Assembly: GCF_002210105.1 (NCBI RefSeq)
Contig: NZ_AQQU01000007.1
Span: forward strand, 209,402 to 273,401
DNA: 64,000 bases
Source: Oceanicola sp. 22II-s10i
GTDB taxonomy: Bacteria; Pseudomonadota; Alphaproteobacteria; Rhodobacterales; Rhodobacteraceae
Direction: 5' to 3'
Shown piece after piece: positions 1-64,000 of this stretch. The position numbers were made by a program, and so were the translations under genes. Numbering within the stretch: position 1 is the stretch's first letter; each line of letters begins with the position of its first letter. The notes beneath the pieces are model-generated. The model did not search any database, was not told where the DNA came from, and saw only the letters and a program-made list of their open reading frames with translations.

Positions 1-173
1 AACAGGTGTTCAAGGTGAACGGGATCGGCCAGCTGCTGATCACCGCGATCCAGGCCAATGACATCCCGATGGTCCAGACGCTGACTTTCATCTTCGCCGC
101 GCTGATCGTGCTCTTCAACCTGATCGCCGACGTGCTTTACGGCATCCTCGACCCCCGGATCCGCTATGACTGA
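1..173 (+). CDS. Peptide-type ABC transporter permease, C-terminal end (DppB/OppB type)
   Basis: Only the last 56 codons lie in the window. The frame is open from base 3 and ends at a TGA at 171-173. It shows a final transmembrane segment (TLTFIFAALIVLFNLIADV) followed by the YGILDPRIRYD tail, which is the usual end of DppB/OppB-type inner-membrane permeases for dipeptides, oligopeptides or nickel. It overlaps the start of the next permease gene by 8 bp, as is normal for translationally coupled B and C subunits. Substrate cannot be told from this fragment. The family call is strong because of the tail motif and the neighbour. Confidence 0.85.
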   Translation, partial: QVFKVNGIGQLLITAIQANDIPMVQTLTFIFAALIVLFNLIADVLYGILDPRIRYD

Positions 174-1143
174 CAAGACCAACCCCGCATCCGAGGACAT
201 GGCCCCCGTCGGCGCCGTGCCGTCCGGCGACGGCGTGCTCGACACCGGCCCCGTGCCCACCAACCCGCCCCGCAGCCAGTGGCGCGAGGTCTGGAGCCAG
301 TTCATCCACCACAAGGGCGCCGTGGCGGCCGGTATCATCTTCATCCTGATCGTGCTCGGCGTCTTCGTCGGGCCCCTGATCTGGCCGGAAAGCGCGACCT
401 TCATCGACATACGGGCCCGTAACCAGGGCCCGAGCCTCGCGCATCCCTTCGGCACCGACCAGCTGGGCCGGGACATGCTGGCGCGGATGATGTTCGGCGG
501 CCAGACCTCGGTCCTCGTCGGTATCGTTGCGATGCTGCTCGGCCTCGTGCTGGGCAGCGCCATCGGGGTGTTGGCAGGTTACTTCCGCCGCCTCGACGGA
601 CCGCTGATGCGCCTCACGGACCTGTTCCTTGCCCTGCCCCTGCTGCCGCTGCTGCTGGTTATGGTGATGCTGTTCCGCGACGGGCTGGCCGCCGCCTTCG
701 GGCCGGAGACGGGGATCTTCATCCTGATGGTCACGGCCATCGGCGTCACGTCGTGGATGCCGACCGCGCGGATCGTGCGCGGCGACGTGCTGGCGCTGAA
801 GGAGCGCGAGTTCGTCCTCGCCGCCCGGTCCATCGGCACCTCGAACTTCAAGCTGATCGCCCGGCACATCCTGCCGAACGTGATCTCGCCCATCGTCGTG
901 TCCGCGACGCTGGGGATCGCCAACGCCATCATCACCGAAAGCGCGCTGTCGTTCCTCGGCCTCGGCTTCCCGCCGGACTTCCCGACATGGGGCCGGCTGC
1001 TGTTCGACGCCGTCGACTACATGCAGCAGAACCCCGAGCGGGTGATTCTGCCGGGCCTCGCCATCTCGCTGACCGTGCTGTCGGTGAACTACCTCGGCGA
1101 CGGCCTGCGCGACGCGCTGGACCCCCGGATCCGGGGCCGCTGA
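166..1143 (+). CDS. Peptide-type ABC transporter permease (DppC/OppC type)
   Basis: Inner-membrane permease of 325 residues, the second permease of a class-5 (dipeptide/oligopeptide/nickel) ABC importer. A hydrophilic N-terminus (1-50) leads to a first membrane helix at about 52-70. The OppC hallmark HPFGTDQLGRD is at about 93-103. The cytoplasmic EAA coupling loop lies at about 214-245 (EREFVLAARSIGTSN...ILPNVISP), where it would dock with the ATPase. The protein ends DALDPRIRGR, the same tail style as its partner. It starts inside the upstream permease gene (8-bp overlap) and is followed by a hairpin, so it appears to be the last gene of its operon. No ATPase follows, so the ATPase genes must lie outside the window. 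Substrate unknown. Confidence 0.92.
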   Translation: MTDKTNPASEDMAPVGAVPSGDGVLDTGPVPTNPPRSQWREVWSQFIHHKGAVAAGIIFILIVLGVFVGPLIWPESATFIDIRARNQGPSLAHPFGTDQLGRDMLARMMFGGQTSVLVGIVAMLLGLVLGSAIGVLAGYFRRLDGPLMRLTDLFLALPLLPLLLVMVMLFRDGLAAAFGPETGIFILMVTAIGVTSWMPTARIVRGDVLALKEREFVLAARSIGTSNFKLIARHILPNVISPIVVSATLGIANAIITESALSFLGLGFPPDFPTWGRLLFDAVDYMQQNPERVILPGLAISLTVLSVNYLGDGLRDALDPRIRGR

Positions 1144-1172
1144 GAAATAAGGACGAGACATCGTCAATCGCG

Positions 1173-1202
1173 ACCGGCCCGGCATGACATGCGCGGGCCG
1201 GT
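1173..1202 (+). terminator. Hairpin after the oppC-type permease gene
   Basis: A 9-bp perfect inverted repeat (ACCGGCCCG at 1173-1181 and CGGGCCGGT at 1194-1202) with a 12-base loop lies 30 bp after the permease stop and is followed by TCGCTTTC. The run of T is short, so this is a likely but not textbook intrinsic terminator. Confidence 0.5.
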
Positions 1203-1268
1203 TCGCTTTCGGGGACCTTGTTTCGGGTCTGAGGCCTTGTTCGGGAATTCGTTCCCCCAATCGCCCGG

Positions 1269-1292
1269 ATCAAGGTATTCGCCTATCTTGAT
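1269..1292. promoter_or_regulatory. Dyad upstream of the thiosulfate-type transporter gene
   Basis: The sequence ATCAAGGTA-N6-TATCTTGAT is an almost perfect dyad (one mismatched pair per arm) about 60 bp before the YeeE/YedE gene. Its size and place fit a dimeric repressor site. I cannot name the regulator. Confidence 0.35.
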
Positions 1293-1350
1293 ATGACCGA
1301 GCCACCGGCGTTATCGGAACAAAGTTCTGTTATTTCGCCGGAGCCCTTCC

Positions 1351-2406
1351 ATGTTCGAGTCCCTCGGTTTCGAAACGCTCACCCCGCGCGGGGCCAGCGT
1401 TTACCTCGCCCTCATCCTCGGCGCGCTGTTCGGTCTGCTGGCCGAGCGCACCGCCTTCTGCCTGCGGCGTGCGGTCGTTGGCGAGGACCGGCGGCAGGCC
1501 GCTGGCGTCTGGCTGATGGCACTGGCCGTCGCCGTGGCGGGCACGCAGGCCGCCGCCGTGGCGGGGCTGATCGACTTCGGCGACCACCGCCTGACGACCG
1601 GCTCGCTGCCGCTGCTGGCGCTGGTGGCGGGCGGTCTTGCGTTCGGCACCGGCATGGTCCTGACCCGTGGCTGCATCTCGCGCCTGACGGTGCTGGGCGC
1701 GGGTGGCAACCTGCGGGCGTTCTTCGTCCTCGCCCTCTTCGCCATCGTGGCCCATGCGACGCTCAAGGGCGCGCTTACGCCGCTCCGGACAGTGCTTTCG
1801 GGCTTCACCGTCGAACTGGGTGCGTCCGCCAACCTCGCCACATGGGCCGGCGGCCCGCTGCTGTGGTCCGCCGTCATCGCCCTGCCCGCGCTGGCTGTCG
1901 CGCTGACCTCGGGCAACCGTCCCGGCCGCCTGATCCTCGCCGCCATGATCGGCGCACTGGTGCCGCTCGGCTGGATCGGCACGGGCTACGTCCTGCTGGA
2001 CGAATTCGACCCGATCGCGATGGAGAGCCTGTCCTTCATCGCGCCGTGGACCGAGACGCTGTTCTGGACCATCGCCTCGACCGCCATCGAACCGGGCTTC
2101 GGCACCGGGCTGATCGGCGGCGTGCTGGTCGGTGCCCTCGTCTCCACCCTGATCGCGGGCCGTTTCCGCTGGCAGAGTTTCGAGACGCCCCGCCAGACCG
2201 GCCGCTACGCGGCAGGCGCGGTCCTGATGGGCGTGGGCGGCGTGCTGGCCGGGGGCTGCACCGTGGGCGCGGGCCTGGCCGGTGTGCCGACGCTGGGCCT
2301 GTCGGCGCTGATCGCGCTGGCCTCCATCGTCGCGGGCGCGGCCTTGGCGGCGCGGGTTCTGGGCGAGGCGGGCGGCACATCCGCCCTGCCCGTCCCCGCC
2401 GAATGA
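1351..2406 (+). CDS. YeeE/YedE (TsuA-type) membrane transporter for thiosulfate or another sulfur compound
   Basis: A 351-residue polytopic inner-membrane protein. The family takes up thiosulfate (TsuA) or related sulfur species. It contains two pseudo-symmetric halves and three cysteines in the conserved places: C37 (AFCLRR), C108 (TRGCISR) and C303 (GGCTVGAG), which match the cysteines thought to pass thiosulfate through the TsuA channel. The start ATG has a GGAG 8 bases upstream. The gene runs alone from a presumptive promoter region that holds a dyad at 1269-1292, and its stop abuts the stop of the convergent DUF3422 gene. A TusA-like gene and ccdA lie elsewhere in the window (near 25 kb) but not beside it, so no sulfur operon is implied. 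The substrate is inferred from the family. Confidence 0.85.
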   Translation: MFESLGFETLTPRGASVYLALILGALFGLLAERTAFCLRRAVVGEDRRQAAGVWLMALAVAVAGTQAAAVAGLIDFGDHRLTTGSLPLLALVAGGLAFGTGMVLTRGCISRLTVLGAGGNLRAFFVLALFAIVAHATLKGALTPLRTVLSGFTVELGASANLATWAGGPLLWSAVIALPALAVALTSGNRPGRLILAAMIGALVPLGWIGTGYVLLDEFDPIAMESLSFIAPWTETLFWTIASTAIEPGFGTGLIGGVLVGALVSTLIAGRFRWQSFETPRQTGRYAAGAVLMGVGGVLAGGCTVGAGLAGVPTLGLSALIALASIVAGAALAARVLGEAGGTSALPVPAE

Positions 2407-3684
2407 TCAGTGCAGGCGCCTGATCCGGCGCACCAGCAGCCAGACGGACAACACGACCGGCGGCACGATCAGTGCCGTCAGCCATGTCTTGTCCAGCCCC
2501 GCCATGTAGGCGAGCGGCATCGCCAGATAGGCGACGAGGCTGACCGCGTAATAGCTGATCGCCACGACCGACAGCCCCTCCACCGTCTTCTGCAGCCGCA
2601 ACTGTGCATCCGCCCGGCGGTCCATGCTTTCCAGCAGCTTCTGGTTCTGCGCGCTGCGTTCGACATCCACGCGGGTCTGCAACAGCTCGCCCGCGCGGAT
2701 CGCCCGGTCGGCCAGCTTCGCCAGCCGCGCCTCGGTCGAACGCACCGTCCGCATCGCCGGGTCGTAGCGCCGGGTGACGAACTCGGTGAAACTCTGCCGC
2801 CCGCGAAACTTCACCTCGCGCAGCAGGTCGATCCGCTCCAGCACGATCGCTTCGTAAGCCGCCGTCGCGCCGAAGCGGAAGGCCGCCTGCGCGCCCATGT
2901 TCTCCAGCTCCGCGGCCACGGCCAGCAGGCGGTCCAGCGTCGCCTCGGCCCGTGTCGCGCCATCCGCCATGGCGCCGATCAGTGCGGTCAGTTCGCGGTC
3001 CATGCCGCCCATCCTCGGGTTGATGTCGCGCGCCCGCGCAAAACCAAGCATCGACATGGCGCGATAGGTCTCGATCTCGCACAGCCGCTGCACGATCCGC
3101 CCCGTGCGCCGCGCCCCCAGTTCGGCACCGGCAAAGACGGCGAACCGCATGTGCCCGGCCGGGTCGATGCGGAAATCGCCCGCCACGACCGCCTCGTCGT
3201 CCAGCACATGCGCGGCGGCGAGGCTTTCGGGCACGAACCAGTCGTCCAGCCGCGCGGCGATCTCGGCCCCGTCCGCCGGGCGCGGCGCGACCCGGACGAG
3301 GATCGACGTCATCCGCACGCCGGGCGCGGTGTCGAGCCACCCGGCCGGAAAGACATCGAACTCCGCCGGATCGAAGGGCCGCCCCGTCAGCCCCTCGCTG
3401 ATCGCGGTGTAGGTCACGAATTCCGTGTGGCTTTCCCATTTCAACTGGTGCCGCCCGATCTGCCCTGACCAGTGCGTTGCCCCCGGCTGAGGATGCGGCG
3501 CGCCGTGCCGGTCGAGCAGCGAAACCAGATGCGCGACATCCGCCGCCCGGTCCCGCGCCACCGCCCCGTCGGGACGCTTGATCGCAAGGAAGACGACCGT
3601 CGCCGGGGCGGTCAGGGCCGGAAACGGACGGGCGTGCAGTTCGTTGGCAAGCTGGTAGCGCAGCGGGTGATCTGTGAGGGGCAT
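2407..3684 (-). CDS. DUF3422 family membrane-anchored protein
   Basis: A 425-residue protein of the DUF3422 family, function unknown. It begins MPLTDHPLRYQLANELHARPFP, the conserved family opening, which fixes the start at 3684 although the frame stays open further upstream across the neighbouring gene. The middle is soluble, with a long helical stretch at about 280-370, and the C-terminus carries two membrane helices (SYYAVSLVAYLAMPLAYMAG and WLTALIVPPVVLSVWLLV) with a basic tail, suggesting a CorA-like layout of a large cytoplasmic domain and a hairpin anchor. It is transcribed divergently from the Grx-MauE gene across a 156-bp shared control region. Family membership is firm and function is open. 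Confidence 0.82.
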   Translation of the reverse strand: MPLTDHPLRYQLANELHARPFPALTAPATVVFLAIKRPDGAVARDRAADVAHLVSLLDRHGAPHPQPGATHWSGQIGRHQLKWESHTEFVTYTAISEGLTGRPFDPAEFDVFPAGWLDTAPGVRMTSILVRVAPRPADGAEIAARLDDWFVPESLAAAHVLDDEAVVAGDFRIDPAGHMRFAVFAGAELGARRTGRIVQRLCEIETYRAMSMLGFARARDINPRMGGMDRELTALIGAMADGATRAEATLDRLLAVAAELENMGAQAAFRFGATAAYEAIVLERIDLLREVKFRGRQSFTEFVTRRYDPAMRTVRSTEARLAKLADRAIRAGELLQTRVDVERSAQNQKLLESMDRRADAQLRLQKTVEGLSVVAISYYAVSLVAYLAMPLAYMAGLDKTWLTALIVPPVVLSVWLLVRRIRRLH

Positions 3685-3773
3685 GGCGCGTCTCCGGGTC
3701 AGGTTGCAACGCATAGCGTGCCGACGCCATCCGAGGAACGCGCTTTTTGTCGCAATATCAATACGTTGAAAGA

Positions 3774-3785
3774 ATACATTTGTAT
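3774..3785. promoter_or_regulatory. ATACA-TT-TGTAT palindrome in a divergent control region
   Basis: This short perfect inverted repeat lies between the divergent DUF3422 and Grx-MauE genes, in an A/T-rich patch that stands out from the GC-rich surroundings. It may be an operator or part of a promoter. Too short to assign to a regulator family. Confidence 0.3.
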
Positions 3786-3840
3786 GCCGAAACTTCCGGC
3801 GGGGTAAATGTGTTGTTCCGGCAGAGGAAAGGAGACGGCC

Positions 3841-4644
3841 ATGAGCGCGACTTCGGAACTTGAGGGCACCCTCACAGACCACCGCAAACGGCAGGATGCC
3901 AGCGCACGGCCACGCGCGATCCTCTACCGGATGGTCATGCCCGAACACATCTGCCCCTATGGCCTGAAGTCCAAGTGGCTGCTTGAAAGCCACGGCTTCG
4001 ACGTCGAGGACCATCATCTGACGACACGCGCCGAAACAGACGCCTTCATGGAGCGGCACGAGGTCAAGACGACCCCCCAGACCTTCATCGCGCAGGAACG
4101 GATCGGCGGGTATGACGACCTGCGGGCCTACTTCGGCCAGCCGCTGGCGGATGCGGACGATACCAGCTACCGCCCGGTCATCGCGATCTTCGGCGTTTCC
4201 TTCCTGATGGCCCTGTCCATCATGGCGCTCAGCGGAGGCTCGATCCTGTCGCTGGCCACGGTCACAACATTCATCGCCATCGCGATGTGCCTGCTCGGGG
4301 TCCAGAAGTTGCAGGACGTCGAAGGGTTCTCGACCATGTTCCTGAACTACGACCTGCTGGCCCGTCGCTGGGTGCCCTACGGCTATGTCTATCCCTATGC
4401 CGAAACGCTGGCCGGTGTCCTGATGCTGGGCGGGCTGCTGCCCTGGGTGTCGGGGCCGGTCGCCCTGTTCATCGGCTCGGTCGGGGCGTGGTCGGTGTTC
4501 CGAGCGGTCTATATCGAGAAGCGGGAGCTCAAGTGCGCCTGCGTCGGCGGCGGGTCTAACGTGCCGCTCGGCTTCGTGTCGCTGACCGAGAACGTGATGA
4601 TGATGCTGATGGGGATCTACACGCTGATCGGTATAGCACTGTAG
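3841..4644 (+). CDS. Glutaredoxin-MauE/DoxX fusion membrane protein
   Basis: A 267-residue two-domain protein. Residues 25-100 form a glutaredoxin fold with the monothiol active site C38-P-Y-G and the cis-proline motif TTPQTF (77-82). Residues 111-267 hold four predicted membrane helices of the MauE/DoxX redox-associated type and end with C232-x-C234 in KCACVGGGSNVPLG, which faces the same redox role. The likely job is thiol electron transfer across or at the inner membrane, perhaps to a periplasmic protein. The start at 3841 is chosen because AAGGAG lies 6 bases upstream; an in-frame ATG-like start 33 bp earlier has no ribosome-binding site. It is divergent from the DUF3422 gene. The electron partner is unknown. 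Confidence 0.8.
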   Translation: MSATSELEGTLTDHRKRQDASARPRAILYRMVMPEHICPYGLKSKWLLESHGFDVEDHHLTTRAETDAFMERHEVKTTPQTFIAQERIGGYDDLRAYFGQPLADADDTSYRPVIAIFGVSFLMALSIMALSGGSILSLATVTTFIAIAMCLLGVQKLQDVEGFSTMFLNYDLLARRWVPYGYVYPYAETLAGVLMLGGLLPWVSGPVALFIGSVGAWSVFRAVYIEKRELKCACVGGGSNVPLGFVSLTENVMMMLMGIYTLIGIAL

Positions 4645-4653
4645 CGCCTTGCG

Positions 4654-5871
4654 TCAGGTGCCCGGAGCGACCGGTTCCGCGTCCGATCCGCCGGACAGGA
4701 CAGCGCCACCGGTGACGTCCTCGCGGTAAATCCAGTCGAACTGACGCACCATGGCTGCCGGCGCGACGATCCCCCCGAGACGCAGCGCCAAGTGGCCTGC
4801 CGCGCGCAAAGGCGGCAGGCTGACATGATACTTCCACGCATTGCGAGAGGCCGCGCCGACGATCCGGGCCGCGCGCCGGGCGCGACGGTCCTGATAGGCG
4901 GCGAGCCGGTCCGGCAAGGCGCCAGGGCCGTCGAGCGTTTCGGCCAGAACCCACGCATCCTCGAGCGCAAGGCATGCGCCCTGCGCCATGAAGGGCAGCG
5001 TCGGATGGGCCGCGTCGCCAAGCAGCGCCAGACCCCCGTCGTGCCACCGCCGGGCCACCGGGTGCCGGAACAGGCCCCAGCGTCCGACCGTCTCGACCCG
5101 CGACAGCAGCTCCCGCACCTCTGGACCGAACCCCGCGAAGAGCGCCCGCAGTGCCGCCGGATCGCCGGGCTGGGACCAGCTTTCCTCGGTCCATTCCGGG
5201 GTTTCATAAACGGCGACTATGTTGCGCGCCCGTCCGCCGCGCAGCGGGTAGGTCACCAGATGCCGCCCCGGCCCCATGAAGAGCCGCACCTCGGGTTCCA
5301 GCGGGCCAGTCTCCTCGACCATCGCACGCCATGCGACCTGTCGGGTGAAGAAAGGCTTGGCCGCGCCGTTCAGGGCGGGACGCACGCGGGAATGCAGACC
5401 GTCGGCGCCGATGACCACATCGGCCCGCACCCGTGCGCCCTGCATCGTCACGATCTCGGGCCGCGCGCCGCCATGCACCTCGGCCGCCTGATGCATCAGG
5501 CCGATCCTTGCGCCCGCGGCCCGTGCGCCCTGCGCCAGAACGTCGATCAGGTCGGCCCGGTAAACGCAGTAATGCCCGCCCGTCCCGTGCCGCGCGACAT
5601 CCAGCGGCAGCACCTCTTCGCCATGGTGATTGCAGAGCGTCACAGCCTCGGCCCGGACCGCACCGGTCCGCTTGAGCGCGGTGTCGAGGCCAAGACCCCG
5701 CAGCACGGCCATCCCGTTGGGCGACACCTGCAGCCCCGCGCCGACCTCGCGGATCTCGGCGGCCTGCTCCAGCACGCGCACCTCGGCCCCGCGCAGCGCA
5801 AGGGCGCGGGCGGCGGCCAGACCACCGATCCCGGCGCCGATGATCGCGATATGTGTGCCGCTCAGACTCAT
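4654..5871 (-). CDS. FAD-dependent monooxygenase (salicylate/3-hydroxybenzoate hydroxylase-like)
   Basis: A 405-residue class A flavoprotein monooxygenase. It shows the dinucleotide motif GAGIGG at 12-17, the DG motif in GADGLHSRVR (about 156-165), and the GD motif with ribityl contacts in LLGDAAHPTLPFMAQG (about 282-297). Such enzymes use NAD(P)H and oxygen to hydroxylate an aromatic ring. The closest remembered relatives are salicylate 1-hydroxylase and 3-hydroxybenzoate 6-hydroxylase, but no aromatic pathway genes sit beside it, so the substrate is not known. The gene is convergent with the Grx-MauE gene and lies after the dksA terminator. Confidence 0.88.
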   Translation of the reverse strand: MSLSGTHIAIIGAGIGGLAAARALALRGAEVRVLEQAAEIREVGAGLQVSPNGMAVLRGLGLDTALKRTGAVRAEAVTLCNHHGEEVLPLDVARHGTGGHYCVYRADLIDVLAQGARAAGARIGLMHQAAEVHGGARPEIVTMQGARVRADVVIGADGLHSRVRPALNGAAKPFFTRQVAWRAMVEETGPLEPEVRLFMGPGRHLVTYPLRGGRARNIVAVYETPEWTEESWSQPGDPAALRALFAGFGPEVRELLSRVETVGRWGLFRHPVARRWHDGGLALLGDAAHPTLPFMAQGACLALEDAWVLAETLDGPGALPDRLAAYQDRRARRAARIVGAASRNAWKYHVSLPPLRAAGHLALRLGGIVAPAAMVRQFDWIYREDVTGGAVLSGGSDAEPVAPGT

Positions 5872-5889
5872 GGCGCCTGTTGATACGAA

Positions 5890-5914
5890 AAAACGCCGGG
5901 ACGAAAGCCCGGCG
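5890..5914 (-). terminator. Intrinsic terminator of dksA
   Basis: A 7-bp stem (CGCCGGG at 5894-5900 with CCCGGCG at 5908-5914). Read on the minus strand it is followed by six T, the standard form of an intrinsic terminator. It lies 57 bp after the dksA stop and just before the monooxygenase start, so the two genes are separate units. Confidence 0.75.
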
Positions 5915-5970
5915 CGACCTCTTTACCACCCGATCCGCAAAGCGGAAATTCGAAACCGTCCGCCGCGACC

Positions 5971-6393
5971 TCAGTCGTCGCGATGAACCTTCTCGCGCCG
6001 CTCGTGACGCTCCTGCGCCTCGAGGCTCATGGTAGCGATCGGCCGCGCATCGAGCCGCTTGAGGCTGATCGGCTCACCGGTCACTTCGCAATACCCGTAT
6101 TCGCCCTCGTCGATCCGGCGGAGCGCCGCGTCGATCTTGGACACCAGCTTGCGCTGACGGTCACGGGTTCTGAGTTCCAGTGCGCGATCGGTCTCTTCGC
6201 TCGCGCGGTCTGCGACATCGGGAATGTTACGCGTGCTGCCCTGCAGACCTTCGATGGTCTCCCGGCTGTCTTCGAGGATCTCATCCTTCCAGGCCAGCAA
6301 CTTTCTCCGGAAATATTCGAGCTGACGCTCGTTCATGAAAGGTTCGTCTTCAGCGGGCTGATAGTCATCAGAGAGAAACGTCTCCGCTTTCAT
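5971..6393 (-). CDS. dksA: RNA polymerase-binding regulator DksA (one-cysteine type)
   Basis: A 140-residue DksA homologue that works with ppGpp at the RNA polymerase secondary channel. A coiled coil spans about 20-95 and its tip carries D59, D62 and A64 (IPDVADRASEE), matching the functional tip residues D71, D74 and A76 of E. coli DksA. The C-terminal globular domain keeps only one (C102, YGYCEVTGEP) of the four zinc cysteines; the others are replaced (T105, M122, E125 region). This is the known alphaproteobacterial form, which folds without a classical zinc finger. The start has AAGGAG 8 bases upstream. A strong terminator follows. Confidence 0.92.
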   Translation of the reverse strand: MKAETFLSDDYQPAEDEPFMNERQLEYFRRKLLAWKDEILEDSRETIEGLQGSTRNIPDVADRASEETDRALELRTRDRQRKLVSKIDAALRRIDEGEYGYCEVTGEPISLKRLDARPIATMSLEAQERHERREKVHRDD

Positions 6394-6699
6394 CCACAAG
6401 GCTCCTTCAAAAACCGGCCGTGTCCGTCGTTTTTGGATCACCGACGACCACAGAGCCACCCCACGCGAGCATCTACCCCTTTCGTTCCCCCATGTCACTA
6501 CACAATGCTGAAAATGCTCGCTTCCCATTCCGAGGTGCGTATCGAGCCGACGACGGATGTCCATGCGATTGCCTCTTGCGTCCGTCCGGGGCCGAGGCAA
6601 TCGTGACCTCCAGCGGACAAGGGTGGGCTATTGGGGCTCCATCCTGATGGTCCGCTGCGCCGGCGGTCCGGGACCGCCGATTTTGTCGGGGCGTATTTC
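6394..6699. other. Intergenic region between dksA and the VHL-like gene
   Basis: This 306-bp divergent spacer must hold the promoters of dksA (minus) and of the exported protein gene (plus). I see no convincing -35/-10 pair and no conserved small gene. The open frames crossing it lack ribosome-binding sites and family features. Confidence 0.5.
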
Positions 6700-8040
6700 A
6701 TGTCTTCATTTCTCCCGCGCCACGCGTGGTGCATGGTTCTGTGTGTGTCCATTCTGTCGTTTTCACTGACTGCCGGGCGTTCCGAGGAATGGGGAAATGC
6801 CTGGTCCGAGGTCCGAGGCTGGACCGTATATCAATCCGAAGACACCGGGTGTCACGCGAGTCGCAACATCGCCACCACGATGGAGCTGGGGATGCTGGTG
6901 TCCCCGGCGGGCAATTGGGAAATGCTGCTGTCGACCCAGACCGCCCACGACATCAGCGTGCCCGGCAGCTGGACTGTCGACGGGCAGTCGCATGAGACCG
7001 AATTCTATTCCTACGAGGGCTGGTACCGGGTTCCGGTCGACGGCCCCGAACGTCGGACGCTTGCCGCGGGCCGGACTCTGGTGGTCCAGACGCCGACAGA
7101 ATACGAGGCGTTCCAGTTGGACGGCATGACCGCCATGCTATTGAAAATGCAGGAATGTTGGGAAAGCGCGACCAACCCTTCGCCGGACAGCAACAAGGCA
7201 CCAGTCGAAGCCCTGCCCAAGCCCGGCACGGGCGCCGAGACGCCGCGCGACGCGACCCGGGCGGTCTATGGGCAGGCCCGTGGGTGGACGATCTATTCGA
7301 CGACCGCCTACGGCGAATACAGCGGTTGCCGGATGGAACGTGGCGGCGGGTTCGACTTTTCCCTGACCCGCAATGTCGGATACTGGACGTTCTCGCTCCC
7401 CGTGTCGCTGCCGCAGGACACGCTTGCCGACGTCATCCTCGACATCGACCGATACAGCTTCGACCTCCGCATGATCGCGTCGTCGAGCGGAGAGCTGACG
7501 GCCCGGATCGATCCTGCATTGGTGCAGCGGATCGCGCAGGCCGGTGTGATCCAGGTCGTGGTGAATGGCGCCTCGCACGGACTGTCGGCCAGCGGGACGC
7601 AGGCGGCCATCTCGAAGATCGGCGAATGCGACGACCGGCGCGGACGGACCGCGGCGGCGGCCCCTGCCCCGTCTCCGCGGCTACCGGATCGCAACGCACA
7701 ACCGGGGATCAAGCCGGTGCCGCCGCACATCCGCATTCCCGGCGGCGACAGCGATGCCTATAAGATGGGCACCGGCTGTCCGGCGGTCGGGTCGGTCAAG
7801 TCGCCCAACCTTCAGGACTGGGGCAACATCACCTTCGTCAACCGGTCTGACCGCGCGGTCCTCATCTACTGGCTGGACTACGATGGGCTGCCGGTCGAGA
7901 TGGCCGGGCTGGGCCGGAACGAGCAGATCTACATCAACTCGACAGCCGGGCATTTCTTCGTGGCCAAGGACAGCGACTTTGCCTGCCATGGCGGAGTGAT
8001 CGAGGTTCCACTGGGGGAAAACACACATACGATCCGTTGA
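6700..8040 (+). CDS. Exported protein with two internal repeats and a C-terminal VHL-beta-like domain
   Basis: A 446-residue protein with an N-terminal signal peptide (about 1-26, MVLCVSILSFSLTAG core). Residues 39-153 and 194-310 are two copies of an unnamed domain: each begins RGWT[V/I]Y, has GC about 10-15 residues later, and ends with K-x-x-EC (C51/C153 and C210/C310 could form one disulfide each). A Pro/Ala linker (316-345) leads to residues 363-446, which match the eukaryotic von Hippel-Lindau beta domain: ITFVNRSDRAVLIYWLDYDG, then a gap-free 30-residue alignment through GHFFVAKD. Of the VHL hydroxyproline-pocket residues, W88, S111 and H115 are kept (W391, S414, H418), while Y98 is M401 and W117 is F420. 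Start chosen for the signal peptide. Base composition looks somewhat lower in GC than its neighbours. The ligand is unknown. Confidence 0.78.
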   Translation: MSSFLPRHAWCMVLCVSILSFSLTAGRSEEWGNAWSEVRGWTVYQSEDTGCHASRNIATTMELGMLVSPAGNWEMLLSTQTAHDISVPGSWTVDGQSHETEFYSYEGWYRVPVDGPERRTLAAGRTLVVQTPTEYEAFQLDGMTAMLLKMQECWESATNPSPDSNKAPVEALPKPGTGAETPRDATRAVYGQARGWTIYSTTAYGEYSGCRMERGGGFDFSLTRNVGYWTFSLPVSLPQDTLADVILDIDRYSFDLRMIASSSGELTARIDPALVQRIAQAGVIQVVVNGASHGLSASGTQAAISKIGECDDRRGRTAAAAPAPSPRLPDRNAQPGIKPVPPHIRIPGGDSDAYKMGTGCPAVGSVKSPNLQDWGNITFVNRSDRAVLIYWLDYDGLPVEMAGLGRNEQIYINSTAGHFFVAKDSDFACHGGVIEVPLGENTHTIR

Positions 8041-8167
8041 AAGCCCGCGGACCCGACCACATCCTTGCAACCCGGCCCCTGTGACCTGCCGACCGGCAGG
8101 CTGCGGATTGCGGGTCATGCCGAAGCGCACTAGTGTCGATCCCGACACGTCACGAGGAATGGATCGC

Positions 8168-9007
<840 letters not shown>

Positions 9008-9014
9008 GACCAGT

Positions 9015-9047
9015 CCGATGGCGGCCCCCATCCGGGGTCGCCATCGG
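9015..9047 (+). terminator. Strong hairpin after moxR
   Basis: CCGATGGCG (9015-9023) pairs with CGCCATCGG (9039-9047) and the stem continues inward for about five more pairs with one mismatch, leaving a 4-5-base loop. No T-run follows. It probably ends or trims the moxR transcript, so the VWA gene 2.3 kb away is likely expressed from a different promoter. Confidence 0.55.
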
Positions 9048-9224
9048 CACGCTCCGGCCCGACCCATCTGTCACACAGGGTCACATTCCGCCGGTCACGT
9101 CCCCATGCCCCTTGCCATCGCGCCGCGGCGCTGGAACTATCCGCCAAGCTAAACGCCACATTAATGCCCGCATGGGACAACAGACTGGCGACACGGCAAG
9201 GCAGCGCAAGCAAGAGGTGCACAT

Positions 9225-9683
9225 ATGGCGGAGCGGTCGTTGATCGTGCGCCCGTTGGAAGCGTCGGACCGGGCCGACTGGGAACGTCTCTGGGATCTGT
9301 ATCTCGAGTTCTATCACACCTCGACCACGCCCGAGGTGCGGGATGTCTATTTCCAGCGACTGCTCGGCAAGGATCCGCAGGATTTCAGCTGTCTGATCGC
9401 GACGCTTGACGGCCGCGCCGTAGGGCTTACGCATTACCTGTTCCATCGCCACGGCTGGAAGATAGAGAACGTGTGCTACCTGCAGGACCTTTACGCCGAT
9501 CCCGACGTGCGTGGCACCGGTGTCGGGCGTGCGCTGATCGAGGCGGTCTATGCCGCCGCCGATGCTGCCGGCGCGCCCTCGGTCTACTGGCTGACCCAGA
9601 CCGGCAACGCGACCGCGCGGCTGTTGTATGACCGGATCGCCCAGCCCACCGATTTCATGAAGTACCAGCGGGTTACCGGATGA
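9225..9683 (+). CDS. GNAT family N-acetyltransferase
   Basis: A 152-residue GCN5-related acetyltransferase. The acetyl-CoA motif A is clear: LQDLYADPDVRGTGVGRALIE (about 86-106) with the RGTGVG pyrophosphate loop. C-terminal motif B follows (VYWLTQTGNATARLLYDRIA). AAGAGG lies 7 bases before the ATG. It overlaps the next gene by 4 bp (ATGA), so the two are coupled. The acyl acceptor cannot be read from the sequence. Confidence 0.9.
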   Translation: MAERSLIVRPLEASDRADWERLWDLYLEFYHTSTTPEVRDVYFQRLLGKDPQDFSCLIATLDGRAVGLTHYLFHRHGWKIENVCYLQDLYADPDVRGTGVGRALIEAVYAAADAAGAPSVYWLTQTGNATARLLYDRIAQPTDFMKYQRVTG

Positions 9684-11059
9684 AGCTCGCCTTCGCCCCG
9701 GTCATTCTGGCCCTGACGGTCGGCTGCCAGCCGATGGACTACAACCCCGAGCCCGCTTCGCGCGCGGCGGCAGCGCCGGCCGGCCTGCAGATGCAGCCGA
9801 TGAAGCTGTTCTCCGAGGCGCGCGGGGGACAGGCCCGGATCACCCAGTCGAACAGCGACATCGCCCGCGACTTCCTCGATCTGACCTTCATGCTCGAATC
9901 CGGGCGGGCGCTGCCCGTTCTCACCCGGTTCGAGGAGCCGATCCGCGTCCGCATCAGCGGCGCGCCGCCGGCCGGGATGACGACCGAGCTCGACCGCGTC
10001 CTGAAACGGATGCGGGGCGAGGCGGACATCGACATCCAGCGCACCAGCGGCGAGGCGAATGTCATCATCCAGGCTGTCTCCAGCGCCCAGATCCGCAAGC
10101 ATCTGCCGCAAGCCGCCTGTTTCGTGGTGCCGAACGTCACCTCGCTGTCCGACTACGCGGCCGCGCGCCGCAACGACGGCGCGTCCTGGACCACCCTGAC
10201 CGAGCGCAAGCGGATCGCGATCTTCGTGCCCAACGACGTCAGCCCGCAGGAGGTCCGCGACTGCCTGCACGAGGAACTGGCACAGGCGATCGGACCTCTG
10301 AACGACCTCTACCGGCTGGACAGCTCCGTCTTCAACGACGACAACATCCACACCGTCCTGACCTCGTTCGACATGCTGATCCTGCGTGCATATTACGATC
10401 CGCGCCTGCATTCCGGCATGACCCGCGACGAGGTCGCAGCGCGCCTGCCCGAGATACTGGCGCGGCTGAACCCGGCGGGCGCGAACCGTGGCGCGCAGTA
10501 TATCAGCGCCACCCCGCGTCCGTGGATCGAGGCGATCCAGACCGCCCTCGGGCCGGGCGCCTCGGCCCCGAACCGACTCCGTGCGGCGCAGCGCGCCTTG
10601 GACATCGCGATCGCTCAGGGCTGGAACGATCACCGCCTCGCCTTTTCGCATTACGCCCTCGGCCGTCTGGTCCAGGCACGCGATCCCGCACAGGCCGTCG
10701 CCCATTACCGCAGCGCCGACATCATCTATGCCCGCAGCGGCACAACGGCGATCCACCGGGCATTTGTCCGCACCCAGCTCGCCGCCCATTCCCTCGCCCG
10801 CGGCGATGCCTCCGGCGCACTGCGCACCCTGCGCGGTCAGGCGGAACTGGCCCGCCGTTATGAGAACGCGGCGCTTCTCGCCTCGATCCAGATGCTGGAG
10901 GCCGAGGCGCTGGATTACACCGGTGACGCGGACCAGGCACGCAAGGTCAGGCGGGACAGTATCGGCTGGGCGCGTTATGGCTTCGGTCCCGACTGGGCCG
11001 TCCGCGCCAAGCTGAGCGAGGTCGCCGCCCTGAACCCGAAAAAGACCGGAGGGTCGTGA
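9680..11059 (+). CDS. DUF2927 family lipoprotein
   Basis: A 459-residue exported protein. The N-terminus ends in a lipobox-like ALTVGC (Cys16), so it is probably a lipoprotein. The middle (about 50-250) matches the DUF2927 family as I remember it, with a conserved CLHEELAQAIG segment (HEE plus Gly) that resembles a metal-protease-type helix but lacks a full HExxH. The C-terminal part (about 285-440) is helical and repeat-like (ALDIAIAQGW, YALGRLVQARDP, LRTLRGQAELARR), possibly TPR-type. The start overlaps the GNAT stop. Function unknown. Confidence 0.72.
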   Translation: MKLAFAPVILALTVGCQPMDYNPEPASRAAAAPAGLQMQPMKLFSEARGGQARITQSNSDIARDFLDLTFMLESGRALPVLTRFEEPIRVRISGAPPAGMTTELDRVLKRMRGEADIDIQRTSGEANVIIQAVSSAQIRKHLPQAACFVVPNVTSLSDYAAARRNDGASWTTLTERKRIAIFVPNDVSPQEVRDCLHEELAQAIGPLNDLYRLDSSVFNDDNIHTVLTSFDMLILRAYYDPRLHSGMTRDEVAARLPEILARLNPAGANRGAQYISATPRPWIEAIQTALGPGASAPNRLRAAQRALDIAIAQGWNDHRLAFSHYALGRLVQARDPAQAVAHYRSADIIYARSGTTAIHRAFVRTQLAAHSLARGDASGALRTLRGQAELARRYENAALLASIQMLEAEALDYTGDADQARKVRRDSIGWARYGFGPDWAVRAKLSEVAALNPKKTGGS

Positions 11060-11060
11060 C

Positions 11061-11228
11061 ATGCTGGTGATCATCGGCGTCGTTCTGGGCGCAGCCTGGG
11101 GCGGCTGGCGCGCCAAGGCGCGCGGCGGAAAACGGGCGGACATCCTGCAATATGCCGCCGTCCATGCGCTGATCTTCGCGATTGCGGGACTGTTCCTGAC
11201 GCTGTTCCTGCACCGCGCCCTCGTATGA
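11061..11228 (+). CDS. 55-residue two-helix membrane protein
   Basis: A small ORF starting one base after the stop of the DUF2927 gene (TGACATG). The 55-residue product starts MLVIIGVVLGAAWGG, has a short basic loop (RAKARGGKR) and a second helix (YAAVHALIFAIAGLFLTLFL), so it is a hairpin membrane protein with the basic loop inside. The preceding stop-start arrangement and GGAGG nearby support translation. Similar small proteins occur in related bacteria, sometimes labelled after acyltransferases without good reason. Function unknown. Confidence 0.65.
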   Translation: MLVIIGVVLGAAWGGWRAKARGGKRADILQYAAVHALIFAIAGLFLTLFLHRALV

Positions 11229-11319
11229 GTGAACCGACCGACCGGCAGGTTATCCTGCTGGCATCCGGAGCAATGACCGGTTAGGCTCGGATCAAGTCAC
11301 GCGCAGGACCGGATCGCCC

Positions 11320-12504
11320 ATGTTCATTCCCTTTTTCGAGAACCTCAGAAAACACGCCGTCCCCGTCACGCTCCGGGAATACCTGACCTTCCTCGAAGCG
11401 ATGCGCGCCGGGCTCTGCACCTACGACCCCGAGGCGTTCTATTACCTCGCCCGCACGGCGATGGTGAAGGACGAGCGGAACATCGACAAGTTCGACATCG
11501 CCTTCGCCAAGACCTTCGAAGGGCTGGAAAACATCACCTTCGAACAGGTGATGGAGGCCGTCGAACTGCCCGCCGAATGGCTGGAGCAGATGGCCGAGAA
11601 ATACCTGACCGCCGAAGAGATGGCCGAGATCAAGGCGCTCGGCGGCTTCGACAAGCTGATGGAGACGCTCAAGCAGCGGCTCAAGGAACAGCAGGGCCGG
11701 CACGAGGGCGGCAACAAGTGGATCGGCACCAAGGGCACCTCGCCCTTCGGCGCGCAGGGCTACAACCCCGAGGGCGTCCGCATCGGGCAGGAGAAATCGC
11801 GCCACCAACGCGCCGTAAAGGTCTGGGACAAAAGGGAATTCAAGAACTTCGACGACGACGTCGAACTGGGCACCCGCAACATCAAGGTCGCGTTGAAACG
11901 GCTCAGGAAATGGGCCCGCGACGGGGCGCACGAGGAACTGGACCTCGACAACACCATCCGCTCGACCGCCGAGCATGGCTATCTGGACGTCAAAGTCCGG
12001 CCCGAGCGGCGGAACGCGGTCAAGGTGCTGCTGTTCCTCGACGTCGGCGGGTCCATGGATCCGCACATCAAGGTGATGGAGGAGCTGTTCAGCGCCGCCA
12101 AGGCCGAGTTCAAGCACATGCAGCACTTCTACTTCCACAACTGCCTCTACGAAGGCGTGTGGAAGGACAACCGCCGCCGCTGGTCCGATCAGACCCCGAC
12201 ATGGGAGGTGCTGCGGACCTATGGCAGCGACTACAAGGCGATCTTCATCGGTGACGCCTCGATGAGCCCCTACGAGGTCGCCTATCCCGGTGGCGCGAAC
12301 GAGCACTGGAACGAGGAATCGGGCGAAACATGGCTGCGCCGCGCGCGCGAGCAATGGCCGAACAACCTGTGGATCAACCCGGTGCCGCGCAAGTACTGGG
12401 GCTACACCCAGTCGATCAAGCTGATCCGCGAGATCTTCGACGACCGGATGCACCCGATGACGCTCGAGGGGCTGTCGCAGGGGATGAAGGAACTCAGCCG
12501 CTGA
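11320..12504 (+). CDS. CoxE-like VWA domain protein, likely MoxR partner
   Basis: A 394-residue protein of the CoxE/VWA type. The N-terminal half is helical and charged. The VWA domain begins at about 234 with a modified MIDAS motif D241-V-G-G-S (LLFLDVGGSMDPH) and continues to a second metal loop at FIGDASMSP. The DxGGS form is normal for this subfamily. It starts MFIPFFENLRKHAVPVTLREYL, the usual opening. It probably works with the MoxR ATPase at 8168, although three genes and a hairpin separate them. The client is unknown. Confidence 0.88.
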   Translation: MFIPFFENLRKHAVPVTLREYLTFLEAMRAGLCTYDPEAFYYLARTAMVKDERNIDKFDIAFAKTFEGLENITFEQVMEAVELPAEWLEQMAEKYLTAEEMAEIKALGGFDKLMETLKQRLKEQQGRHEGGNKWIGTKGTSPFGAQGYNPEGVRIGQEKSRHQRAVKVWDKREFKNFDDDVELGTRNIKVALKRLRKWARDGAHEELDLDNTIRSTAEHGYLDVKVRPERRNAVKVLLFLDVGGSMDPHIKVMEELFSAAKAEFKHMQHFYFHNCLYEGVWKDNRRRWSDQTPTWEVLRTYGSDYKAIFIGDASMSPYEVAYPGGANEHWNEESGETWLRRAREQWPNNLWINPVPRKYWGYTQSIKLIREIFDDRMHPMTLEGLSQGMKELSR

Positions 12505-12531
12505 ACCGTGACGACGGGCGGCGTGGCGGTC

Positions 12532-13071
12532 TTACTGCCTGCCGCTGTCGATCCGGGCGACAAGCACCCCGTTCTGGATGAAGAGGTCCAGCAATTCCGT
12601 TGCCGCCTCGACCGGCGCGGTGCCGAAATCGACGGTGATCCGCCCGCGTTCGACGACGGCGGAATGAATGACCTGCGACATCATGCTGTCCATCGGACGC
12701 CGGGCCCCTTCCAGGTCGACCCACTTGGCGAACCATGTTTCGAACCCCACCACTTCGGGCGGCGCCGGGGTCAGGTTGAAGGCGATGGATTCCCATGACA
12801 CCGGCCCGACCTCCAGCGTCAGGTCCCCGTAGGACATGGTGTATCCACCGACATAGGCCCCTTCGTTGAGCGAAACCTCGACCGCGCCGTTGTCAGCGCC
12901 GGTCCGCCCGACGAAATCCACGACATAGATGTCCTGAAAGGTCTCGCCCGGCATCCGGAACGCAATCTCCGGGAACACCGCTTCAAAGCGGTCCAGCTGC
13001 TGCTGGTACGCGTACTGGAACTCGGCGACATATGCCGTCTGCAATAAAGTAAGCAGTGTCAGAATGTTCAT
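12532..13071 (-). CDS. Hypothetical protein, 179 residues
   Basis: An unrecognised protein. The first helix (MNILTLLTLLQTAYVAEFQ) is amphipathic or weakly membrane-seeking and not a clear signal peptide. The rest looks like a compact alpha/beta fold with FRMPGETFQDIYVVDFVGR and WESIAFNLTPAPPEVVGFETWFAKW. I choose the ATG at 13071; a TTG 54 bp upstream would add 18 residues without a better ribosome-binding site. The gene is convergent with the VWA gene (27-bp gap) and divergent from the first DedA gene. Confidence 0.6.
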   Translation of the reverse strand: MNILTLLTLLQTAYVAEFQYAYQQQLDRFEAVFPEIAFRMPGETFQDIYVVDFVGRTGADNGAVEVSLNEGAYVGGYTMSYGDLTLEVGPVSWESIAFNLTPAPPEVVGFETWFAKWVDLEGARRPMDSMMSQVIHSAVVERGRITVDFGTAPVEAATELLDLFIQNGVLVARIDSGRQ

Positions 13072-13373
13072 GAGGTCAACGTCTTGTGCAGGCACGTTAT
13101 CGACTCTCAAATTCGAGCCTGTCAAACACTGATGTTGAATAGCGTCACTCTGTCCGGCCTCAGATGCCCGTCCGTGTCCGTGACGTCACGGTAAGCGACG
13201 CGAAAATTAACGAAAGCCGGCAATCGACACCAAAAAACCGGGCCCACCGTGGACTGCGGCTGGATCGTTTCATTCCCTATGCTGCCACTGGAAAAGGCAC
13301 CGCGACAATCAGCCCGCTGTTGCCAGCCAGTCGCGTATGGACCTGCAGCATCCGCTCTGTTTGTCTGCACCGC
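13072..13373. other. Divergent intergenic region before the DedA cluster
   Basis: About 300 bp between the hypothetical gene (minus) and DedA 1 (plus). It contains a perfect 14-bp palindrome (13178-13191) and an A-rich patch at about 13200-13240 (GAAAATTAACGAAAG, CCAAAAAACC) that may be promoter sequence. The DedA frame is open across part of it, but that stretch lacks DedA features. Confidence 0.45.
13178..13191. promoter_or_regulatory. Perfect 14-bp palindrome CCGTGACGTCACGG
   Basis: This fully symmetric sequence with the TGACGTCA core lies between two divergent genes, about 105 bp from the hypothetical-gene start and 180 bp from the DedA start. It has the size of a dimeric regulator site. 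No regulator gene lies beside it. Confidence 0.35.
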
Positions 13374-14042
13374 ATGGCCGATCCCGCGCGACCGCCCCTC
13401 GGACCCGACACAGCGACCCCGGATGTCCCGGCGGACGACTGGATCCTCAGTGCGCTCTACGATCACGGACCGGCGGTGATGTTCGTCCTGTGCCTCGCTT
13501 CCTGTATCGCCCTGCCCGTCCCGGCCTCGATCGCCATGATCTCGGCCGGGGCCGCCGCCGCGACCGGCGGACTGGAGTTGTGGCAGATCGCGCTTGCCTC
13601 GCTGGCGGGGGCCATCGTGGGCGACCAGATCGCCTATGCCATCGGCGGCGTGGGACGCGGGCCGCTGATCCGCTGGATCGACGCCAAGGAACCGCGCCGC
13701 GCCGCCCGGCTGAAGGCCGAGGACTGGCTGCGCGACCGTGGCGGGCCGGGCGTCTTCCTCAGCCGCTGGCCGGTGTCGCCGATCGGGCCCTACGTGAACT
13801 TCGCCGCCGGGGCCGCGGCCTTCGGATGGCTGCGCTTCACACTCTGGTCCGCGCCGGGCGAAGCCGTCTGGGTCGCCGTGAACACCGCGCTCGGCTACGT
13901 GTTCTCGGGCCAGATCACCGCAGTGGCCATGGTCGCGCAGGAGGCCACGGGCCTCGTCCTCGCCGTCATCTTCGCCCTCGGGGCAAGCTACGTCCTGCGC
14001 CGCGCGTTAAAGGCCCGGCGCGCCGCGAAAGAGGACGACTGA
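13374..14042 (+). CDS. DedA family membrane protein, copy 1
   Basis: A 222-residue DedA/SNARE-associated family protein. DedA proteins include undecaprenyl-phosphate and phospholipid flippases. Conserved parts are CIALPVPASIAMISAGA (first re-entrant region), GDQIAYAIG, and RGGPGVFLSRWPVSPIGPYVN, which corresponds to the arginine-bearing re-entrant motif, but the second arginine of the usual FxxRFxPxxR motif is missing. The ATG at 13374 opens a normal-length protein; the frame upstream has no family features. A close paralogue lies at 14464, with a small membrane protein between them. Confidence 0.85.
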   Translation: MADPARPPLGPDTATPDVPADDWILSALYDHGPAVMFVLCLASCIALPVPASIAMISAGAAAATGGLELWQIALASLAGAIVGDQIAYAIGGVGRGPLIRWIDAKEPRRAARLKAEDWLRDRGGPGVFLSRWPVSPIGPYVNFAAGAAAFGWLRFTLWSAPGEAVWVAVNTALGYVFSGQITAVAMVAQEATGLVLAVIFALGASYVLRRALKARRAAKEDD

Positions 14043-14186
14043 GGCACCGCGCCGCCTTGCGCCCGCACCGCCGCTGCGCCACGCTCGGAGCACCTGACCG
14101 GAGCCAAGACCCTGCCGCGCCTCGCCACCCTCCTGCGCCTGATCCGGCTGCATCCGTTCGCCGCGCTGCTGTTCGGCGCGGGCACG

Positions 14187-14471
14187 TTGTTTGCGCTGGT
14201 CTTCGTCGTACGGACGCTGTTTTTCGTCGTCTACTGGTCTGACCCCGCGCATCGCAACCAGGCACCCGAAGTCTGGATGACCCCGCGCTACATCGCGCAT
14301 TCCTGGCAGATTCCACCCGAGGCGCTGGCCGAGGCGCTGCAGATCCCCGACCCGCCCCCGCGCCACGCCACGCTGGCCGAGATCGCCCGCCTGCGCGGGA
14401 TGACCACCGAGGCGCTGATCGCCGAACTGACCGTCTTTCTCGCCCGTCACCGGCAGGCCACGCATGAGTGA
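14187..14471 (+). CDS. Small membrane protein between the DedA paralogues, start uncertain
   Basis: An ORF of at least 94 residues ending in an 8-bp overlap with DedA 2. It has a membrane helix (LFALVFVVRTLFFVVYW) and a soluble tail (about 60 residues) with helix-turn-like LAEIARLRGMTTEALIAELTVFLARH. No ATG exists in the frame upstream. TTG at 14187 is possible but cuts the hydrophobic segment, which continues upstream (LIRLHPFAALLFGAGTLFALVF). The frame is open back to the DedA 1 stop, so a non-ATG start near 14094-14140 is likely. Overlap with DedA 2 suggests coupled expression. Function unknown. Confidence 0.6.
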   Translation: MFALVFVVRTLFFVVYWSDPAHRNQAPEVWMTPRYIAHSWQIPPEALAEALQIPDPPPRHATLAEIARLRGMTTEALIAELTVFLARHRQATHE

Positions 14472-15078
14472 CGCGATCTCCGCCCTCGTCGCGGAATGGG
14501 GCCTGCCGCTGCTCTTCGCCGTGACCTTCCTGTCGTGCCTCGCCCTGCCCGTGCCCTCCTCGCTCGCCATGCTGACGGCCGGGGCCTTCACCGTGACGGG
14601 CGACCTGACACTCTGGGCCACCGCGCTCGCCGCCTTCGCCGGCGCCGTGCTGGGCGACCAGACCGGCTATGTCCTCGCCCGCTTCGGCGCGGACCGGCTC
14701 GACGCCTTCACCGCCACACGCCCGCGCCGCCGGGCCCTGCTGGACCGCGCCCGGCGGATGATCGAAAAACGCGGCGGACCGGGTATCTTCCTCAGCCGCT
14801 GGCTGGTCTCGCCGCTCGGCCCCTATGCGAATTTCATCGCCGGGCTGACCCGGTTCCCGCACCTTGCCTTCACCCTCTGGGGCGCGGCAGGCGAAGCGGT
14901 CTGGGTCGCACTCTACGTCGGGCTCGGGCGGCTCTTCGCCGGTCAGCTCGACATGGCCGCCGAATTCGCGGGCGACCTCTCGGGGCTTTTCGCCGCGCTC
15001 GCCGTGATGGGCGTGTCAGCATGGTGGATGACACATTCGCTGCGCCACCGCCGCCGCATTGCCGGACGCCACGACTGA
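14464..15078 (+). CDS. DedA family membrane protein, copy 2
   Basis: A 204-residue DedA paralogue of the gene at 13374, with the same three signature stretches (CLALPVPSSLAMLTAGA, GDQTGYVLAR, RGGPGIFLSRWLVSPLGPYAN). As in copy 1, the usual second arginine is absent. It overlaps the small membrane protein gene by 8 bp and is followed 15 bp later by the M48 protease gene, so all four genes (13374-15786) probably form one operon for envelope upkeep. Tandem duplication of a variant DedA is clear; the lipid substrate is not. Confidence 0.87.
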   Translation: MSDAISALVAEWGLPLLFAVTFLSCLALPVPSSLAMLTAGAFTVTGDLTLWATALAAFAGAVLGDQTGYVLARFGADRLDAFTATRPRRRALLDRARRMIEKRGGPGIFLSRWLVSPLGPYANFIAGLTRFPHLAFTLWGAAGEAVWVALYVGLGRLFAGQLDMAAEFAGDLSGLFAALAVMGVSAWWMTHSLRHRRRIAGRHD

Positions 15079-15093
15079 CCCCATATCGGATCC

Positions 15094-15786
15094 ATGCTGC
15101 GCTTCACCCCCATCCTGCTCGCCATCCTCTACGGCCTCGTCGTCTACCGCTTCTCGGTCTGGCGCACGAAGAAGGAGCTCGACGCGCGGTCCTCCGAACT
15201 CGCCGATCCGCAGCTCTTGGCCGTGACCCGCAAGCTGGCACAGGCGCTCGACCTGCCCCGCATCCGCGTCCACCTCTACGAGATCGACCCGGTGAACGGC
15301 CTCGCCGCCCCCGACGGGCGTATCTTCCTGACCCGCGGCTTCTACAACAAGTTCCGCGCGGGCGAAGTTTCGGCCGAGGAGATGGCCTCGGTCATCGCCC
15401 ATGAACTGGGCCACGTGGCACTCGGCCATGCCCGGCGGCGGATGATCGACTTTTCCGGCCAGAACGCGCTGCGCACGGCGCTCGGGCTGATCCTGTCGCG
15501 GATCATTCCCGGCATCGGCATCTGGATCGCGGGCATGTTGACCTCGCTTCTGGCCGCGCGCCTGTCGCGCTCGGATGAATACGAGGCCGACGCCTATGCC
15601 GCCGCCCTGCTGACCAAGGCGGGCATCGGCACGGCCCCGCAGAAATCGCTGTTCCGCAAGCTCGCCGCGCTTACGGGCGGCAGCGGCACGGCGCCCGCCT
15701 GGCTGATGAGCCACCCGAAAACCGAGGAACGCATCGCCGCGATCGACAAACTGGAGGCGGGCTGGAACGCCAAGAGGCTGACCTAA
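15094..15786 (+). CDS. M48 family zinc metalloprotease (HtpX/OMA1-like)
   Basis: A 230-residue membrane-anchored protease. An N-terminal helix (about 3-20, FTPILLAILYGLVVYRF) anchors it, HELGH (103-107) is the zinc and catalytic motif, a hydrophobic segment follows (ILSRIIPGIGIWIAGMLTSLLA), and the third zinc ligand is in SDEYEADAYAA. M48 proteases clear misfolded membrane proteins or act on lipoprotein assembly. It is the last gene of the DedA operon, and its stop overlaps the stop of the convergent SAP gene by 4 bp. Confidence 0.88.
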   Translation: MLRFTPILLAILYGLVVYRFSVWRTKKELDARSSELADPQLLAVTRKLAQALDLPRIRVHLYEIDPVNGLAAPDGRIFLTRGFYNKFRAGEVSAEEMASVIAHELGHVALGHARRRMIDFSGQNALRTALGLILSRIIPGIGIWIAGMLTSLLAARLSRSDEYEADAYAAALLTKAGIGTAPQKSLFRKLAALTGGSGTAPAWLMSHPKTEERIAAIDKLEAGWNAKRLT

Positions 15787-15968
15787 CCCCGCCAGGGCAT
15801 CGGCGCGCCGTCCAGCCAGGCCTCGACCCGCGCGGCGAGAGCGCCCTTGCTGCCTGACGCGGGCAGACCCCGCAATCTCAGGAAATCCCGCAGGTCCGAC
15901 TTCATCCAGTCGTGATCGCGGAAGTCCTCCGCAGACATGTGTTCGTCCAGTTCCGGCCTTGCCCTCAT
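15783..15968 (-). CDS. Small SAP-domain protein
   Basis: A 61-residue protein with a SAP-like helix-extended-loop-helix ([30 protein letters not shown]), a fold used for nucleic acid binding. The start at 15968 has GGGAG 7 bases upstream; an ATG 18 bases earlier is less well placed. The acidic N-terminal part ([16 protein letters not shown]) is unusual. It is convergent with the M48 gene. Confidence 0.62.
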
Positions 15969-16053
15969 CCCGCGACTCCCGTTCACTGCGCCGCAACGAA
16001 ATAGCAGGCCCCTGCTGACAGCCCTCCGTCAGCAGCGTGCCGGGAAGGACCTC

Positions 16054-17055
16054 ATGCGTTACTCACTGCTCGACCTCTCTCCGGTCTCCGAAGGCCACGA
16101 CGCCGCCGAGGCCATCGCCGCCTCCGCCGCGCTCGCGCAGACCGCCGAAGCCGAGGGCTACACCCGCTTCTGGCTGGCCGAACACCACAACATGCCGGGA
16201 ATCGCCTCGGCTGCGACCTCGGTGATGATCGGTCACGTGGCGGGCAAGACCTCCAAGATACGCGTCGGTTCGGGCGGGATCATGCTGCCCAACCACTCGC
16301 CGCTGGTGATCGCCGAACAGTTCGGCACGCTGGCCACGATCTATCCGGGGCGCATCGACCTCGGCCTCGGGCGCGCGCCCGGCACCGACATGATGACCGC
16401 CCGCGCCCTGCGCCGGAACCTGCAGGCGCCCGACACCTTCCCGCAGGACGTGCTGGAACTGGCCGCCTACCTCGGACCGGTCGAACCCGGCCAGCACCTG
16501 CGCGCGATCCCCGGTTCGGACACCAACATCCCGATCTGGATCCTCGGCTCCTCGCTCTATGGCGCGCAGCTGGCGGCCCACCTCGGCCTGCCCTACGCCT
16601 TCGCCTCGCACTTCGCCCCCGACGCGCTGGAGGAGGCCTCCGAGATCTACCGCCGCACCTTCCGTCCGTCCGAAGCGCTGGCCGAGCCGCATTTCATGAT
16701 GGCGATCAACGTCTTCGCAGCCGACACGGATGCCGAGGCCGCCCGCATCCGCACCTCCGCCCAGCTCGGCATGATCAACCTCCGCTCGGGCCGCCCCGGC
16801 AAGCTGCCCGCGCCCGTCGACCGGCTGGAGGATCACGTCGACCCCGGCATGATCCAGATGACCAACATCGGCGGTCGTATCCGCGCCTGCGGCGCCCCGG
16901 ACACCATCCGCGCCGATCTGAAGACCCTGATCGACACCTACCAGCCAGACGAGGTCATCATCTCCGGCCAGATCCACGACCCCGCCGCACGCCGCCACAG
17001 CTTCACCCTCGCCGCCGCCGCCCTGCGCGACCTCGGCGCCGAACCGGCCCCCTGA
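16054..17055 (+). CDS. LLM class flavin-dependent oxidoreductase (MsnO8-like)
   Basis: A 333-residue luciferase-like monooxygenase. It opens [14 protein letters not shown] and contains [39 protein letters not shown] and [15 protein letters not shown], which define the MsnO8-like group of bacterial-luciferase folds with an FMN-binding TIM barrel. GGAAGG lies 5 bases before the ATG at 16054. The substrate is unknown. A repeat element with a hairpin follows it at 17093-17150. Confidence 0.88.
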
Positions 17056-17092
17056 CCGCTCGCCACACCTTCCGGAGTGTCTCGCAGGCTCC

Positions 17093-17150
17093 CCTGCTTC
17101 TTCTGGTCAAAAATACTTTCGGGGGGTCCGGGGGGCAGACAGCCCCCCGG
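17093..17150 (+). repeat. Intergenic repeat element, copy A, with hairpin
   Basis: Begins CCTGCTTCTTCTGGTCAAAA, then ATACTTTCGGGGGG, and ends in a 9-bp perfect stem (CCGGGGGGC at 17128-17136 with GCCCCCCGG at 17142-17150). Related copies lie at 18893, 23056, 25248 and 57597. It separates the LLM gene from guaA and may act as a terminator. Confidence 0.65.
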
Positions 17151-17250
17151 CCTCAACGCCCGCACACCATCCGGGCATCCTTGCGCCCCAGGCACCCCCG
17201 CCTCCAACCACCCACTTGCGCCCGCCCCGTCCCGGCAATAAAGCCGGGTC

Positions 17251-18828
17251 ATGAGCGACCAGATCCACGACCGCCTTCTCATCATCGACTTCGGCAGCCA
17301 GGTGACGCAGCTGATCGCGCGCCGCCTGCGCGAACTGTCGGTCTATTGCGAAATCCATCCCTACCAGAAGGTCGACGACGCCTTCCTCAGGGACTTCGCC
17401 CCGAAGGCCATCATCTTCTCCGGCGGCCCGGACAGCGTGACCCGCGCAGGGTCCCCGCGCCCGCCGCAACTGGCCTATGACCTCGGTGTGCCGATCCTCG
17501 GCATCTGCTACGGCCAGCAGGTGATGATGCAGGATCTCGGCGGCCGGGTCGAAGGCGGCAAGATCTCGGGCGGCGGCGGCACCGCCGAATTCGGCCGCGC
17601 CTACGTCACCCCGTCCGACGAACGCATCGACCTGCTGACGGGCTGGTTCCTCGACGGACGCGAGCAGGTCTGGATGAGCCACGGCGACCATGTCGCGGCC
17701 CTCGCCCCCGGTTTCGCGGTCTACGGCACCTCGCCGAACGCGCCCTTCGCGATCACCGCCGATCTCGACCGTCGCTTCTTCGCCGTCCAGTTCCACCCCG
17801 AGGTGCACCACACCCCCAACGGCAAGACACTCTACGAAAATTTCGTGCGTCTGGCGGGGTTCACCGGCGACTGGACGATGTCCGCCTACCGCGAAGAGGC
17901 AATCCGCCTGATCCGCGAACAGGTCGGCGACAAAAAGGTGATCTGCGGCCTGTCGGGCGGCGTCGACAGTTCCGTCGCCGCCGTGCTGATCCACGAGGCC
18001 ATCGGCGACAACCTGACCTGCGTGTTCGTGGACCACGGCCTGCTGCGCCAGAACGAGGCGCAGGAAGTCGTCACGATGTTCCGCGACCACTACAACATCC
18101 CGCTGATCCACGCGGACGAAAGCGAGCTGTTTCTCGGCGAGCTGGAGGGCGTCACGGACCCGGAGGTCAAGCGCAAGACCATCGGACGGCTGTTCATCGA
18201 CGTGTTCCAGAAATACGCGAACCAGATCGAGAACGCCGAGTTCCTGGCCCAGGGCACGCTCTACCCGGACGTCATCGAGTCGGTCTCCTTCTCCGGCGGT
18301 CCCTCGGTCACGATCAAGTCGCACCACAACGTGGGCGGCCTGCCCGAAAAGATGGGCCTCAAGCTGGTCGAGCCGCTGCGCGAGCTCTTCAAGGACGAGG
18401 TCCGCGCGCTCGGCACCGAACTTGGCCTGCCCGCCTCCTTCATCGGTCGCCACCCCTTCCCCGGCCCCGGCCTCGCCATCCGCTGCCCCGGCGAGATCAC
18501 CCGCGACAAGCTCGAGATCCTGCGCAAGGCCGACGCGGTCTACATCGACCAGATCCGCAAGCACGGTCTCTACGACGAGATCTGGCAGGCCTTCGTGGCC
18601 ATCCTGCCCGTGCGGACCGTCGGCGTGATGGGCGACGGGCGAACCTACGACTACGCCTGCGCCCTGCGCGCCGTGACGAGCGTCGACGGGATGACGGCGG
18701 ACTACTACCCCTTTACGCATGACTTCCTCGGCGAGACCGCGACGCGGATCATCAACGAGGTCGAGGGGATCAACCGCGTGACTTACGACATAACGTCGAA
18801 ACCGCCGGGAACGATCGAGTGGGAGTGA
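17251..18828 (+). CDS. guaA: GMP synthase (glutamine-hydrolysing)
   Basis: A 525-residue enzyme that converts XMP to GMP with ATP and glutamine. The N-terminal class I glutamine amidotransferase has its nucleophile in GICYGQQ (Cys86) and the His/Glu pair in FHPEVHHT. The ATP-pyrophosphatase domain has the PP-loop SGGVDSSVA (about 230-238), and the C-terminal dimerisation domain ends IEWE as expected. Length and motifs are fully normal. It stands alone between two repeat elements, with a very strong hairpin 32 bp after its stop. Confidence 0.97.
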
Positions 18829-18859
18829 TCCCACGGTCCGGGCAAGCGTGACGGACCGG

Positions 18860-18892
18860 TTCTCCGGACGGGCTTCGAGCCCGTCCGGAGAA
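18860..18892 (+). terminator. guaA terminator hairpin, 15-bp perfect stem
   Basis: TTCTCCGGACGGGCT (18860-18874) pairs perfectly with AGCCCGTCCGGAGAA (18878-18892) around a 3-base TCG loop. It comes 31 bp after the guaA stop. No T-run follows. It directly adjoins repeat copy B. Confidence 0.7.
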
Positions 18893-18934
18893 GCCTCCGG
18901 CGGGAGTTTATCCGGCCAGATGAAGCGGATCGGC
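18893..18934 (-). repeat. Intergenic repeat element, copy B, reversed
   Basis: On the minus strand this reads TGCCGATCCGCTTCATCTGG, then CCGGATAAACTCCCGCCGGAGG, and then runs into the 15-bp hairpin at 18892-18860. It is closest to copy C at 25248, sharing the whole TGCCGATCCG...CTTCATCTGGCC head. Confidence 0.65.
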
Positions 18935-19242
18935 ATCGCCTGTGCCGACACCGTGCAAGCAGGCCCGAACCCTATGTTGCTCTGCTGTCGTTCAGTCATC
19001 TGCGACGGAGGCTCGTCGTCCACCTCAATACGGACCGCCGGTGCCCCGGCGCGCTCCACTGAGCGCCGCAGCCGGCATCACGACCGGGCCACTGTCTCCG
19101 GAATCGAAATCACGGGATGCACGCCCATCTTCCTGCAAACCCCGCCCCCCGTTTCAGGCAGTCCCGCCCGCGACCCAAACCGCTTGCCCTGCCCGCCCGG
19201 CTTTTGCGACAAGGAGATCCCAACGACTCGGGCCGGGGCCGG

Positions 19243-19671
19243 ATGACCAGACGCGACACGATCATCGAACGCTGCGCAACGCAGGGCCTGCGCATGACCG
19301 GCCCGCGCCGCGTCATAGCAGAGGTGCTGGACACCTCGCGCGATCACCCGGATGTCGAGGAACTGCACGCCCGCGCCAATGCCCGTGACAACCGGATCTC
19401 GCTGGCGACGGTGTATCGGACCGTGAAGCTGTTCGAGGAGCAGGGCATCCTCGAGAAGGTCGACTTCGGCGATGGCCGCGCCCGCTACGAAGACGCCGAA
19501 CGCGATCACCACGATCACCTGATCGACCTCGATACGGGCCGGGTGATCGAATTCGTCGATCCCGAGATCGAGAAGCTGCAGGAAAGGATCGCGGCCAAGC
19601 TGGGTTACGAGCTGCGCGGTCACCGGCTGGAACTCTACGGCGTGAAACGGCCTCCGCGCGACGACGGGTAA
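19243..19671 (+). CDS. Fur-family metalloregulator (Fur/Mur type)
   Basis: A 142-residue Fur-superfamily regulator. The winged helix (about 5-80) includes GLRMTGPRRVIAEVLDTS and the recognition helix SLATVYRTVKLFEEQG. The metal-binding hinge keeps HHDHLIDLDTGRVIEF, where the first CxxC cysteines of classical Fur are replaced by D and T. That pattern fits the alphaproteobacterial Mur/Fur that responds to manganese or iron, and not Irr. The start at 19243 gives the normal family length although its ribosome-binding site is poor. Targets cannot be named from the window. Confidence 0.85.
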   Translation: MTRRDTIIERCATQGLRMTGPRRVIAEVLDTSRDHPDVEELHARANARDNRISLATVYRTVKLFEEQGILEKVDFGDGRARYEDAERDHHDHLIDLDTGRVIEFVDPEIEKLQERIAAKLGYELRGHRLELYGVKRPPRDDG

Positions 19672-19743
19672 ACCCGCCGCTGCGCTTGACAACGCGACCC
19701 GCCGGGCGCACGAGCCGCGACAGCACTCCAGCCCGGATTTCCC

Positions 19744-20658
19744 ATGGACAACCTGCGCGGCATTCTCCTCGTCCTCTTTTCGATGGCGGCCTTTTCGGTC
19801 GAGGATCTGTGGGTCAAGCAGATGACCCAGTCGGTGCCGACCGGTCAGGTCATCGGCATGATCGGCCTTGGCGGCATGCTGGTCTTTGGACTCGTGGCGC
19901 TGGCCACCCGGACGCCGTTGCTGGTTCCCGCGATGCGCCGGCCGCCCTTCGTCATTCGCACCGTGGCCGAGGGCTTTGCCGCGCTCTCTTTCATCACCTC
20001 GCTTTCGCTCGTCCCGCTTTCGACCGTCGCCGCCGTGTTCCAGGTCGCGCCGTTGGCGATCACGCTGGGCGCTGCGCTGTTTCTGGGCGAAGCCGTCGGA
20101 TGGCGGCGCTGGAGCGCGATCATCATCGGCTTTGTCGGCGTGCTGATCATCATCCGCCCCGGCATGGAGGGCTTCCGCCCCGAAGCGCTGTTGGTGCTGA
20201 TCGCGGTGATCGCCATCGCCGCGCGCGATCTGTCGTCGCGCCGTCTGCCGCAGGATCTGTCGTCGATCTCGGTCTCGTTCTACGGATTCTCGGCCCTTGT
20301 CGTCGCAGCGCCCATCCTGATGACGATCCAGATGACCGCGCCAACGGGGCTTGGCGGGACCGACAGTCTGCGCCTTGTCGGATCGGTCCTGTTCGGCGTG
20401 TCGGGCTACTATGCCATCGTCCTTGCAACCCGCATCGGCGATGTCTCGGCCGTGATGCCGTTCCGCTATTCGCGTCTGGTCTTCTCGCTGATCATCGGTG
20501 TCGCGATCCTTGGCGAAAACCCGGACGGCTACACCCTGCTCGGCGCGGGGATCATCATCGCCTCGGGGCTCTATTCCTACCTCCGCGAGCGCCATCTCGC
20601 CCGGCGCGCGGCGACGCAGGCTCAGCTTTCGCGTTCGGTGGTGAAGGTCAGCGGATAA
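19744..20658 (+). CDS. EamA/DMT family transporter
   Basis: A 304-residue inner-membrane protein with ten predicted helices in two EamA repeats (about 5-135 and 150-285). DMT proteins export amino acids, nucleobases or other small metabolites, and the substrate is not evident. Typical motifs are FVIRTVAEGFAALSFITSLSL and VFQVAPLAITLGAALFLGE. The last 37 bp overlap, tail to tail, the convergent clpS gene. Confidence 0.88.
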   Translation: MDNLRGILLVLFSMAAFSVEDLWVKQMTQSVPTGQVIGMIGLGGMLVFGLVALATRTPLLVPAMRRPPFVIRTVAEGFAALSFITSLSLVPLSTVAAVFQVAPLAITLGAALFLGEAVGWRRWSAIIIGFVGVLIIIRPGMEGFRPEALLVLIAVIAIAARDLSSRRLPQDLSSISVSFYGFSALVVAAPILMTIQMTAPTGLGGTDSLRLVGSVLFGVSGYYAIVLATRIGDVSAVMPFRYSRLVFSLIIGVAILGENPDGYTLLGAGIIIASGLYSYLRERHLARRAATQAQLSRSVVKVSG

Positions 20659-20933
20659 CCGGCGACCCGACCACGGTCGTTGGCCTGCGCGACCTTCGTC
20701 TCGGCCACCTCTTTGGTATAGACCGCGACCACGCAGGCGCCCCGGCGATGCGCCGTCAGCATCACGCCGAGCGCTTCGCCCTCGGTCATGCGGAACACGC
20801 CCTGGAGCACCTTCACCACGAACTCCCGCGGGGTGAAATCGTCGTTCAGAAGGATGACCTTCCACAGCCTGGGCCGCTCGGTCCGCGCGCGGGTCCGGGT
20901 CTCGGGTTTGACGATGGTGATCTGATCCGACAC
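20622..20933 (-). CDS. clpS: Clp protease adaptor ClpS
   Basis: A 103-residue adaptor that delivers N-degron substrates to ClpAP. The core LWKVILLNDDFTPREFVV (about 23-40) carries the NDD residues that bind the free N-terminus, followed by the helix EGEALGVMLTAHRRGACVVAVYTKEVAE. The flexible N-terminal extension (1-20) inserts into ClpA in the family. clpA is not next to it in the window. The final 12 codons overlap the EamA gene on the other strand. Confidence 0.94.
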   Translation of the reverse strand: MSDQITIVKPETRTRARTERPRLWKVILLNDDFTPREFVVKVLQGVFRMTEGEALGVMLTAHRRGACVVAVYTKEVAETKVAQANDRGRVAGYPLTFTTERES

Positions 20934-21141
20934 GTCCGCCGCTCCGGCCCGACTGGCATCGGCTTACAGTATCGCCGATCCCCCGGACTGCCGCAAGCGC
21001 GGGTCCTGCCCGGCCATTGCGCAGAAGTTGGCGATTTTCCGCCAGTGCCACCTCGAAACCCTTGAAAATTTACCAAACTTTTGATCAATCTTTTCCGGCC
21101 TCGAGGCAGTGAGGCCATAAGAAAAGAAGACCGAGGGACCT

Positions 21142-21681
21142 ATGAGCTTGACCCGCGTATCGACCGCGACGTTGAAGAAGCTTTGCCTGCTTGGCAGCCT
21201 TATCCTGACCACCGCAGCATGCGCCCCGCGCCATGACAGCGCCGGGCTCGACCCCGAACGGGTGTCGCGCGCCGTGCAGACCGCGACGGACCTGCGCGAA
21301 TCCGGCTACAAGGTCTGGTGCGTGCCCTTCGCCCGTGACGCCAGCGGCATCGACATCCGCGGCAATGCCAACACCTGGTGGTCGCAGGCCTCCAGCAAGG
21401 GCTACGACCGCGGACAGGAACCCAAGGTCGGCTCCGTGATGGCCTTCAGCTCGACCGGCAGCCTGCCGCGCGGCCATGTCGCCGTGGTCTCCAAGCTCAT
21501 CTCCGAGCGCGAGATCCTCGTCGATCACGCCAACTGGGCGCCCAGCCAGGTGTCGCTGGGCATGTATGTGCGCGACGTGTCCGACCGCAACGACTGGTCC
21601 GCCGTGCGGCTGGAAAGCCAGCCCAATGCACTCGGCAGCGTCTATCCGATCCAGGGCTTCATCAGCACGCGGGGGCGCTGA
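21142..21681 (+). CDS. CHAP-domain lipoprotein, probable peptidoglycan amidase/peptidase
   Basis: A 179-residue exported protein. A signal peptide ends in the lipobox LTTAAC (Cys27). The CHAP fold shows the catalytic Cys in KVWCVPFAR, the His in RGHVAVVSK and the polar third residue in LVDHANWAPS. CHAP enzymes cut peptidoglycan cross-bridges or stems. GAGGG lies 4-5 bases before the ATG. It is divergent from clpS across a 208-bp region and convergent with the P450 gene. Confidence 0.85.
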   Translation: MSLTRVSTATLKKLCLLGSLILTTAACAPRHDSAGLDPERVSRAVQTATDLRESGYKVWCVPFARDASGIDIRGNANTWWSQASSKGYDRGQEPKVGSVMAFSSTGSLPRGHVAVVSKLISEREILVDHANWAPSQVSLGMYVRDVSDRNDWSAVRLESQPNALGSVYPIQGFISTRGR

Positions 21682-21690
21682 TCCACCGGA

Positions 21691-23055
21691 TCAGTCCCTC
21701 GGCTCCAGCTGCAGCCAGATCCCGTCCTTCGACCGCACCGTCAGATGCGCCACCGGGACGGGCACGCGGCCTTCGACCGGATGCACCCGGAACCGCCGCA
21801 GCACCTCTGAAAGGATCAGCGGCCCCTCGACCATCGCGAAGCCGGCACCGGTGCAGACACGCGGCCCCGCCGAGAACGGCATGTAGGCGTCGCGCAGACA
21901 GGCCCGTCCGTTCTCGGTCGCGAACCGGCCCGGATCGAAATCGTCCGGCCGCTCCCATATCCGCTCGTGCCGGTGCAGGTGCCACGGGCTGAGCACAACT
22001 TGCGATCCCTTCGCGACATCGCGATCGCGGAAATGCTCGGGACAGGCGGCCTCGCGCACCATCATCGGCACCGGCGGATAGAGCCGCAGCGCCTCGCGGA
22101 AGACGTCGCGGCTGACCCGGAGCTTGCCCATCACGCCAAAACCCTCGTCGTCGTCCAGCGCACGGGCCTCCTCGGCCACCTTCTCCTGCCAGTCCGGACA
22201 GGTCGCCATCAGGTAGAGTGTCCACGCGAGCGCCGAGGCGCTGGTCTCGTGCCCGGCCAGGAAGAAGATCGCGACCTGGTCGACCATCTCCTCGGTGCCG
22301 AAGCCCTCTCCCGTGACCGGGTCGCGCGTCGTCATGATCTTGGTCGCCAGATCGTCGGGCGCGCCGCCCGCCGCGATGGCCTCCGCCCGCTCGGCGGTCA
22401 GGCGGGTGATCAGGCCCCGTATCTTGCGCGCCGCCGCCTTGGTCTCGCGCCGGAAGAACCGCGGCATCCAGCGCGGCAGCGGGACGAAGGCGGCGAGGTT
22501 CACCACCGGCTGCGTCCGTTGATAGGTCCGGAACTCGTGGAAGACCGCGCTCGCGATCTCATGCTCGATGGGGATCGAGAACAGGGTGCGGAAGATCACG
22601 TCGGCCGCCGCGTGGCTCGTCTCCTCCTCGATCTCGATCGCACCGCCCGTCCGCGCCTCCAGCCGCCGGACGCAGGCCGCAGCCGCCGCCCGCATCGCCG
22701 GAAAGGTATCCTTCAACCGCCCGCCCTCGAAGGCCGGGTCGATGATCCGCCGCTGCCGTTTCCACGTCTCGCCATTGGTCAGGAAGACCGACTCGCCCAG
22801 CAGGGGGCGCAACCCCTCGCTGACACGCCCGCTCTTGGGGAAATCGTCGGGCCGTTCCTTCAGCACCAGTCGGACAAGCTCGGGCTGATTCACCATGTAG
22901 GACCGAAAGAACGGCGTCCGGAACTCCGCCATCCACGCGCGATAAAGCTTGGCCGGCTGCGCCGACAGCAGGTCCGCGCGGAACAGCCGGACGTAGCGCC
23001 TCAGCGACACCTTCTCGGGCCGGGCGGGCGGCTTGGGTGGGATCACCGGTTCCAT
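21691..23055 (-). CDS. Cytochrome P450
   Basis: A 454-residue soluble P450. The haem-binding loop FSAGPRVCTG carries the thiolate cysteine, the K-helix ExxR is in FREALRLYP, and the I-helix oxygen-activating motif is AGHETSAS (A-G-x-E-T-S). The N-terminus is proline-rich (PPKPPARPEKVSLRRY) without a membrane anchor. The substrate is unknown, as no ferredoxin or reductase gene lies next to it. Its ribosome-binding site (GAGGAAGG just before the ATG, minus strand) lies inside repeat copy D, which abuts the start codon. Probably in the same unit as the upstream alpha/beta hydrolase gene, 100 bp away. Confidence 0.9.
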   Translation of the reverse strand: MEPVIPPKPPARPEKVSLRRYVRLFRADLLSAQPAKLYRAWMAEFRTPFFRSYMVNQPELVRLVLKERPDDFPKSGRVSEGLRPLLGESVFLTNGETWKRQRRIIDPAFEGGRLKDTFPAMRAAAAACVRRLEARTGGAIEIEEETSHAAADVIFRTLFSIPIEHEIASAVFHEFRTYQRTQPVVNLAAFVPLPRWMPRFFRRETKAAARKIRGLITRLTAERAEAIAAGGAPDDLATKIMTTRDPVTGEGFGTEEMVDQVAIFFLAGHETSASALAWTLYLMATCPDWQEKVAEEARALDDDEGFGVMGKLRVSRDVFREALRLYPPVPMMVREAACPEHFRDRDVAKGSQVVLSPWHLHRHERIWERPDDFDPGRFATENGRACLRDAYMPFSAGPRVCTGAGFAMVEGPLILSEVLRRFRVHPVEGRVPVPVAHLTVRSKDGIWLQLEPRD

Positions 23056-23121
23056 CCTTCCTCTGGCCGAAAATATCCTCGGGGGGGCACGGCGCAGCCG
23101 TGCGGGGGCCAGACAGCCCCC
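23056..23121 (+). repeat. Intergenic repeat element, copy D
   Basis: Starts CCTTCCTCTGGCCGAAAATA, then TCCTCGGGGGGG, followed by two hairpins: GCACGGC/GCCGTGC (23087-23103) and GGGGGC/GCCCCC (23104-23121). It touches the P450 start codon (23053-23055) and its complement provides the P450 ribosome-binding site. Confidence 0.65.
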
Positions 23122-23158
23122 CTCGCCGCCCGCCGCAGGCGCTGGTCCACAAGGTCGC

Positions 23159-24376
23159 TCACGCCGCGACGCTCGTATATTTCGACACCGCCGCCTCGAT
23201 GCGCGACTTCGACGGCACCCGGCCCTCGTAGCGATCGGCGAGGGTCAGCGGCCCCGCCGTGATCCGGAAGTAGTCGTAATCCCCCGGCCGGTCGAAGGCG
23301 CAGAGATACTGGAAGTGCAGCCGGAAGAACCGCCAGCGCAGCTCCTTCCACCGCTCGGGGCTCAGCGTCTGGGTGAAGGCAGCCGAGACGACCAGCGGCC
23401 AGCGCTTGCCCTCGGGCGCGACGCCCGACACGGCGACCGGATCGCAGAGCGCGAAGGCGCAGCCGTCGCCCGGCGCGGTCACGTCGATCCACGTCAGCTC
23501 GGTCCGCTGCGACAGGTAGCGCAGGTCGGCCCTCAGCCGGTCCGCGCGCGGCAGGAACGACACCATCGGCACCACCTGTCCGAGGCTGAGGAACGACAGC
23601 ACCGGCCCGTCCGCAGGCACCCGCCCCGCCCGGATCAGGTCGGCGAGGATCGAGACGGCCAGATGCGCGCCCGAGGAATGGCCGACGACCAGCACCTCGT
23701 CGCTCCCTTGCGCGAGCGCCTCGGCAATCGCATCGCCGAACTCCGCCATCCGCGCTTCGAGCGCGGGCGGATTGGCCCCGAGCGAGCGGGCAGAGAAGGA
23801 GTAGTCATGCATCAGGTAATAGGCGAAGAACTTGCCGTCCTTCCGGCGGAACCATTCCAGCAGCGCCGCCGCCAGCGCCAGTCCCGCCAGAGCCCCGATC
23901 CCGGCGCCCAGCCACCCCGGCCCCGGCACCAGCGCGCCGATACCCCACATCACCAGCCCCGCAAGGCCGAGCGCCAGCGCCAGCTGCACCAGCAGGAACA
24001 GCACCGGGTAAAGCGCCGCGATCACCGGCCCCTTGCGCAGCCGCATCAGCCGCCACAGCGCCCCGGTCCCGATATAGGCCCATGCGGTGCGCACCAGCGC
24101 GAGATAGGTCGCGGGGATCGAATGCCCCATGCTGTCGCGCACGATGTCGGACCAGATCAGGACCTCGACATCCACCTCGACCTCGGCCCCGTCCATCTTC
24201 GACGCCACGTGCCAGCCATAGGGCCCGCCGCCGGTCTTGGGCGACAGCGCGATTTCGTAGCCCGAGATCCCGGCCTGCGCGGCCCCTTCCTTGCGATAGA
24301 GTTCGCGGTAGCGGCGCGGATGGATCGGGTCGTAGCCGGGGATGTAGAACACCCGGCGGCGTGTCACTTGGGTCAT
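23159..24376 (-). CDS. Membrane-embedded alpha/beta hydrolase
   Basis: A 405-residue protein that combines an alpha/beta-hydrolase fold with membrane helices. It opens RRRVFYIPGYDPIHPRRYRELY. Two or three hydrophobic segments at about 120-180 (VLFLLVQLALALGLAGLVMWG, GAGIGALAGLALAAALL) interrupt the chain, and then the nucleophile elbow GHSSG appears in VLVVGHSSGAHLAVS. Substrate unknown; a lipid or ester is plausible given the membrane insertion. The ATG at 24376 was chosen because upstream codons lack family features. It lies between ccdA and the P450 gene on the same strand. Confidence 0.75.
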   Translation of the reverse strand: MTQVTRRRVFYIPGYDPIHPRRYRELYRKEGAAQAGISGYEIALSPKTGGGPYGWHVASKMDGAEVEVDVEVLIWSDIVRDSMGHSIPATYLALVRTAWAYIGTGALWRLMRLRKGPVIAALYPVLFLLVQLALALGLAGLVMWGIGALVPGPGWLGAGIGALAGLALAAALLEWFRRKDGKFFAYYLMHDYSFSARSLGANPPALEARMAEFGDAIAEALAQGSDEVLVVGHSSGAHLAVSILADLIRAGRVPADGPVLSFLSLGQVVPMVSFLPRADRLRADLRYLSQRTELTWIDVTAPGDGCAFALCDPVAVSGVAPEGKRWPLVVSAAFTQTLSPERWKELRWRFFRLHFQYLCAFDRPGDYDYFRITAGPLTLADRYEGRVPSKSRIEAAVSKYTSVAA

Positions 24377-24440
24377 TGTCGGGCCTGCTCTGCCTCCGTT
24401 TGCATGGAAGCTACCGCCATTTTCGGGCAAGTTTATGGCC

Positions 24441-25190
24441 TTAGCCGAGCGTGGCAAGCCCCGGAAACGTCTCCAGCAGCCAGTAGGAGAAGGCCGAGAA
24501 GCCGCCGGTCAGCATCAGCAGCCCGATGGTCCAGAGCAGCAGGCCCATGATCCGCTCGATCACCTCCATGTGCCGCTTCATCCAGCCCATGACACCGGTC
24601 AGGCGCGGCAGGAAGGCTGCGACCAGCAGGAACGGCACGCCGAGCCCCGCCGCATAGACCGCCAGCAGCAGCGTCCCGCGCGTCACGCTCGCCTCGCCCG
24701 CCGCCAGCGACAGGATCGCGCCGAGCTGCGGGCCGATGCAGGGCGTCCAGCCGAAGGCAAAGGCAAGGCCCAGCACATAGGCGCCAAAGGCCGACCCGCC
24801 CCGGTCGCCCGCATCCAGCCGCGCCTCGCGGTTCAGGAACCCGATGCGGATAATCCCGAGGAAATGCAGCCCGAACACCATCACCAGTATCCCGGCCCCG
24901 GTGTTGAAATAGCCCTGCCACTGCAAAAACGCCCGTCCCGCCGCGCTGGCGGCGAACCCGAGCAGCAGAAACACCGTCGACAGCCCCATCACGAAGAACA
25001 ACGCAGGCACGACCGCAGCCGTCCGCCGCCCTTCGCGCCCGAGGTCGTTCATCGACACGCCGGACATATAGGCCAGGTAGGGCGGCACGATCGGCAGGAC
25101 GCAGGGGCTGAGGAACGAGATCAGCCCCGCGACCAGCGCCACGATCATGGCGGGCAACAATCCCGCGTCGATGATGTCTATCCCGAACAT
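24441..25190 (-). CDS. ccdA: CcdA-type cytochrome c biogenesis / thiol transporter
   Basis: A 249-residue inner-membrane protein with six helices. It moves reducing power from cytoplasmic thioredoxin to the periplasm for haem attachment to cytochrome c. Redox cysteines lie in FLSPCVLPIVPPYLAYMSG and in GWTPCIGPQLGAILS, the two characteristic repeats. Length is normal for CcdA. It starts a minus-strand run with the hydrolase and P450 genes, but functional linkage to them is not obvious. Confidence 0.92.
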   Translation of the reverse strand: MFGIDIIDAGLLPAMIVALVAGLISFLSPCVLPIVPPYLAYMSGVSMNDLGREGRRTAAVVPALFFVMGLSTVFLLLGFAASAAGRAFLQWQGYFNTGAGILVMVFGLHFLGIIRIGFLNREARLDAGDRGGSAFGAYVLGLAFAFGWTPCIGPQLGAILSLAAGEASVTRGTLLLAVYAAGLGVPFLLVAAFLPRLTGVMGWMKRHMEVIERIMGLLLWTIGLLMLTGGFSAFSYWLLETFPGLATLG

Positions 25191-25247
25191 GCCACCCGAT
25201 TACCGCAGCCCCGCGCCCCCGTCACGCGCCGGATTGTCACAAGCGCG

Positions 25248-25326
25248 TGCCGATCCGGCTTCATCTGGCCCGACAAACTCCGGGGGACGACGGGCCGCAG
25301 GCCCGGCGGGGGGCTGGCCCCCTCCC
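25248..25326 (+). repeat. Intergenic repeat element, copy C
   Basis: Starts TGCCGATCCGGCTTCATCTG, continues GCCCGACAAACTCCGGGGG, and then has two hairpins: CGGGCC-GCA-GGCCCG (25291-25305) and GGGGGC-TG-GCCCCC (about 25310-25323). Lies between the divergent ccdA and tusA-like genes. Closest to copy B. Confidence 0.65.
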
Positions 25327-25389
25327 CGCGTGCCACCTGCGACACCGCCCCACTGGACGCACTGCCGCCACGGGACTACACCGCGCGCC

Positions 25390-25611
25390 ATGGACGACAT
25401 CCTCGACGCCACCGGTCTGCTCTGCCCGCTGCCCGTGCTGAAGGCACGCAAGGCGCTTATGGCGCTGGCGCCGGGCGCGGTCCTGCGGATCCGCACCTCG
25501 GACCCGGTGGCGGTGATCGACCTGCCCCATTTCTGCACGGAATCGGGGCACGAACTGATCGCAGCGACCGACGAAGGCGCCACGCACCTTTTCACGATCC
25601 GCCGCGGCTGA
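25390..25611 (+). CDS. TusA-family sulfurtransferase
   Basis: A 73-residue TusA/SirA-fold protein. The persulfide cysteine is in ATGLLCPLPVLKARKAL (Cys14), the family signature CPxPxxxxK. It carries sulfur as a persulfide for thiolation or sulfur oxidation. The second cysteine (FCTESGHELI) is also common in the family. The ATG at 25390 gives the normal small length. It lies alone between ccdA and rne and shares a bidirectional hairpin with rne. Confidence 0.88.
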   Translation: MDDILDATGLLCPLPVLKARKALMALAPGAVLRIRTSDPVAVIDLPHFCTESGHELIAATDEGATHLFTIRRG

Positions 25612-25625
25612 TCCCGGAACGAAAA

Positions 25626-25651
25626 ACGCCGCGCCCTGACAGGCGCGGCGT
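25626..25651 (-). terminator. Terminator of rne, also after the tusA-like gene
   Basis: A 10-bp perfect stem (ACGCCGCGCC at 25626-25635 with GGCGCGGCGT at 25642-25651) around CTGACA. On the minus strand five T follow, a good intrinsic terminator for rne. On the plus strand it is followed by TCTCTC and may also serve the tusA-like gene. Confidence 0.75.
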
Positions 25652-25677
25652 CTCTCATTCCGTCACATGTTCCGGCC

Positions 25678-28467
25678 TCAGCCGCCGAGCGACCACCAGC
25701 CGCGTTTCTTCGGCTTGGACGACGCCTCGGTGTCCTGCGCCTCTCCGACCGGCTCGGGGACCTTCTCCTCGGCGATCTCGGGTTCCGCAGGCTGCTCCGC
25801 GACCGGCTCCGGTGCAACCTCCGGCTCCGGCTCCGGCGTCACCTCGGCCACGGGCTCGGGTGCGGTCTCGGCGACCGGTTCCGGCGCGGGTGCGGGTGCA
25901 GGCGCTTCCGGTTCGGCAGCGGCGGCAGGCTCTTCGGCCACGGGCGCGGCATCAGCCGGCGCGGCCTCCGCCTCGGGCTCAGCCTTTTCCGCAGTCTTCT
26001 TGGTCCGGGACCGCGTGGTCTTGGGCTTGGCGCCCTCGGTCGTCTTCGACCGGGTCGAGCGCGTCCGGGTCCGCTTGGGCTTTTCCTCGGCCGTGGCGTC
26101 CGGTTCGGCCTCTGCAGCCGCTTCTGCCGGGGCTTCGGCGGTTTCGGTCGCCTCGGCGGACGCTTCCGCCGCCACCGGGGCGGAGTCGGCTTCTGCCGTT
26201 AACGGCTCGGCTGCGGGTGCCTCCGTGGCTTCGGCGGCGACCGGTTCGGCCGTCACCTCGGTCTCGGAGGTCGCATCGTCCGATCCATCCTCATCGCCTT
26301 CACCGTCGCCATCGGCGTCGGATCCGTTCTGATCTGTGGCAGTGTCGCCCTCGCCATTGCCCGACTTCGACTTCCGCCGACGCCGGCGCCGACGCTTCTT
26401 CTTGGGCTTGCCTTCCTCGTCAGCCAAAGCAGAGGACGGCGCTTCCGAGGTGGTCGAGGTTTCCTGTTCCTCTTCCTCCTGCTCCTCGACGATATCCTCG
26501 ATCTCTTCGTCCTCGAGATCCTCCATGAGGCTCGCATCCGCCGAGATCACCATCGGCACTTCCTTGACCACGCGGGTCGCGGTCTTGAACTTCTCCATCG
26601 AGAAGTCCGGGCTGACCAGATGCGGGTCGCCCTCGATCCGGACCGACAGGCCATAGCGGCCCTCGATGGTCGCGACATGCTCGCGCTTGAGGTTCATCAG
26701 GTAGTTGGCGATGCCCACGGGGCATTTCACCAGCACCTCGCGCGACCGGCGGCGGGTGCCTTCCTCCTCGATCTGGCGCAGGATGGTCAGCGCCATGTTG
26801 TCGTCGGAGCGGATCAGGCCGGTGCCGTGGCAGACGTGGCAGGGCTGGGTCGTCGCCTCGATCATGCCGGGGCGCAGGCGCTGGCGCGACATCTCCAGAA
26901 GGCCGAAGCCCGAGATGCGGCCGACCTGGATGCGCGCACGGTCGGTTTTCAACTTGTCCTTCAGACGCTTTTCGACCGCGTTGTTGTTCTTGCGCTCGTC
27001 CATGTCGATGAAGTCGATGACGATCAGACCGGCAAGGTCGCGCAGGCGCAGCTGGCGGGCGACCTCCTCGGCCGCCTCGAGGTTGGTCTTGAGCGCCGTT
27101 TCCTCGATCGAGCCTTCCTTGGTGGCCCGGCCGGAGTTCACGTCGATCGCCACCAGCGCCTCGGTCACGCCGATGACGATGTAGCCGCCGGATTTCAGCT
27201 GAACGGTCGGGTTGAACATCCCGCCGAGATAGCTTTCCACCTGGTAGCGCGCGAAGAGCGGCAGCTGGTCCTGGTAGTTCTTCACGTTCTTGGCGTGGGA
27301 CGGCATGATCATCTTCATGAAGTCCTTGGCGTTGCGGTAACCGCGTTCGCCTTCCACCAGAACCTCGTCGATGTCGCGCGAATAGAGGTCGCGGATCGAC
27401 CGTTTGATCAGGTCGCCTTCCTCGTAGATCTTCGCCGGTGCGATCGACTGGAGCGTCAGTTCGCGGATCTGTTCCCACATCCGCTGCAGGTATTCGTAGT
27501 CGCGCTTGATCTCGGACTTGGTGCGCTTGGCGCCCGCCGTCCGGACGATCAGCCCGGCCCCGCGCGGCACTTCAAGTTCGCCCGCGATCTCCTTGAGTTT
27601 CTTGCGATCCGCGGCGTTGGTGATCTTGCGCGAGATGCCGCCGCCACGGGCGGTATTGGGCATCAGGACGCAGTAGCGGCCAGCCAGCGACAGGTAGGTC
27701 GTGAGGGCGGCACCCTTGTTGCCACGCTCTTCCTTGACGACCTGCACCAGCATGATCTGGCGCACCTTGACCACTTCCTGGATCTTGTAGCGGCGCGGGC
27801 GCGGCTTGCGCGGGGGACGGATGTCCTCCTGGTCGTCTTCTTCGGCGACGCTTTCGATCTCGGAATCCTTGGCGGACGCGTCGGTCGCCTTGTCCTCGTC
27901 CTCGTCGTCGTGGTCATGATCGTCGTCGTGGCCGTGATCTTCGTCCGAGTCCGCCTCGGGCGTATCCGCCGGTTCCTCGACCGGGGTTTCGGCCACACGC
28001 TCCATCGGCGAGGAGGCTTCACCCTGCTCGTCGTCGAAGTCGATGGTTTCCATTCCGTCGATGTCGGTCACGTCACGCGTGGCGACCGCGTCATCGGACT
28101 CGGCGCTGGCAGGCTTGCTGCGCGAGCGCGAGGATTTCCGCTTTTCAGATTCCTCTTCGCGGGCCCGCATCGCGTCGGCGTAGGCGCGCTCTTCCTCCAT
28201 CAGCGCTTCGCGGTCGGCGACGGGGATCTGGTAGTAATCCGGGTGGATTTCCGAGAAGGCGAGGAAGCCGTGCCGGTTCCCGCCGTAATCGACAAACGCC
28301 GCCTGAAGCGACGGTTCGACCCGTGTTACCTTTGCGAGGTAGATGTTGCCGGCGAGCTGCCGCTTGTTTTCGGACTCAAAGTCGAATTCCTCGACTTTGT
28401 TGCCGTCCACCACGACCACGCGGGTTTCTTCCGCGTGGGTGGCGTCGATGAGCATTTTCTTGGCCAT
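25678..28467 (-). CDS. rne: Ribonuclease E/G
   Basis: A 929-residue endoribonuclease for mRNA decay and rRNA processing. The start MAKKMLIDATHAEETRVVVVDG is the standard opening. The S1 domain is split by a very acidic insertion (about 115-230, with DHGHDDDHDHDDEDEDK), as is usual in alphaproteobacteria. Catalytic aspartates are in EALVAIDVNSGR and IVIDFIDMDER, and the zinc-link cysteines are in PCHVCHGTG. After about residue 640 comes a long Ala/Glu/Pro-rich unstructured tail with basic patches (KPKKKRRRRRRRKSK, KRTRTRSTRSKT), which is the probable RNA and partner scaffold. It ends KPKKRGWWSLGG. Confidence 0.95.
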   Translation of the reverse strand: MAKKMLIDATHAEETRVVVVDGNKVEEFDFESENKRQLAGNIYLAKVTRVEPSLQAAFVDYGGNRHGFLAFSEIHPDYYQIPVADREALMEEERAYADAMRAREEESEKRKSSRSRSKPASAESDDAVATRDVTDIDGMETIDFDDEQGEASSPMERVAETPVEEPADTPEADSDEDHGHDDDHDHDDEDEDKATDASAKDSEIESVAEEDDQEDIRPPRKPRPRRYKIQEVVKVRQIMLVQVVKEERGNKGAALTTYLSLAGRYCVLMPNTARGGGISRKITNAADRKKLKEIAGELEVPRGAGLIVRTAGAKRTKSEIKRDYEYLQRMWEQIRELTLQSIAPAKIYEEGDLIKRSIRDLYSRDIDEVLVEGERGYRNAKDFMKMIMPSHAKNVKNYQDQLPLFARYQVESYLGGMFNPTVQLKSGGYIVIGVTEALVAIDVNSGRATKEGSIEETALKTNLEAAEEVARQLRLRDLAGLIVIDFIDMDERKNNNAVEKRLKDKLKTDRARIQVGRISGFGLLEMSRQRLRPGMIEATTQPCHVCHGTGLIRSDDNMALTILRQIEEEGTRRRSREVLVKCPVGIANYLMNLKREHVATIEGRYGLSVRIEGDPHLVSPDFSMEKFKTATRVVKEVPMVISADASLMEDLEDEEIEDIVEEQEEEEQETSTTSEAPSSALADEEGKPKKKRRRRRRRKSKSGNGEGDTATDQNGSDADGDGEGDEDGSDDATSETEVTAEPVAAEATEAPAAEPLTAEADSAPVAAEASAEATETAEAPAEAAAEAEPDATAEEKPKRTRTRSTRSKTTEGAKPKTTRSRTKKTAEKAEPEAEAAPADAAPVAEEPAAAAEPEAPAPAPAPEPVAETAPEPVAEVTPEPEPEVAPEPVAEQPAEPEIAEEKVPEPVGEAQDTEASSKPKKRGWWSLGG

Positions 28468-28820
28468 GTTTTCCAATTGCACGCGCGAAAACGCCCCGTC
28501 CGGGTGGGGCGAGGCATCTGTCGGCGTGTCTGTCAGGGGCGATGGCGGCGACAAGGGGACCGGGGCCGATAGGACCCTGCGTTCCGCCTGCGACTATGTC
28601 CGCGCGCCTCATCGCGTTTCTTCTCCGGCGGCGGCCTCGTTCATCGGGCGCGTCACCTGTTCTTTGCCCGTTTCCGTCGTGACGGTGCGGGCGGTGTTGC
28701 GGCCCCCGTGGGGACCTTATCGGTCTGATCCGTCCAAGCTCCGCCCTAGGCGGGCCCCACTCAGCAGATCAGCGAAACTCTCGGCCGGCAGACGCATGGG
28801 TCTGCCCTGACCGTTCTAGG

Positions 28821-28850
28821 ACCATATGTGCATTCAACGGGGAAACACAA
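28821..28850 (-). promoter_or_regulatory. Candidate rne promoter
   Basis: On the minus strand TTGTGT (28850-28845) is followed after 18 bases by TATGGT (28826-28821), a fair sigma-70 match in an A/T-rich patch. It would start a leader of roughly 350 bases before the rne ATG. Read by eye only. Confidence 0.3.
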
Positions 28851-28931
28851 TCGCGAATTTTCCGATGTGACGCCTTCGCGCGCCCACGGGTTGCGATTGC
28901 CGCATCGACGGGCAGTTGCCGCCCGGATGGC

Positions 28932-28959
28932 GGCGGCCCGGAAAAAGCGCCGGGCCGCC
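28932..28959 (-). terminator. Hairpin after the thiolase gene
   Basis: GGCGGCCCGG (28932-28941) pairs with CCGGGCCGCC (28950-28959). On the minus strand the loop reads CGCTTTTT. The perfect 10-bp stem begins 7 bp after the thiolase stop, closing the four-gene operon 28966-32320. Confidence 0.65.
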
Positions 28960-28965
28960 GGGGTG

Positions 28966-30105
28966 TTAGGCTTCGTTGGTCATCACCACGGTGCCCGAGG
29001 CGCCGAACATGCCGCCCACGCCATGGCATACGGACAGCTTCGCGCCCTCAACCTGAGCGGGAGAGATGCCGCGCATCTGGCGCACGCTTTCCTGCAGGGC
29101 ATACATGCCGTACATGCCCGAGTGCATGTAGGACAGCCCGCCGCCGTTGGTGTTCATCGGCAGCTTGCCGCCCGGACGGGTGTTGCCCTCGGCGATGAAC
29201 GGGCCGGCCTCGCCGCGTCCGACAAAGCCCAGATCCTCAAGGCCATAGATCGGCAGATGCGCGAAGGCGTCGTAGATCATCAGGTGATCCACGTCGGCAT
29301 GCGTGATGCCCGCCGTCTCGAACGCCTTCTTGCCCGACACGCGGAACGCGGCGGAGGAGGTCAGGTCCTTCATCTGGCTGACGACCGGCGTTTCCACCGA
29401 CTCGCCCACGCCCCGGATGTAGACGGGCTTGGTCGGGAAATCCTTGGCCCGGTCGGCCCGCGTCAGGATCAGCGCGCCGCCCCCGTCCGTCACCAGACAG
29501 CACATCAGCTTGCGGAACGGATAGGCGATCATCTTGGAGTTCAGGACATCGTCCACCGTGATCGGATCGCGGAACGACGCACGCGGATGGTGCGAGGCCC
29601 ATTCCCGCTGCACGACCGCGACCATCGCCAGATGTTCCTCGGTCAGCCCGGTGTCCTTCATCATCCGCATGACCGGCAGGGTGAACCGCGTCGGCGGGAT
29701 CGACACGCCGAACGGCGCTTCGAACTGGGCGTCGAACTGCGAGGCGAACATCGGCCGCGACAGGAAGCCGGTACGGCTCCGCCCGCTTTCGCCGTGCGTG
29801 ATGAGGACGGTGTTGCAATAGCCCGCCTCGAGCGCCGCAACGGCGTGGCGGACGTGCAGCATGTAGGAACAGCCCCCGACCGAGGTCCCGTCGACCCAGC
29901 TGGGCACGATCCCGAGGTAGTGGGCCAGCTCCTGCGGGGAGTGCCCGGCGGTGGCGACCCCGTCGATGTCCTTGATGCTCAGCCCGCAGTCGGCCAGCGC
30001 GTTCAGCGCGGCGTCGGCATGCAGCTGGATCTGGCCCATGTCGGGGATCTTGCCCAGATCGGTGGTTTCGGCGGCGCCGACGATGGCGCAGGAATTCGGC
30101 GTCAT
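28966..30105 (-). CDS. SCPx-type thiolase / acetyl-CoA acetyltransferase
   Basis: A 379-residue thiolase-superfamily protein of the lipid-transfer/SCPx group, which cleaves 3-ketoacyl-CoA or acts as a retro-aldolase in side-chain degradation. The nucleophile candidate is C79 in SVGGCSYMLHVRHAV, and the C-terminal motif is CHGVGGMFGASGTVV. Start choice: AAGGAGG lies 7 bases before the ATG at 30105 but only 1 base before an earlier ATG at 30111. It follows the Zn-ribbon/OB gene without a gap, and such pairs form a complex in steroid side-chain enzymes. Last gene of the operon. Confidence 0.85.
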   Translation of the reverse strand: MTPNSCAIVGAAETTDLGKIPDMGQIQLHADAALNALADCGLSIKDIDGVATAGHSPQELAHYLGIVPSWVDGTSVGGCSYMLHVRHAVAALEAGYCNTVLITHGESGRSRTGFLSRPMFASQFDAQFEAPFGVSIPPTRFTLPVMRMMKDTGLTEEHLAMVAVVQREWASHHPRASFRDPITVDDVLNSKMIAYPFRKLMCCLVTDGGGALILTRADRAKDFPTKPVYIRGVGESVETPVVSQMKDLTSSAAFRVSGKKAFETAGITHADVDHLMIYDAFAHLPIYGLEDLGFVGRGEAGPFIAEGNTRPGGKLPMNTNGGGLSYMHSGMYGMYALQESVRQMRGISPAQVEGAKLSVCHGVGGMFGASGTVVMTNEA

Positions 30106-30107
30106 GG

Positions 30108-30515
30108 TCATGCCTCCTTGGCCGGACGGAACTGCGGCAGGGTGATGTCATCGGTCACCTTCTCGAACACCACCTCAAGCGGCATGTCGAGTTGCAGCGC
30201 CTCGGGCGTCTGGTCGCATTCGAGGATGTTGGACAGCAGGCGCGGCCCCTCCTCCAGCTGGACGATCGCCACCGCGAAGGGCGGTTTAAGCCCCGGCGCA
30301 CCCAGTTCGTTGATGATGTAGCTGTGCAGCGTGCCCTTGCCCGAGGCCTTGAACACGCTCACATCCCGCGATCCGCATTCGGGGCAGAAGGGGCGCGGCG
30401 GGAAATAGGCCTGGCTGCACTTGTCGCAGCGCTGCAGGCGCAGCTCGCCCGCCTTCGCGCCCTCCCAGTAGTGCCGGGTTTCCGGCGTGGGGGTCGGCAG
30501 AACCCTGTCGGTCAT
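30108..30515 (-). CDS. Zn-ribbon/OB-fold acyl-CoA-binding protein (DUF35 type)
   Basis: A 135-residue partner protein. An N-terminal helix (HYWEGAKAGELRLQRC) leads to a rubredoxin-like zinc ribbon with C30, C33, C44 and C47, and then an OB-fold (GTLHSYIINELGAPGL...). DUF35 proteins bind acyl-CoA and support SCPx-type thiolases or aldolases. It directly precedes the thiolase gene, with stop and start nearly touching, which supports a two-subunit enzyme. AAAGG lies 7 bases before the ATG. Confidence 0.88.
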   Translation of the reverse strand: MTDRVLPTPTPETRHYWEGAKAGELRLQRCDKCSQAYFPPRPFCPECGSRDVSVFKASGKGTLHSYIINELGAPGLKPPFAVAIVQLEEGPRLLSNILECDQTPEALQLDMPLEVVFEKVTDDITLPQFRPAKEA

Positions 30516-30530
30516 CGCAATGCCTTTCTG

Positions 30531-31394
30531 TCACGCCACGCGGGCGTAGCCGTTGTTGAGGACCACCTTGTCGCGTTCCACCACCGTCGTGCGGAACGAG
30601 ATGTCGGCGCCGTCCTTCCAGATCTCGGTCCGCAGAGTCTCGCCCGGAAAAACCGGAGAGGAAAAGCGCAGGTCGAGTTGTTTCAGCCTTGTGGGATCGC
30701 CGCCGCAGCAGGACCGGAGGATCGACCAGCCCGCGACGCCGTAGGAACACAGCCCGTGCAGGATCGGCGCGTGGAACCCGGCCTCGGTCGCGACCGAGGG
30801 CGAGGCGTGCAGCGGGTTCGGATCGCCGGAAAGCCGATAGATCAGAGCGGCTTGGGGCAATGTCCTGATCTCGTCCGTCATGTCTGCCGCGCGATCGGGC
30901 AGCGCATGCACCGGCTTGGTCGGCCCCGAGGGCCCGCCGAAGCCGCCATCCGCCCGCGCGAAGGTGGTCGAGGACGACGTGGCGATGTGCGTGCCGGTGG
31001 CCTTGTCGTGGATTTCCCGCGCGACGTAGATCAGCGCGCCCTTGCCCTCGCCCTTGTCGATGACCTCTTCGATCCGGGTCTGGCCGACGACCGTGCCCTC
31101 GGCGGGCATCGGGTTGTGCAGCGTCAGCCGCTGTTCCCCGTGCAGCACCTGCTGCCAGGTGACGCCGCTGTCCGGCTCGCGCACCCAGAATCCGGGACCG
31201 GCCATCACGACCGGCATGGTCGGCAGGGGGGCGAACCCCTCTGCCTCCTCGAAGGTGAACCGGACCTGATCGAGGTCGAGCGGATCCGCCCCCACCCCGA
31301 TCCCGAGCGCGTAGAGGATCGTGTCCTTGGAGGTGTAGCTTTGCTCCACCTCCGGGAACGCCCGCGCGATCAGCTTGTCGTAGTCGATCGCCAT
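30531..31394 (-). CDS. MaoC-type enoyl-CoA hydratase 2
   Basis: A 287-residue double hot-dog protein close to the hydratase-2 unit of peroxisomal MFE-2. The hydratase-2 motif YRLSGDPNPLH carries the catalytic D191 and H196, followed by GFHAPILHGLCSYG. The N-terminal half has TILYALGIG and WQQVLHGEQRLTLHNP, also as in MFE-2. It hydrates trans-2-enoyl-CoA to (R)-3-hydroxyacyl-CoA. Its ATG overlaps the SDR stop by one base (TGATG), so the two are coupled; the SDR is then the matching (R)-specific dehydrogenase. Confidence 0.9.
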   Translation of the reverse strand: MAIDYDKLIARAFPEVEQSYTSKDTILYALGIGVGADPLDLDQVRFTFEEAEGFAPLPTMPVVMAGPGFWVREPDSGVTWQQVLHGEQRLTLHNPMPAEGTVVGQTRIEEVIDKGEGKGALIYVAREIHDKATGTHIATSSSTTFARADGGFGGPSGPTKPVHALPDRAADMTDEIRTLPQAALIYRLSGDPNPLHASPSVATEAGFHAPILHGLCSYGVAGWSILRSCCGGDPTRLKQLDLRFSSPVFPGETLRTEIWKDGADISFRTTVVERDKVVLNNGYARVA

Positions 31395-32320
31395 CAGATG
31401 GGATCCCAGCTGAACACGTCCGAAGACCGGTCGAGCGGGTAGAAGCTGCCCTTCATCGCCGGCAGCGCGGTTTCGGCCACCGATTGCGGGGTCCAGCCGT
31501 CCGAGGTGTGGACGGCGCGGATCGGGCGGGACTGCGACATCAGGTAGATCTCGTTCATCCGCACGCCGAAGATCTGGCCGGTCACGTCCTTGGCGGCGTC
31601 GGAACACAGGGCGGTCGCCAGCGGCGCGATCTTGCCCGGCGTCATCTGCTTGATCTTCTCGACCCGCTTGGCCTGCGCCTCGTCATTGATCGGGATGGTG
31701 CCGATCAGGCGGCTCCATGCGAAGGGCGAGATGCAGTTGGAACGCACGTTGTAGCGGCTCATGTCCAGCGCGATGGACTTGGACAGGCCGACGATGCCGA
31801 GCTTGGCCGCGGCATAGTTCGCCTGACCGAAGTTACCGACGAGGCCTGAGGTCGAGGTGAAATGCACGAAGCAGCCCGATTCCTGTTCGCGGAAGATCGG
31901 CGCGGCGAAATGCGAGGTGTAGAAGGACCCGTGCAGGTGCACGTCGATGACCGCGTGCCAGTCCTCGATGCTGAGCTTGTGGAAGATCACGTCGCGCAGG
32001 ATGCCCGCGTTGTTGATGACGCAGTCCAGACGCCCGAAGGTGTCGCGGGCCTGTTCAATCATGCCCTTGGCGTCGTTCTTGTTGGAGACGGAGCCGAAGT
32101 TCGCGGCCGCATCGCCGCCCGCCGCCTTGATCTCGCGCACGACGTCCGCGGCCGGGCCCTTGTCGTCCGAGCCATCCTCGCCGTCCGGGCTGCCGCCGTA
32201 GTCGTTGACCACGACCTTGGCGCCCTCGGCCGCCATCATCAGCGCCATGTCACGCCCGATCCCACGCCCCGCGCCGGTGACGATCACCACCTTGCCCGCC
32301 AGCATTCCCTCGTCAGCCAT
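31394..32320 (-). CDS. SDR oxidoreductase, HSD17B4 (MFE-2)-like 3-hydroxyacyl-CoA dehydrogenase
   Basis: A 308-residue short-chain dehydrogenase. NAD-binding TGAGRGIG is at 15-22, VVVNDYGG and the insertion with EDGSDDKGPAADVV resemble the MFE-2 dehydrogenase domain, as does NNAGILRDVIFHKLSIEDW. The active site is S...Y-x-x-x-K in TSTSGLVGNFGQANYAAAK. It should oxidise (R)-3-hydroxyacyl-CoA produced by the next gene's hydratase. First gene of the minus-strand operon, with AAGGAGG 8 bases before its start, and divergent from the GntR-type regulator. Confidence 0.9.
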   Translation of the reverse strand: MADEGMLAGKVVIVTGAGRGIGRDMALMMAAEGAKVVVNDYGGSPDGEDGSDDKGPAADVVREIKAAGGDAAANFGSVSNKNDAKGMIEQARDTFGRLDCVINNAGILRDVIFHKLSIEDWHAVIDVHLHGSFYTSHFAAPIFREQESGCFVHFTSTSGLVGNFGQANYAAAKLGIVGLSKSIALDMSRYNVRSNCISPFAWSRLIGTIPINDEAQAKRVEKIKQMTPGKIAPLATALCSDAAKDVTGQIFGVRMNEIYLMSQSRPIRAVHTSDGWTPQSVAETALPAMKGSFYPLDRSSDVFSWDPI

Positions 32321-32380
32321 CTCTGTGTCCTCCTTTGGCTCAGGTCCCCCGGCGGCATTGCCAAGCGCGGAGGATTCGCG

Positions 32381-32402
32381 TTACACGTTATGTGTTATAA
32401 CG
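32381..32402. promoter_or_regulatory. Operator-like sequence between the SDR operon and the GntR regulator
   Basis: In the 139-bp divergent spacer, TTACACGTTATGTGTTATAA holds ACAC-N5-GTGT (32383-32395) overlapping a perfect GTTATAAC palindrome (32394-32401). It stands in an A/T-rich patch and is well placed for autoregulation by the FCD regulator and for control of both arms. Confidence 0.45.
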
Positions 32403-32459
32403 GCAGACCTGCAAGAGAGTCCGGCGCATGTTTCCCTCCACCACCATCCGAGGCCAGAG

Positions 32460-33179
32460 ATGAGCGCGCAGCGCAGCGCGCCCCTCGGCGACGGCGGGCC
32501 GGAGGGCTGGGCGCGGCCCATCGTCAAGGAAAGCCTTGCCGACATCGCCTGCCGGACGATCCGCACCGCGCTGATGGAGGGGCATCTGAAGCCGGGCGAG
32601 GTGATGCACCTGCGCCCGATGTCCGCCCGGTTCGGCATTTCCGTCACCCCCATGCGCGAGGCGCTGGTGCGGCTGGTGTCCGCCAACGCGCTGGCCATGG
32701 ACGAGCGCGGCACCGTCGTCGTGCCCGAACTCACCCAGCCCGAACTGCGCGAGATATGGGAGATCCGGGCCGAGATGGAGGCGCGGGCCGCCGGGTTCGC
32801 CGCCGCCCGCGTCACCCCCGATGAGATCGCCCGCCTGCGCGCGCTGAACGACACGATCACGGCGGCGATCGCGGACAAGGACTTTGCCGGGGCCGTGCGC
32901 GGGAACACGCGGTTCCACCTGATGCTGTCGCAGCTTGCGGGCAAACCGGTCCTTGCCGAACTGATCGAAAGCCTGTGGATCCGCACCGGCCCGATCCTGT
33001 GGCACGCCTACGACCGTCAGGCCCCGCGCTGGACGCCCTCGCGGCACCTGCAGATCATCGAGGCGCTGGAAAACCGCGACAGCGCGATGGCCGCCGACAG
33101 CATCCGCAAGGAAATTCTGAAGGGGGCCGAGGGTTTCGTCCGCTTCGCCACGCCGGAGGAACCGCCGCCGGAGAGCTGA
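32460..33179 (+). CDS. GntR family regulator, FCD type
   Basis: A 239-residue regulator. The N-terminal winged helix (about 25-90) has EGHLKPGEVMHLRPMSARFG and SVTPMREALVRL, the GntR recognition helix. The C-terminal all-helical FCD ligand domain (about 100-225) has the metal-binding Asp/His pattern (EIWEIRAEMEARA, NTRFHLMLSQLAG, SRHLQIIEAL). It probably senses an acyl-CoA or acid and controls the flanking beta-oxidation genes, being divergent from the SDR operon and 29 bp upstream of the ligase gene. Confidence 0.88.
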   Translation: MSAQRSAPLGDGGPEGWARPIVKESLADIACRTIRTALMEGHLKPGEVMHLRPMSARFGISVTPMREALVRLVSANALAMDERGTVVVPELTQPELREIWEIRAEMEARAAGFAAARVTPDEIARLRALNDTITAAIADKDFAGAVRGNTRFHLMLSQLAGKPVLAELIESLWIRTGPILWHAYDRQAPRWTPSRHLQIIEALENRDSAMAADSIRKEILKGAEGFVRFATPEEPPPES

Positions 33180-33208
33180 CACCGCGCTGACGACAAGGGG
33201 AGGAGATC

Positions 33209-34798
33209 GTGAGCCAGACTGAATACAGGCACGTCGGATACTGGGCGGAACAGACGCCCGACCGGCCCGCCATCATCGACGCCGCGACCGGCGAGGTCGT
33301 GACCTTCGCCCAGTACGAGGCGCTGTCGAACCGCGTCGCGCAGCTGGTCCGCTCGCTCGGACTGAAACGGCACGACCACGTCGTGTTCATGTCCGAGAAC
33401 CGGACGGAGTTCATGCCGTGGTTCTGGGGCTTCATCCGTGCCGGCCTGCGCGCCACGCCGATCCCGACGCACCTGTCCCGCGAAGAGATCGACTATATCC
33501 TGCGCGACTGCGACGCCTCGCTGTTCCTGACGACCGCCGCGATGGCACCGACCGCGACCCGCGTCGATCTGGGCGCGATCCGGCCCGAGGCGCGGTTGAT
33601 GGCTGACGGCCCGGCGGAAGGTTTCGCCGATTTCGACGCGGCGCTTGCGGCGATGCCCGATACCCCGATCCCCGACCAGTCCGAAGGGATCGAGATGCTC
33701 TATTCCTCGGGCACCACCGGGCGGCCCAAGGGCGTGCGCAAGCCGATGCCGGATGTGGAATTCGGCACCTACACCCCTGCCCTGCAGAACGTCGCCGCGC
33801 GCTGGCGGTTCGGCCCGGACGTGGTCTATCTGCACCCCTCGCCGCTCTACCACGCCGCGCCGCTCGGTTTCGCCAACCGCGTCAACCGGCTGGGCGGCTG
33901 TATCGTGGTGATGAAGAAGTTCGACGCCGAGGCCTGCCTGGCCAATATCGAACGCTTCGGCGTCACGCATAGCCAGTGGGTGCCCACCCATTTCATCCGC
34001 CTGCTGCGCCTGCCGCCCGAGGTGCGGTCGAAATACGACCTGTCGACCCTCAGCATGGCGATCCACGCCGCCGCCCCCTGCCCCCATGACGTCAAGCGCG
34101 CCATGATCGACTGGTGGGGTCCGGTGATCGAGGAATATTACGCGGGCTCCGAAGGCAACGGACAGTGCAACCTGACCAGCGCCGAATGGCTGGAAAAGCC
34201 CGGCTCGGTCGGCAAGGCGCATATCGGCGTGCTGCACATCTGCGACGAGGATTTCAACGAGGTCCCCACGGGCGAGATCGGCACGATCTTCTTCGAGAGC
34301 CCCGCCACCTTCGAATACCACAACGATCCCGAAAAGACCGCCGGCGCGCGGCATCCCAAGGGTTGGACCACGCTGGGCGATGTCGGATATGTGGACGAGG
34401 ACGGCTATCTGTTCCTGACGGACCGCAAGACCTTCATGATCATTTCGGGCGGGGTGAACATCTACCCGCAGGAGATCGAGGCCGTGCTGCTGACCCATCC
34501 GAAAATCGACGACGCCGCCGTCTTCGGCATCCCGAACGCGGATTTCGGCGAGGAGGTGAAGGCGGTCGTGGAACTCAAGCCCGGCGTAAACGCCGATGCC
34601 GCGATGTCGGAAGAGATCATCGCCTTCTGCCGCGAACACCTGAGCCACGTGAAATGCCCGCGCACGGTCGATTTCATCGACGAGATGCCGCGCGGGGACA
34701 ATGGCAAGCTCTACAAGAAGATACTGCGCGAACCCTATTGGCGCGACCGGGGCAAGACCCTGGCCGAGGCCGTCACCGCGGGAGGAGGAACCGCATGA
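33209..34798 (+). CDS. Acyl-CoA ligase (AMP-binding)
   Basis: A 529-residue adenylating enzyme of the ANL superfamily that activates a carboxylic acid to its CoA thioester. The P-loop is YSSGTTGRPKGVRKP, A8 is in YVDEDGYLFLTDRKTFMIISGG, and the catalytic lysine is in PRGDNGKLYKKILR. The start is GTG at 33209, with AGGGGAGGAG just upstream. It overlaps the next dehydrogenase by 4 bp (ATGA). Substrate unknown; the module suggests a branched or ring-linked side chain. Confidence 0.92.
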   Translation: MSQTEYRHVGYWAEQTPDRPAIIDAATGEVVTFAQYEALSNRVAQLVRSLGLKRHDHVVFMSENRTEFMPWFWGFIRAGLRATPIPTHLSREEIDYILRDCDASLFLTTAAMAPTATRVDLGAIRPEARLMADGPAEGFADFDAALAAMPDTPIPDQSEGIEMLYSSGTTGRPKGVRKPMPDVEFGTYTPALQNVAARWRFGPDVVYLHPSPLYHAAPLGFANRVNRLGGCIVVMKKFDAEACLANIERFGVTHSQWVPTHFIRLLRLPPEVRSKYDLSTLSMAIHAAAPCPHDVKRAMIDWWGPVIEEYYAGSEGNGQCNLTSAEWLEKPGSVGKAHIGVLHICDEDFNEVPTGEIGTIFFESPATFEYHNDPEKTAGARHPKGWTTLGDVGYVDEDGYLFLTDRKTFMIISGGVNIYPQEIEAVLLTHPKIDDAAVFGIPNADFGEEVKAVVELKPGVNADAAMSEEIIAFCREHLSHVKCPRTVDFIDEMPRGDNGKLYKKILREPYWRDRGKTLAEAVTAGGGTA

Positions 34799-35904
34799 AT
34801 TTTGAATTTTCCGACGAAACGCAGGAGATCGCGGGCCAGGGCCGCCGGTTCCTGGCGGGCAAGGACTGTCTGAAGACCGTCCGCGCCTCGCTGTCCGGCG
34901 GCGAGGGCTCGGACGCCGCCCTCTGGCGCGAGATGGCCGATCTGGGCTGGGCCGGTGCGGCAATCCCCGAGGAATACGGCGGGCACGGCATCGGCTACGA
35001 GGCGCTCTGCGCCATCGCCGAGGAACTGGGCCGCTCGCTGGCGCCGGTGCCCTTCGCCGCGACCAACCTCGCCGCCGAGGCGCTGCTGCGCACCGGGTCG
35101 GAAGAGCAGAAACAGGCGTGGCTGCCGAAGATCGCCGCCGGTGAGGCGACGGGCACGCTGGCGCTGAGCGAAGGCAACGGGCCGATCTCCGAGGACGCGG
35201 TGACGGTGCGCTATGCGGACGGCAAGCTGACCGGGACGAAATGGCCGGTCGCGCATGGCGCGACGGCGGATTTCGCGGTCGTCGTGGCGCGCGACCCGGA
35301 CGGGCGCATCGTGCAGGTGCTGGCAGAACTGGGCGACGGCGTGACGCGCACGAAACTCGACAGCATCGACGCCTCGCGCCCGCAGGCACGGCTGGATTTC
35401 GACGGCGCACCCGCGGCTCTGCTGCAATCGAACGAGGATCCCTGGGACGCGACACTTTCGGTCATCGACCGGGCGGCGATCATCACCGCTTTTGAGGAGG
35501 TCGGCGGCGCGCAGGCCTGCCTCGACATGGCCGTCGACTACGCCAAGACCCGCTATGCCTTCGGTCGTCCCATCGGGTCGAACCAGGCGATCAAGCACAA
35601 GCTGGCGGATGTCTTCGTCGCACTCGAACTGGCGCGGTCCAATGCGATGATGGGGGCGCTCGGCCTGCTGTCCGGCGAACAGGACCTCTCGCTGGCCGCC
35701 GCCACCGCGCGGGTGTCCTCGATCCAGGCCTTCGTCACGGCATCGAGCGAGAACATCCAGACCCACGGCGGCATCGGCTTCACGTGGGAGGCGGATCCGC
35801 AGCTGTTCTATCGCCGCGCCAATGCGCTGGCCCTCGGCCTCGGCTCGCAGGATTTCTGGAAAGACCGGCTGATCTCGGCGCTCGAACGCCGTCACGCCGC
35901 GTAA
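34795..35904 (+). CDS. Acyl-CoA dehydrogenase, smaller subunit type
   Basis: A 369-residue acyl-CoA dehydrogenase-fold protein. It opens MNFEFSDETQEIAGQGRRFL and has IPEEYGGHGIG, ALSEGNGP and the FAD contact ENIQTHGGIGFTWEADPQLFYRRA near the C-terminus. The EGT-type catalytic glutamate of MCAD is not present in the usual C-terminal place. Paired small/large dehydrogenases like this form heteromers in steroid side-chain degradation, where only one active site per pair works. The start overlaps the ligase stop (ATGA). Confidence 0.88.
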   Translation: MNFEFSDETQEIAGQGRRFLAGKDCLKTVRASLSGGEGSDAALWREMADLGWAGAAIPEEYGGHGIGYEALCAIAEELGRSLAPVPFAATNLAAEALLRTGSEEQKQAWLPKIAAGEATGTLALSEGNGPISEDAVTVRYADGKLTGTKWPVAHGATADFAVVVARDPDGRIVQVLAELGDGVTRTKLDSIDASRPQARLDFDGAPAALLQSNEDPWDATLSVIDRAAIITAFEEVGGAQACLDMAVDYAKTRYAFGRPIGSNQAIKHKLADVFVALELARSNAMMGALGLLSGEQDLSLAAATARVSSIQAFVTASSENIQTHGGIGFTWEADPQLFYRRANALALGLGSQDFWKDRLISALERRHAA

Positions 35905-35916
35905 GGGAGGATCGAC

Positions 35917-37149
35917 ATGGATCTCGAAGACACCAAGGAAGAAGCCGACTACCGCGCCAGCGTGCGTGCCTTCCTCGACGCCAACGCCGAACCCCGGTCG
36001 CGCTCTGCCGCGCCCGCGCGGTTCTACCAGGTGAACGAGGACCGGCTGAAGATCGCCAAGGCATGGCAGGCCAAGAAGGCCGCCGCCGGGTTCGCGGGCA
36101 TCCGCTGGCCCACCGAATGGGGCGGTCAGGGCCTGTCGGCGATTCACGACGTCATCTACCAGCAGGAGGAAGGCAAATACGCCGTTCCCAAGGGCGTGTT
36201 CGAAATCGGGCTCGGCATGTGCATCCCGACGATGATGGCCTTCGCATCGAAGGAACAGCTTGAACGCTACACGGGCCCGGCGCTGCGGGGCGAGGAGATC
36301 TGGTGCCAGCTCTTCTCCGAACCACATGGCGGGTCGGACCTTGCCGGTCTGCGCACCCGCGCGGTGAAGGACGGCGACGACTGGGTTATCAACGGTCAGA
36401 AGATCTGGACCTCGGGCGCGCATCTGTCCGACTACGGCATCCTCGTCACCCGGACGGATCCCAACGTGCCCAAGCACAAGGGGCTGACGATGTTCTTCAT
36501 CGACATGCACGCCCCCGGTGTCGAGGTGCGGCCGATCCACCAGATGTCCGGCGCCTCGCATTTCAACGAAGTGTTCTTTACCGACCTGCGCATCCCCGAC
36601 GCCCAGCGTCTGGGTGAGGTGGGCGACGGCTGGAAGGTCGCGCTGACCACGCTGATGAACGAACGCCTCGCGGTCGGGGATGAGCCTCGGCCCGACATCG
36701 ATGACCTGTTCGCCTTCGCGCAGAAGTTCGAGCGCAACGGCAAGCCCGCGATCAAGGACCCTGTCGTGCGCGACCGCATCGCGGACTGGTACGCGAAGTC
36801 CAAGGGGATCGAGGCGACCCGCTATCGCACCTTCACCCGTCTCAGCCGTGGCGCGACGCCGGGGCCGGAAGCGTCCATCGGGCGCGTCGTCAACGCGATG
36901 AAGCAGCAGGAGATGGCGCGCTTCGCGCTCGAGATGATGGGCGCGGGCGGCATGGTGTCGGATCCGTCCGTCTCGCAGAACGGCGGCGAGTTCCAGCTGT
37001 CGCTGCTGTCCTCGCCCGGCGCGCGGATCGCGGGCGGCACATCCGAGATCCTGCGCAACATCATCGCGGAGCGTGTCCTCGGCCTGCCCGGCGACGTGCG
37101 GGTGGACAAGGACATGGCGTTCAAGGACGTGCCCTCGGGCCGGGGCTGA
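35917..37149 (+). CDS. Acyl-CoA dehydrogenase, larger subunit type
   Basis: A 410-residue acyl-CoA dehydrogenase. It has RWPTEWGGQGLS, the flavin-side motif FSEPHGGSDLAGLRTRA, and VINGQKIWTSGAHLSDYG. The C-terminus reads GARIAGGTSEILRNIIAERVLGLP, so the MCAD-type Glu of the EGTSQI motif is Gly here. It begins 12 bp after the smaller dehydrogenase gene and is probably its heteromeric partner. Convergent with the antiporter gene 7 bp later. Confidence 0.9.
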   Translation: MDLEDTKEEADYRASVRAFLDANAEPRSRSAAPARFYQVNEDRLKIAKAWQAKKAAAGFAGIRWPTEWGGQGLSAIHDVIYQQEEGKYAVPKGVFEIGLGMCIPTMMAFASKEQLERYTGPALRGEEIWCQLFSEPHGGSDLAGLRTRAVKDGDDWVINGQKIWTSGAHLSDYGILVTRTDPNVPKHKGLTMFFIDMHAPGVEVRPIHQMSGASHFNEVFFTDLRIPDAQRLGEVGDGWKVALTTLMNERLAVGDEPRPDIDDLFAFAQKFERNGKPAIKDPVVRDRIADWYAKSKGIEATRYRTFTRLSRGATPGPEASIGRVVNAMKQQEMARFALEMMGAGGMVSDPSVSQNGGEFQLSLLSSPGARIAGGTSEILRNIIAERVLGLPGDVRVDKDMAFKDVPSGRG

Positions 37150-37156
37150 CCCCGGC

Positions 37157-39025
37157 CTAACCCGCCTTCTTGGTCTCGCTCTCGGCAAGACCCCTCTCGC
37201 GCTCGGTCACGATCTGCCGGGCGCGGTTCATGTAGGCAGTGTTCTGGCGCAGCGGGATCGTCGGATCCCAGAGCGGCGCGAGTTCCAGCAATGCCCGCTT
37301 GTCGTCGTCCACGAATTTGCCCGCCAGCGCCTCGGCCCGCGCGCGGTCGATGCCGAGCGCCTCGAAGGCCGACCGCCCTGCCCTCACCCCGCTGTCGAAG
37401 GTCTCGCGGATGATGTCGCGGCAGCCGGCGAAGTAGAGGTCGTAGACATGGGTCCGGTCGATGGCGCGGGCCAGCACGTGGACATGGGGATAGGTCCGGC
37501 AGACATAGCGGACCAGTTCGGTGATCTTCTCCTTGTCGTCGATGGCCACGACAAAAAGCTTCGCCTTCTCGATCCCCGCCGCCTTGAGCAGGTCCGGCCG
37601 GGTCGCATCGCCGTAGAACACCCGGAACCCGAAGTCCCGCAGCATGTCGAGCTGGGCGCTGGAGTGGTCCAGCACGGTTGTTCGATAGCCCGCATCGGTC
37701 AGCATCCGGTTCACGATCCCGCCCCAGCGACCGTGGCCCGCGATCAGGACGTCGTTGTGTTCCTCGATCAGGTCCGGCTCTCGCTGGTCGCCGGTGGCGA
37801 AACGCGGCGCAATGACCCGGTCGAACAGCACGAACAGACCCGGCGTCAGCAGCATCGACAGCGCCACCACCAGCGACAGCCGGTCGGCGAGGTCTGGAGC
37901 GAAGATGTGGCTCGACACGGCGAAGCTCAGCAGGACGAACCCGAATTCCCCGGCCTGCGCGAGGCCGAGCGCGAAAAGCCAGCGGTCGACGCCCCGGATC
38001 TTCATGACGATCGCGATCCCGAACAGGATCGCAGCCTTGAGCGCCATCAGCCCCAGCGTCGCGCCGAGGATCGGGGCGAGGTTGTCCAGCAGCAGCCCGA
38101 AATCCATCGCCGCGCCGACGGTGATGAAAAAAAGCCCGAGCAGCAGGCCCCGGAACGGGTCGATGTCGCTTTCCAGCTCGTGCCGGTATTCGCTGTTGGC
38201 CAGCATCATCCCGGCAAGGAACGTCCCGAGCGCGGGCGACAGGCCGACCAGCGACATGATCAGCGCGACGGCGACCACGAAGCACAGCGCGGTGGCGAGG
38301 AACAGCTCGCGCAGGCCCGCCATGGCGACGAAGCGGAACATCGGCCGGACGAGGTAGAGCCCCGCCGCCACAACGACCGCAAGTGCCCCCGCCGTGACCA
38401 GCGCGACCTGCCAGCCGGGCAGCCCTTCGACAAGGCTCAGCGACGCGCCGTGCCCCGCTTCGGCCGCGCCATGAGCGGCGTCGGTGGCGTGGGTGTCGAC
38501 AGGGACGGCGCCGGAGATGGCCAGCAGCGGCAGCAGCGCGAGGATCGGGATGACGGCGATGTCCTGGAACAGCAGGACCGAGAACGAACCGCGCCCGCCC
38601 TCAGTCGAGTTCAGGCCCTTTTCGTTAAGCGTCTGCAGCACGATGGCGGTGGATGACATCGTCAGCACCAGCCCCGCCGCCACGGCGAGGCGCCAGTCGA
38701 AGCCCAGCAGGATCATCGCCCCTGCCACGGCCAGCGTCGTCAGGCCCAGTTGCAGCCCGCCCAGCCCCATCAGCCGCCGCCGCATCTGCCAGAGATGGCG
38801 CGGGGCCAGTTCGAGACCGACGAGGAACAGCATCATCACCACGCCGAATTCGGCGAAATGCTGGATGGCGACCACGTCCACCTGGAACCCGGCGAGGATC
38901 GGGCCGATCAGGATCCCCGCGATCAGGTAGCCCAGCACCGACCCCAGCCCCAGCCGTGCGGCGATCGGGACCGAGATGATGCCCGCGCAGAGGAATATGA
39001 ACGCGAGCAGAAGCGTTTCGATCAT
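37157..39025 (-). CDS. CPA2 cation:proton antiporter (KefB/KefC type) with TrkA-N domain
   Basis: A 622-residue inner-membrane protein. About 12 helices (1-395) form the Na+/H+-exchanger fold, with GYLIAGILIGPILAGF and FFITVGAAMDFG. A Rossmann TrkA-N regulatory domain (about 410-530) begins DVLIAGHGRWGGIVNRML. The family performs glutathione-gated or constitutive K+/H+ exchange. There is no KefF/KefG ancillary gene nearby. Length and order are normal. Confidence 0.9.
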   Translation of the reverse strand: MIETLLLAFIFLCAGIISVPIAARLGLGSVLGYLIAGILIGPILAGFQVDVVAIQHFAEFGVVMMLFLVGLELAPRHLWQMRRRLMGLGGLQLGLTTLAVAGAMILLGFDWRLAVAAGLVLTMSSTAIVLQTLNEKGLNSTEGGRGSFSVLLFQDIAVIPILALLPLLAISGAVPVDTHATDAAHGAAEAGHGASLSLVEGLPGWQVALVTAGALAVVVAAGLYLVRPMFRFVAMAGLRELFLATALCFVVAVALIMSLVGLSPALGTFLAGMMLANSEYRHELESDIDPFRGLLLGLFFITVGAAMDFGLLLDNLAPILGATLGLMALKAAILFGIAIVMKIRGVDRWLFALGLAQAGEFGFVLLSFAVSSHIFAPDLADRLSLVVALSMLLTPGLFVLFDRVIAPRFATGDQREPDLIEEHNDVLIAGHGRWGGIVNRMLTDAGYRTTVLDHSSAQLDMLRDFGFRVFYGDATRPDLLKAAGIEKAKLFVVAIDDKEKITELVRYVCRTYPHVHVLARAIDRTHVYDLYFAGCRDIIRETFDSGVRAGRSAFEALGIDRARAEALAGKFVDDDKRALLELAPLWDPTIPLRQNTAYMNRARQIVTERERGLAESETKKAG

Positions 39026-39133
39026 GTCAGCCGTCCCGGACCCGAAGTTGCCGGGAAACGCTAGACCGGAGTCGCGGATGCATCAACAGGCGGCGCGCGC
39101 CCCGACCGGGGCCGCGCCACCGCTGCCTCAGCT

Positions 39134-42100
39134 TCAGGCCGTGGCGGCCCGCAGTTCGCGCGCCAGCCGTTTTTCTTCCTCGACCTTGGGCTTGGAGAAG
39201 CGGGCCAGCAGCAGGTAGGCCACCGGCGTCAGGTAGAGGGTCGAGATCGTGGCCAGCCCCAGCCCGCCGACGATGACCCAGCCAAGCGCCTCGCGCGCCT
39301 CGGCGCCGGCACCCGACGACAGGATCAGCGGCACGCCGCCCAGCACGGTCGAGGTCATGGTCATCATCACCGGGCGCAGACGGATCGTCGACGCCTCGAA
39401 GATCGCCTCGCGCAGATCCTGCCCCTTGTCCCTGAGCTGGTTGGCGAATTCGACTATGAGAATCCCGTTCTTGGCCATGATCCCTATGAGCATGACCAGG
39501 CCGATCTGCGAATAGACGTTCAGCGTCAGCCCGGTCAGCACCAGCGCGATCGCCGCACAGGCAAGGCCGAGCGGGACGGTCGACATGACGACCACCGCCG
39601 AGATGAAGCTTTCGAACTGCGCGGACAGGACGAGGAAGACGACCACGATGGCGAAACCGAAGGTCAGGAACATGCCGGACGAGGTCTGGTCAAGCGTGGC
39701 CGCCTCGGCCAGCGGGACGATACGGTTCTCTTCGGACAGGATCTCGTCCGCCAGCCGCTCCACCTCGACCATCGCACTGCCGAGCGACATGTTCGGCCCG
39801 AGGCCCGCCGAGATCTCGACCGACCGGTTCTGCCCCTCGCGGTTCAGCTCGGGCGCCACGGCCCGTTCGGACAGGCGGATGAAGGTCGACATGGGCACCA
39901 TCTGGCCGTCGGCGGTGCGGATGAAGATATTCTCCAGATCGCCCGGATCGTTGACCGGGTTGGAGCTGGACAGCATCTGGATGTCGAAGCTGGTGTCCTC
40001 GATGAACACCTCGCCCACCGACTGGCCGTCGAGCACGGCGCGCAGCGCCTCGCCCAGACCCGAGATGTCGATCCCCAGGTCCTGCGCCCGCTCGCGGTCG
40101 ATCTCGATGAAAAGCTGCGGCATGGTGGTCTCGTATTCCAGCCGCACCTGCCCGAAATCGGGGTTCTCGGACATGCGCGCGACCAGCGTCTCGGCCACCT
40201 CGGCCAGTTGACCGTAGTTGTTGCCGGTGACGGCGAAGGACAGCCCCCGCCCCGCGCCCCGGATCCCGAGCGAGTTCGGCTGGATGGCAAAGGCCCGCAC
40301 CCCGATGACCGAGAACAGCGCACGGTTGATGTCGCCGACGATGGCGTCCTGACTGCGTTCCCGCTGTTCCCAAGGCGCCAGAGCCATCACCATGAAGCCG
40401 CGCGAGGTGTTGCCGCCGAAGCCGGTGATGGCGAACACGTTCTGTATCTCGCCGCTGTCGCGCAGCGGTTGGATCTTGTCCTCGATCTCGGCCATCTTGC
40501 CGAGCGTGTAGCTCAGCGACACGCCCTGCGGCGCGGTGATCGACAGCAGCGCGATGGAGCGGTCTTCGCGCGGGGTCAGTTCCTGCTTGATGCTGCCGGA
40601 CATGAAATAGGCGGTGACCGCGAACAGCCCCGCGATCAGGATCACGATGAACGGCGCGGCCAGCGCGCCCTTCAGCGTCATCGCATAGAACCCGGCCAGC
40701 CGGTTGCCCAGCCAGACCATCGGTCCGCGCGGGTTCTCGTTCACCGGCTTGGTCAGCAGGCGGCTGGCCAGCACCGGGCACAGCGTCAGCGCGACGACCG
40801 AGGACAACATGACCGCGATGGCCAGCGTGAAGCCGAATTCCCGGAACAGGCCACCGACCTGCCCCGGCAGGAACGACAGCGGGATGAACACGGCGGCCAG
40901 CGTGGCGGTGGTGGTCACGACGGCAAAGAACACCTCCTGCGTGCCCAGCACGGCGGCGGCGCGGGGGCCGACGCCCATGGAGCGGCGGCGGACGATGTTT
41001 TCCAGCACGACGATGGCGTCGTCGACGACCATGCCGGTCGCCAGCACCAGCGCCAGCAGCGTCAGGATATTGACCGAGAAGCCGACGAGGTAGATCGCGG
41101 CCAGCGTGCCGATCAGCGCCACGGGCATCGTCAGCGCGGGGATCAGCGTCGCCCGGAAATCCCGCAGAAACAGGAAGATGATCGCGATCACGATGACCAC
41201 GGCGAGGATCAGCGTCGTCATCACCTCCTTGATCGACCCGTTGATGAAGTTGGCGTCGTCCGAGGTGATGAAGATATCCACGTCATCGGGCAGCGTCTGT
41301 GACAGCTCGGCCACGACGGCCCGCACGTTGGTCGAGATCTCAAGCGTGTTCGACGTCGCCTGACGGATGATGCCGATCCCGATGCCGGTCTTGCCGTTGG
41401 CGCGCAGCACCGTCTCGTTCGGGGCCGGCCCGAGGGAGACGGAGGCAAGGTCGCCCAGCTTGACGTTTTCGGCCACTTCCAGCGCCTCGAACGCCTCGGA
41501 GGTGGCGACCAGAGCCGTGGTGCGGACGTTGATCGTCTGGCGTTCGCCCGACAGGTCGCCCGCGGGCACGTCGAAAGCCACGTTGCGCAGCGCGTTGCGC
41601 AGGTTCGCCAGCGTCAGGCCCCGAGCGGCCATTTCGCGCTGGTCGATGTCGACGCGGAAGATCGGCTCGCGGTCGCCATAGACCTGAAGATCGGCCACGC
41701 CCTCGACCGAGATCAGGCGATCCTCGACCCGGTCGGTGACCAGCTGCGTCAGCTCCTGCGGGGACCGGTTGGACGAGGTGACGGCGATGCGAAGCACCGG
41801 CTGGGCGTTGGCATCGGCCTTGACGATCTGTGGCAGTTCCGCGTTCTCGGGCAGCTGGTTCGATATCCGCGCCATCGCGTCGCGTGTGTCGGTGGCGGCG
41901 ACGTCCAGATCCACGTTGTCGTTGAATTCCAGCGTCACGCGGCTGCGGCCATAGCGCGAGTTGGACGAGATCGTGCGGATGCCGGACACACGACCGACAG
42001 CGCCCTCGACACGGGAGGTGACTTCCTGATCCACCGTTTCGGGCGAAGCGCCCGGATACTGCGTGGTGACGGTGACGACGGGTCGGTCGACGTCGGGCAG

Positions 42101-42490
42101 TTCGCGGATTTCGACACCCGCCAGACCGGCCAGCCCCGCGATGACGATCAGCGAGGACAGCACGATGGCGAGGATCGGGCGCCGCACGAAAAGCGCGGTG
42201 CCGCCGCCGGGGGCTGCCAGTTCCTCTTCTTCTTTCGTATCCTGAAGCACAGGGCTGGACGCCTCGGCCGGTCCGGAAGGCGGCGTCGGCGCCAGCTGCT
42301 CCGGCTCGGGCGTCGGAGTAGGCGCAGGCGTACGGCGGACCACCGCCTCGTCCTCGCCGTCCCAGACGATCAGCGTTTCCTTGGGCTGTTCCGGCGCCTC
42401 CGGCTCCGGTGTCGCCTGGGGCGCTTCTGGCGTGGCGGGGGTGTCGTCCTGAACGGTCCTGCGACCGAGAAGCCGTGACAGCCAGTCCAT
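39134..42490 (-). CDS. RND efflux permease with an unusual N-terminal extension
   Basis: A 1118-residue HAE-type RND drug/proton antiporter. Normal RND sequence starts only at about residue 100 (LFVRRPILAIVLSSLIVIAG). The first 99 residues form a Pro/Glu/Thr-rich cytoplasmic extension (PATPEAPQATPEPEAPEQPK, PAPTPTPEPEQ) with no internal start codon, so it is translated with the rest. Proton-relay aspartates are in GMVVDDAIVVLENI. The periplasmic PN/PC domains and second helix bundle are complete. It is coded just after its adaptor (13-bp gap). No outer-membrane factor lies in the window. Confidence 0.93.
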   Translation of the reverse strand: MDWLSRLLGRRTVQDDTPATPEAPQATPEPEAPEQPKETLIVWDGEDEAVVRRTPAPTPTPEPEQLAPTPPSGPAEASSPVLQDTKEEEELAAPGGGTALFVRRPILAIVLSSLIVIAGLAGLAGVEIRELPDVDRPVVTVTTQYPGASPETVDQEVTSRVEGAVGRVSGIRTISSNSRYGRSRVTLEFNDNVDLDVAATDTRDAMARISNQLPENAELPQIVKADANAQPVLRIAVTSSNRSPQELTQLVTDRVEDRLISVEGVADLQVYGDREPIFRVDIDQREMAARGLTLANLRNALRNVAFDVPAGDLSGERQTINVRTTALVATSEAFEALEVAENVKLGDLASVSLGPAPNETVLRANGKTGIGIGIIRQATSNTLEISTNVRAVVAELSQTLPDDVDIFITSDDANFINGSIKEVMTTLILAVVIVIAIIFLFLRDFRATLIPALTMPVALIGTLAAIYLVGFSVNILTLLALVLATGMVVDDAIVVLENIVRRRSMGVGPRAAAVLGTQEVFFAVVTTTATLAAVFIPLSFLPGQVGGLFREFGFTLAIAVMLSSVVALTLCPVLASRLLTKPVNENPRGPMVWLGNRLAGFYAMTLKGALAAPFIVILIAGLFAVTAYFMSGSIKQELTPREDRSIALLSITAPQGVSLSYTLGKMAEIEDKIQPLRDSGEIQNVFAITGFGGNTSRGFMVMALAPWEQRERSQDAIVGDINRALFSVIGVRAFAIQPNSLGIRGAGRGLSFAVTGNNYGQLAEVAETLVARMSENPDFGQVRLEYETTMPQLFIEIDRERAQDLGIDISGLGEALRAVLDGQSVGEVFIEDTSFDIQMLSSSNPVNDPGDLENIFIRTADGQMVPMSTFIRLSERAVAPELNREGQNRSVEISAGLGPNMSLGSAMVEVERLADEILSEENRIVPLAEAATLDQTSSGMFLTFGFAIVVVFLVLSAQFESFISAVVVMSTVPLGLACAAIALVLTGLTLNVYSQIGLVMLIGIMAKNGILIVEFANQLRDKGQDLREAIFEASTIRLRPVMMTMTSTVLGGVPLILSSGAGAEAREALGWVIVGGLGLATISTLYLTPVAYLLLARFSKPKVEEEKRLARELRAATA

Positions 42491-42503
42491 GTCGATCCCC
42501 GCC

Positions 42504-43682
42504 TTACAGCGTCTGTGCGGACGAACCGCGCGACAGGTTCAGCGCGGCGGCCTGTTCGGCCAGCGACACGGCGGCACCGGGGCGCAGTGTCTGCACCCCT
42601 TCGATCACCACCTTCTCGCCCGGTTCCAGCTTGCCGCTGACCAGCACCCGGTCGGCGTTGCGCTGGCGGATCTCGATGTTCACGCGCACCGCCTTGTCCT
42701 CGCGCACGATCCAGACGAAGGGCCCTTCGCTGGACCACTGCACCGCCAGCGGATCGACGGATGGGTATGTCTCGCCCGGAAAGGCCAGCGTCACGGACAG
42801 CGCCATGCCATCACGCAGCCGGTCGCCTTCGTTGGAGAGCCGCCCGAGCACGCGGATGGTGCGGCTGTTGCGGTCGATGCGGTTGTCGATCGCCGCGACC
42901 TCGCCCTCCAGCGTCACGCCGTTCAGCGCGAGCGGCACAGCCGTCAGCTTCATGCCCGTCGACAGCTTGGCCAGCACCCGCTCGGGCACGCGGAAGTCGA
43001 TCTGGATCTCGCTCCGGTCCGTGATGACGGCCAGCGTGTCCTGATTGGTGATGCGGTCGCCGATCTCGATTTCCAGCAGACCGACCCAGCCCCCGATCGG
43101 CGCCACGATCTCGCGTTGTGCAAGGTCGAACTCAGCCTGCCGGACCGCCAGTTCCGCCGTCCTCAACTGCAGTTCCGCATCCCGCAGGGCCACGGCGGTC
43201 GCGGCACCCGATTGCCTCAACCGGTCCAGCCGGTCCGCATTGTCGCGCGCATCCGCCAGCATCAGCTGGGCCCGATCCAGCGCGATCCGCTCCGCCTCGG
43301 CATCCAGCCGAAAGATCACCTGTCCGGCCTCGACCTGGTGGCCCGCCTCGGCGCCGATCTCGATGATGCTGCCGCTGGCCTCGGCCTTGACCGCGACGGA
43401 CCGGATGGCCCGGCCGTCGCCGATGGCCGAGATGCGGTCATTCAGCGTGCCGGTCCCGACATCCGCCGCCACAACCCGGACCTCGCGCCCGCCGCGCGCC
43501 GCGGGGGCCTGCCCTTCGGCGGCGGTGGCGGGTTCGACACCCAGCAGATCGTAGACGCCCGCCCGTTCAAGCCACCCGTGGGCGGCCGGCACATAGGCGA
43601 TCCAGATCGCGAGGGTCCCGCCCAGCACGATGGCCGCGAGGATGAGTTGGGAAAGGATGGAGCGGATCCACTTCAGCCACAT
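42504..43682 (-). CDS. RND efflux periplasmic adaptor (HlyD family)
   Basis: A 392-residue membrane-fusion protein. An N-terminal helix (ILSQLILAAIVLGGTLAIWIAYV) anchors it, the lipoyl halves surround SVAVKAEASGSIIEIGAEAG and QREIVAPIGGWVG, and a helical hairpin lies between them (about 150-205, AERIALDRAQLMLADARDNA). The beta-barrel and membrane-proximal parts follow. It links the RND permease at 39134 to an outer-membrane channel. No regulator gene is adjacent; the 198-bp upstream gap would hold the promoter. Confidence 0.92.
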   Translation of the reverse strand: MWLKWIRSILSQLILAAIVLGGTLAIWIAYVPAAHGWLERAGVYDLLGVEPATAAEGQAPAARGGREVRVVAADVGTGTLNDRISAIGDGRAIRSVAVKAEASGSIIEIGAEAGHQVEAGQVIFRLDAEAERIALDRAQLMLADARDNADRLDRLRQSGAATAVALRDAELQLRTAELAVRQAEFDLAQREIVAPIGGWVGLLEIEIGDRITNQDTLAVITDRSEIQIDFRVPERVLAKLSTGMKLTAVPLALNGVTLEGEVAAIDNRIDRNSRTIRVLGRLSNEGDRLRDGMALSVTLAFPGETYPSVDPLAVQWSSEGPFVWIVREDKAVRVNIEIRQRNADRVLVSGKLEPGEKVVIEGVQTLRPGAAVSLAEQAAALNLSRGSSAQTL

Positions 43683-43880
43683 TGACGGTCATACCCCATA
43701 GCGTCACCGGGCGGCGCGCATGTCTGTTGGCCCGCTGGACCGCGGGCGATGACAGAGCATAGCACCGGCTGTTTCCAGCGCACCAGAAAGTTAGCGGCGC
43801 GTTCACGTCACTGTGCGCGCAAGTCAGCACGCGGGGGCCTGGTTGTGCACGCAAAGGGTGCAGTCGCGGCGGCGTGGCGG

Positions 43881-44648
43881 TCACATCGGGTGGCTGACCA
43901 CGGTTTCCGTCCCCCATGTGGCGCAGCGCGCGGCCAGCGGGGCAGCCAGCGACCGGTCCGTGAAGAAAGTGTCGATCTCCGACAACGCCGCGATCCGCGC
44001 GGGGGCCGAGCGCTGGAACTTGGAGTGGTCCGCGACGAGGAAGGTCCGGCGCGACTGGCGCAGGATGGTCTGGCTGACGCCGACCTCCTCGATGTCGAAG
44101 TCCAGCATGTCGCCCTCGGCGTCCAGCGCGGAACAGCCGATGACGGCAAGGTCGAACTTGAACTGGGCGATCGTGTCCTCGGCCAGATTGCCGACCAGTC
44201 CGCCGTCGGTGCGGCGCAGGCTGCCCCCGGTCAGCACGATCCGGCAATCGCGGTTGGCCGACAGGATCGTCGCCACGTTGATGTTGTTCGTGACCACCAG
44301 CAGGTTGCGGTGATGGAGCAGTTCCTGCGCCACCGCCTCGGTCGTGGTGCCGATGTTGATGAAGATCGAGATGTCCTCGGGCACCCGCGCCGCGCAGGCG
44401 CGCGCGATGGCGGACTTGGCGCGGCGGTTCAGGGACCGGCGCTCCTCGTAGAGGATGTTCGTGGTGCCGGACGGCAGGATCGCCCCGCCATGCACCCGTT
44501 GCAGGCGTCCGGCATCCGACAGCTCGGACAGGTCGCGGCGGATGGTCTGGAGCGTGACGCCGAAGTGATCGGCCAGCCCCTCGACCGTCACCTTGCCCTC
44601 GCGACGGGCGATTTCGAGGATCTCGGGGTGGCGGATCGTCTGGGACAT
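43881..44648 (-). CDS. glpR: DeoR-family repressor GlpR of the glycerol genes
   Basis: A 255-residue DeoR/GlpR regulator. The N-terminal helix-turn-helix (VTVEGLADHFGVTLQTIRRDLSEL) and the DeoR signature (GRLQRVHGGAI) are followed by the sugar-phosphate-isomerase-like effector domain (FINIGTTTEAVAQELL, LTGGSLRRTDGGLVG). The effector is expected to be glycerol 3-phosphate. It is divergent from glpD, and the 268-bp spacer has three TTCG/CGAA dyads that resemble GlpR sites. Confidence 0.9.
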   Translation of the reverse strand: MSQTIRHPEILEIARREGKVTVEGLADHFGVTLQTIRRDLSELSDAGRLQRVHGGAILPSGTTNILYEERRSLNRRAKSAIARACAARVPEDISIFINIGTTTEAVAQELLHHRNLLVVTNNINVATILSANRDCRIVLTGGSLRRTDGGLVGNLAEDTIAQFKFDLAVIGCSALDAEGDMLDFDIEEVGVSQTILRQSRRTFLVADHSKFQRSAPARIAALSEIDTFFTDRSLAAPLAARCATWGTETVVSHPM

Positions 44649-44658
44649 CTTGGGTATT

Positions 44659-44682
44659 TTCGCTTTGCTTCCAATGCGAACA
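44659..44682. promoter_or_regulatory. Candidate GlpR operator 1, near glpR
   Basis: TTCGC (44659-44663) and GCGAA (44676-44680) form a dyad with 12 bases between, ending GCGAACATT. It lies just upstream of the glpR start, as expected for autoregulation. The E. coli GlpR consensus has ATGTTCG...CGAACAT, which it resembles. Confidence 0.4.
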
Positions 44683-44717
44683 TTTTCACAGACATCGCGA
44701 TCACGCAACCGAACGCT

Positions 44718-44725
44718 GTTCGAAC
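44718..44725. promoter_or_regulatory. Candidate GlpR operator 2 (GTTCGAAC)
   Basis: A perfect 8-bp palindrome within GCTGTTCGAACGG in the middle of the glpR-glpD spacer. It repeats the TTCG/CGAA theme of the two flanking sites. Confidence 0.35.
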
Positions 44726-44814
44726 GGTAAACCAGCCGGCTCACCCGCAATTTCGTAACGTATTGAACGGCCTTTCCGCGGTTTCCGCTGACCACATGAC
44801 GCGCCTTGGCGTCA

Positions 44815-44838
44815 TGTTCGCGCAAAGCCAAGCGAACA
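44815..44838. promoter_or_regulatory. Candidate GlpR operator 3, near glpD
   Basis: TGTTCGC (44815-44821) and GCGAACA (44832-44838) are perfect 7-bp arms 10 bases apart, the best dyad in the spacer, about 80 bp before the glpD start. Confidence 0.5.
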
Positions 44839-44916
44839 CAAACGAAGATAATACTGTTTCTCTTTTCCCGAATCGTGCAGGACTTCGGCACATCGGCTTT
44901 GGGAGGAGCCCCGCAC

Positions 44917-46530
44917 GTGTCATCCGCCACCCAAAACGGCGTCTCGGACCTGTTCGTCATCGGCGGCGGGATCAACGGCTGCGGCATTGCCCGCGACGCC
45001 GCCGGACGCGGGCTTTCGGTTACGCTGGCCGAGATGGGCGACCTGGCCTCGGCGACCTCCTCCGCCTCGACCAAGCTGTTCCACGGCGGGCTGCGCTACC
45101 TCGAGTATTTCGAGGTCCGGTTGGTCCGCGAGGCGCTGATCGAGCGCGAGACGCTGCTCAGGGCGATGCCGCACATCTCGTGGCCCATGCGGTTCGTCCT
45201 GCCGTGGCACCCCGGCATGCGGTTCGATTCCACCACGCCGACCTCGCGCCTGCTGACGCTGGTCATGCCGTGGATGCGCGGACGCCGCCCGGCCTGGCTG
45301 ATCCGGCTGGGGCTGTTCATGTACGACAACCTCGGCGGGCGAAAGATCCTGCCGCCGACCCGCTCGCTCGACCTGACGGACACGCCCGAAGGCGCGCCGC
45401 TGAAGCCGGAGTTCCGCAAGGCCTACGAATATTCCGACTGCTGGATCGAGGATTCCCGCCTCGTGGTGCTGAACGCCCGCGACGCCGAGGCGCGCGGCGC
45501 GACGATCCTGACCCGGACCCGCGTGCGGTCGGCCCATGCCGAGGACGGACTCTGGACGGTCGAGACGGAGGACGAGGACGGCCGCGTCAGCCATTACCGG
45601 GCCCGGATGCTGGTCAACGCCGGCGGCCCGTGGGTGGGTGAGATCATCGCCAACACGATCCGGTCCAACTCCGAGGAGCGGGTGCGGCTGGTGCGCGGCA
45701 GTCATATCGTGACGCCCCGGCTCTACGACCACGACAAGTGCTACTTCTTCCAGGGCAGCGACGGAAGGATAATTTTTGCAATACCTTACGAGACGGACTT
45801 CACCCTGATCGGCACCACGGATGCCGAACATGACGATCCCGGCACCAAGCCCGTCTGCACCCCCGAGGAACGGGATTACCTGCTGGATTTCGCGAACCGC
45901 TATTTCGCGCGGACGCTGACAACGGATGACGTGGTCTGGACCTATTCCGGAGTTCGGCCGCTGTACGACGACGGCGCCAGCAGCGCGACGGCGGCGACGC
46001 GGGACTACACCCTGCGCATCGACCGGTCCGGCGGCGCTCCGGTGCTGAACGTCTTCGGCGGCAAGATCACGACCTACCGGCGGCTGGCCGAGCACGCGCT
46101 GGAAAAGATCGGCGGAGAGCTCGGCGGCGTGACCGACGACTGGACCGCCGGCGTCGCCCTGCCCGGCGGCGATTTCCCGGTGGACGGCTTCGACGCGCTG
46201 GTCGCGGGTATGGAGCGGGACTTCCCCTTCCTCAGGCCCCGCTGGGCCCGGCGGCTGGTGCGCGCCTACGGAACCGAGGCACGGGCGCTGATCGGCGGGG
46301 CCGCGTCGGCGGACCAGATGGGCCCGGACTTCGGCGCGACCCTGACGGGGGCGGAGGTCGCTTGGCTGATGGACCGCGAATACGCCCGCACGGCCGAGGA
46401 CGTGGTCTGGCGGCGCAGCAAGCTGGGGCTGCGGCTGAGCGCGGAACAGATCGCCGCGCTGGATGAATGGATGACGGAGCGGCGGCGCAGCGCGCCCATG
46501 GCCGCGCGGACTGCGGGAGGGGTGGCATGA
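44917..46530 (+). CDS. glpD: Glycerol-3-phosphate dehydrogenase (FAD, aerobic type)
   Basis: A 537-residue membrane-associated flavoenzyme that oxidises glycerol 3-phosphate to dihydroxyacetone phosphate and feeds quinone. FAD binding is in DLFVIGGGINGCGIARDAAGR, with STKLFHGGLRYLE and a C-terminal helical domain. The start is GTG at 44917, with GGGAGGAG 10 bases upstream; an upstream ATG at 44806 in the same frame lies in the control region and lacks a ribosome-binding site. Its stop overlaps the glpS start (ATGA). First gene of the glycerol operon. Confidence 0.95.
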   Translation: MSSATQNGVSDLFVIGGGINGCGIARDAAGRGLSVTLAEMGDLASATSSASTKLFHGGLRYLEYFEVRLVREALIERETLLRAMPHISWPMRFVLPWHPGMRFDSTTPTSRLLTLVMPWMRGRRPAWLIRLGLFMYDNLGGRKILPPTRSLDLTDTPEGAPLKPEFRKAYEYSDCWIEDSRLVVLNARDAEARGATILTRTRVRSAHAEDGLWTVETEDEDGRVSHYRARMLVNAGGPWVGEIIANTIRSNSEERVRLVRGSHIVTPRLYDHDKCYFFQGSDGRIIFAIPYETDFTLIGTTDAEHDDPGTKPVCTPEERDYLLDFANRYFARTLTTDDVVWTYSGVRPLYDDGASSATAATRDYTLRIDRSGGAPVLNVFGGKITTYRRLAEHALEKIGGELGGVTDDWTAGVALPGGDFPVDGFDALVAGMERDFPFLRPRWARRLVRAYGTEARALIGGAASADQMGPDFGATLTGAEVAWLMDREYARTAEDVVWRRSKLGLRLSAEQIAALDEWMTERRRSAPMAARTAGGVA

Positions 46531-47615
46531 CGCTGAAACTGGAGGGCGTGACCAAGATCGTCGGACGCGACACTCACATCCATCCGACCGACCTGACGCT
46601 GGAAGAGGGCACGATGAACGTGCTTCTGGGCCCGACGCTGGCGGGAAAGACCTCGCTCATGCGGCTGATGGCCGGGCTCGACGTGCCGACCGCGGGGCGT
46701 ATCCACTGGCAGGGCACCGACGTCACCGGGATGCGGGTGCAGGACCGCAAGGTCGCGATGGTATACCAGCAGTTCATCAACTACCCGTCCATGACCGTCT
46801 ACGACAACATCGCCTCGCCCATGCGACTGCTGGGGATCGACAGGGCCGAGATCGACCGCCGCGTCCGCGAAACCGCCGAGATGATGAAGCTGACCCCGAT
46901 GCTCAAGCGCAAGCCGCTGGAGCTGTCGGGCGGCCAGCAACAGCGCTGCGCCCTGGCGCGGGCGCTGGTCAAGGACGCGGGGCTGGTCCTGCTGGACGAG
47001 CCGCTGGCGAACCTCGACTACAAGCTGCGCGAGGAACTCAGGATCGAGATCCCGCGCATCTTCGCCGCCTCCGGCGCGATCTTCGTCTATGCCACGACCG
47101 AACCCGAAGAGGCGCTGCTGCTCGGCGGGAACACCGCCACGCTCTGGGAAGGCCGGGTCACGCAGTTCGGCCCCACGCCCGAGGTCTATCGCAAGCCGGT
47201 CGACTCCACGACCGCGCGGGTGTTCAGCGATCCGCCGATGAATTTCCTGCAGGTGTCGAAGACCGGCGCGCGGCTGATGTTCGGCGACGGTCAATCGGCC
47301 GAGGCGACCGGCAAGCTCGCCAGCCTGCCCGATGGCCGCTACACCGCCGGATTCCGCCCCAACCATATCGAGATCACCCAGCACACGCCCGGCGCGATGC
47401 GGTTCAAGGCGACCGTCAGCGTGACAGAACTGACCGGGTCGGAAACCTTCGTGCACCTCGACCATCACGGCGAACGCTGGGTGGGGCAGATCCACGGGGT
47501 TCATGACCTCGACCACGGGGCCGAGGTGACGGTCTGGCTGGATCCGTCGCATGTCTATGTCTTCGGCGCGGACGGCAGTCTGGTCGCGCCCGCAGCCTAC
47601 GCCGAAGCCGCGTGA
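46527..47615 (+). CDS. glpS: Glycerol ABC importer ATPase 1 (GlpS type), no switch histidine
   Basis: A 362-residue ABC ATPase with a C-terminal MalK-like regulatory domain. Walker A is atypical (GPTLAGKT, 35-42), the signature LSGGQQQR is intact, and Walker B LVLLDEPLAN has its catalytic Glu. The switch (H-loop) histidine is replaced: VYATTEPEEA stands where VTHDQxEA is expected. Paired with the next ATPase it should form a heterodimer with one competent site. Its start overlaps the glpD stop (ATGA). The naming follows the rhizobial glpSTPQUV system, not the E. coli symbols. Confidence 0.9.
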   Translation: MTLKLEGVTKIVGRDTHIHPTDLTLEEGTMNVLLGPTLAGKTSLMRLMAGLDVPTAGRIHWQGTDVTGMRVQDRKVAMVYQQFINYPSMTVYDNIASPMRLLGIDRAEIDRRVRETAEMMKLTPMLKRKPLELSGGQQQRCALARALVKDAGLVLLDEPLANLDYKLREELRIEIPRIFAASGAIFVYATTEPEEALLLGGNTATLWEGRVTQFGPTPEVYRKPVDSTTARVFSDPPMNFLQVSKTGARLMFGDGQSAEATGKLASLPDGRYTAGFRPNHIEITQHTPGAMRFKATVSVTELTGSETFVHLDHHGERWVGQIHGVHDLDHGAEVTVWLDPSHVYVFGADGSLVAPAAYAEAA

Positions 47616-47625
47616 GGAGGATGAA

Positions 47626-48708
47626 GTGGCCCGCATAACCCTCGACAATCTCGCGCATTCCTACTTGCCCCGGCCCGCGGGCGACGACGACTATGCGCTC
47701 AAGAAGATGACCCATGTCTGGCAGGACGGCGAGGCCTACGCGCTGCTCGGGCCCTCGGGCTGCGGCAAGTCCACGCTGCTCAACATCATCTCGGGCCTGC
47801 TGGCCCCGTCCGAGGGCCGGATCCTCTTCGGCGAGCAGGACGTGACCCATGCCCCGACCGCCGAGCGGAACATCGCGCAGGTGTTCCAGTTCCCCGTCGT
47901 CTACGACACGATGACGGTGCGCGAGAACCTCGCCTTTCCGCTCAAGAACCGGGGCGCGAAGCCCGACTACATCAAGGCCCGCGTCGCGCAGATCGCGGCG
48001 ATGATCGGGATGGAGGCGGAGCTCGACCGCAAGGCCCGCGGGCTGACGGCGGATGCCAAGCAGAAGATTTCGCTGGGTCGCGGGATGGTGCGCGAGGACG
48101 TCAACGCGCTGCTCTTCGACGAGCCGCTGACGGTGATCGACCCGCATATGAAGTGGGAACTGCGGACCCAGCTCAAGAGCCTGCACCGGCAGTTCGGGCA
48201 CACGATGATCTATGTCACCCACGACCAGACCGAGGCGCTGACCTTCGCCGACCGCGTCGTCGTCATGCACGACGGCCGCGTCGTCCAGATCGGCACCCCG
48301 CAGGAGCTGTTCGAGACGCCGGAGCATACCTTCGTCGGCTACTTCATCGGCTCGCCAGGGATGAACGTGTTCCCGGCCAAGGTCGAAGGGCGGACGGCCT
48401 ATATCAACGGCGCCGAGATGGCTTTGCCGCATGGCTACGGCGCGCTGTCGGGCAAGGTCGAGATCGGCGTGCGGCCCGAATACGCGCGGCTGTCGGCGAC
48501 CGAAGGGATGCCGGTGCGCGTCCGCCGGGTCGAGGACGTGGGCCGCCACAAGATCGTCCGGGCCGAGTTCTTCGGGCACGACATCAACATCATCGCGGGC
48601 GAGAACGACGAGGTTGCGGCGGATACCGCGCGGGTCGTCTTCGACGGGGCGCATGTGAACGTCTACGCTGACGACTGGCGCGTCGCGCCTGAAGGGAGGG
48701 CGGCGTGA
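47626..48708 (+). CDS. glpT: Glycerol ABC importer ATPase 2 (GlpT type), degenerate signature motif
   Basis: A 360-residue ABC ATPase. Walker A GPSGCGKST (42-50) and the switch histidine (IYVTHDQTEAL) are normal, but the LSGGQ signature has decayed to LTADAKQKISLGRG, and the D-loop reads TVIDPH. This mirrors the defects of GlpS. The start is GTG at 47626 with GAGGAGG upstream. A 196-bp gap with an inverted-repeat element separates it from the first permease gene. Confidence 0.9.
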   Translation: MARITLDNLAHSYLPRPAGDDDYALKKMTHVWQDGEAYALLGPSGCGKSTLLNIISGLLAPSEGRILFGEQDVTHAPTAERNIAQVFQFPVVYDTMTVRENLAFPLKNRGAKPDYIKARVAQIAAMIGMEAELDRKARGLTADAKQKISLGRGMVREDVNALLFDEPLTVIDPHMKWELRTQLKSLHRQFGHTMIYVTHDQTEALTFADRVVVMHDGRVVQIGTPQELFETPEHTFVGYFIGSPGMNVFPAKVEGRTAYINGAEMALPHGYGALSGKVEIGVRPEYARLSATEGMPVRVRRVEDVGRHKIVRAEFFGHDINIIAGENDEVAADTARVVFDGAHVNVYADDWRVAPEGRAA

Positions 48709-48734
48709 TGAGGGCGGCGGCTGAACAGAGAGAT

Positions 48735-48857
48735 GTCATCCTCGGGCCTGACCCGAGGACCTCATGGTACATCGCGCAGCATCACCACGGCGCGGTCGAG
48801 GCCGAGGTTGACGTTGTCACTGCGTCGGGAGGTCCTCGGGTCAGGCCCGAGGATGAC
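48735..48857. repeat. Palindromic intergenic element inside the glycerol operon
   Basis: Two 29-bp arms at 48735-48763 and 48829-48857 are perfect reverse complements; each starts or ends with the GTCATCCTCGGGCCTGACCC sequence and is itself partly symmetric (CCTCGGG-CCTGA-CCCGAGG). Sixty-five bases lie between. Such GTCATCCTCGGG elements are common in alphaproteobacterial genomes. It can fold in the mRNA between the ATPase and permease genes. Confidence 0.85.
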
Positions 48858-48904
48858 GGCGCAGTGTCCTGCCGCTCCGACCAGCCCCAACGAGGAGCCG
48901 CGTG

Positions 48905-49774
<870 letters not shown>

Positions 49775-49775
49775 G

Positions 49776-50624
49776 ATGGCCGACGCCACTGCCCTCGCCC
49801 CCGCCAAGGCCAGCGCTCTGCCCCGCGTGAACGGCAAGGCCGTCGTCATGACGCTGTACCTGCTGTTCCTGCTGCTGCCGATCTACTGGCTGGTGAACAT
49901 GAGCCTGAAGACCAACTCCGAGATCCTCGGGGGCTTCTCGCTCTACCCGCGCGACCTGACGTTCCGGAACTACGCGGTGATCCTGACCGACCCGTCGTGG
50001 TACATGGGCTACGTCAATTCGCTGATCTACGTGGTGATGAACACGGTGATCTCGGTGACTGTCGCCCTGCCCGCCGCCTATGCCTTTTCGCGCTACCATT
50101 TCCTGGGCGACAAGCACCTGTTCTTCTGGCTTTTGACCAACCGCATGGCCCCGCCGGCGGTCTTCGCGCTGCCGTTCTTCCAGCTTTATTCGTCCGTGGG
50201 CCTGTTCGACACCCACATCGCCGTGGCGCTGGCGCATTGCCTGTTCAACGTGCCGCTGGCGGTCTGGATCCTCGAAGGCTTCATGCGCGGCGTGCCCAAG
50301 GAGATCGACGAGACGGCCTATATCGACGGCTATTCCTTCGGGCGGTTCTTCGTGAAGATCTTCATGCCACTGATCGCGAGCGGCATCGGGGTCGCGGCGT
50401 TCTTCTGCTTCATGTTCTCGTGGGTCGAGCTGCTGCTGTCGCGGACGCTGACGACCGTGGACGCCAAGCCGATCGCGGCGACGATGACGCGCACCGTGTC
50501 GGCCTCGGGGCTCGACTGGGGCGTGCTGGCGGCAGCGGGGGTGCTGACCATCGTGCCCGGCGCGCTCGTAATCTGGTTCGTGCGGAACTACATCGCCAAG
50601 GGCTTTGCCCTGGGGAGGGTGTGA
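49776..50624 (+). CDS. glpQ: Glycerol ABC importer permease 2 (GlpQ type)
   Basis: A 282-residue MalG-class permease. The EAA loop is in DETAYIDGYSFGRFFVKIF, and the N-terminus has the usual helix LYLLFLLLPIYWLVNMSLK. With GlpP it forms the membrane channel for glycerol. After its stop a 223-bp gap with another inverted repeat precedes the small GlpU-type gene. Confidence 0.9.
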   Translation: MADATALAPAKASALPRVNGKAVVMTLYLLFLLLPIYWLVNMSLKTNSEILGGFSLYPRDLTFRNYAVILTDPSWYMGYVNSLIYVVMNTVISVTVALPAAYAFSRYHFLGDKHLFFWLLTNRMAPPAVFALPFFQLYSSVGLFDTHIAVALAHCLFNVPLAVWILEGFMRGVPKEIDETAYIDGYSFGRFFVKIFMPLIASGIGVAAFFCFMFSWVELLLSRTLTTVDAKPIAATMTRTVSASGLDWGVLAAAGVLTIVPGALVIWFVRNYIAKGFALGRV

Positions 50625-50654
50625 TGGCGACATTGGGCATCAGCGCTGAGGATC

Positions 50655-50778
50655 GCGCCCTTCCCTGGGCGGGCGCCTCGGGCCGCCTGTGGTCAGCGGT
50701 TTATCCCCAAAGCCCCGGTCGACGGCTGAACGGGCAACGACATCGCCAAGGCGCCCTCCCGTGGGGAGGGAAGGGCGC
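50655..50778. repeat. Second inverted-repeat element inside the glycerol operon
   Basis: The left arm (50655-50678, GCGCCCTTCCCTGGGCGGGC then GCCT) and the right arm (50749-50778) are imperfect reverse complements; 12 bp at the outer ends are perfect (GCGCCCTTCCCT with AGGGAAGGGCGC). A smaller hairpin CCGGGC/GCCCGG follows at 50782-50798. It differs from the element at 48735. It may stabilise or attenuate the operon mRNA. Confidence 0.65.
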
Positions 50779-50847
50779 GGTCCGGGCTGGTCGCCCGGAC
50801 CAGGGTGTGAACCAGAGCGCGGCGCTCACATTCGGAGGGTGGACGTA

Positions 50848-51120
50848 ATGGACTGGATGGCATGGACATGGCCGACCGCGATCTTCTTCGCCGTCATCGC
50901 CTCGCTGCTGATCGTCTTCACCTTCCTCGCGATCCGTTTCCCGGAAACCCCGCGCACCGGCGTCCTCGGGATCGAGACGACACGCGGGGACCGGCTGTTC
51001 ATCACGCTGCTCGGCAGCGCCTTCATCAACCTCGCATGGCTCGGGCTGGTCGGGGAGAACCAGCCATGGGCCATGGCGGTCTGCCTGATCTATGCCGCAG
51101 CGGTGTTCCGCTGGGTCTAG
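50848..51120 (+). CDS. glpU: Small DUF2160 membrane protein of the glycerol importer (GlpU type)
   Basis: A 90-residue inner-membrane protein with two or three helices (WTWPTAIFFAVIASLLIVFTF, LFITLLGSAFINLAWLGLV, WAMAVCLIYAAAVF). The RFPETPRTGVLGIETTRGDR loop is characteristic of DUF2160. It always occurs with this kind of glycerol importer in the genomes I recall, and its exact job is not known. GGAGG lies before the ATG. Confidence 0.85.
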   Translation: MDWMAWTWPTAIFFAVIASLLIVFTFLAIRFPETPRTGVLGIETTRGDRLFITLLGSAFINLAWLGLVGENQPWAMAVCLIYAAAVFRWV

Positions 51121-51209
51121 GGAAGGAAATCCGGCGACGCGGGAAAAAGGCCTAGGAAACCGACCCGCGCCGCCTTCGCAGAAACCAAGTTCTACAACGG
51201 GAGGACCAT

Positions 51210-52937
<1,728 letters not shown>

Positions 52938-52967
52938 TCGCTGCTGTCACGAAACTACCCTCCCTTG

Positions 52968-52996
52968 CGGGGCCCTTCGGGGCCCCGTCTTTTGTT
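52968..52996 (+). terminator. Terminator of the glycerol transporter operon
   Basis: An 8-bp stem (CGGGGCCC with GGGCCCCG, 52968-52987) closed by a TTCG tetraloop and followed by TCTTTTGTT. A textbook intrinsic terminator 31 bp after glpV. Confidence 0.88.
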
Positions 52997-53016
52997 CGTG
53001 GGTCATTTCGCGGCTG

Positions 53017-53877
53017 TCAGGCAAATTCCGCAGGCGTCGTGCCGAAGGCCTCGCGGAACCGTCGTGCGAAATGCGACCGGCTGGCATAGCCCGCCAGTTC
53101 CGCCGCGACCCCGGCAGGCGCGCCCTGCGCCAGCGCGTCCCGCGCCGCCTCCATCCGTGCCGCGCGGACGATATCGCGGAACGACTGGCCGGCCTGCGCC
53201 AGATGCCGCCTGAGCGTCGACGCCCCCATGCCCATCCGACCGGCCATCTCCTCGACCGTCCAGACCGCCGCAGGATCGCTGCGAACGAGCCAGCCGATCC
53301 GGTCTGGCAGGGTCTGCCAGAACAACGGCCGCGCCTGCGGCACCCGGCGCAGCAGCAGCAGGATCTCGGCCACCCGGTGACGGCAGACCTCGGCCCGCGC
53401 CGCCGGATCGCGCAGTTCACGCCGGGCGTTGCCGACCGCATCCACCAGGTCCTGCGTCAACGGGATCGAGAAATCCGCCACCTGCCCCGGCTTCCGCGCC
53501 TCCTCCGCCGTCAGCGGCGCGACGCCCTGCGGCAGTTCCGAGACCTCGATCAGCAGCGACTGGTAGTAGCCCGACCGTTCGTCCGGAATGTTAAGCACGT
53601 CGATCAGCACCCCGCGCGGCAGGGCGAAAAGCGTGCCCGCAGGCATCCGGTGCGGCGTATCGCCCAGCCAGACTTCCTAGGCGCCGCGCAGGACGATCCC
53701 GAGCACGGGGTTCGGCATCGTGATCGATGTCAGCTTCTCGCGACTGAGACAGGCATAGGTGAACGCGCCCGGCCCCTCGTGCCGCGTGCCGCCGCCGTGC
53801 TGGAGGGACACATCCGCGAAATGGCGCATCAGCTCGGCCCGCAGGCTCAGGTCGTCTGTCTGGGTGTCGTGTTTCAT
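53017..53877 (-). pseudogene. AraC-family regulator interrupted by an in-frame stop codon
   Basis: Two open pieces in one frame read as a single 286-codon AraC regulator broken by TAG at 53679-53677. The first piece (66 codons) starts MKHDTQTDDLSLRAELMRHF and ends VLGIVLRGA; then TAG; then EVWLGDTPHRMPAGTLFALPRGV continues without a shift. Lysine (AAG) would fit the stop position. The C-terminal part keeps a full two-helix AraC DNA-binding domain (WTVEEMAGRMGMGASTLRRHL, YASRSHFARRFREAFG). A downstream start at 53646 could still yield a 209-residue piece. It is divergent from the MBL hydrolase gene, its likely target. Confidence 0.82.
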
Positions 53878-54015
53878 GGCCCGAGCTTACGCCGGTATCG
53901 CGCGCCGGGAAAATGCCCGATCGAGCGTTTCGGGCTCATCTTCAGGCATTCCCGGCCCTCGGGCGATCCTCTGGCCGTGCATCTTCGGTCCATTGCAACC
54001 AGTCGGAGATCCCGA

Positions 54016-54855
54016 ATGAACCGCTTCATCGCCCCCCTCGCCCTGACCGCCGCGACCGTCCTGCCCGGTCTGGCCCCTGCCGCCGAAACCGCGCTCTGGC
54101 GTCTCGACTGCGGCAGCATCGAGGTCCGCGATCTCAACCTTTTCAGCGACACGATGGCCTATCCCGGCCAGAGCATGACCCTGACCAACAGCTGCTACGC
54201 GATCCGCCACGGCGGAGAGGTGATGATCTGGGACACCGGCTTTCCTGCCGCGCTGATCGGCGCGCCCGCGTCGGAAGACGTGCTCGCCCCCAGCCTCGAG
54301 AGCGACCTGCCCTCGCAACTGGCCGAGATCGGGATCGCCCCCTCGGATGTGACAAAGGTCGGCATTTCGCATTACCACTTCGACCACACCGGTCAGGCCG
54401 CCGCGTTCGCGCAGGCCGAACTGCTCATCGGCGCGGCCGACTGGACGGTGCTGAGCGGCCCGCTGCCCGACTGGGCCGGGGGTTTCGTGGTGCCGGAAAC
54501 GCTCGCCCCCTGGGTGTCCGGCGGCGCGCGGGTCCGGGCGGTGCCGGGCGATCACGACGTGTTCGGCGATGGCAGCGTGGTGATGCTCGCCATGCCCGGA
54601 CACACGCCGGGCGAAACCGCGCTGCTGGTCAACCTGCCCGAAACCGGCCCGGTTCTCCTGTCCGGCGACGTGGTGCATTTCGCCGAACAGATCGACGGGA
54701 ACGGCGTCCCCGGCTTCAACTTCGACCGTGCCGACAGCCTTGCCTCGATGGCCCGGATGACCACCCTCGCGGACAATCTGGGCGCGGTTCTGGTCGTCCA
54801 GCACGACCCGCGCCACATCGACCGCCTTCCCGCCTTCCCCGAAGCCGCCAGATGA
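54016..54855 (+). CDS. Secreted metallo-beta-lactamase-fold hydrolase (AHL lactonase-like)
   Basis: A 279-residue exported hydrolase. A signal peptide (1-22, LALTAATVLPGLAPAA) precedes an MBL fold with the zinc motif HYHFDHTG (about 118-125), GHTPGE, the bridging Asp in LSGDVVHF, and a last His in HDPRHID. This group includes N-acyl homoserine lactonases and related periplasmic lactonases. GGAG is 7 bases before the ATG. It sits between the glycerol transporter operon and glpK, beside the broken AraC gene. Confidence 0.87.
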   Translation: MNRFIAPLALTAATVLPGLAPAAETALWRLDCGSIEVRDLNLFSDTMAYPGQSMTLTNSCYAIRHGGEVMIWDTGFPAALIGAPASEDVLAPSLESDLPSQLAEIGIAPSDVTKVGISHYHFDHTGQAAAFAQAELLIGAADWTVLSGPLPDWAGGFVVPETLAPWVSGGARVRAVPGDHDVFGDGSVVMLAMPGHTPGETALLVNLPETGPVLLSGDVVHFAEQIDGNGVPGFNFDRADSLASMARMTTLADNLGAVLVVQHDPRHIDRLPAFPEAAR

Positions 54856-54883
54856 TCTGATTATTCAGCAAAATCATTACACT

Positions 54884-54913
54884 AACGCCGGGATGTTCAC
54901 GCAACCCGGCGTT
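54884..54913. terminator. Hairpin between the MBL hydrolase gene and glpK
   Basis: AACGCCGGG (54884-54892) and CCCGGCGTT (54905-54913) are perfect 9-bp arms around a 12-base loop. No T-run follows. It may end the hydrolase transcript or act in the glpK leader; the loop holds ATGTTCACG, similar to half of a GlpR site. Confidence 0.45.
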
Positions 54914-54962
54914 GACTTCCCGCGCCCCCAAGGCCACAGTTCACGGCAGGGAGGACGCTGAA

Positions 54963-56447
54963 ATGAGTTACATTCTCGCCATCGACCAGGGCACCACGTC
55001 GAGCCGTGCAATCCTGTTCGACAAGGCCCTGTCCGTGGTCGCCACGGCCCAGCAGGAATTCACCCAGCACTTCCCTGCATCGGGCTGGGTGGAGCACGAT
55101 CCCTCCGACCTCTGGTCCACCACCGCCGCCACCTGCCGCTCCGCCATCGAGAAGGCCGGACTGCGCCCCGGCGACATTGCCGCCATCGGCATCACCAACC
55201 AGCGCGAAACCACGCTGCTCTGGGACCGCCAGACCGGCAAGCCGCTGGCCAACGCCATCGTATGGCAGGACCGTCGCACCGCCGAGACCTGCCGCGCACT
55301 GAAGGAGGCGGGGCACGAACCCGCCGTGACACAGGCGACGGGCCTCCTGCTCGACCCCTATTTCTCGGGCACCAAGCTGGCGTGGCTTCTGGACAATGTC
55401 GAAGGCGCCCGCGCGCGGGCCGAAAAGGGTGAACTGGCCTTCGGCACGGTGGACAGCTGGCTGGTCTGGAACCTGACCGGCGGCAAGGTTCACGTCACGG
55501 ACGCCACCAATGCGGCGCGCACCCTGCTCTACGACATCCGCAAGGGCCGCTGGTCGGACGAGATGTGCGCGATGCTCGACATTCCGATGTCCCTGCTGCC
55601 CGAGGTGCGCGACTGCGCCGCCGATTTCGGCACCACCCGGCCCGACCTCTTCGGCGGCGAAATCCCGATCCTCGGCATGGCGGGCGACCAGCAGGCGGCG
55701 ACCATCGGTCAGGCCTGTTTCGCGCCGGGCATGATGAAATCCACCTACGGCACCGGATGCTTCGCGCTGCTGAACACCGGCACCGATCCAGTGACCTCAA
55801 CCAACAGGTTGCTGACCACCATCGCCTACCAGATGGACGGCCAGCCCACCTACGCGCTCGAGGGGTCGATCTTCATCGCGGGGGCCGTGGTGCAATGGCT
55901 GCGCGACGGGCTCAAGATCATCCGTGACGCCGCCGAGACGCAGCCGCTGGCCGAACGCGCGGATGCGGGTCAGGGCCTCGTCCTCGTCCCCGCCTTCACC
56001 GGCCTCGGCGCGCCCTACTGGAACGCGGAGTGCCGCGGCGCGGTCTTCGGCCTGACCCGCAACTCCGGCCCCGCAGAATTCGCCCGCGCCGCGCTGGAAA
56101 GCGTCGGGCACCAGACCCGCGACCTGCTGGACGCGATGCGCGCCGACTGGACCGGCACCGGCGACACCGCGCTGCGCGTCGACGGCGGGATGAGCGCGTC
56201 GGACTGGGCGATGCAATACCTGTCGGACATCCTCGGCGCGCAGGTCGACCGGCCGAAGGTGCTGGAAACCACCGCCATGGGCGCCGCATGGCTCGCCGGA
56301 CAGCGCGCGGGGGTCTATCCCGACATGGCGGGATTTGCCGAGACATGGGCGCTCGACCGCAGCTTCACCCCCGCGATGGACGAAGAGACCCGCAGCACCC
56401 GCCATGCCCGCTGGCGGCGCGCGGTCGATGCGACGCTGGCGTTCTAG
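54963..56447 (+). CDS. glpK: Glycerol kinase
   Basis: A 494-residue FGGY-family kinase making glycerol 3-phosphate from glycerol and ATP. It opens [20 protein letters not shown] (phosphate loop) and has [24 protein letters not shown] and the C-terminal [25 protein letters not shown] is 8 bases before the ATG. It works with GlpD and the importer coded upstream, though two unrelated genes lie between. The Fe-ADH gene follows 3 bp after its stop. Confidence 0.96.
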
Positions 56448-56450
56448 GCG

Positions 56451-57584
56451 ATGGCCTGGACGATCCTCATGCCCGGCCGGACGATCTTCGGCCGTGGCGC
56501 GGCGGACACCGCACCGGAGCTGATCTCGGGGCTCGGTCGTCGCATCCTGCTGGTGCGCGGCTCTGCTCCCGGCGCGGACCGGCTGGAGGCGGCGCTCAGC
56601 GCCCGCGCCGAGGTGCTGACGCTCCGCCACCACGGCGAGCCGGACCTCCCCGCCCTGACCGCCGCGCTCGACCGTGCCCGCCCCTTCGCACCCGATGTGA
56701 TCGTGGCGATCGGCGGCGGCTCGGTCCTCGACCTCGGCAAGGCACTCGCTGCGCTGGTCCCGTCCTCACGCGATCCACTCGACCACCTCGAAGTGGTCGG
56801 CCGCGGCCTGCCCCTCGACCAAGCGCCCCTGCCGCTTGTCGCCATACCCACCACGGCGGGCACCGGGGCCGAGGCGACGCGCAACGCGGTGATCGGCGTG
56901 CCGGAGCATGCCCGCAAGGTCAGCCTGCGTGACGACCGGATGATCCCGGACGTCGCGCTTGTCGACCCCGCCCTCACCGACCATTCTCCCCGCGCGGTCA
57001 CGCTGGCCTCGGGCCTCGACGCGGTCGTTCAGGTGATCGAGCCCTACCTCTCGTCCCGCGCGACACCCTTCACGGACGCGCTCTGCCGCGCCGCCATCCC
57101 GCAGGGCCTCGCTGCCCTGCGCCGCCTGATGGAGGCTGAGGACCCGGCGGCGCGCGACGCCCTCGCCCATGTCAGCCTGACGGGAGGCATCGCACTGTCG
57201 AACGCCGGCCTCGGCGCCGTTCACGGTCTGGCCGGAGTGCTGGGTGGCCGCCATCCGGCCCCGCACGGCGCGCTATGTGGCCGCCTGCTGGTTCCTGTCC
57301 TGCGCGCCAACCGCGCGGCTCTCACGGCCAACGGTCACTCCACCGACCGCATTGACGAGATCACGGCCATGATCGCGCGGACCTTCTCAACTTCGCCAGA
57401 TAAGGCACTGGAAACGCTGGACACATGGGCCACCAACAATGGCCTGCCCGACCTCGCCACCCTATGCGTCACACCGCTCGATCCGCAGGCCACCGCCCGC
57501 GACGCCGCCGCTTCCTCGTCAATGAAGGCGAACCCGGTCCCGGTCTCCGAAGACACCCTCGCCGCCATCCTCGACGCCGCCTGA
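56451..57584 (+). CDS. Iron-type alcohol dehydrogenase family protein
   Basis: A 377-residue group III alcohol dehydrogenase fold. NAD(P) binding is in VIVAIGGGSVLDLGKALA (about 84-101). Metal-site comparison with FucO: the Asp is kept (ASGLDAVVQVIEP), the next ligand His is Gln, and the last two are kept (AVHGLAG and APHGALC). The DxxxQ form is known in a subgroup. Starting 3 bp after glpK, it is probably co-transcribed and may act on a glycerol-derived alcohol or aldehyde, but the substrate is unproven. Confidence 0.85.
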   Translation: MAWTILMPGRTIFGRGAADTAPELISGLGRRILLVRGSAPGADRLEAALSARAEVLTLRHHGEPDLPALTAALDRARPFAPDVIVAIGGGSVLDLGKALAALVPSSRDPLDHLEVVGRGLPLDQAPLPLVAIPTTAGTGAEATRNAVIGVPEHARKVSLRDDRMIPDVALVDPALTDHSPRAVTLASGLDAVVQVIEPYLSSRATPFTDALCRAAIPQGLAALRRLMEAEDPAARDALAHVSLTGGIALSNAGLGAVHGLAGVLGGRHPAPHGALCGRLLVPVLRANRAALTANGHSTDRIDEITAMIARTFSTSPDKALETLDTWATNNGLPDLATLCVTPLDPQATARDAAASSSMKANPVPVSEDTLAAILDAA

Positions 57585-57596
57585 GGGGCACAGGTT

Positions 57597-57673
57597 CCCC
57601 TGCTTCCTCTGGCTGAAAATACTTCCGCCGGAGGCAACGCCGCCTGACCGGCCTCGATGGCCGGTCAGGCGGC
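57597..57673 (+). repeat. Intergenic repeat element, copy E, with a 15-bp hairpin
   Basis: Starts CCCCTGCTTCCTCTGGCTGA, then AAATACTTCCGCCGGAGG, and then the perfect stem GCCGCCTGACCGGCC (57639-57653) with GGCCGGTCAGGCGGC (57659-57673) and a TCGAT loop. It lies between the convergent Fe-ADH and VOC genes and is a probable bidirectional terminator. Confidence 0.72.
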
Positions 57674-57705
57674 CACATGCGCGACGCCGGAGGCGGCGCA
57701 AACCC

Positions 57706-58476
57706 TCACCGCAGGTAGAACCGCGTCCCGCAGATCATCGCGCAGTCGGGCCCCGTCATCAGCCCCTTCTCCCGCGCCGCCGCGACCACGGTCGCCCGAT
57801 CCCGCACCTTCAGGTCGAGCCCGCCCAACCCGTCACCGCGCCCGTCGACAGCCTCCACGAACCGCAGGTCGGCATTCGCCAGCACGATCACCGGCACCCC
57901 GTCCCGCCGTTCCACCGGATAGCCCGACACGGCGGACCAGTGCGCCGCCAGCGCCTCCGGGTCCTCCGCCTGAAGCTCCGCCCCGGTCATCGCCGTCACG
58001 CGATCCGCCGTCACCTTGTCACGCCAGCCGTCGAACCCGGCGAAGGGCCATGTTCCCGCCGGATCGCCGCCCTCGATGAAGGGCACCGAGAAGAACGAAG
58101 CGCGCATATCGCCGGGATGCAGCTGCATCATCTTGTAGCTGCCGCCGTCCCGCTCCATCGCCACGCGGACGCCGTTTGCCGCCGCATTGGCGCGGACGCG
58201 GTCCTGTTCCGCCTGTTCGGTGGTCTGGGCGATGACCATGTAGCCGCCATCGCCCCCGCGCCGCTGCAGATAGCGGCCGGCGGCCGTGCCGTCCCGCAGG
58301 GGCGCCACGACCTCGAGGAACTGCGTGCCGATCCCGAGCAGCGTGTTCTCCAGCCCGTAATCGCCCACCTTCTCGTCGACGAAGACCGGCGCGAGGCCGA
58401 AGACCTCGGACAGATCGTCGATCGCCGGATGCAGATGTTCGGCTACAAGGCAGATCTGCCGCATGAAGATCGCCAT
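57706..58476 (-). CDS. VOC family (glyoxalase-like) protein
   Basis: A 256-residue vicinal-oxygen-chelate fold protein with two beta-alpha-beta-beta-beta modules. It opens MAIFMRQICLVAEHLHPAIDDLSEVFGLAPVF, and the second module has AVSGYPVERRDGVPVIVLANADLRFVEAVDGRGDGLGG. Metal ligands are not clear (H/E candidates only). Activity unknown. GAAGG lies 7 bases before the ATG. It is 10 bp from the crotonase gene upstream and likely in its operon. Confidence 0.8.
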   Translation of the reverse strand: MAIFMRQICLVAEHLHPAIDDLSEVFGLAPVFVDEKVGDYGLENTLLGIGTQFLEVVAPLRDGTAAGRYLQRRGGDGGYMVIAQTTEQAEQDRVRANAAANGVRVAMERDGGSYKMMQLHPGDMRASFFSVPFIEGGDPAGTWPFAGFDGWRDKVTADRVTAMTGAELQAEDPEALAAHWSAVSGYPVERRDGVPVIVLANADLRFVEAVDGRGDGLGGLDLKVRDRATVVAAAREKGLMTGPDCAMICGTRFYLR

Positions 58477-58486
58477 GGAACCGCCT

Positions 58487-59329
58487 TCAGATGCTCACGA
58501 AATTCGGAGATCGCCGGTCGACGTAGCTGCGCACGCCTTCCTTGATGTCGGGATTGCCGAGGCTCTTGTCCATCTCGGCATCCGCCAGCGCGAGGCTCTC
58601 GCCAAAGGTCTGGTGATGGCCCGCGCGGACCTGCCGCTTGATGACCGCCATCGACCGGGGCGAGACCTGCGTCGCCAGCAGCCGCGCCATGCCGAGCGCA
58701 CGGTCGTCCAACTGGTCCATCGGCACCGCCGCATTGACCATGCCCATCTCCGCCGCTTCGCGACCGCTGAACTTGCGGGCCGACAGCAGCAGTTCCAGCG
58801 CGTTCCCCTCGCCGATCATGCGCGGCAGGATCCATGCCAGCCCATGTTCCGCGATCAGCCCGCGCGCGGCGAAGGCGGTCGAGAAATTCGCCGCCTCGTT
58901 CGCGTAGCGCATGTCACAGTGCAGGACCAGCGACAGGCCGATGCCCGCGCAGGCGCCGTTGATGCGGGCGATGATCGGCTTGGGGATGTGATAGAAATAG
59001 CCGAACCGGCCCCTGTAATCCTCGCCGATCTCGGGCCAGCGGTCGTCCTGGAACGCCGCCGCTGAGGGGTGCGGTTCCGACCGGCTGGCCGAAACGCCGG
59101 TCGCGGCGGTGGTCTGCAGCCCCGCCATGTCGACGCCCGCGCAGAAGCCCTTGCCAGCGCCGGTTATGACGATGACGCGGGTGTCCGGGTCCGTCCCCGC
59201 CGCCGTCATCGCAGCATGCATGTCGCCCGCCATCTCGCGCGTCCATGCGTTCAGGCGGTCGGGGCGGTTCAGGGTGATCGTCGTCACGCCATCGCGGGTT
59301 TCCGACAGGATGATTTTCTCGTCGCTCAT
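58487..59329 (-). CDS. Enoyl-CoA hydratase/isomerase family protein
   Basis: A 280-residue crotonase. ITLNRPDRLNAW and GAGKGFCAGVDMAGL form the CoA-binding and first oxyanion region, and INGACAGIGLSLVLHCDMRYA the second. The ARGLIAEHGLAWILPRMIG stretch carries an acidic residue at a usual catalytic position. A roughly 20-residue insert (TAATGVSASRSEPHPSAAAF) enlarges the active-site loop. It is next to a second crotonase and the VOC protein. Specific substrate unknown. Confidence 0.88.
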   Translation of the reverse strand: MSDEKIILSETRDGVTTITLNRPDRLNAWTREMAGDMHAAMTAAGTDPDTRVIVITGAGKGFCAGVDMAGLQTTAATGVSASRSEPHPSAAAFQDDRWPEIGEDYRGRFGYFYHIPKPIIARINGACAGIGLSLVLHCDMRYANEAANFSTAFAARGLIAEHGLAWILPRMIGEGNALELLLSARKFSGREAAEMGMVNAAVPMDQLDDRALGMARLLATQVSPRSMAVIKRQVRAGHHQTFGESLALADAEMDKSLGNPDIKEGVRSYVDRRSPNFVSI

Positions 59330-59339
59330 GTCCGTCTCC

Positions 59340-60134
59340 TCAGCTTCCGTTGAACACCGGCTTGCGCTTCTCGACGAAGGCCGCCGCCGCTTCCTTGTGA
59401 TCGTGGGTCAGCGAGCTTTCCGAGTGATTGCGCGCCTCGGTCATGAAGCAGTCCCGCAGGCTGCCGCCGCCCTGTGCCAGCGCGATGTTCTGCTTGATCC
59501 GGCCGAGGATCCCCGTCGGCCCTTCCGCCAGACGCGTGCCCATCTCCAGCGCCGCCGCCTGCACCTCGCCTGCCGGGACGACGCGGGTGGCAAGGCCGAG
59601 CTGTCCGGCCTCGATCCCCGACAGGATCGGCGACAGCAGGTAAAGCTCGCGCGCCTTGGCCGCGCCCAGAAGCTGGGTCAGGAAATACGTCCCGCCGTAG
59701 TCGCCCGACAGGCCGACCTTGGCGAAGGCCGTCGTCAGCTTGGCGTTCTCGGCCACGATGCGGAAATCGCAGGCCAGCGCCAGCGACAGGCCAGCCCCCG
59801 CCGCGTTGCCGTCGATGGCCGCGATCGTGGGTTTCGGCATCTCGTGCAGGTAGCGCGAGGCGCTCATGCGGTCGTGCAGCTGGTGCAGGCGCTCGCCGAA
59901 GGGCATGTCGCGCCCGCGGCCCTCGTTCATCGCCTTGACGTCGCCGCCGACACAGAAGTGCCCCCCCGCGCCGGTCAGGATGACGGCACGCACGTTCGGA
60001 TCCTCCGCCGCCTCGGCGGTTGCCTCACGCAGGCCCTGCGTCAGCGAGGGGTCCATCGCGTTGCGCCGGTCGGGCCGGTTCATCGTGAGGATGAGCAGCC
60101 CATCCCGGTTTTCCTTCAGCAGAGTGTCCGCCAT
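59340..60134 (-). CDS. Enoyl-CoA hydratase/isomerase family protein
   Basis: A 264-residue crotonase. It has ILTMNRPDRRNAMD, LTGAGGHFCVGGDVKAM and IDGNAAGAGLSLALACDFRI. At the usual catalytic site VGLSGDYGGTYFLTQLLG has Asp. The start at 60134 is chosen because GGGAGG lies 6 bases before it but directly touches an earlier ATG at 60140. It begins the operon with the next crotonase (10-bp gap) and VOC gene; the large upstream spacer has several dyads. Confidence 0.88.
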   Translation of the reverse strand: MADTLLKENRDGLLILTMNRPDRRNAMDPSLTQGLREATAEAAEDPNVRAVILTGAGGHFCVGGDVKAMNEGRGRDMPFGERLHQLHDRMSASRYLHEMPKPTIAAIDGNAAGAGLSLALACDFRIVAENAKLTTAFAKVGLSGDYGGTYFLTQLLGAAKARELYLLSPILSGIEAGQLGLATRVVPAGEVQAAALEMGTRLAEGPTGILGRIKQNIALAQGGGSLRDCFMTEARNHSESSLTHDHKEAAAAFVEKRKPVFNGS

Positions 60135-60278
60135 TTTCATCCTCCCAGACCTGCGCCGCGCGCATGTTTCGAACTGGGCGGCAGCGTAGGACCGCCGGGT
60201 CGCGCGGGTCAAAGAAAGCCCGCCATTCGCCTCGGATGTGTCGGGCGGAACGGAGGGGACCACCGCGTCCGGCACGTG

Positions 60279-60292
60279 TTCCGCAGACGGAA
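60279..60292. promoter_or_regulatory. TTCCG-CAGA-CGGAA dyad
   Basis: A perfect 5-bp inverted repeat with 4 bases between, of the form often bound by IclR-family regulators. It is about 145 bp from the crotonase start. Confidence 0.4.
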
Positions 60293-60390
60293 TACCACGG
60301 CCCACCACCTGGACCCCGCGACTGTCTCCGCGAGGAAGCGGCAACAAATGGAATGGTTTTCCGCAGTTGCCAGACTGAGGCCCAAACAGG

Positions 60391-60403
60391 TTGACACTGT
60401 CAA
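60391..60403. promoter_or_regulatory. TTGACA-C-TGTCAA palindrome, possible operator over a -35 box
   Basis: A perfect 13-base dyad. Its left half TTGACA is also an ideal -35 box, with a weak -10 (GCATAT) 18 bases later, so a repressor here would block a plus-strand promoter for the transporter gene. Confidence 0.4.
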
Positions 60404-60420
60404 ACACCTGTCGCGCATAT

Positions 60421-60450
60421 GGAATACCAGCTTCACGAATGTGATATTCC
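60421..60450. promoter_or_regulatory. GGAATA-N18-TATTCC dyad
   Basis: Perfect 6-bp arms at 60421-60426 and 60445-60450. The left arm continues as GGAATACCA, repeating the sequence at 60289. Placed just after the possible promoter at 60391. Confidence 0.35.
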
Positions 60451-60544
60451 GGGGCCTGCATGCCACGGAACAGCCTGCCGCCGGTGACCCTTTGCCCACC
60501 TCGAATCGAGCGATGTACGCGCGAACGGGGCAAGGGAGGACACC

Positions 60545-62122
60545 ATGACAGACAAGACCGCACCAAACGGGGCGCGCGGGTTTACCCGCCTGACCCGTCG
60601 CGAGATGATGGCCATGACGGCCGCCGCAGCCGCCGGTTCCGCCGCGCTGTCGCCCGGCTGGGCGCAGGCGCAGGTGAAGGGCGGCGTGCTGCATTTCGCG
60701 CATTACGCCAACCCCTCGTCGCTCGACCCGGCGACCAGCCGGACGGCCACCGACTCCAACGTGCTGTGGAACATCTACGACACGCTGATCCGGTCGACCC
60801 CGGACCTGCAGCCCCTGCCCGGCCTCGCCGAAAGCTGGGAATGGGAGGACGAGACGACCCTCGTCCTGAACCTTCGGAAGGGCGTGAAATTCCACGACGG
60901 CACCGATTTCGACGCCGAGGCCGTGCGCAGCAACGTCGACTTCGCCAAGAACGATCCACGGACCCGGATCTCCAACCTGTTGGAGACGGTGCGCGAGGTC
61001 GAGGTGCGTGATCCGCACACCGCCGTCATGTTGCTGAACACGCCGGACGCCGCACTGGTCATGGCGCTGACCGAGCGGGTCGGCATGATGGCCTCGCCGA
61101 CCGCCCGTGCCGAACGCGGCGAGGATCACGACCGCAATCCCGCCGGGGCCGGCATGTTCCGCGCCACCGCGTGGAACGAGGCGTCGAACGTGGAACTTGA
61201 GCGGTTCGAGGACTACTGGGAATCCGACAAGCAGTATCTGGACGGGATGGTGATCAACATCATCACCGACACCTCAACCGGCGTGCGGTCGGTCCTGTCG
61301 GGTCAGAACAACTTCATGCACTACGTCCCGACGCTTCAGGTGAACCAGCTCAAGGGGAACCCGGACCTCGAGATGTTCGTCGGCACCTCGCTCTACTTCC
61401 ACAAGCTCTACTTCAACATGAGCGACCAGCGGAACGGCCCGCTCAAGGACGTGCGCGTCCGGCAGGCGATCAACTACGCGGTCAACAAGGACGCCTTCAA
61501 CCAGGTCATCTGTTCCGGCCTCGGCGAGATCGCGAACATGTGCGTCCCCAAGGACTCGCCCGGCTACGACGAGCAGGCGGCGAGCCATTACACCTACGAC
61601 CCGGACAAGGCCAAGGCGCTGCTGGCCGAGGCGGGCTATGCGGACGGGTGCGACATCACCTTCTGCTTCTACGCCAACCCGCCGGGACAGCAGCGGATGG
61701 AGGTCGTGTCGTCCATGCTGGAGGCTGCGGGCTTCCGCATGACCTTCAAGTCGGGCTCGGTCCCCCAGATGGGCAAGGACTGGAACGACCACGCGGGCGA
61801 CGTCTTCATGTCCGCATGGACCGGGCGGCCGGACGTCGCGCTGTCGATGAACCTGCTCTACCACAAGACGTCCTACTACATGAAAGGCAAGGCCGAGCCC
61901 TCGCCAGAGTTCACCGCGCTGCTGGAGTCGACCAAGTCCGAGATCGACCCCGCCAAGCGCGAGGAGAACATCCGTCAGGCGGCCCGGATGGAGCGCGAGC
62001 TGGCGATGGAACTGCCGATCGTGTTCCAGCCGCAGATCGTCATCCACCGCCCCAACGTTAAGGGGTGGGAGCCGAACATCCTCGGCAAGCCGAAGTTCAA
62101 CGAAGTCTGGATCGAAAGCTGA
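60545..62122 (+). CDS. Tat-exported ABC substrate-binding protein, family 5
   Basis: A 525-residue periplasmic binding protein for a peptide-type importer. The N-terminus has a twin-arginine signal (RLTRREMMAMTAAAAAGSAA), so it is exported folded. The family-5 core begins VLHFAHYANPSSLDPATSRT and has NLRKGVKFHDGTDFDAEAV. GGGAGG is 5 bases before the ATG. The ATPase gene of a similar importer begins at 63162 with a convergent MaoC-like gene between, so they probably belong together but are not in one transcript. Ligand unknown. Confidence 0.92.
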   Translation: MTDKTAPNGARGFTRLTRREMMAMTAAAAAGSAALSPGWAQAQVKGGVLHFAHYANPSSLDPATSRTATDSNVLWNIYDTLIRSTPDLQPLPGLAESWEWEDETTLVLNLRKGVKFHDGTDFDAEAVRSNVDFAKNDPRTRISNLLETVREVEVRDPHTAVMLLNTPDAALVMALTERVGMMASPTARAERGEDHDRNPAGAGMFRATAWNEASNVELERFEDYWESDKQYLDGMVINIITDTSTGVRSVLSGQNNFMHYVPTLQVNQLKGNPDLEMFVGTSLYFHKLYFNMSDQRNGPLKDVRVRQAINYAVNKDAFNQVICSGLGEIANMCVPKDSPGYDEQAASHYTYDPDKAKALLAEAGYADGCDITFCFYANPPGQQRMEVVSSMLEAAGFRMTFKSGSVPQMGKDWNDHAGDVFMSAWTGRPDVALSMNLLYHKTSYYMKGKAEPSPEFTALLESTKSEIDPAKREENIRQAARMERELAMELPIVFQPQIVIHRPNVKGWEPNILGKPKFNEVWIES

Positions 62123-62149
62123 GGGTGAAGGCCACCCATACATACGGCA

Positions 62150-62172
62150 GGCGGCGGGGTGATCCCGCCGCC
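62150..62172. terminator. Bidirectional hairpin between convergent genes
   Basis: GGCGGCGGG (62150-62158) pairs with CCCGCCGCC (62164-62172) around GTGAT, midway between the stops of the binding-protein gene (+) and the MaoC-like gene (-). No T-runs. Confidence 0.6.
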
Positions 62173-62181
62173 CGCAGGCCG

Positions 62182-62991
62182 TCAGGCCATGTGGTTGATG
62201 CGTATCTCGCTCATCACCTTGCCGTCGCGCGCGGTGCACATGGCCACGGGGCGGCCGCCCTCTTCCTTCACGCGGACGTCGAAGGTGTCGTCCCAGAAGA
62301 TCGGGCGCCGGAACATCACGTCGATGTCCAACTCGCTCGGCGCGAATTCCCGCCACAGCGCGGCGGTCATGTAGCGCACGCCGTGGCTGCCGCCGATGAT
62401 CGGCGCCCTGTAGCCGGCGTTGCGGGCGAAGTCGAGGTCGGTGTGGATGCGGTTCCCGTGCCCGCCGCAGTAGAGGATCGTCTCGTCCGGCGTGACCGTG
62501 ACGGTCGCGACGGTGCGCAACCCCTCGGGATCGGTGATCGCCGGTTCAGGGCGCGGGATGGTGCCGCGCGCGGTCGGATCGGCCTTCTGCGTCGGGTCCG
62601 TCATCAGCGCAGTGCGGCGGGTCAGGACGCCCCTGGCTTCGCCCGCGGTGCGGTAATCCGTGTCGGCCACCCAGACGATGCCGCGCGGCGTCTCGGTCGC
62701 CTCGGCCACGCCGCCCGTGATGTCGATGTCATCGTCCAGACCGACCATCTGCTCGACCACGATGTGCTGCATCATGTTCACCATGCCATCCGAGCTGATG
62801 CCGTTGCGCACGGCCTCCTTGATGGCATGCGGAATGAAGGCCGCCGGGTCGATGCCGCCGCGAAACAGCGCGGCATCGCCGCCGATGACGCCCATCATCC
62901 GCTCCTCCGCCTTGCGGTCGAACTTGTCGCGCCGCGGGGTGAAGTCATAGCCGGCACGCGGGATCACGGTGCCTGTGGCGGGTTTGTTCAT
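62182..62991 (-). CDS. MaoC-like (hot-dog fold) dehydratase family protein
   Basis: A 269-residue protein with two hot-dog units. The C-terminal unit has GNRIHTDLDFARNAGYRAPIIGGSHGVRY, where H and the following D/A pattern resemble R-hydratase motifs (D-x-N-P-x-H is changed to GNRIHTD). The N-terminal unit is divergent. It is likely a CoA-linked dehydratase or thioester-binding protein. The start at 62991 is chosen because GGAGGAGG lies about 9 bases upstream, whereas it touches an ATG at 63000. It is divergent from the OppD-type ATPase gene. Confidence 0.78.
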   Translation of the reverse strand: MNKPATGTVIPRAGYDFTPRRDKFDRKAEERMMGVIGGDAALFRGGIDPAAFIPHAIKEAVRNGISSDGMVNMMQHIVVEQMVGLDDDIDITGGVAEATETPRGIVWVADTDYRTAGEARGVLTRRTALMTDPTQKADPTARGTIPRPEPAITDPEGLRTVATVTVTPDETILYCGGHGNRIHTDLDFARNAGYRAPIIGGSHGVRYMTAALWREFAPSELDIDVMFRRPIFWDDTFDVRVKEEGGRPVAMCTARDGKVMSEIRINHMA

Positions 62992-63161
62992 TGGTTGCAT
63001 CCTCCTCCTGCCGCGCGGGTCCGCGCGTCGGGAAAGATGCGGTCAAGCGGATCAAGAGTCAACCATAACCAAATGAAAGAACATGATAAAATGCCGAATG
63101 GCAAAGCAGTCCGGATGCCCGGAACCCAACTGTCGACCGCGAGATACGGAGGATCCACGGG

Positions 63162-64000
63162 ATGAACACGCAGGTATCCGGGGCCGAGGTCCTGAACCCC
63201 TCTGCAACACGCGCACCGCTGCTGTCGGTGAACGACCTGTCGATCTACTTCCGCGCCGGGCGCGGGCGGTCGAACCGTGTCGTGGACAACGTCAGCTTCG
63301 ACGTCGCGCGGGGCGAGACGGTCGGGCTGGTCGGTGAAAGCGGGTCCGGCAAGACGGTGACGGGGCTGTCGCTGCTCGGTCTGCTGCCGGACGGCATCGC
63401 ATGGTCCGAGGGCGACGTCAGCTTCGAGGGCCGCCAGATCGGCGCGCTGCCGGAACCGGAACTGCGCAAGCTGCGCGGGCGGCACATCTCGATGATCTTT
63501 CAGGAGCCGATGACGGCGCTCGACCCGGTCTTCACGGTCGGTGACCAGATCGCGGAAACGCTGATCACGCACTTCAAGATAAGCAAGAAGGAAGCCAAGG
63601 CGCGGGCCATTCAGGCTCTGGCCGATGTCGGCATCCCCCTGCCGCAGAAGCGCGCCGAGGAATACCCGCATCACCTCTCCGGCGGGATGCGCCAACGCGC
63701 CATGATCGCCATTGCTCTGGCCTGCGAGCCGCAGCTGCTGATCGCGGACGAACCGACGACGGCGCTCGACGTCACGATCCAGGCCCAGATCATCGACCTG
63801 ATCATGAAGCTCGTCGCGGATCGTGGCACCTCGCTGATCTTCATCAGCCACAACCTCGGGGTCGTGGCGGAAGTCTGCGACCGCATGATCACCATGTACG
63901 CCGGTCAGGTCGTCGAGGACGCGAAAACCGATGACGTCCTGATCTCGCCGCAGCATCCCTACACCTCGGGCCTGCTGGCCTCGGTCCCGCGCAAGTCGAT
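63162..64000 (+). CDS. Peptide-type ABC transporter ATPase (DppD/OppD type), 3' end outside the window
   Basis: The first 279 codons of an ATPase for a peptide/nickel-class importer. Walker A is GESGSGKT, the Q-loop is [13 protein letters not shown], the signature LSGGMRQR, Walker [15 protein letters not shown] and the switch His is in [15 protein letters not shown]. The oligopeptide-type C-terminal zone begins at [32 protein letters not shown], where the window stops. It may be a single DppD or a fused DppD-DppF protein. GGAGG lies upstream of the ATG. Likely partner of the binding protein at 60545. Confidence 0.92.

What the first reader, a model, noticed from the sequence alone, without database searches (positions are those of the whole stretch)
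6700..8040. Exported bacterial protein ending in a von Hippel-Lindau beta-like domain
Residues 363-446 match the VHL beta domain. From DYDG to VAKD the alignment to human VHL (FDGEP... to LFRD) runs 30 residues with no gap, and before it NRSDRAVLIYWLDYDG parallels NRSPRVVLPVWLNFDG. Of the five hydroxyproline-pocket residues, W88, S111 and H115 are kept (W391, S414, H418), while Y98 is Met and W117 is Phe. In eukaryotes this domain reads prolyl hydroxylation in the cytoplasm; here it is exported and fused to two unknown domains. It might recognise a modified peptide or envelope ligand.
Basis: partly seen in the sequence, partly recalled or inferred. Interest (0 to 1): 0.75.

Follow-up and report, generated by a model that had tools for sequence, protein, structure and literature searches.

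The report
Exported bacterial VHL domain, altered pocket
A bacterium carries a likely exported protein whose last part has the sequence and predicted fold of the human VHL domain that reads hydroxylated proline; such domains turn up in many bacterial phyla, some joined to relatives of proline-cutting enzymes, so this one would likely bind proline-type peptides outside the cytoplasm.

Summary
The domain as such is not new: Pfam and UniRef names already record bacterial VHL-beta proteins. Less expected: small bacterial VHL-beta proteins keep the whole hydroxyproline pocket (WY[ST]HW in 41 of 46), and 14 of 116 VHL proteins found by a DNA pattern join the domain to peptidase-type domains, 7 of them DPP IV-type. 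That points to Pro/Hyp-peptide recognition.
The window's pocket is a variant (Y98M, W117F) shared with related IalB-VHL proteins. VHL genes show no link to one prolyl-hydroxylase family or to hydroxyproline epimerase. Hydroxyproline binding by this protein is unproven; likeliest is a proline-type peptide ligand in the periplasm.

The parts
6700..8040 (+). gene for the IalB-like / IalB-like / VHL-beta protein, 446 aa
   Evidence: ORF; Pfam VHL
6700..6780 (+). residues 1-27, likely signal peptide (end approximate)
   Evidence: hydrophobic 11-25, mean 2.2; by inspection, no predictor available
6814..7161 (+). residues 39-154, first copy of the IalB-like domain (X1), Cys51 and Cys153
   Evidence: own profile hit; hhalign X1 group vs X2 group probability 99.1; not modelled with confidence
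7279..7632 (+). residues 194-311, second copy of the IalB-like domain (X2), Cys210 and Cys310
7777..8037 (+). residues 360-446, VHL beta domain, Cys360 and Cys429
7870..7872 (+). W391 = human W88, kept
7900..7902 (+). M401 at human Y98, changed
7939..7941 (+). S414 = human S111, kept
7951..7953 (+). H418 = human H115, kept
7957..7959 (+). F420 at human W117, changed
5971..6600 (-). dksA, left border of the conserved locus
   Evidence: Pfam DksA_N 5.9e-31; synteny
8159..9007 (+). MoxR-like AAA ATPase gene, right border of the conserved locus (coding start approximate)
   Evidence: Pfam AAA/AAA_5; present in 22 of 22 genus genomes; synteny

Best explanation
The gene encodes a protein that is likely exported and whose C-terminal domain matches the human von Hippel-Lindau beta domain in sequence and predicted fold, carried behind two copies of a domain predicted to fold like IalB, and it would act in the periplasm as a receptor for a proline-containing peptide. 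Shown by sequence or comparison: the VHL beta match, the duplication of the front domain, one cysteine pair per domain, the W88/S111/H115 set kept and Y98M/W117F changed, and the standing place between dksA and moxR in several genera. Predicted: the fold of the VHL domain and of the second front domain, and export. Inferred: the bacterial VHL beta domain in general is an exported Pro/Hyp-peptide pocket, as the five pocket residues are among its more conserved positions and as it was joined, at either end, to one DPP IV-like subfamily. Inferred with less certainty: in the window's subfamily the pocket was retuned (no Tyr hydroxyl to hold the backbone carbonyl, Phe in place of the pocket-lining Trp), so the ligand is probably a proline or other altered residue rather than the HIF-type 4-hydroxyproline peptide.
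For: Sequence. Fold. Pocket: WY[ST]HW in 41 of 46 small proteins and 22 of 42 domains of the family and genus loci; after thinning the 88 to 66 at 60% identity the five pocket positions rank 1, 2, 7, 8 and 11 of 61 by entropy, p 5e-4. Roles of these residues in human VHL: PMC9528729, passages. Export: 39 of 46 small proteins have a hydrophobic N-terminus against 1 of 46 for residues 46-90. Fusions: 7 DPP IV-type S9, 3 matrixin-type, 3 caspase/CHAT, 1 TAP-like among 116; L136 is closest to DPP IV and prolyl tripeptidyl aminopeptidase; in this subfamily VHL sits N-terminal in five and C-terminal in two; six of the seven read WYTHW, the seventh, L074, has His at 98. Retuning: all 11 domains without W117 also lack Y98 in the family set of 42. 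Locus.
Against: The window protein lacks two of the five pocket residues. Own genome: no PF13640 match and only a weak proline-racemase-family match, E 7.2e-6. In 295 family genomes VHL presence shows no link with PF13640 (4 of 27 against 78 of 268, p 0.17) or with a strong PF05544 match (13 of 27 against 108 of 268, p 0.54). Neighbours of VHL genes show no common theme. None of the 14 peptidase fusions had a hit of the X profile, so the window's function is argued from cousins. One DPP IV fusion (L074) lacks Y98. The 116 proteins were picked by a pattern that demands W88, H115 and W117. Related fusions are not independent events. Pocket residues may be kept for the fold alone. No binding data exist here.
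Confidence: 0.45

Rival explanations
1. The bacterial VHL beta domain is an exported carbohydrate- or envelope-binding sandwich. The pocket residues are kept because they hold the fold together or bind a non-proline ligand, and the prolyl-peptidase fusions are incidental.
For: Fusions also include SH3_3 (13 of 116), WD40, LRR, ricin-type lectin, RTX and Hint parts; no genomic link with PF13640 or strong PF05544 matches.
Against: The catalytic families in the lists I saw are peptidases (14 proteins), half of them DPP IV-type, leaving aside a Hint domain and hydrolase models that overlap the S9 domains. S111, H115 and Y98 have specific hydrogen-bond roles in human VHL.
Confidence: 0.28
2. In this one protein the VHL domain has lost its ligand and is only a structural end domain behind the IalB-like pair.
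For: Y98M and W117F; dksA lies only 188-735 bp from moxR in 20 of 22 genus genomes, too close for an X-VHL gene, so the gene is dispensable.
Against: W88 and H115 are kept in all 11 X-carrying domains of the family set, and S/T111 in 10 of them; the M/I98-F117 pair recurs in several genera, as a retuned pocket would, not random decay.
Confidence: 0.2
3. The cell hydroxylates its own exported proteins on proline and this protein reads the mark, as in animals.
For: Same fold and partial pocket.
Against: No PF13640 match in the own genome; 4 of 27 VHL-positive family genomes have one against 78 of 268 others. Other hydroxylase families were not searched.
Confidence: 0.05

Closest known systems
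Human pVHL beta domain (Pfam PF01847; PDB 1lqb, 6i7q)
   Different: no alpha domain follows, so no elongin/cullin docking part; likely exported; a cysteine pair (360/429) conserved in the nine aligned members; Y98M, W117F
Bacterial 'VHL beta domain-containing proteins' (UniRef names; Litorilituus protein, PMC9002001: outline, passages and one section read)
   Same: same domain; the small ones mostly have an export-type N-terminus (39 of 46)
   Different: 40 of the 46 small ones read WYTHW; the window protein has two IalB-like domains in front and the altered pocket. The Litorilituus paper reads its protein as a tumour suppressor
IalB, invasion-associated protein B (PDB 3dtd)
   Different: 14% identity; no IalB sequence match with the X profile; Pfam gives only weak DUF1176; here duplicated and joined to VHL
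DPP IV / prolyl tripeptidyl aminopeptidase (S9) with VHL, e.g. L136
   Same: shares the VHL beta domain, in L136 with the full pocket
   Different: an enzyme; the window protein has no catalytic domain that Pfam recognises

Membership tests
VHL beta domain (PF01847) | Pfam curated cut-off (21 bits) | tested here: inconclusive
   18.8 bits on the protein, 21.9 on the genome frame
VHL beta domain (PF01847) | profile similarity to known members | tested here: met
   human VHL E 2.1e-11, next hit 0.045
VHL beta domain (PF01847) | beta-sandwich fold of pVHL 62-152 | tested here: met
VHL beta domain (PF01847) | five-residue hydroxyproline pocket | tested here: not met
   three of five kept; Y98M, W117F
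VHL beta domain (PF01847) | binding of hydroxyproline peptide | not testable with these tools
   needs a binding assay
pVHL E3 substrate receptor | alpha domain that docks elongin C | tested here: not met
   the protein ends with the beta domain at residue 446
IalB family | IalB fold | tested here: met
IalB family | match to a Pfam or PDB IalB sequence | tested here: not met
   no such family at E 10 or at E 1 for 12 X sequences; no IalB chain among PDB sequence hits

The most novel reading that the evidence does not exclude
The hydroxyproline reader of animal oxygen sensing is a borrowed bacterial part: an ancient exported Pro/Hyp-peptide pocket that bacteria attach to prolyl peptidases, tandem arrays and adhesins, and that the ancestors of animals took up and moved into the cytoplasm. 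The window protein is a retuned branch of this bacterial module that reads a different proline-type mark in the periplasm.
Probability: 0.25. Interest if true: 0.85.

Novelty: new variant of a known kind. Interest (0 to 1): 0.62.

Why it matters
A large set of bacterial domains with the same pocket, mostly export-type, several joined to DPP IV-type enzymes, makes two questions testable: what the pocket bound before HIF, and whether animals got it from bacteria. The natural variants (Y98M, W117F) are a ready series for pocket specificity.

Tried and rejected
Whole-protein search of 5.8 billion proteins with the single sequence: only the window's own fragment. With the alignment A3: that and P0048. 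Genome-contig scan with the single VHL domain: 48 pattern matches, none confirmed.

Hydroxyproline link through the genome: PF13640 and PF05544 give no association; reported as evidence against. The Fisher test on PF05544 took 125 genomes over the cut-off, for which I could not tell whether the own genome is one; one search repeats it with E below 1e-50 (121 genomes), same outcome. Genomes with a Y98 pocket against others for the epimerase: 9 of 16 and 4 of 11, p 0.44 (pocket, epimerase, tallied by hand).

Gene neighbours: 88 same-strand neighbours, no common family (25 of 100 families shown). Phages: no match; plasmids: 3 records, all 'hypothetical protein' (one query, P0016). Promoter and terminator scan: nothing above shuffles. 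Coordinates of the models were not available, so pocket geometry was not measured. The DPP IV-VHL model (mean pLDDT 69.1) is too weak to place the VHL domain relative to the active site; I used it only for the fold of the enzyme.

Papers: searches listed no study of bacterial VHL domains other than PMC9002001 in the library held (open-licence PMC only). The eLife hit shows no occurrence in its main text.

Full report
The observation. The ORF 6700-8040 (+) codes for 446 aa. Pfam VHL covers residues 372-425 at E 0.0017, 18.8 bits, under the cut-off of 21, and 21.9 bits on the genome frame. Against 177,635 PDB sequences the single protein finds human VHL as the 24 best of 26 rows, E 0.0011 to 0.002. 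A profile of nine related VHL domains (A6) finds human VHL at 2.1e-11, gapless over 60 residues, with the next hit at 0.045. Some of these nine came in through PF01847, others through the window protein alone.

How widespread. PF01847 rings in 3 of 22 genomes of the genus, 27 of 295 of the family, 15 of 244 drawn from the order, 7 of 398 drawn from the phylum, and 0 of 14 controls in each. The window protein itself matches in 5 of 60 genomes, the own one included, all in the own genus. P0048, on a contig of the same length as G008:C6, is named Pseudooceanicola nanhaiensis, so the genus is probably Pseudooceanicola (Rhodobacterales). Among proteins of about VHL-domain size the profile A1 finds 46, 75-141 aa. 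Their record titles name Proteobacteria, Poribacteria, Binatota, Planctomycetota, Actinobacteria, Cyanobacteria, Gemmatimonadetes, Armatimonadetes, Chloroflexi, Verrucomicrobia, Lentisphaeria, Firestonebacteria, Terriglobia, Nannocystis and Bacteroidetes.

Pocket. In human VHL, Ser111 and His115 bind the hydroxyl, Tyr98 binds the carbonyl, and Trp88 and Trp117 line the site (PMC9528729, passages); the pocket is almost invariant in animals (PMC6650433, passage). At 88, 98, 111, 115, 117 the 46 small proteins read WYTHW 40 times and WYSHW once; the 42 distinct domains of the family and genus loci read WYTHW 18 and WYSHW 4 times, and WMSHF, the window's type, 5 times. P0005 and L031 look like the same protein and are counted in both sets. 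After thinning 88 domains to 66 at 60% identity the pocket positions rank 1 (H115), 2 (W88), 7 (W117), 8 (S/T111) and 11 (Y98) of 61 by entropy, p 5e-4. In the 116-protein set W88, H115 and W117 are fixed by the pattern, so only the free positions count there: Y98 in 75 and S/T111 in 82 of 83 thinned domains. Differences from human also exist: position 109 (Ile in human) is Gln in 29 of 46, 13 of 42 and 83 of 124 domains of the three sets, and position 90 (Asn) is Asp in 44 of 46, 37 of 42 and 121 of 124.

The window's variant. In the family set no domain that lacks W117 keeps Y98 (23 Y98/W117, 0 Y98/non-W117, 8 and 11 without Y98). Ten of eleven X-carrying domains there have the altered pocket against nine of 31 others; one WMSHF domain, in L018, carries no X domain. 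Six X-VHL proteins in the pattern set have WY[ST]HW, but they were selected for W117. I read this as one retuned branch; the counts are not corrected for relatedness.

Fusions. Among the 116 proteins, singly scanned or scanned in the set A7: S9 with DPPIV_N in L046, L070, L111, L136, L137 and L142, DPPIV_N in one further member, which the alignment shows to be the truncated L074; matrixin-type in L043, L059 and L115 (HExxHxxGxxH in all three; the VHL part of L043 is seen by my profile, but not by Pfam); caspase in L093 and L151, CHAT in L156, TAP-like hydrolase in L097. That is 14 of 116, all of peptidase kinds (CHAT as a peptidase relative and TAP-like as tripeptidyl aminopeptidase are recalled). 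Esterase-, DLH- and S15-type models also match, over the S9 domains; one protein has a Hint domain. Limits: 25 of 43 families were shown for L071, and 29 ORFs under 150 aa were scanned only, where 25 of 76 families were shown. The S9 set is one subfamily with VHL in front in five and behind in two. L136 is closest in the PDB to DPP IV (E 5.5e-43), and in fold to prolyl tripeptidyl aminopeptidase and DPP IV (E 4.3e-39). Six S9 fusions read WYTHW; L074 has His in place of Tyr98.

Export. 39 of 46 small proteins have a hydrophobic 11-mer in the first 45 residues; the same rule on residues 46-90 gives 1 of 46. Of the seven failures several are fragments by eye. For the 116, 77 of 100 ORFs with a 5' end have one in the first 80 residues (no control was run for these).

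Place in the genome. moxR is found in 22 of 22 genus genomes. In 20 of them dksA lies 188-735 bp upstream; in the window the distance is 1559 bp and holds this gene; in G008 two VHL genes fill it. Of eight loci with X-VHL genes fetched from other genomes, five show dksA - X-VHL - moxR (G008 of the own genus and G142, G259, G098, G127 of four other genera) and three do not (G166, G010, G018). The architectures differ: A-B-VHL (window, G142), B-VHL plus A-VHL (G008), A-VHL (G259), B-VHL (G098, G127). So this is an old resident of that junction, often lost and reshuffled (inference). A profile of X-VHL finds full-length relatives (E below 1e-80) in 7 of 295 family genomes, the own one included, and X domains with other partners or alone.

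Evidence against hydroxyproline here. The own genome has no PF13640 match and only a weak PF05544 match, 7.2e-6. VHL-positive family genomes: PF13640 in 4 of 27 against 78 of 268 (p 0.17); strong PF05544 in 13 of 27 against 108 of 268 (p 0.54). Neighbours carry no theme. Other hydroxylase families were not searched.

Verdict. Identity is secure. Function is inferred: an exported receptor for a proline-type peptide, its pocket retuned away from the animal form. Bacterial VHL-beta proteins are already named in databases and in one paper (PMC9002001), so the kind is known; the pocket conservation, the DPP IV fusions and the IalB-VHL branch are what I did not find in print.

Noticed in passing
   Followed up: partly
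L016, L027, L029, L033, L037 and L117: A VHL domain sits inside long repeat proteins with glycine/aspartate nonapeptide-like repeats; RTX repeats and Hint_2 each match one member of set A7, by its sequence most likely L117; L016, probably the same gene as L117, and L033 end in a Hint-like stretch by eye.
   Followed up: partly
L041, L056, L061, L072, L095, L104, L113, L124, L133, L145, L150, L155: 12 of the 116 pattern hits are Poribacteria, ten of them 407-456 aa long with a front part I did not identify; this group is known from sponges (recalled), which contain collagen.
   Followed up: no
L204, L206, L207, L213, L214: The IalB-like X domain also occurs without a VHL domain, joined to other small cysteine-bearing parts; it looks like a general exported module of this family.
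   Followed up: partly
L069:4315-5730 (-): VHL together with a lysozyme-inhibitor LprI match and SH3_3 in one protein.
   Followed up: no
window 9680-11056 (+): DUF2927 protein stands downstream of moxR in the window and in five of the eight fetched loci; a GNAT gene lies between in four of those five.
   Followed up: no
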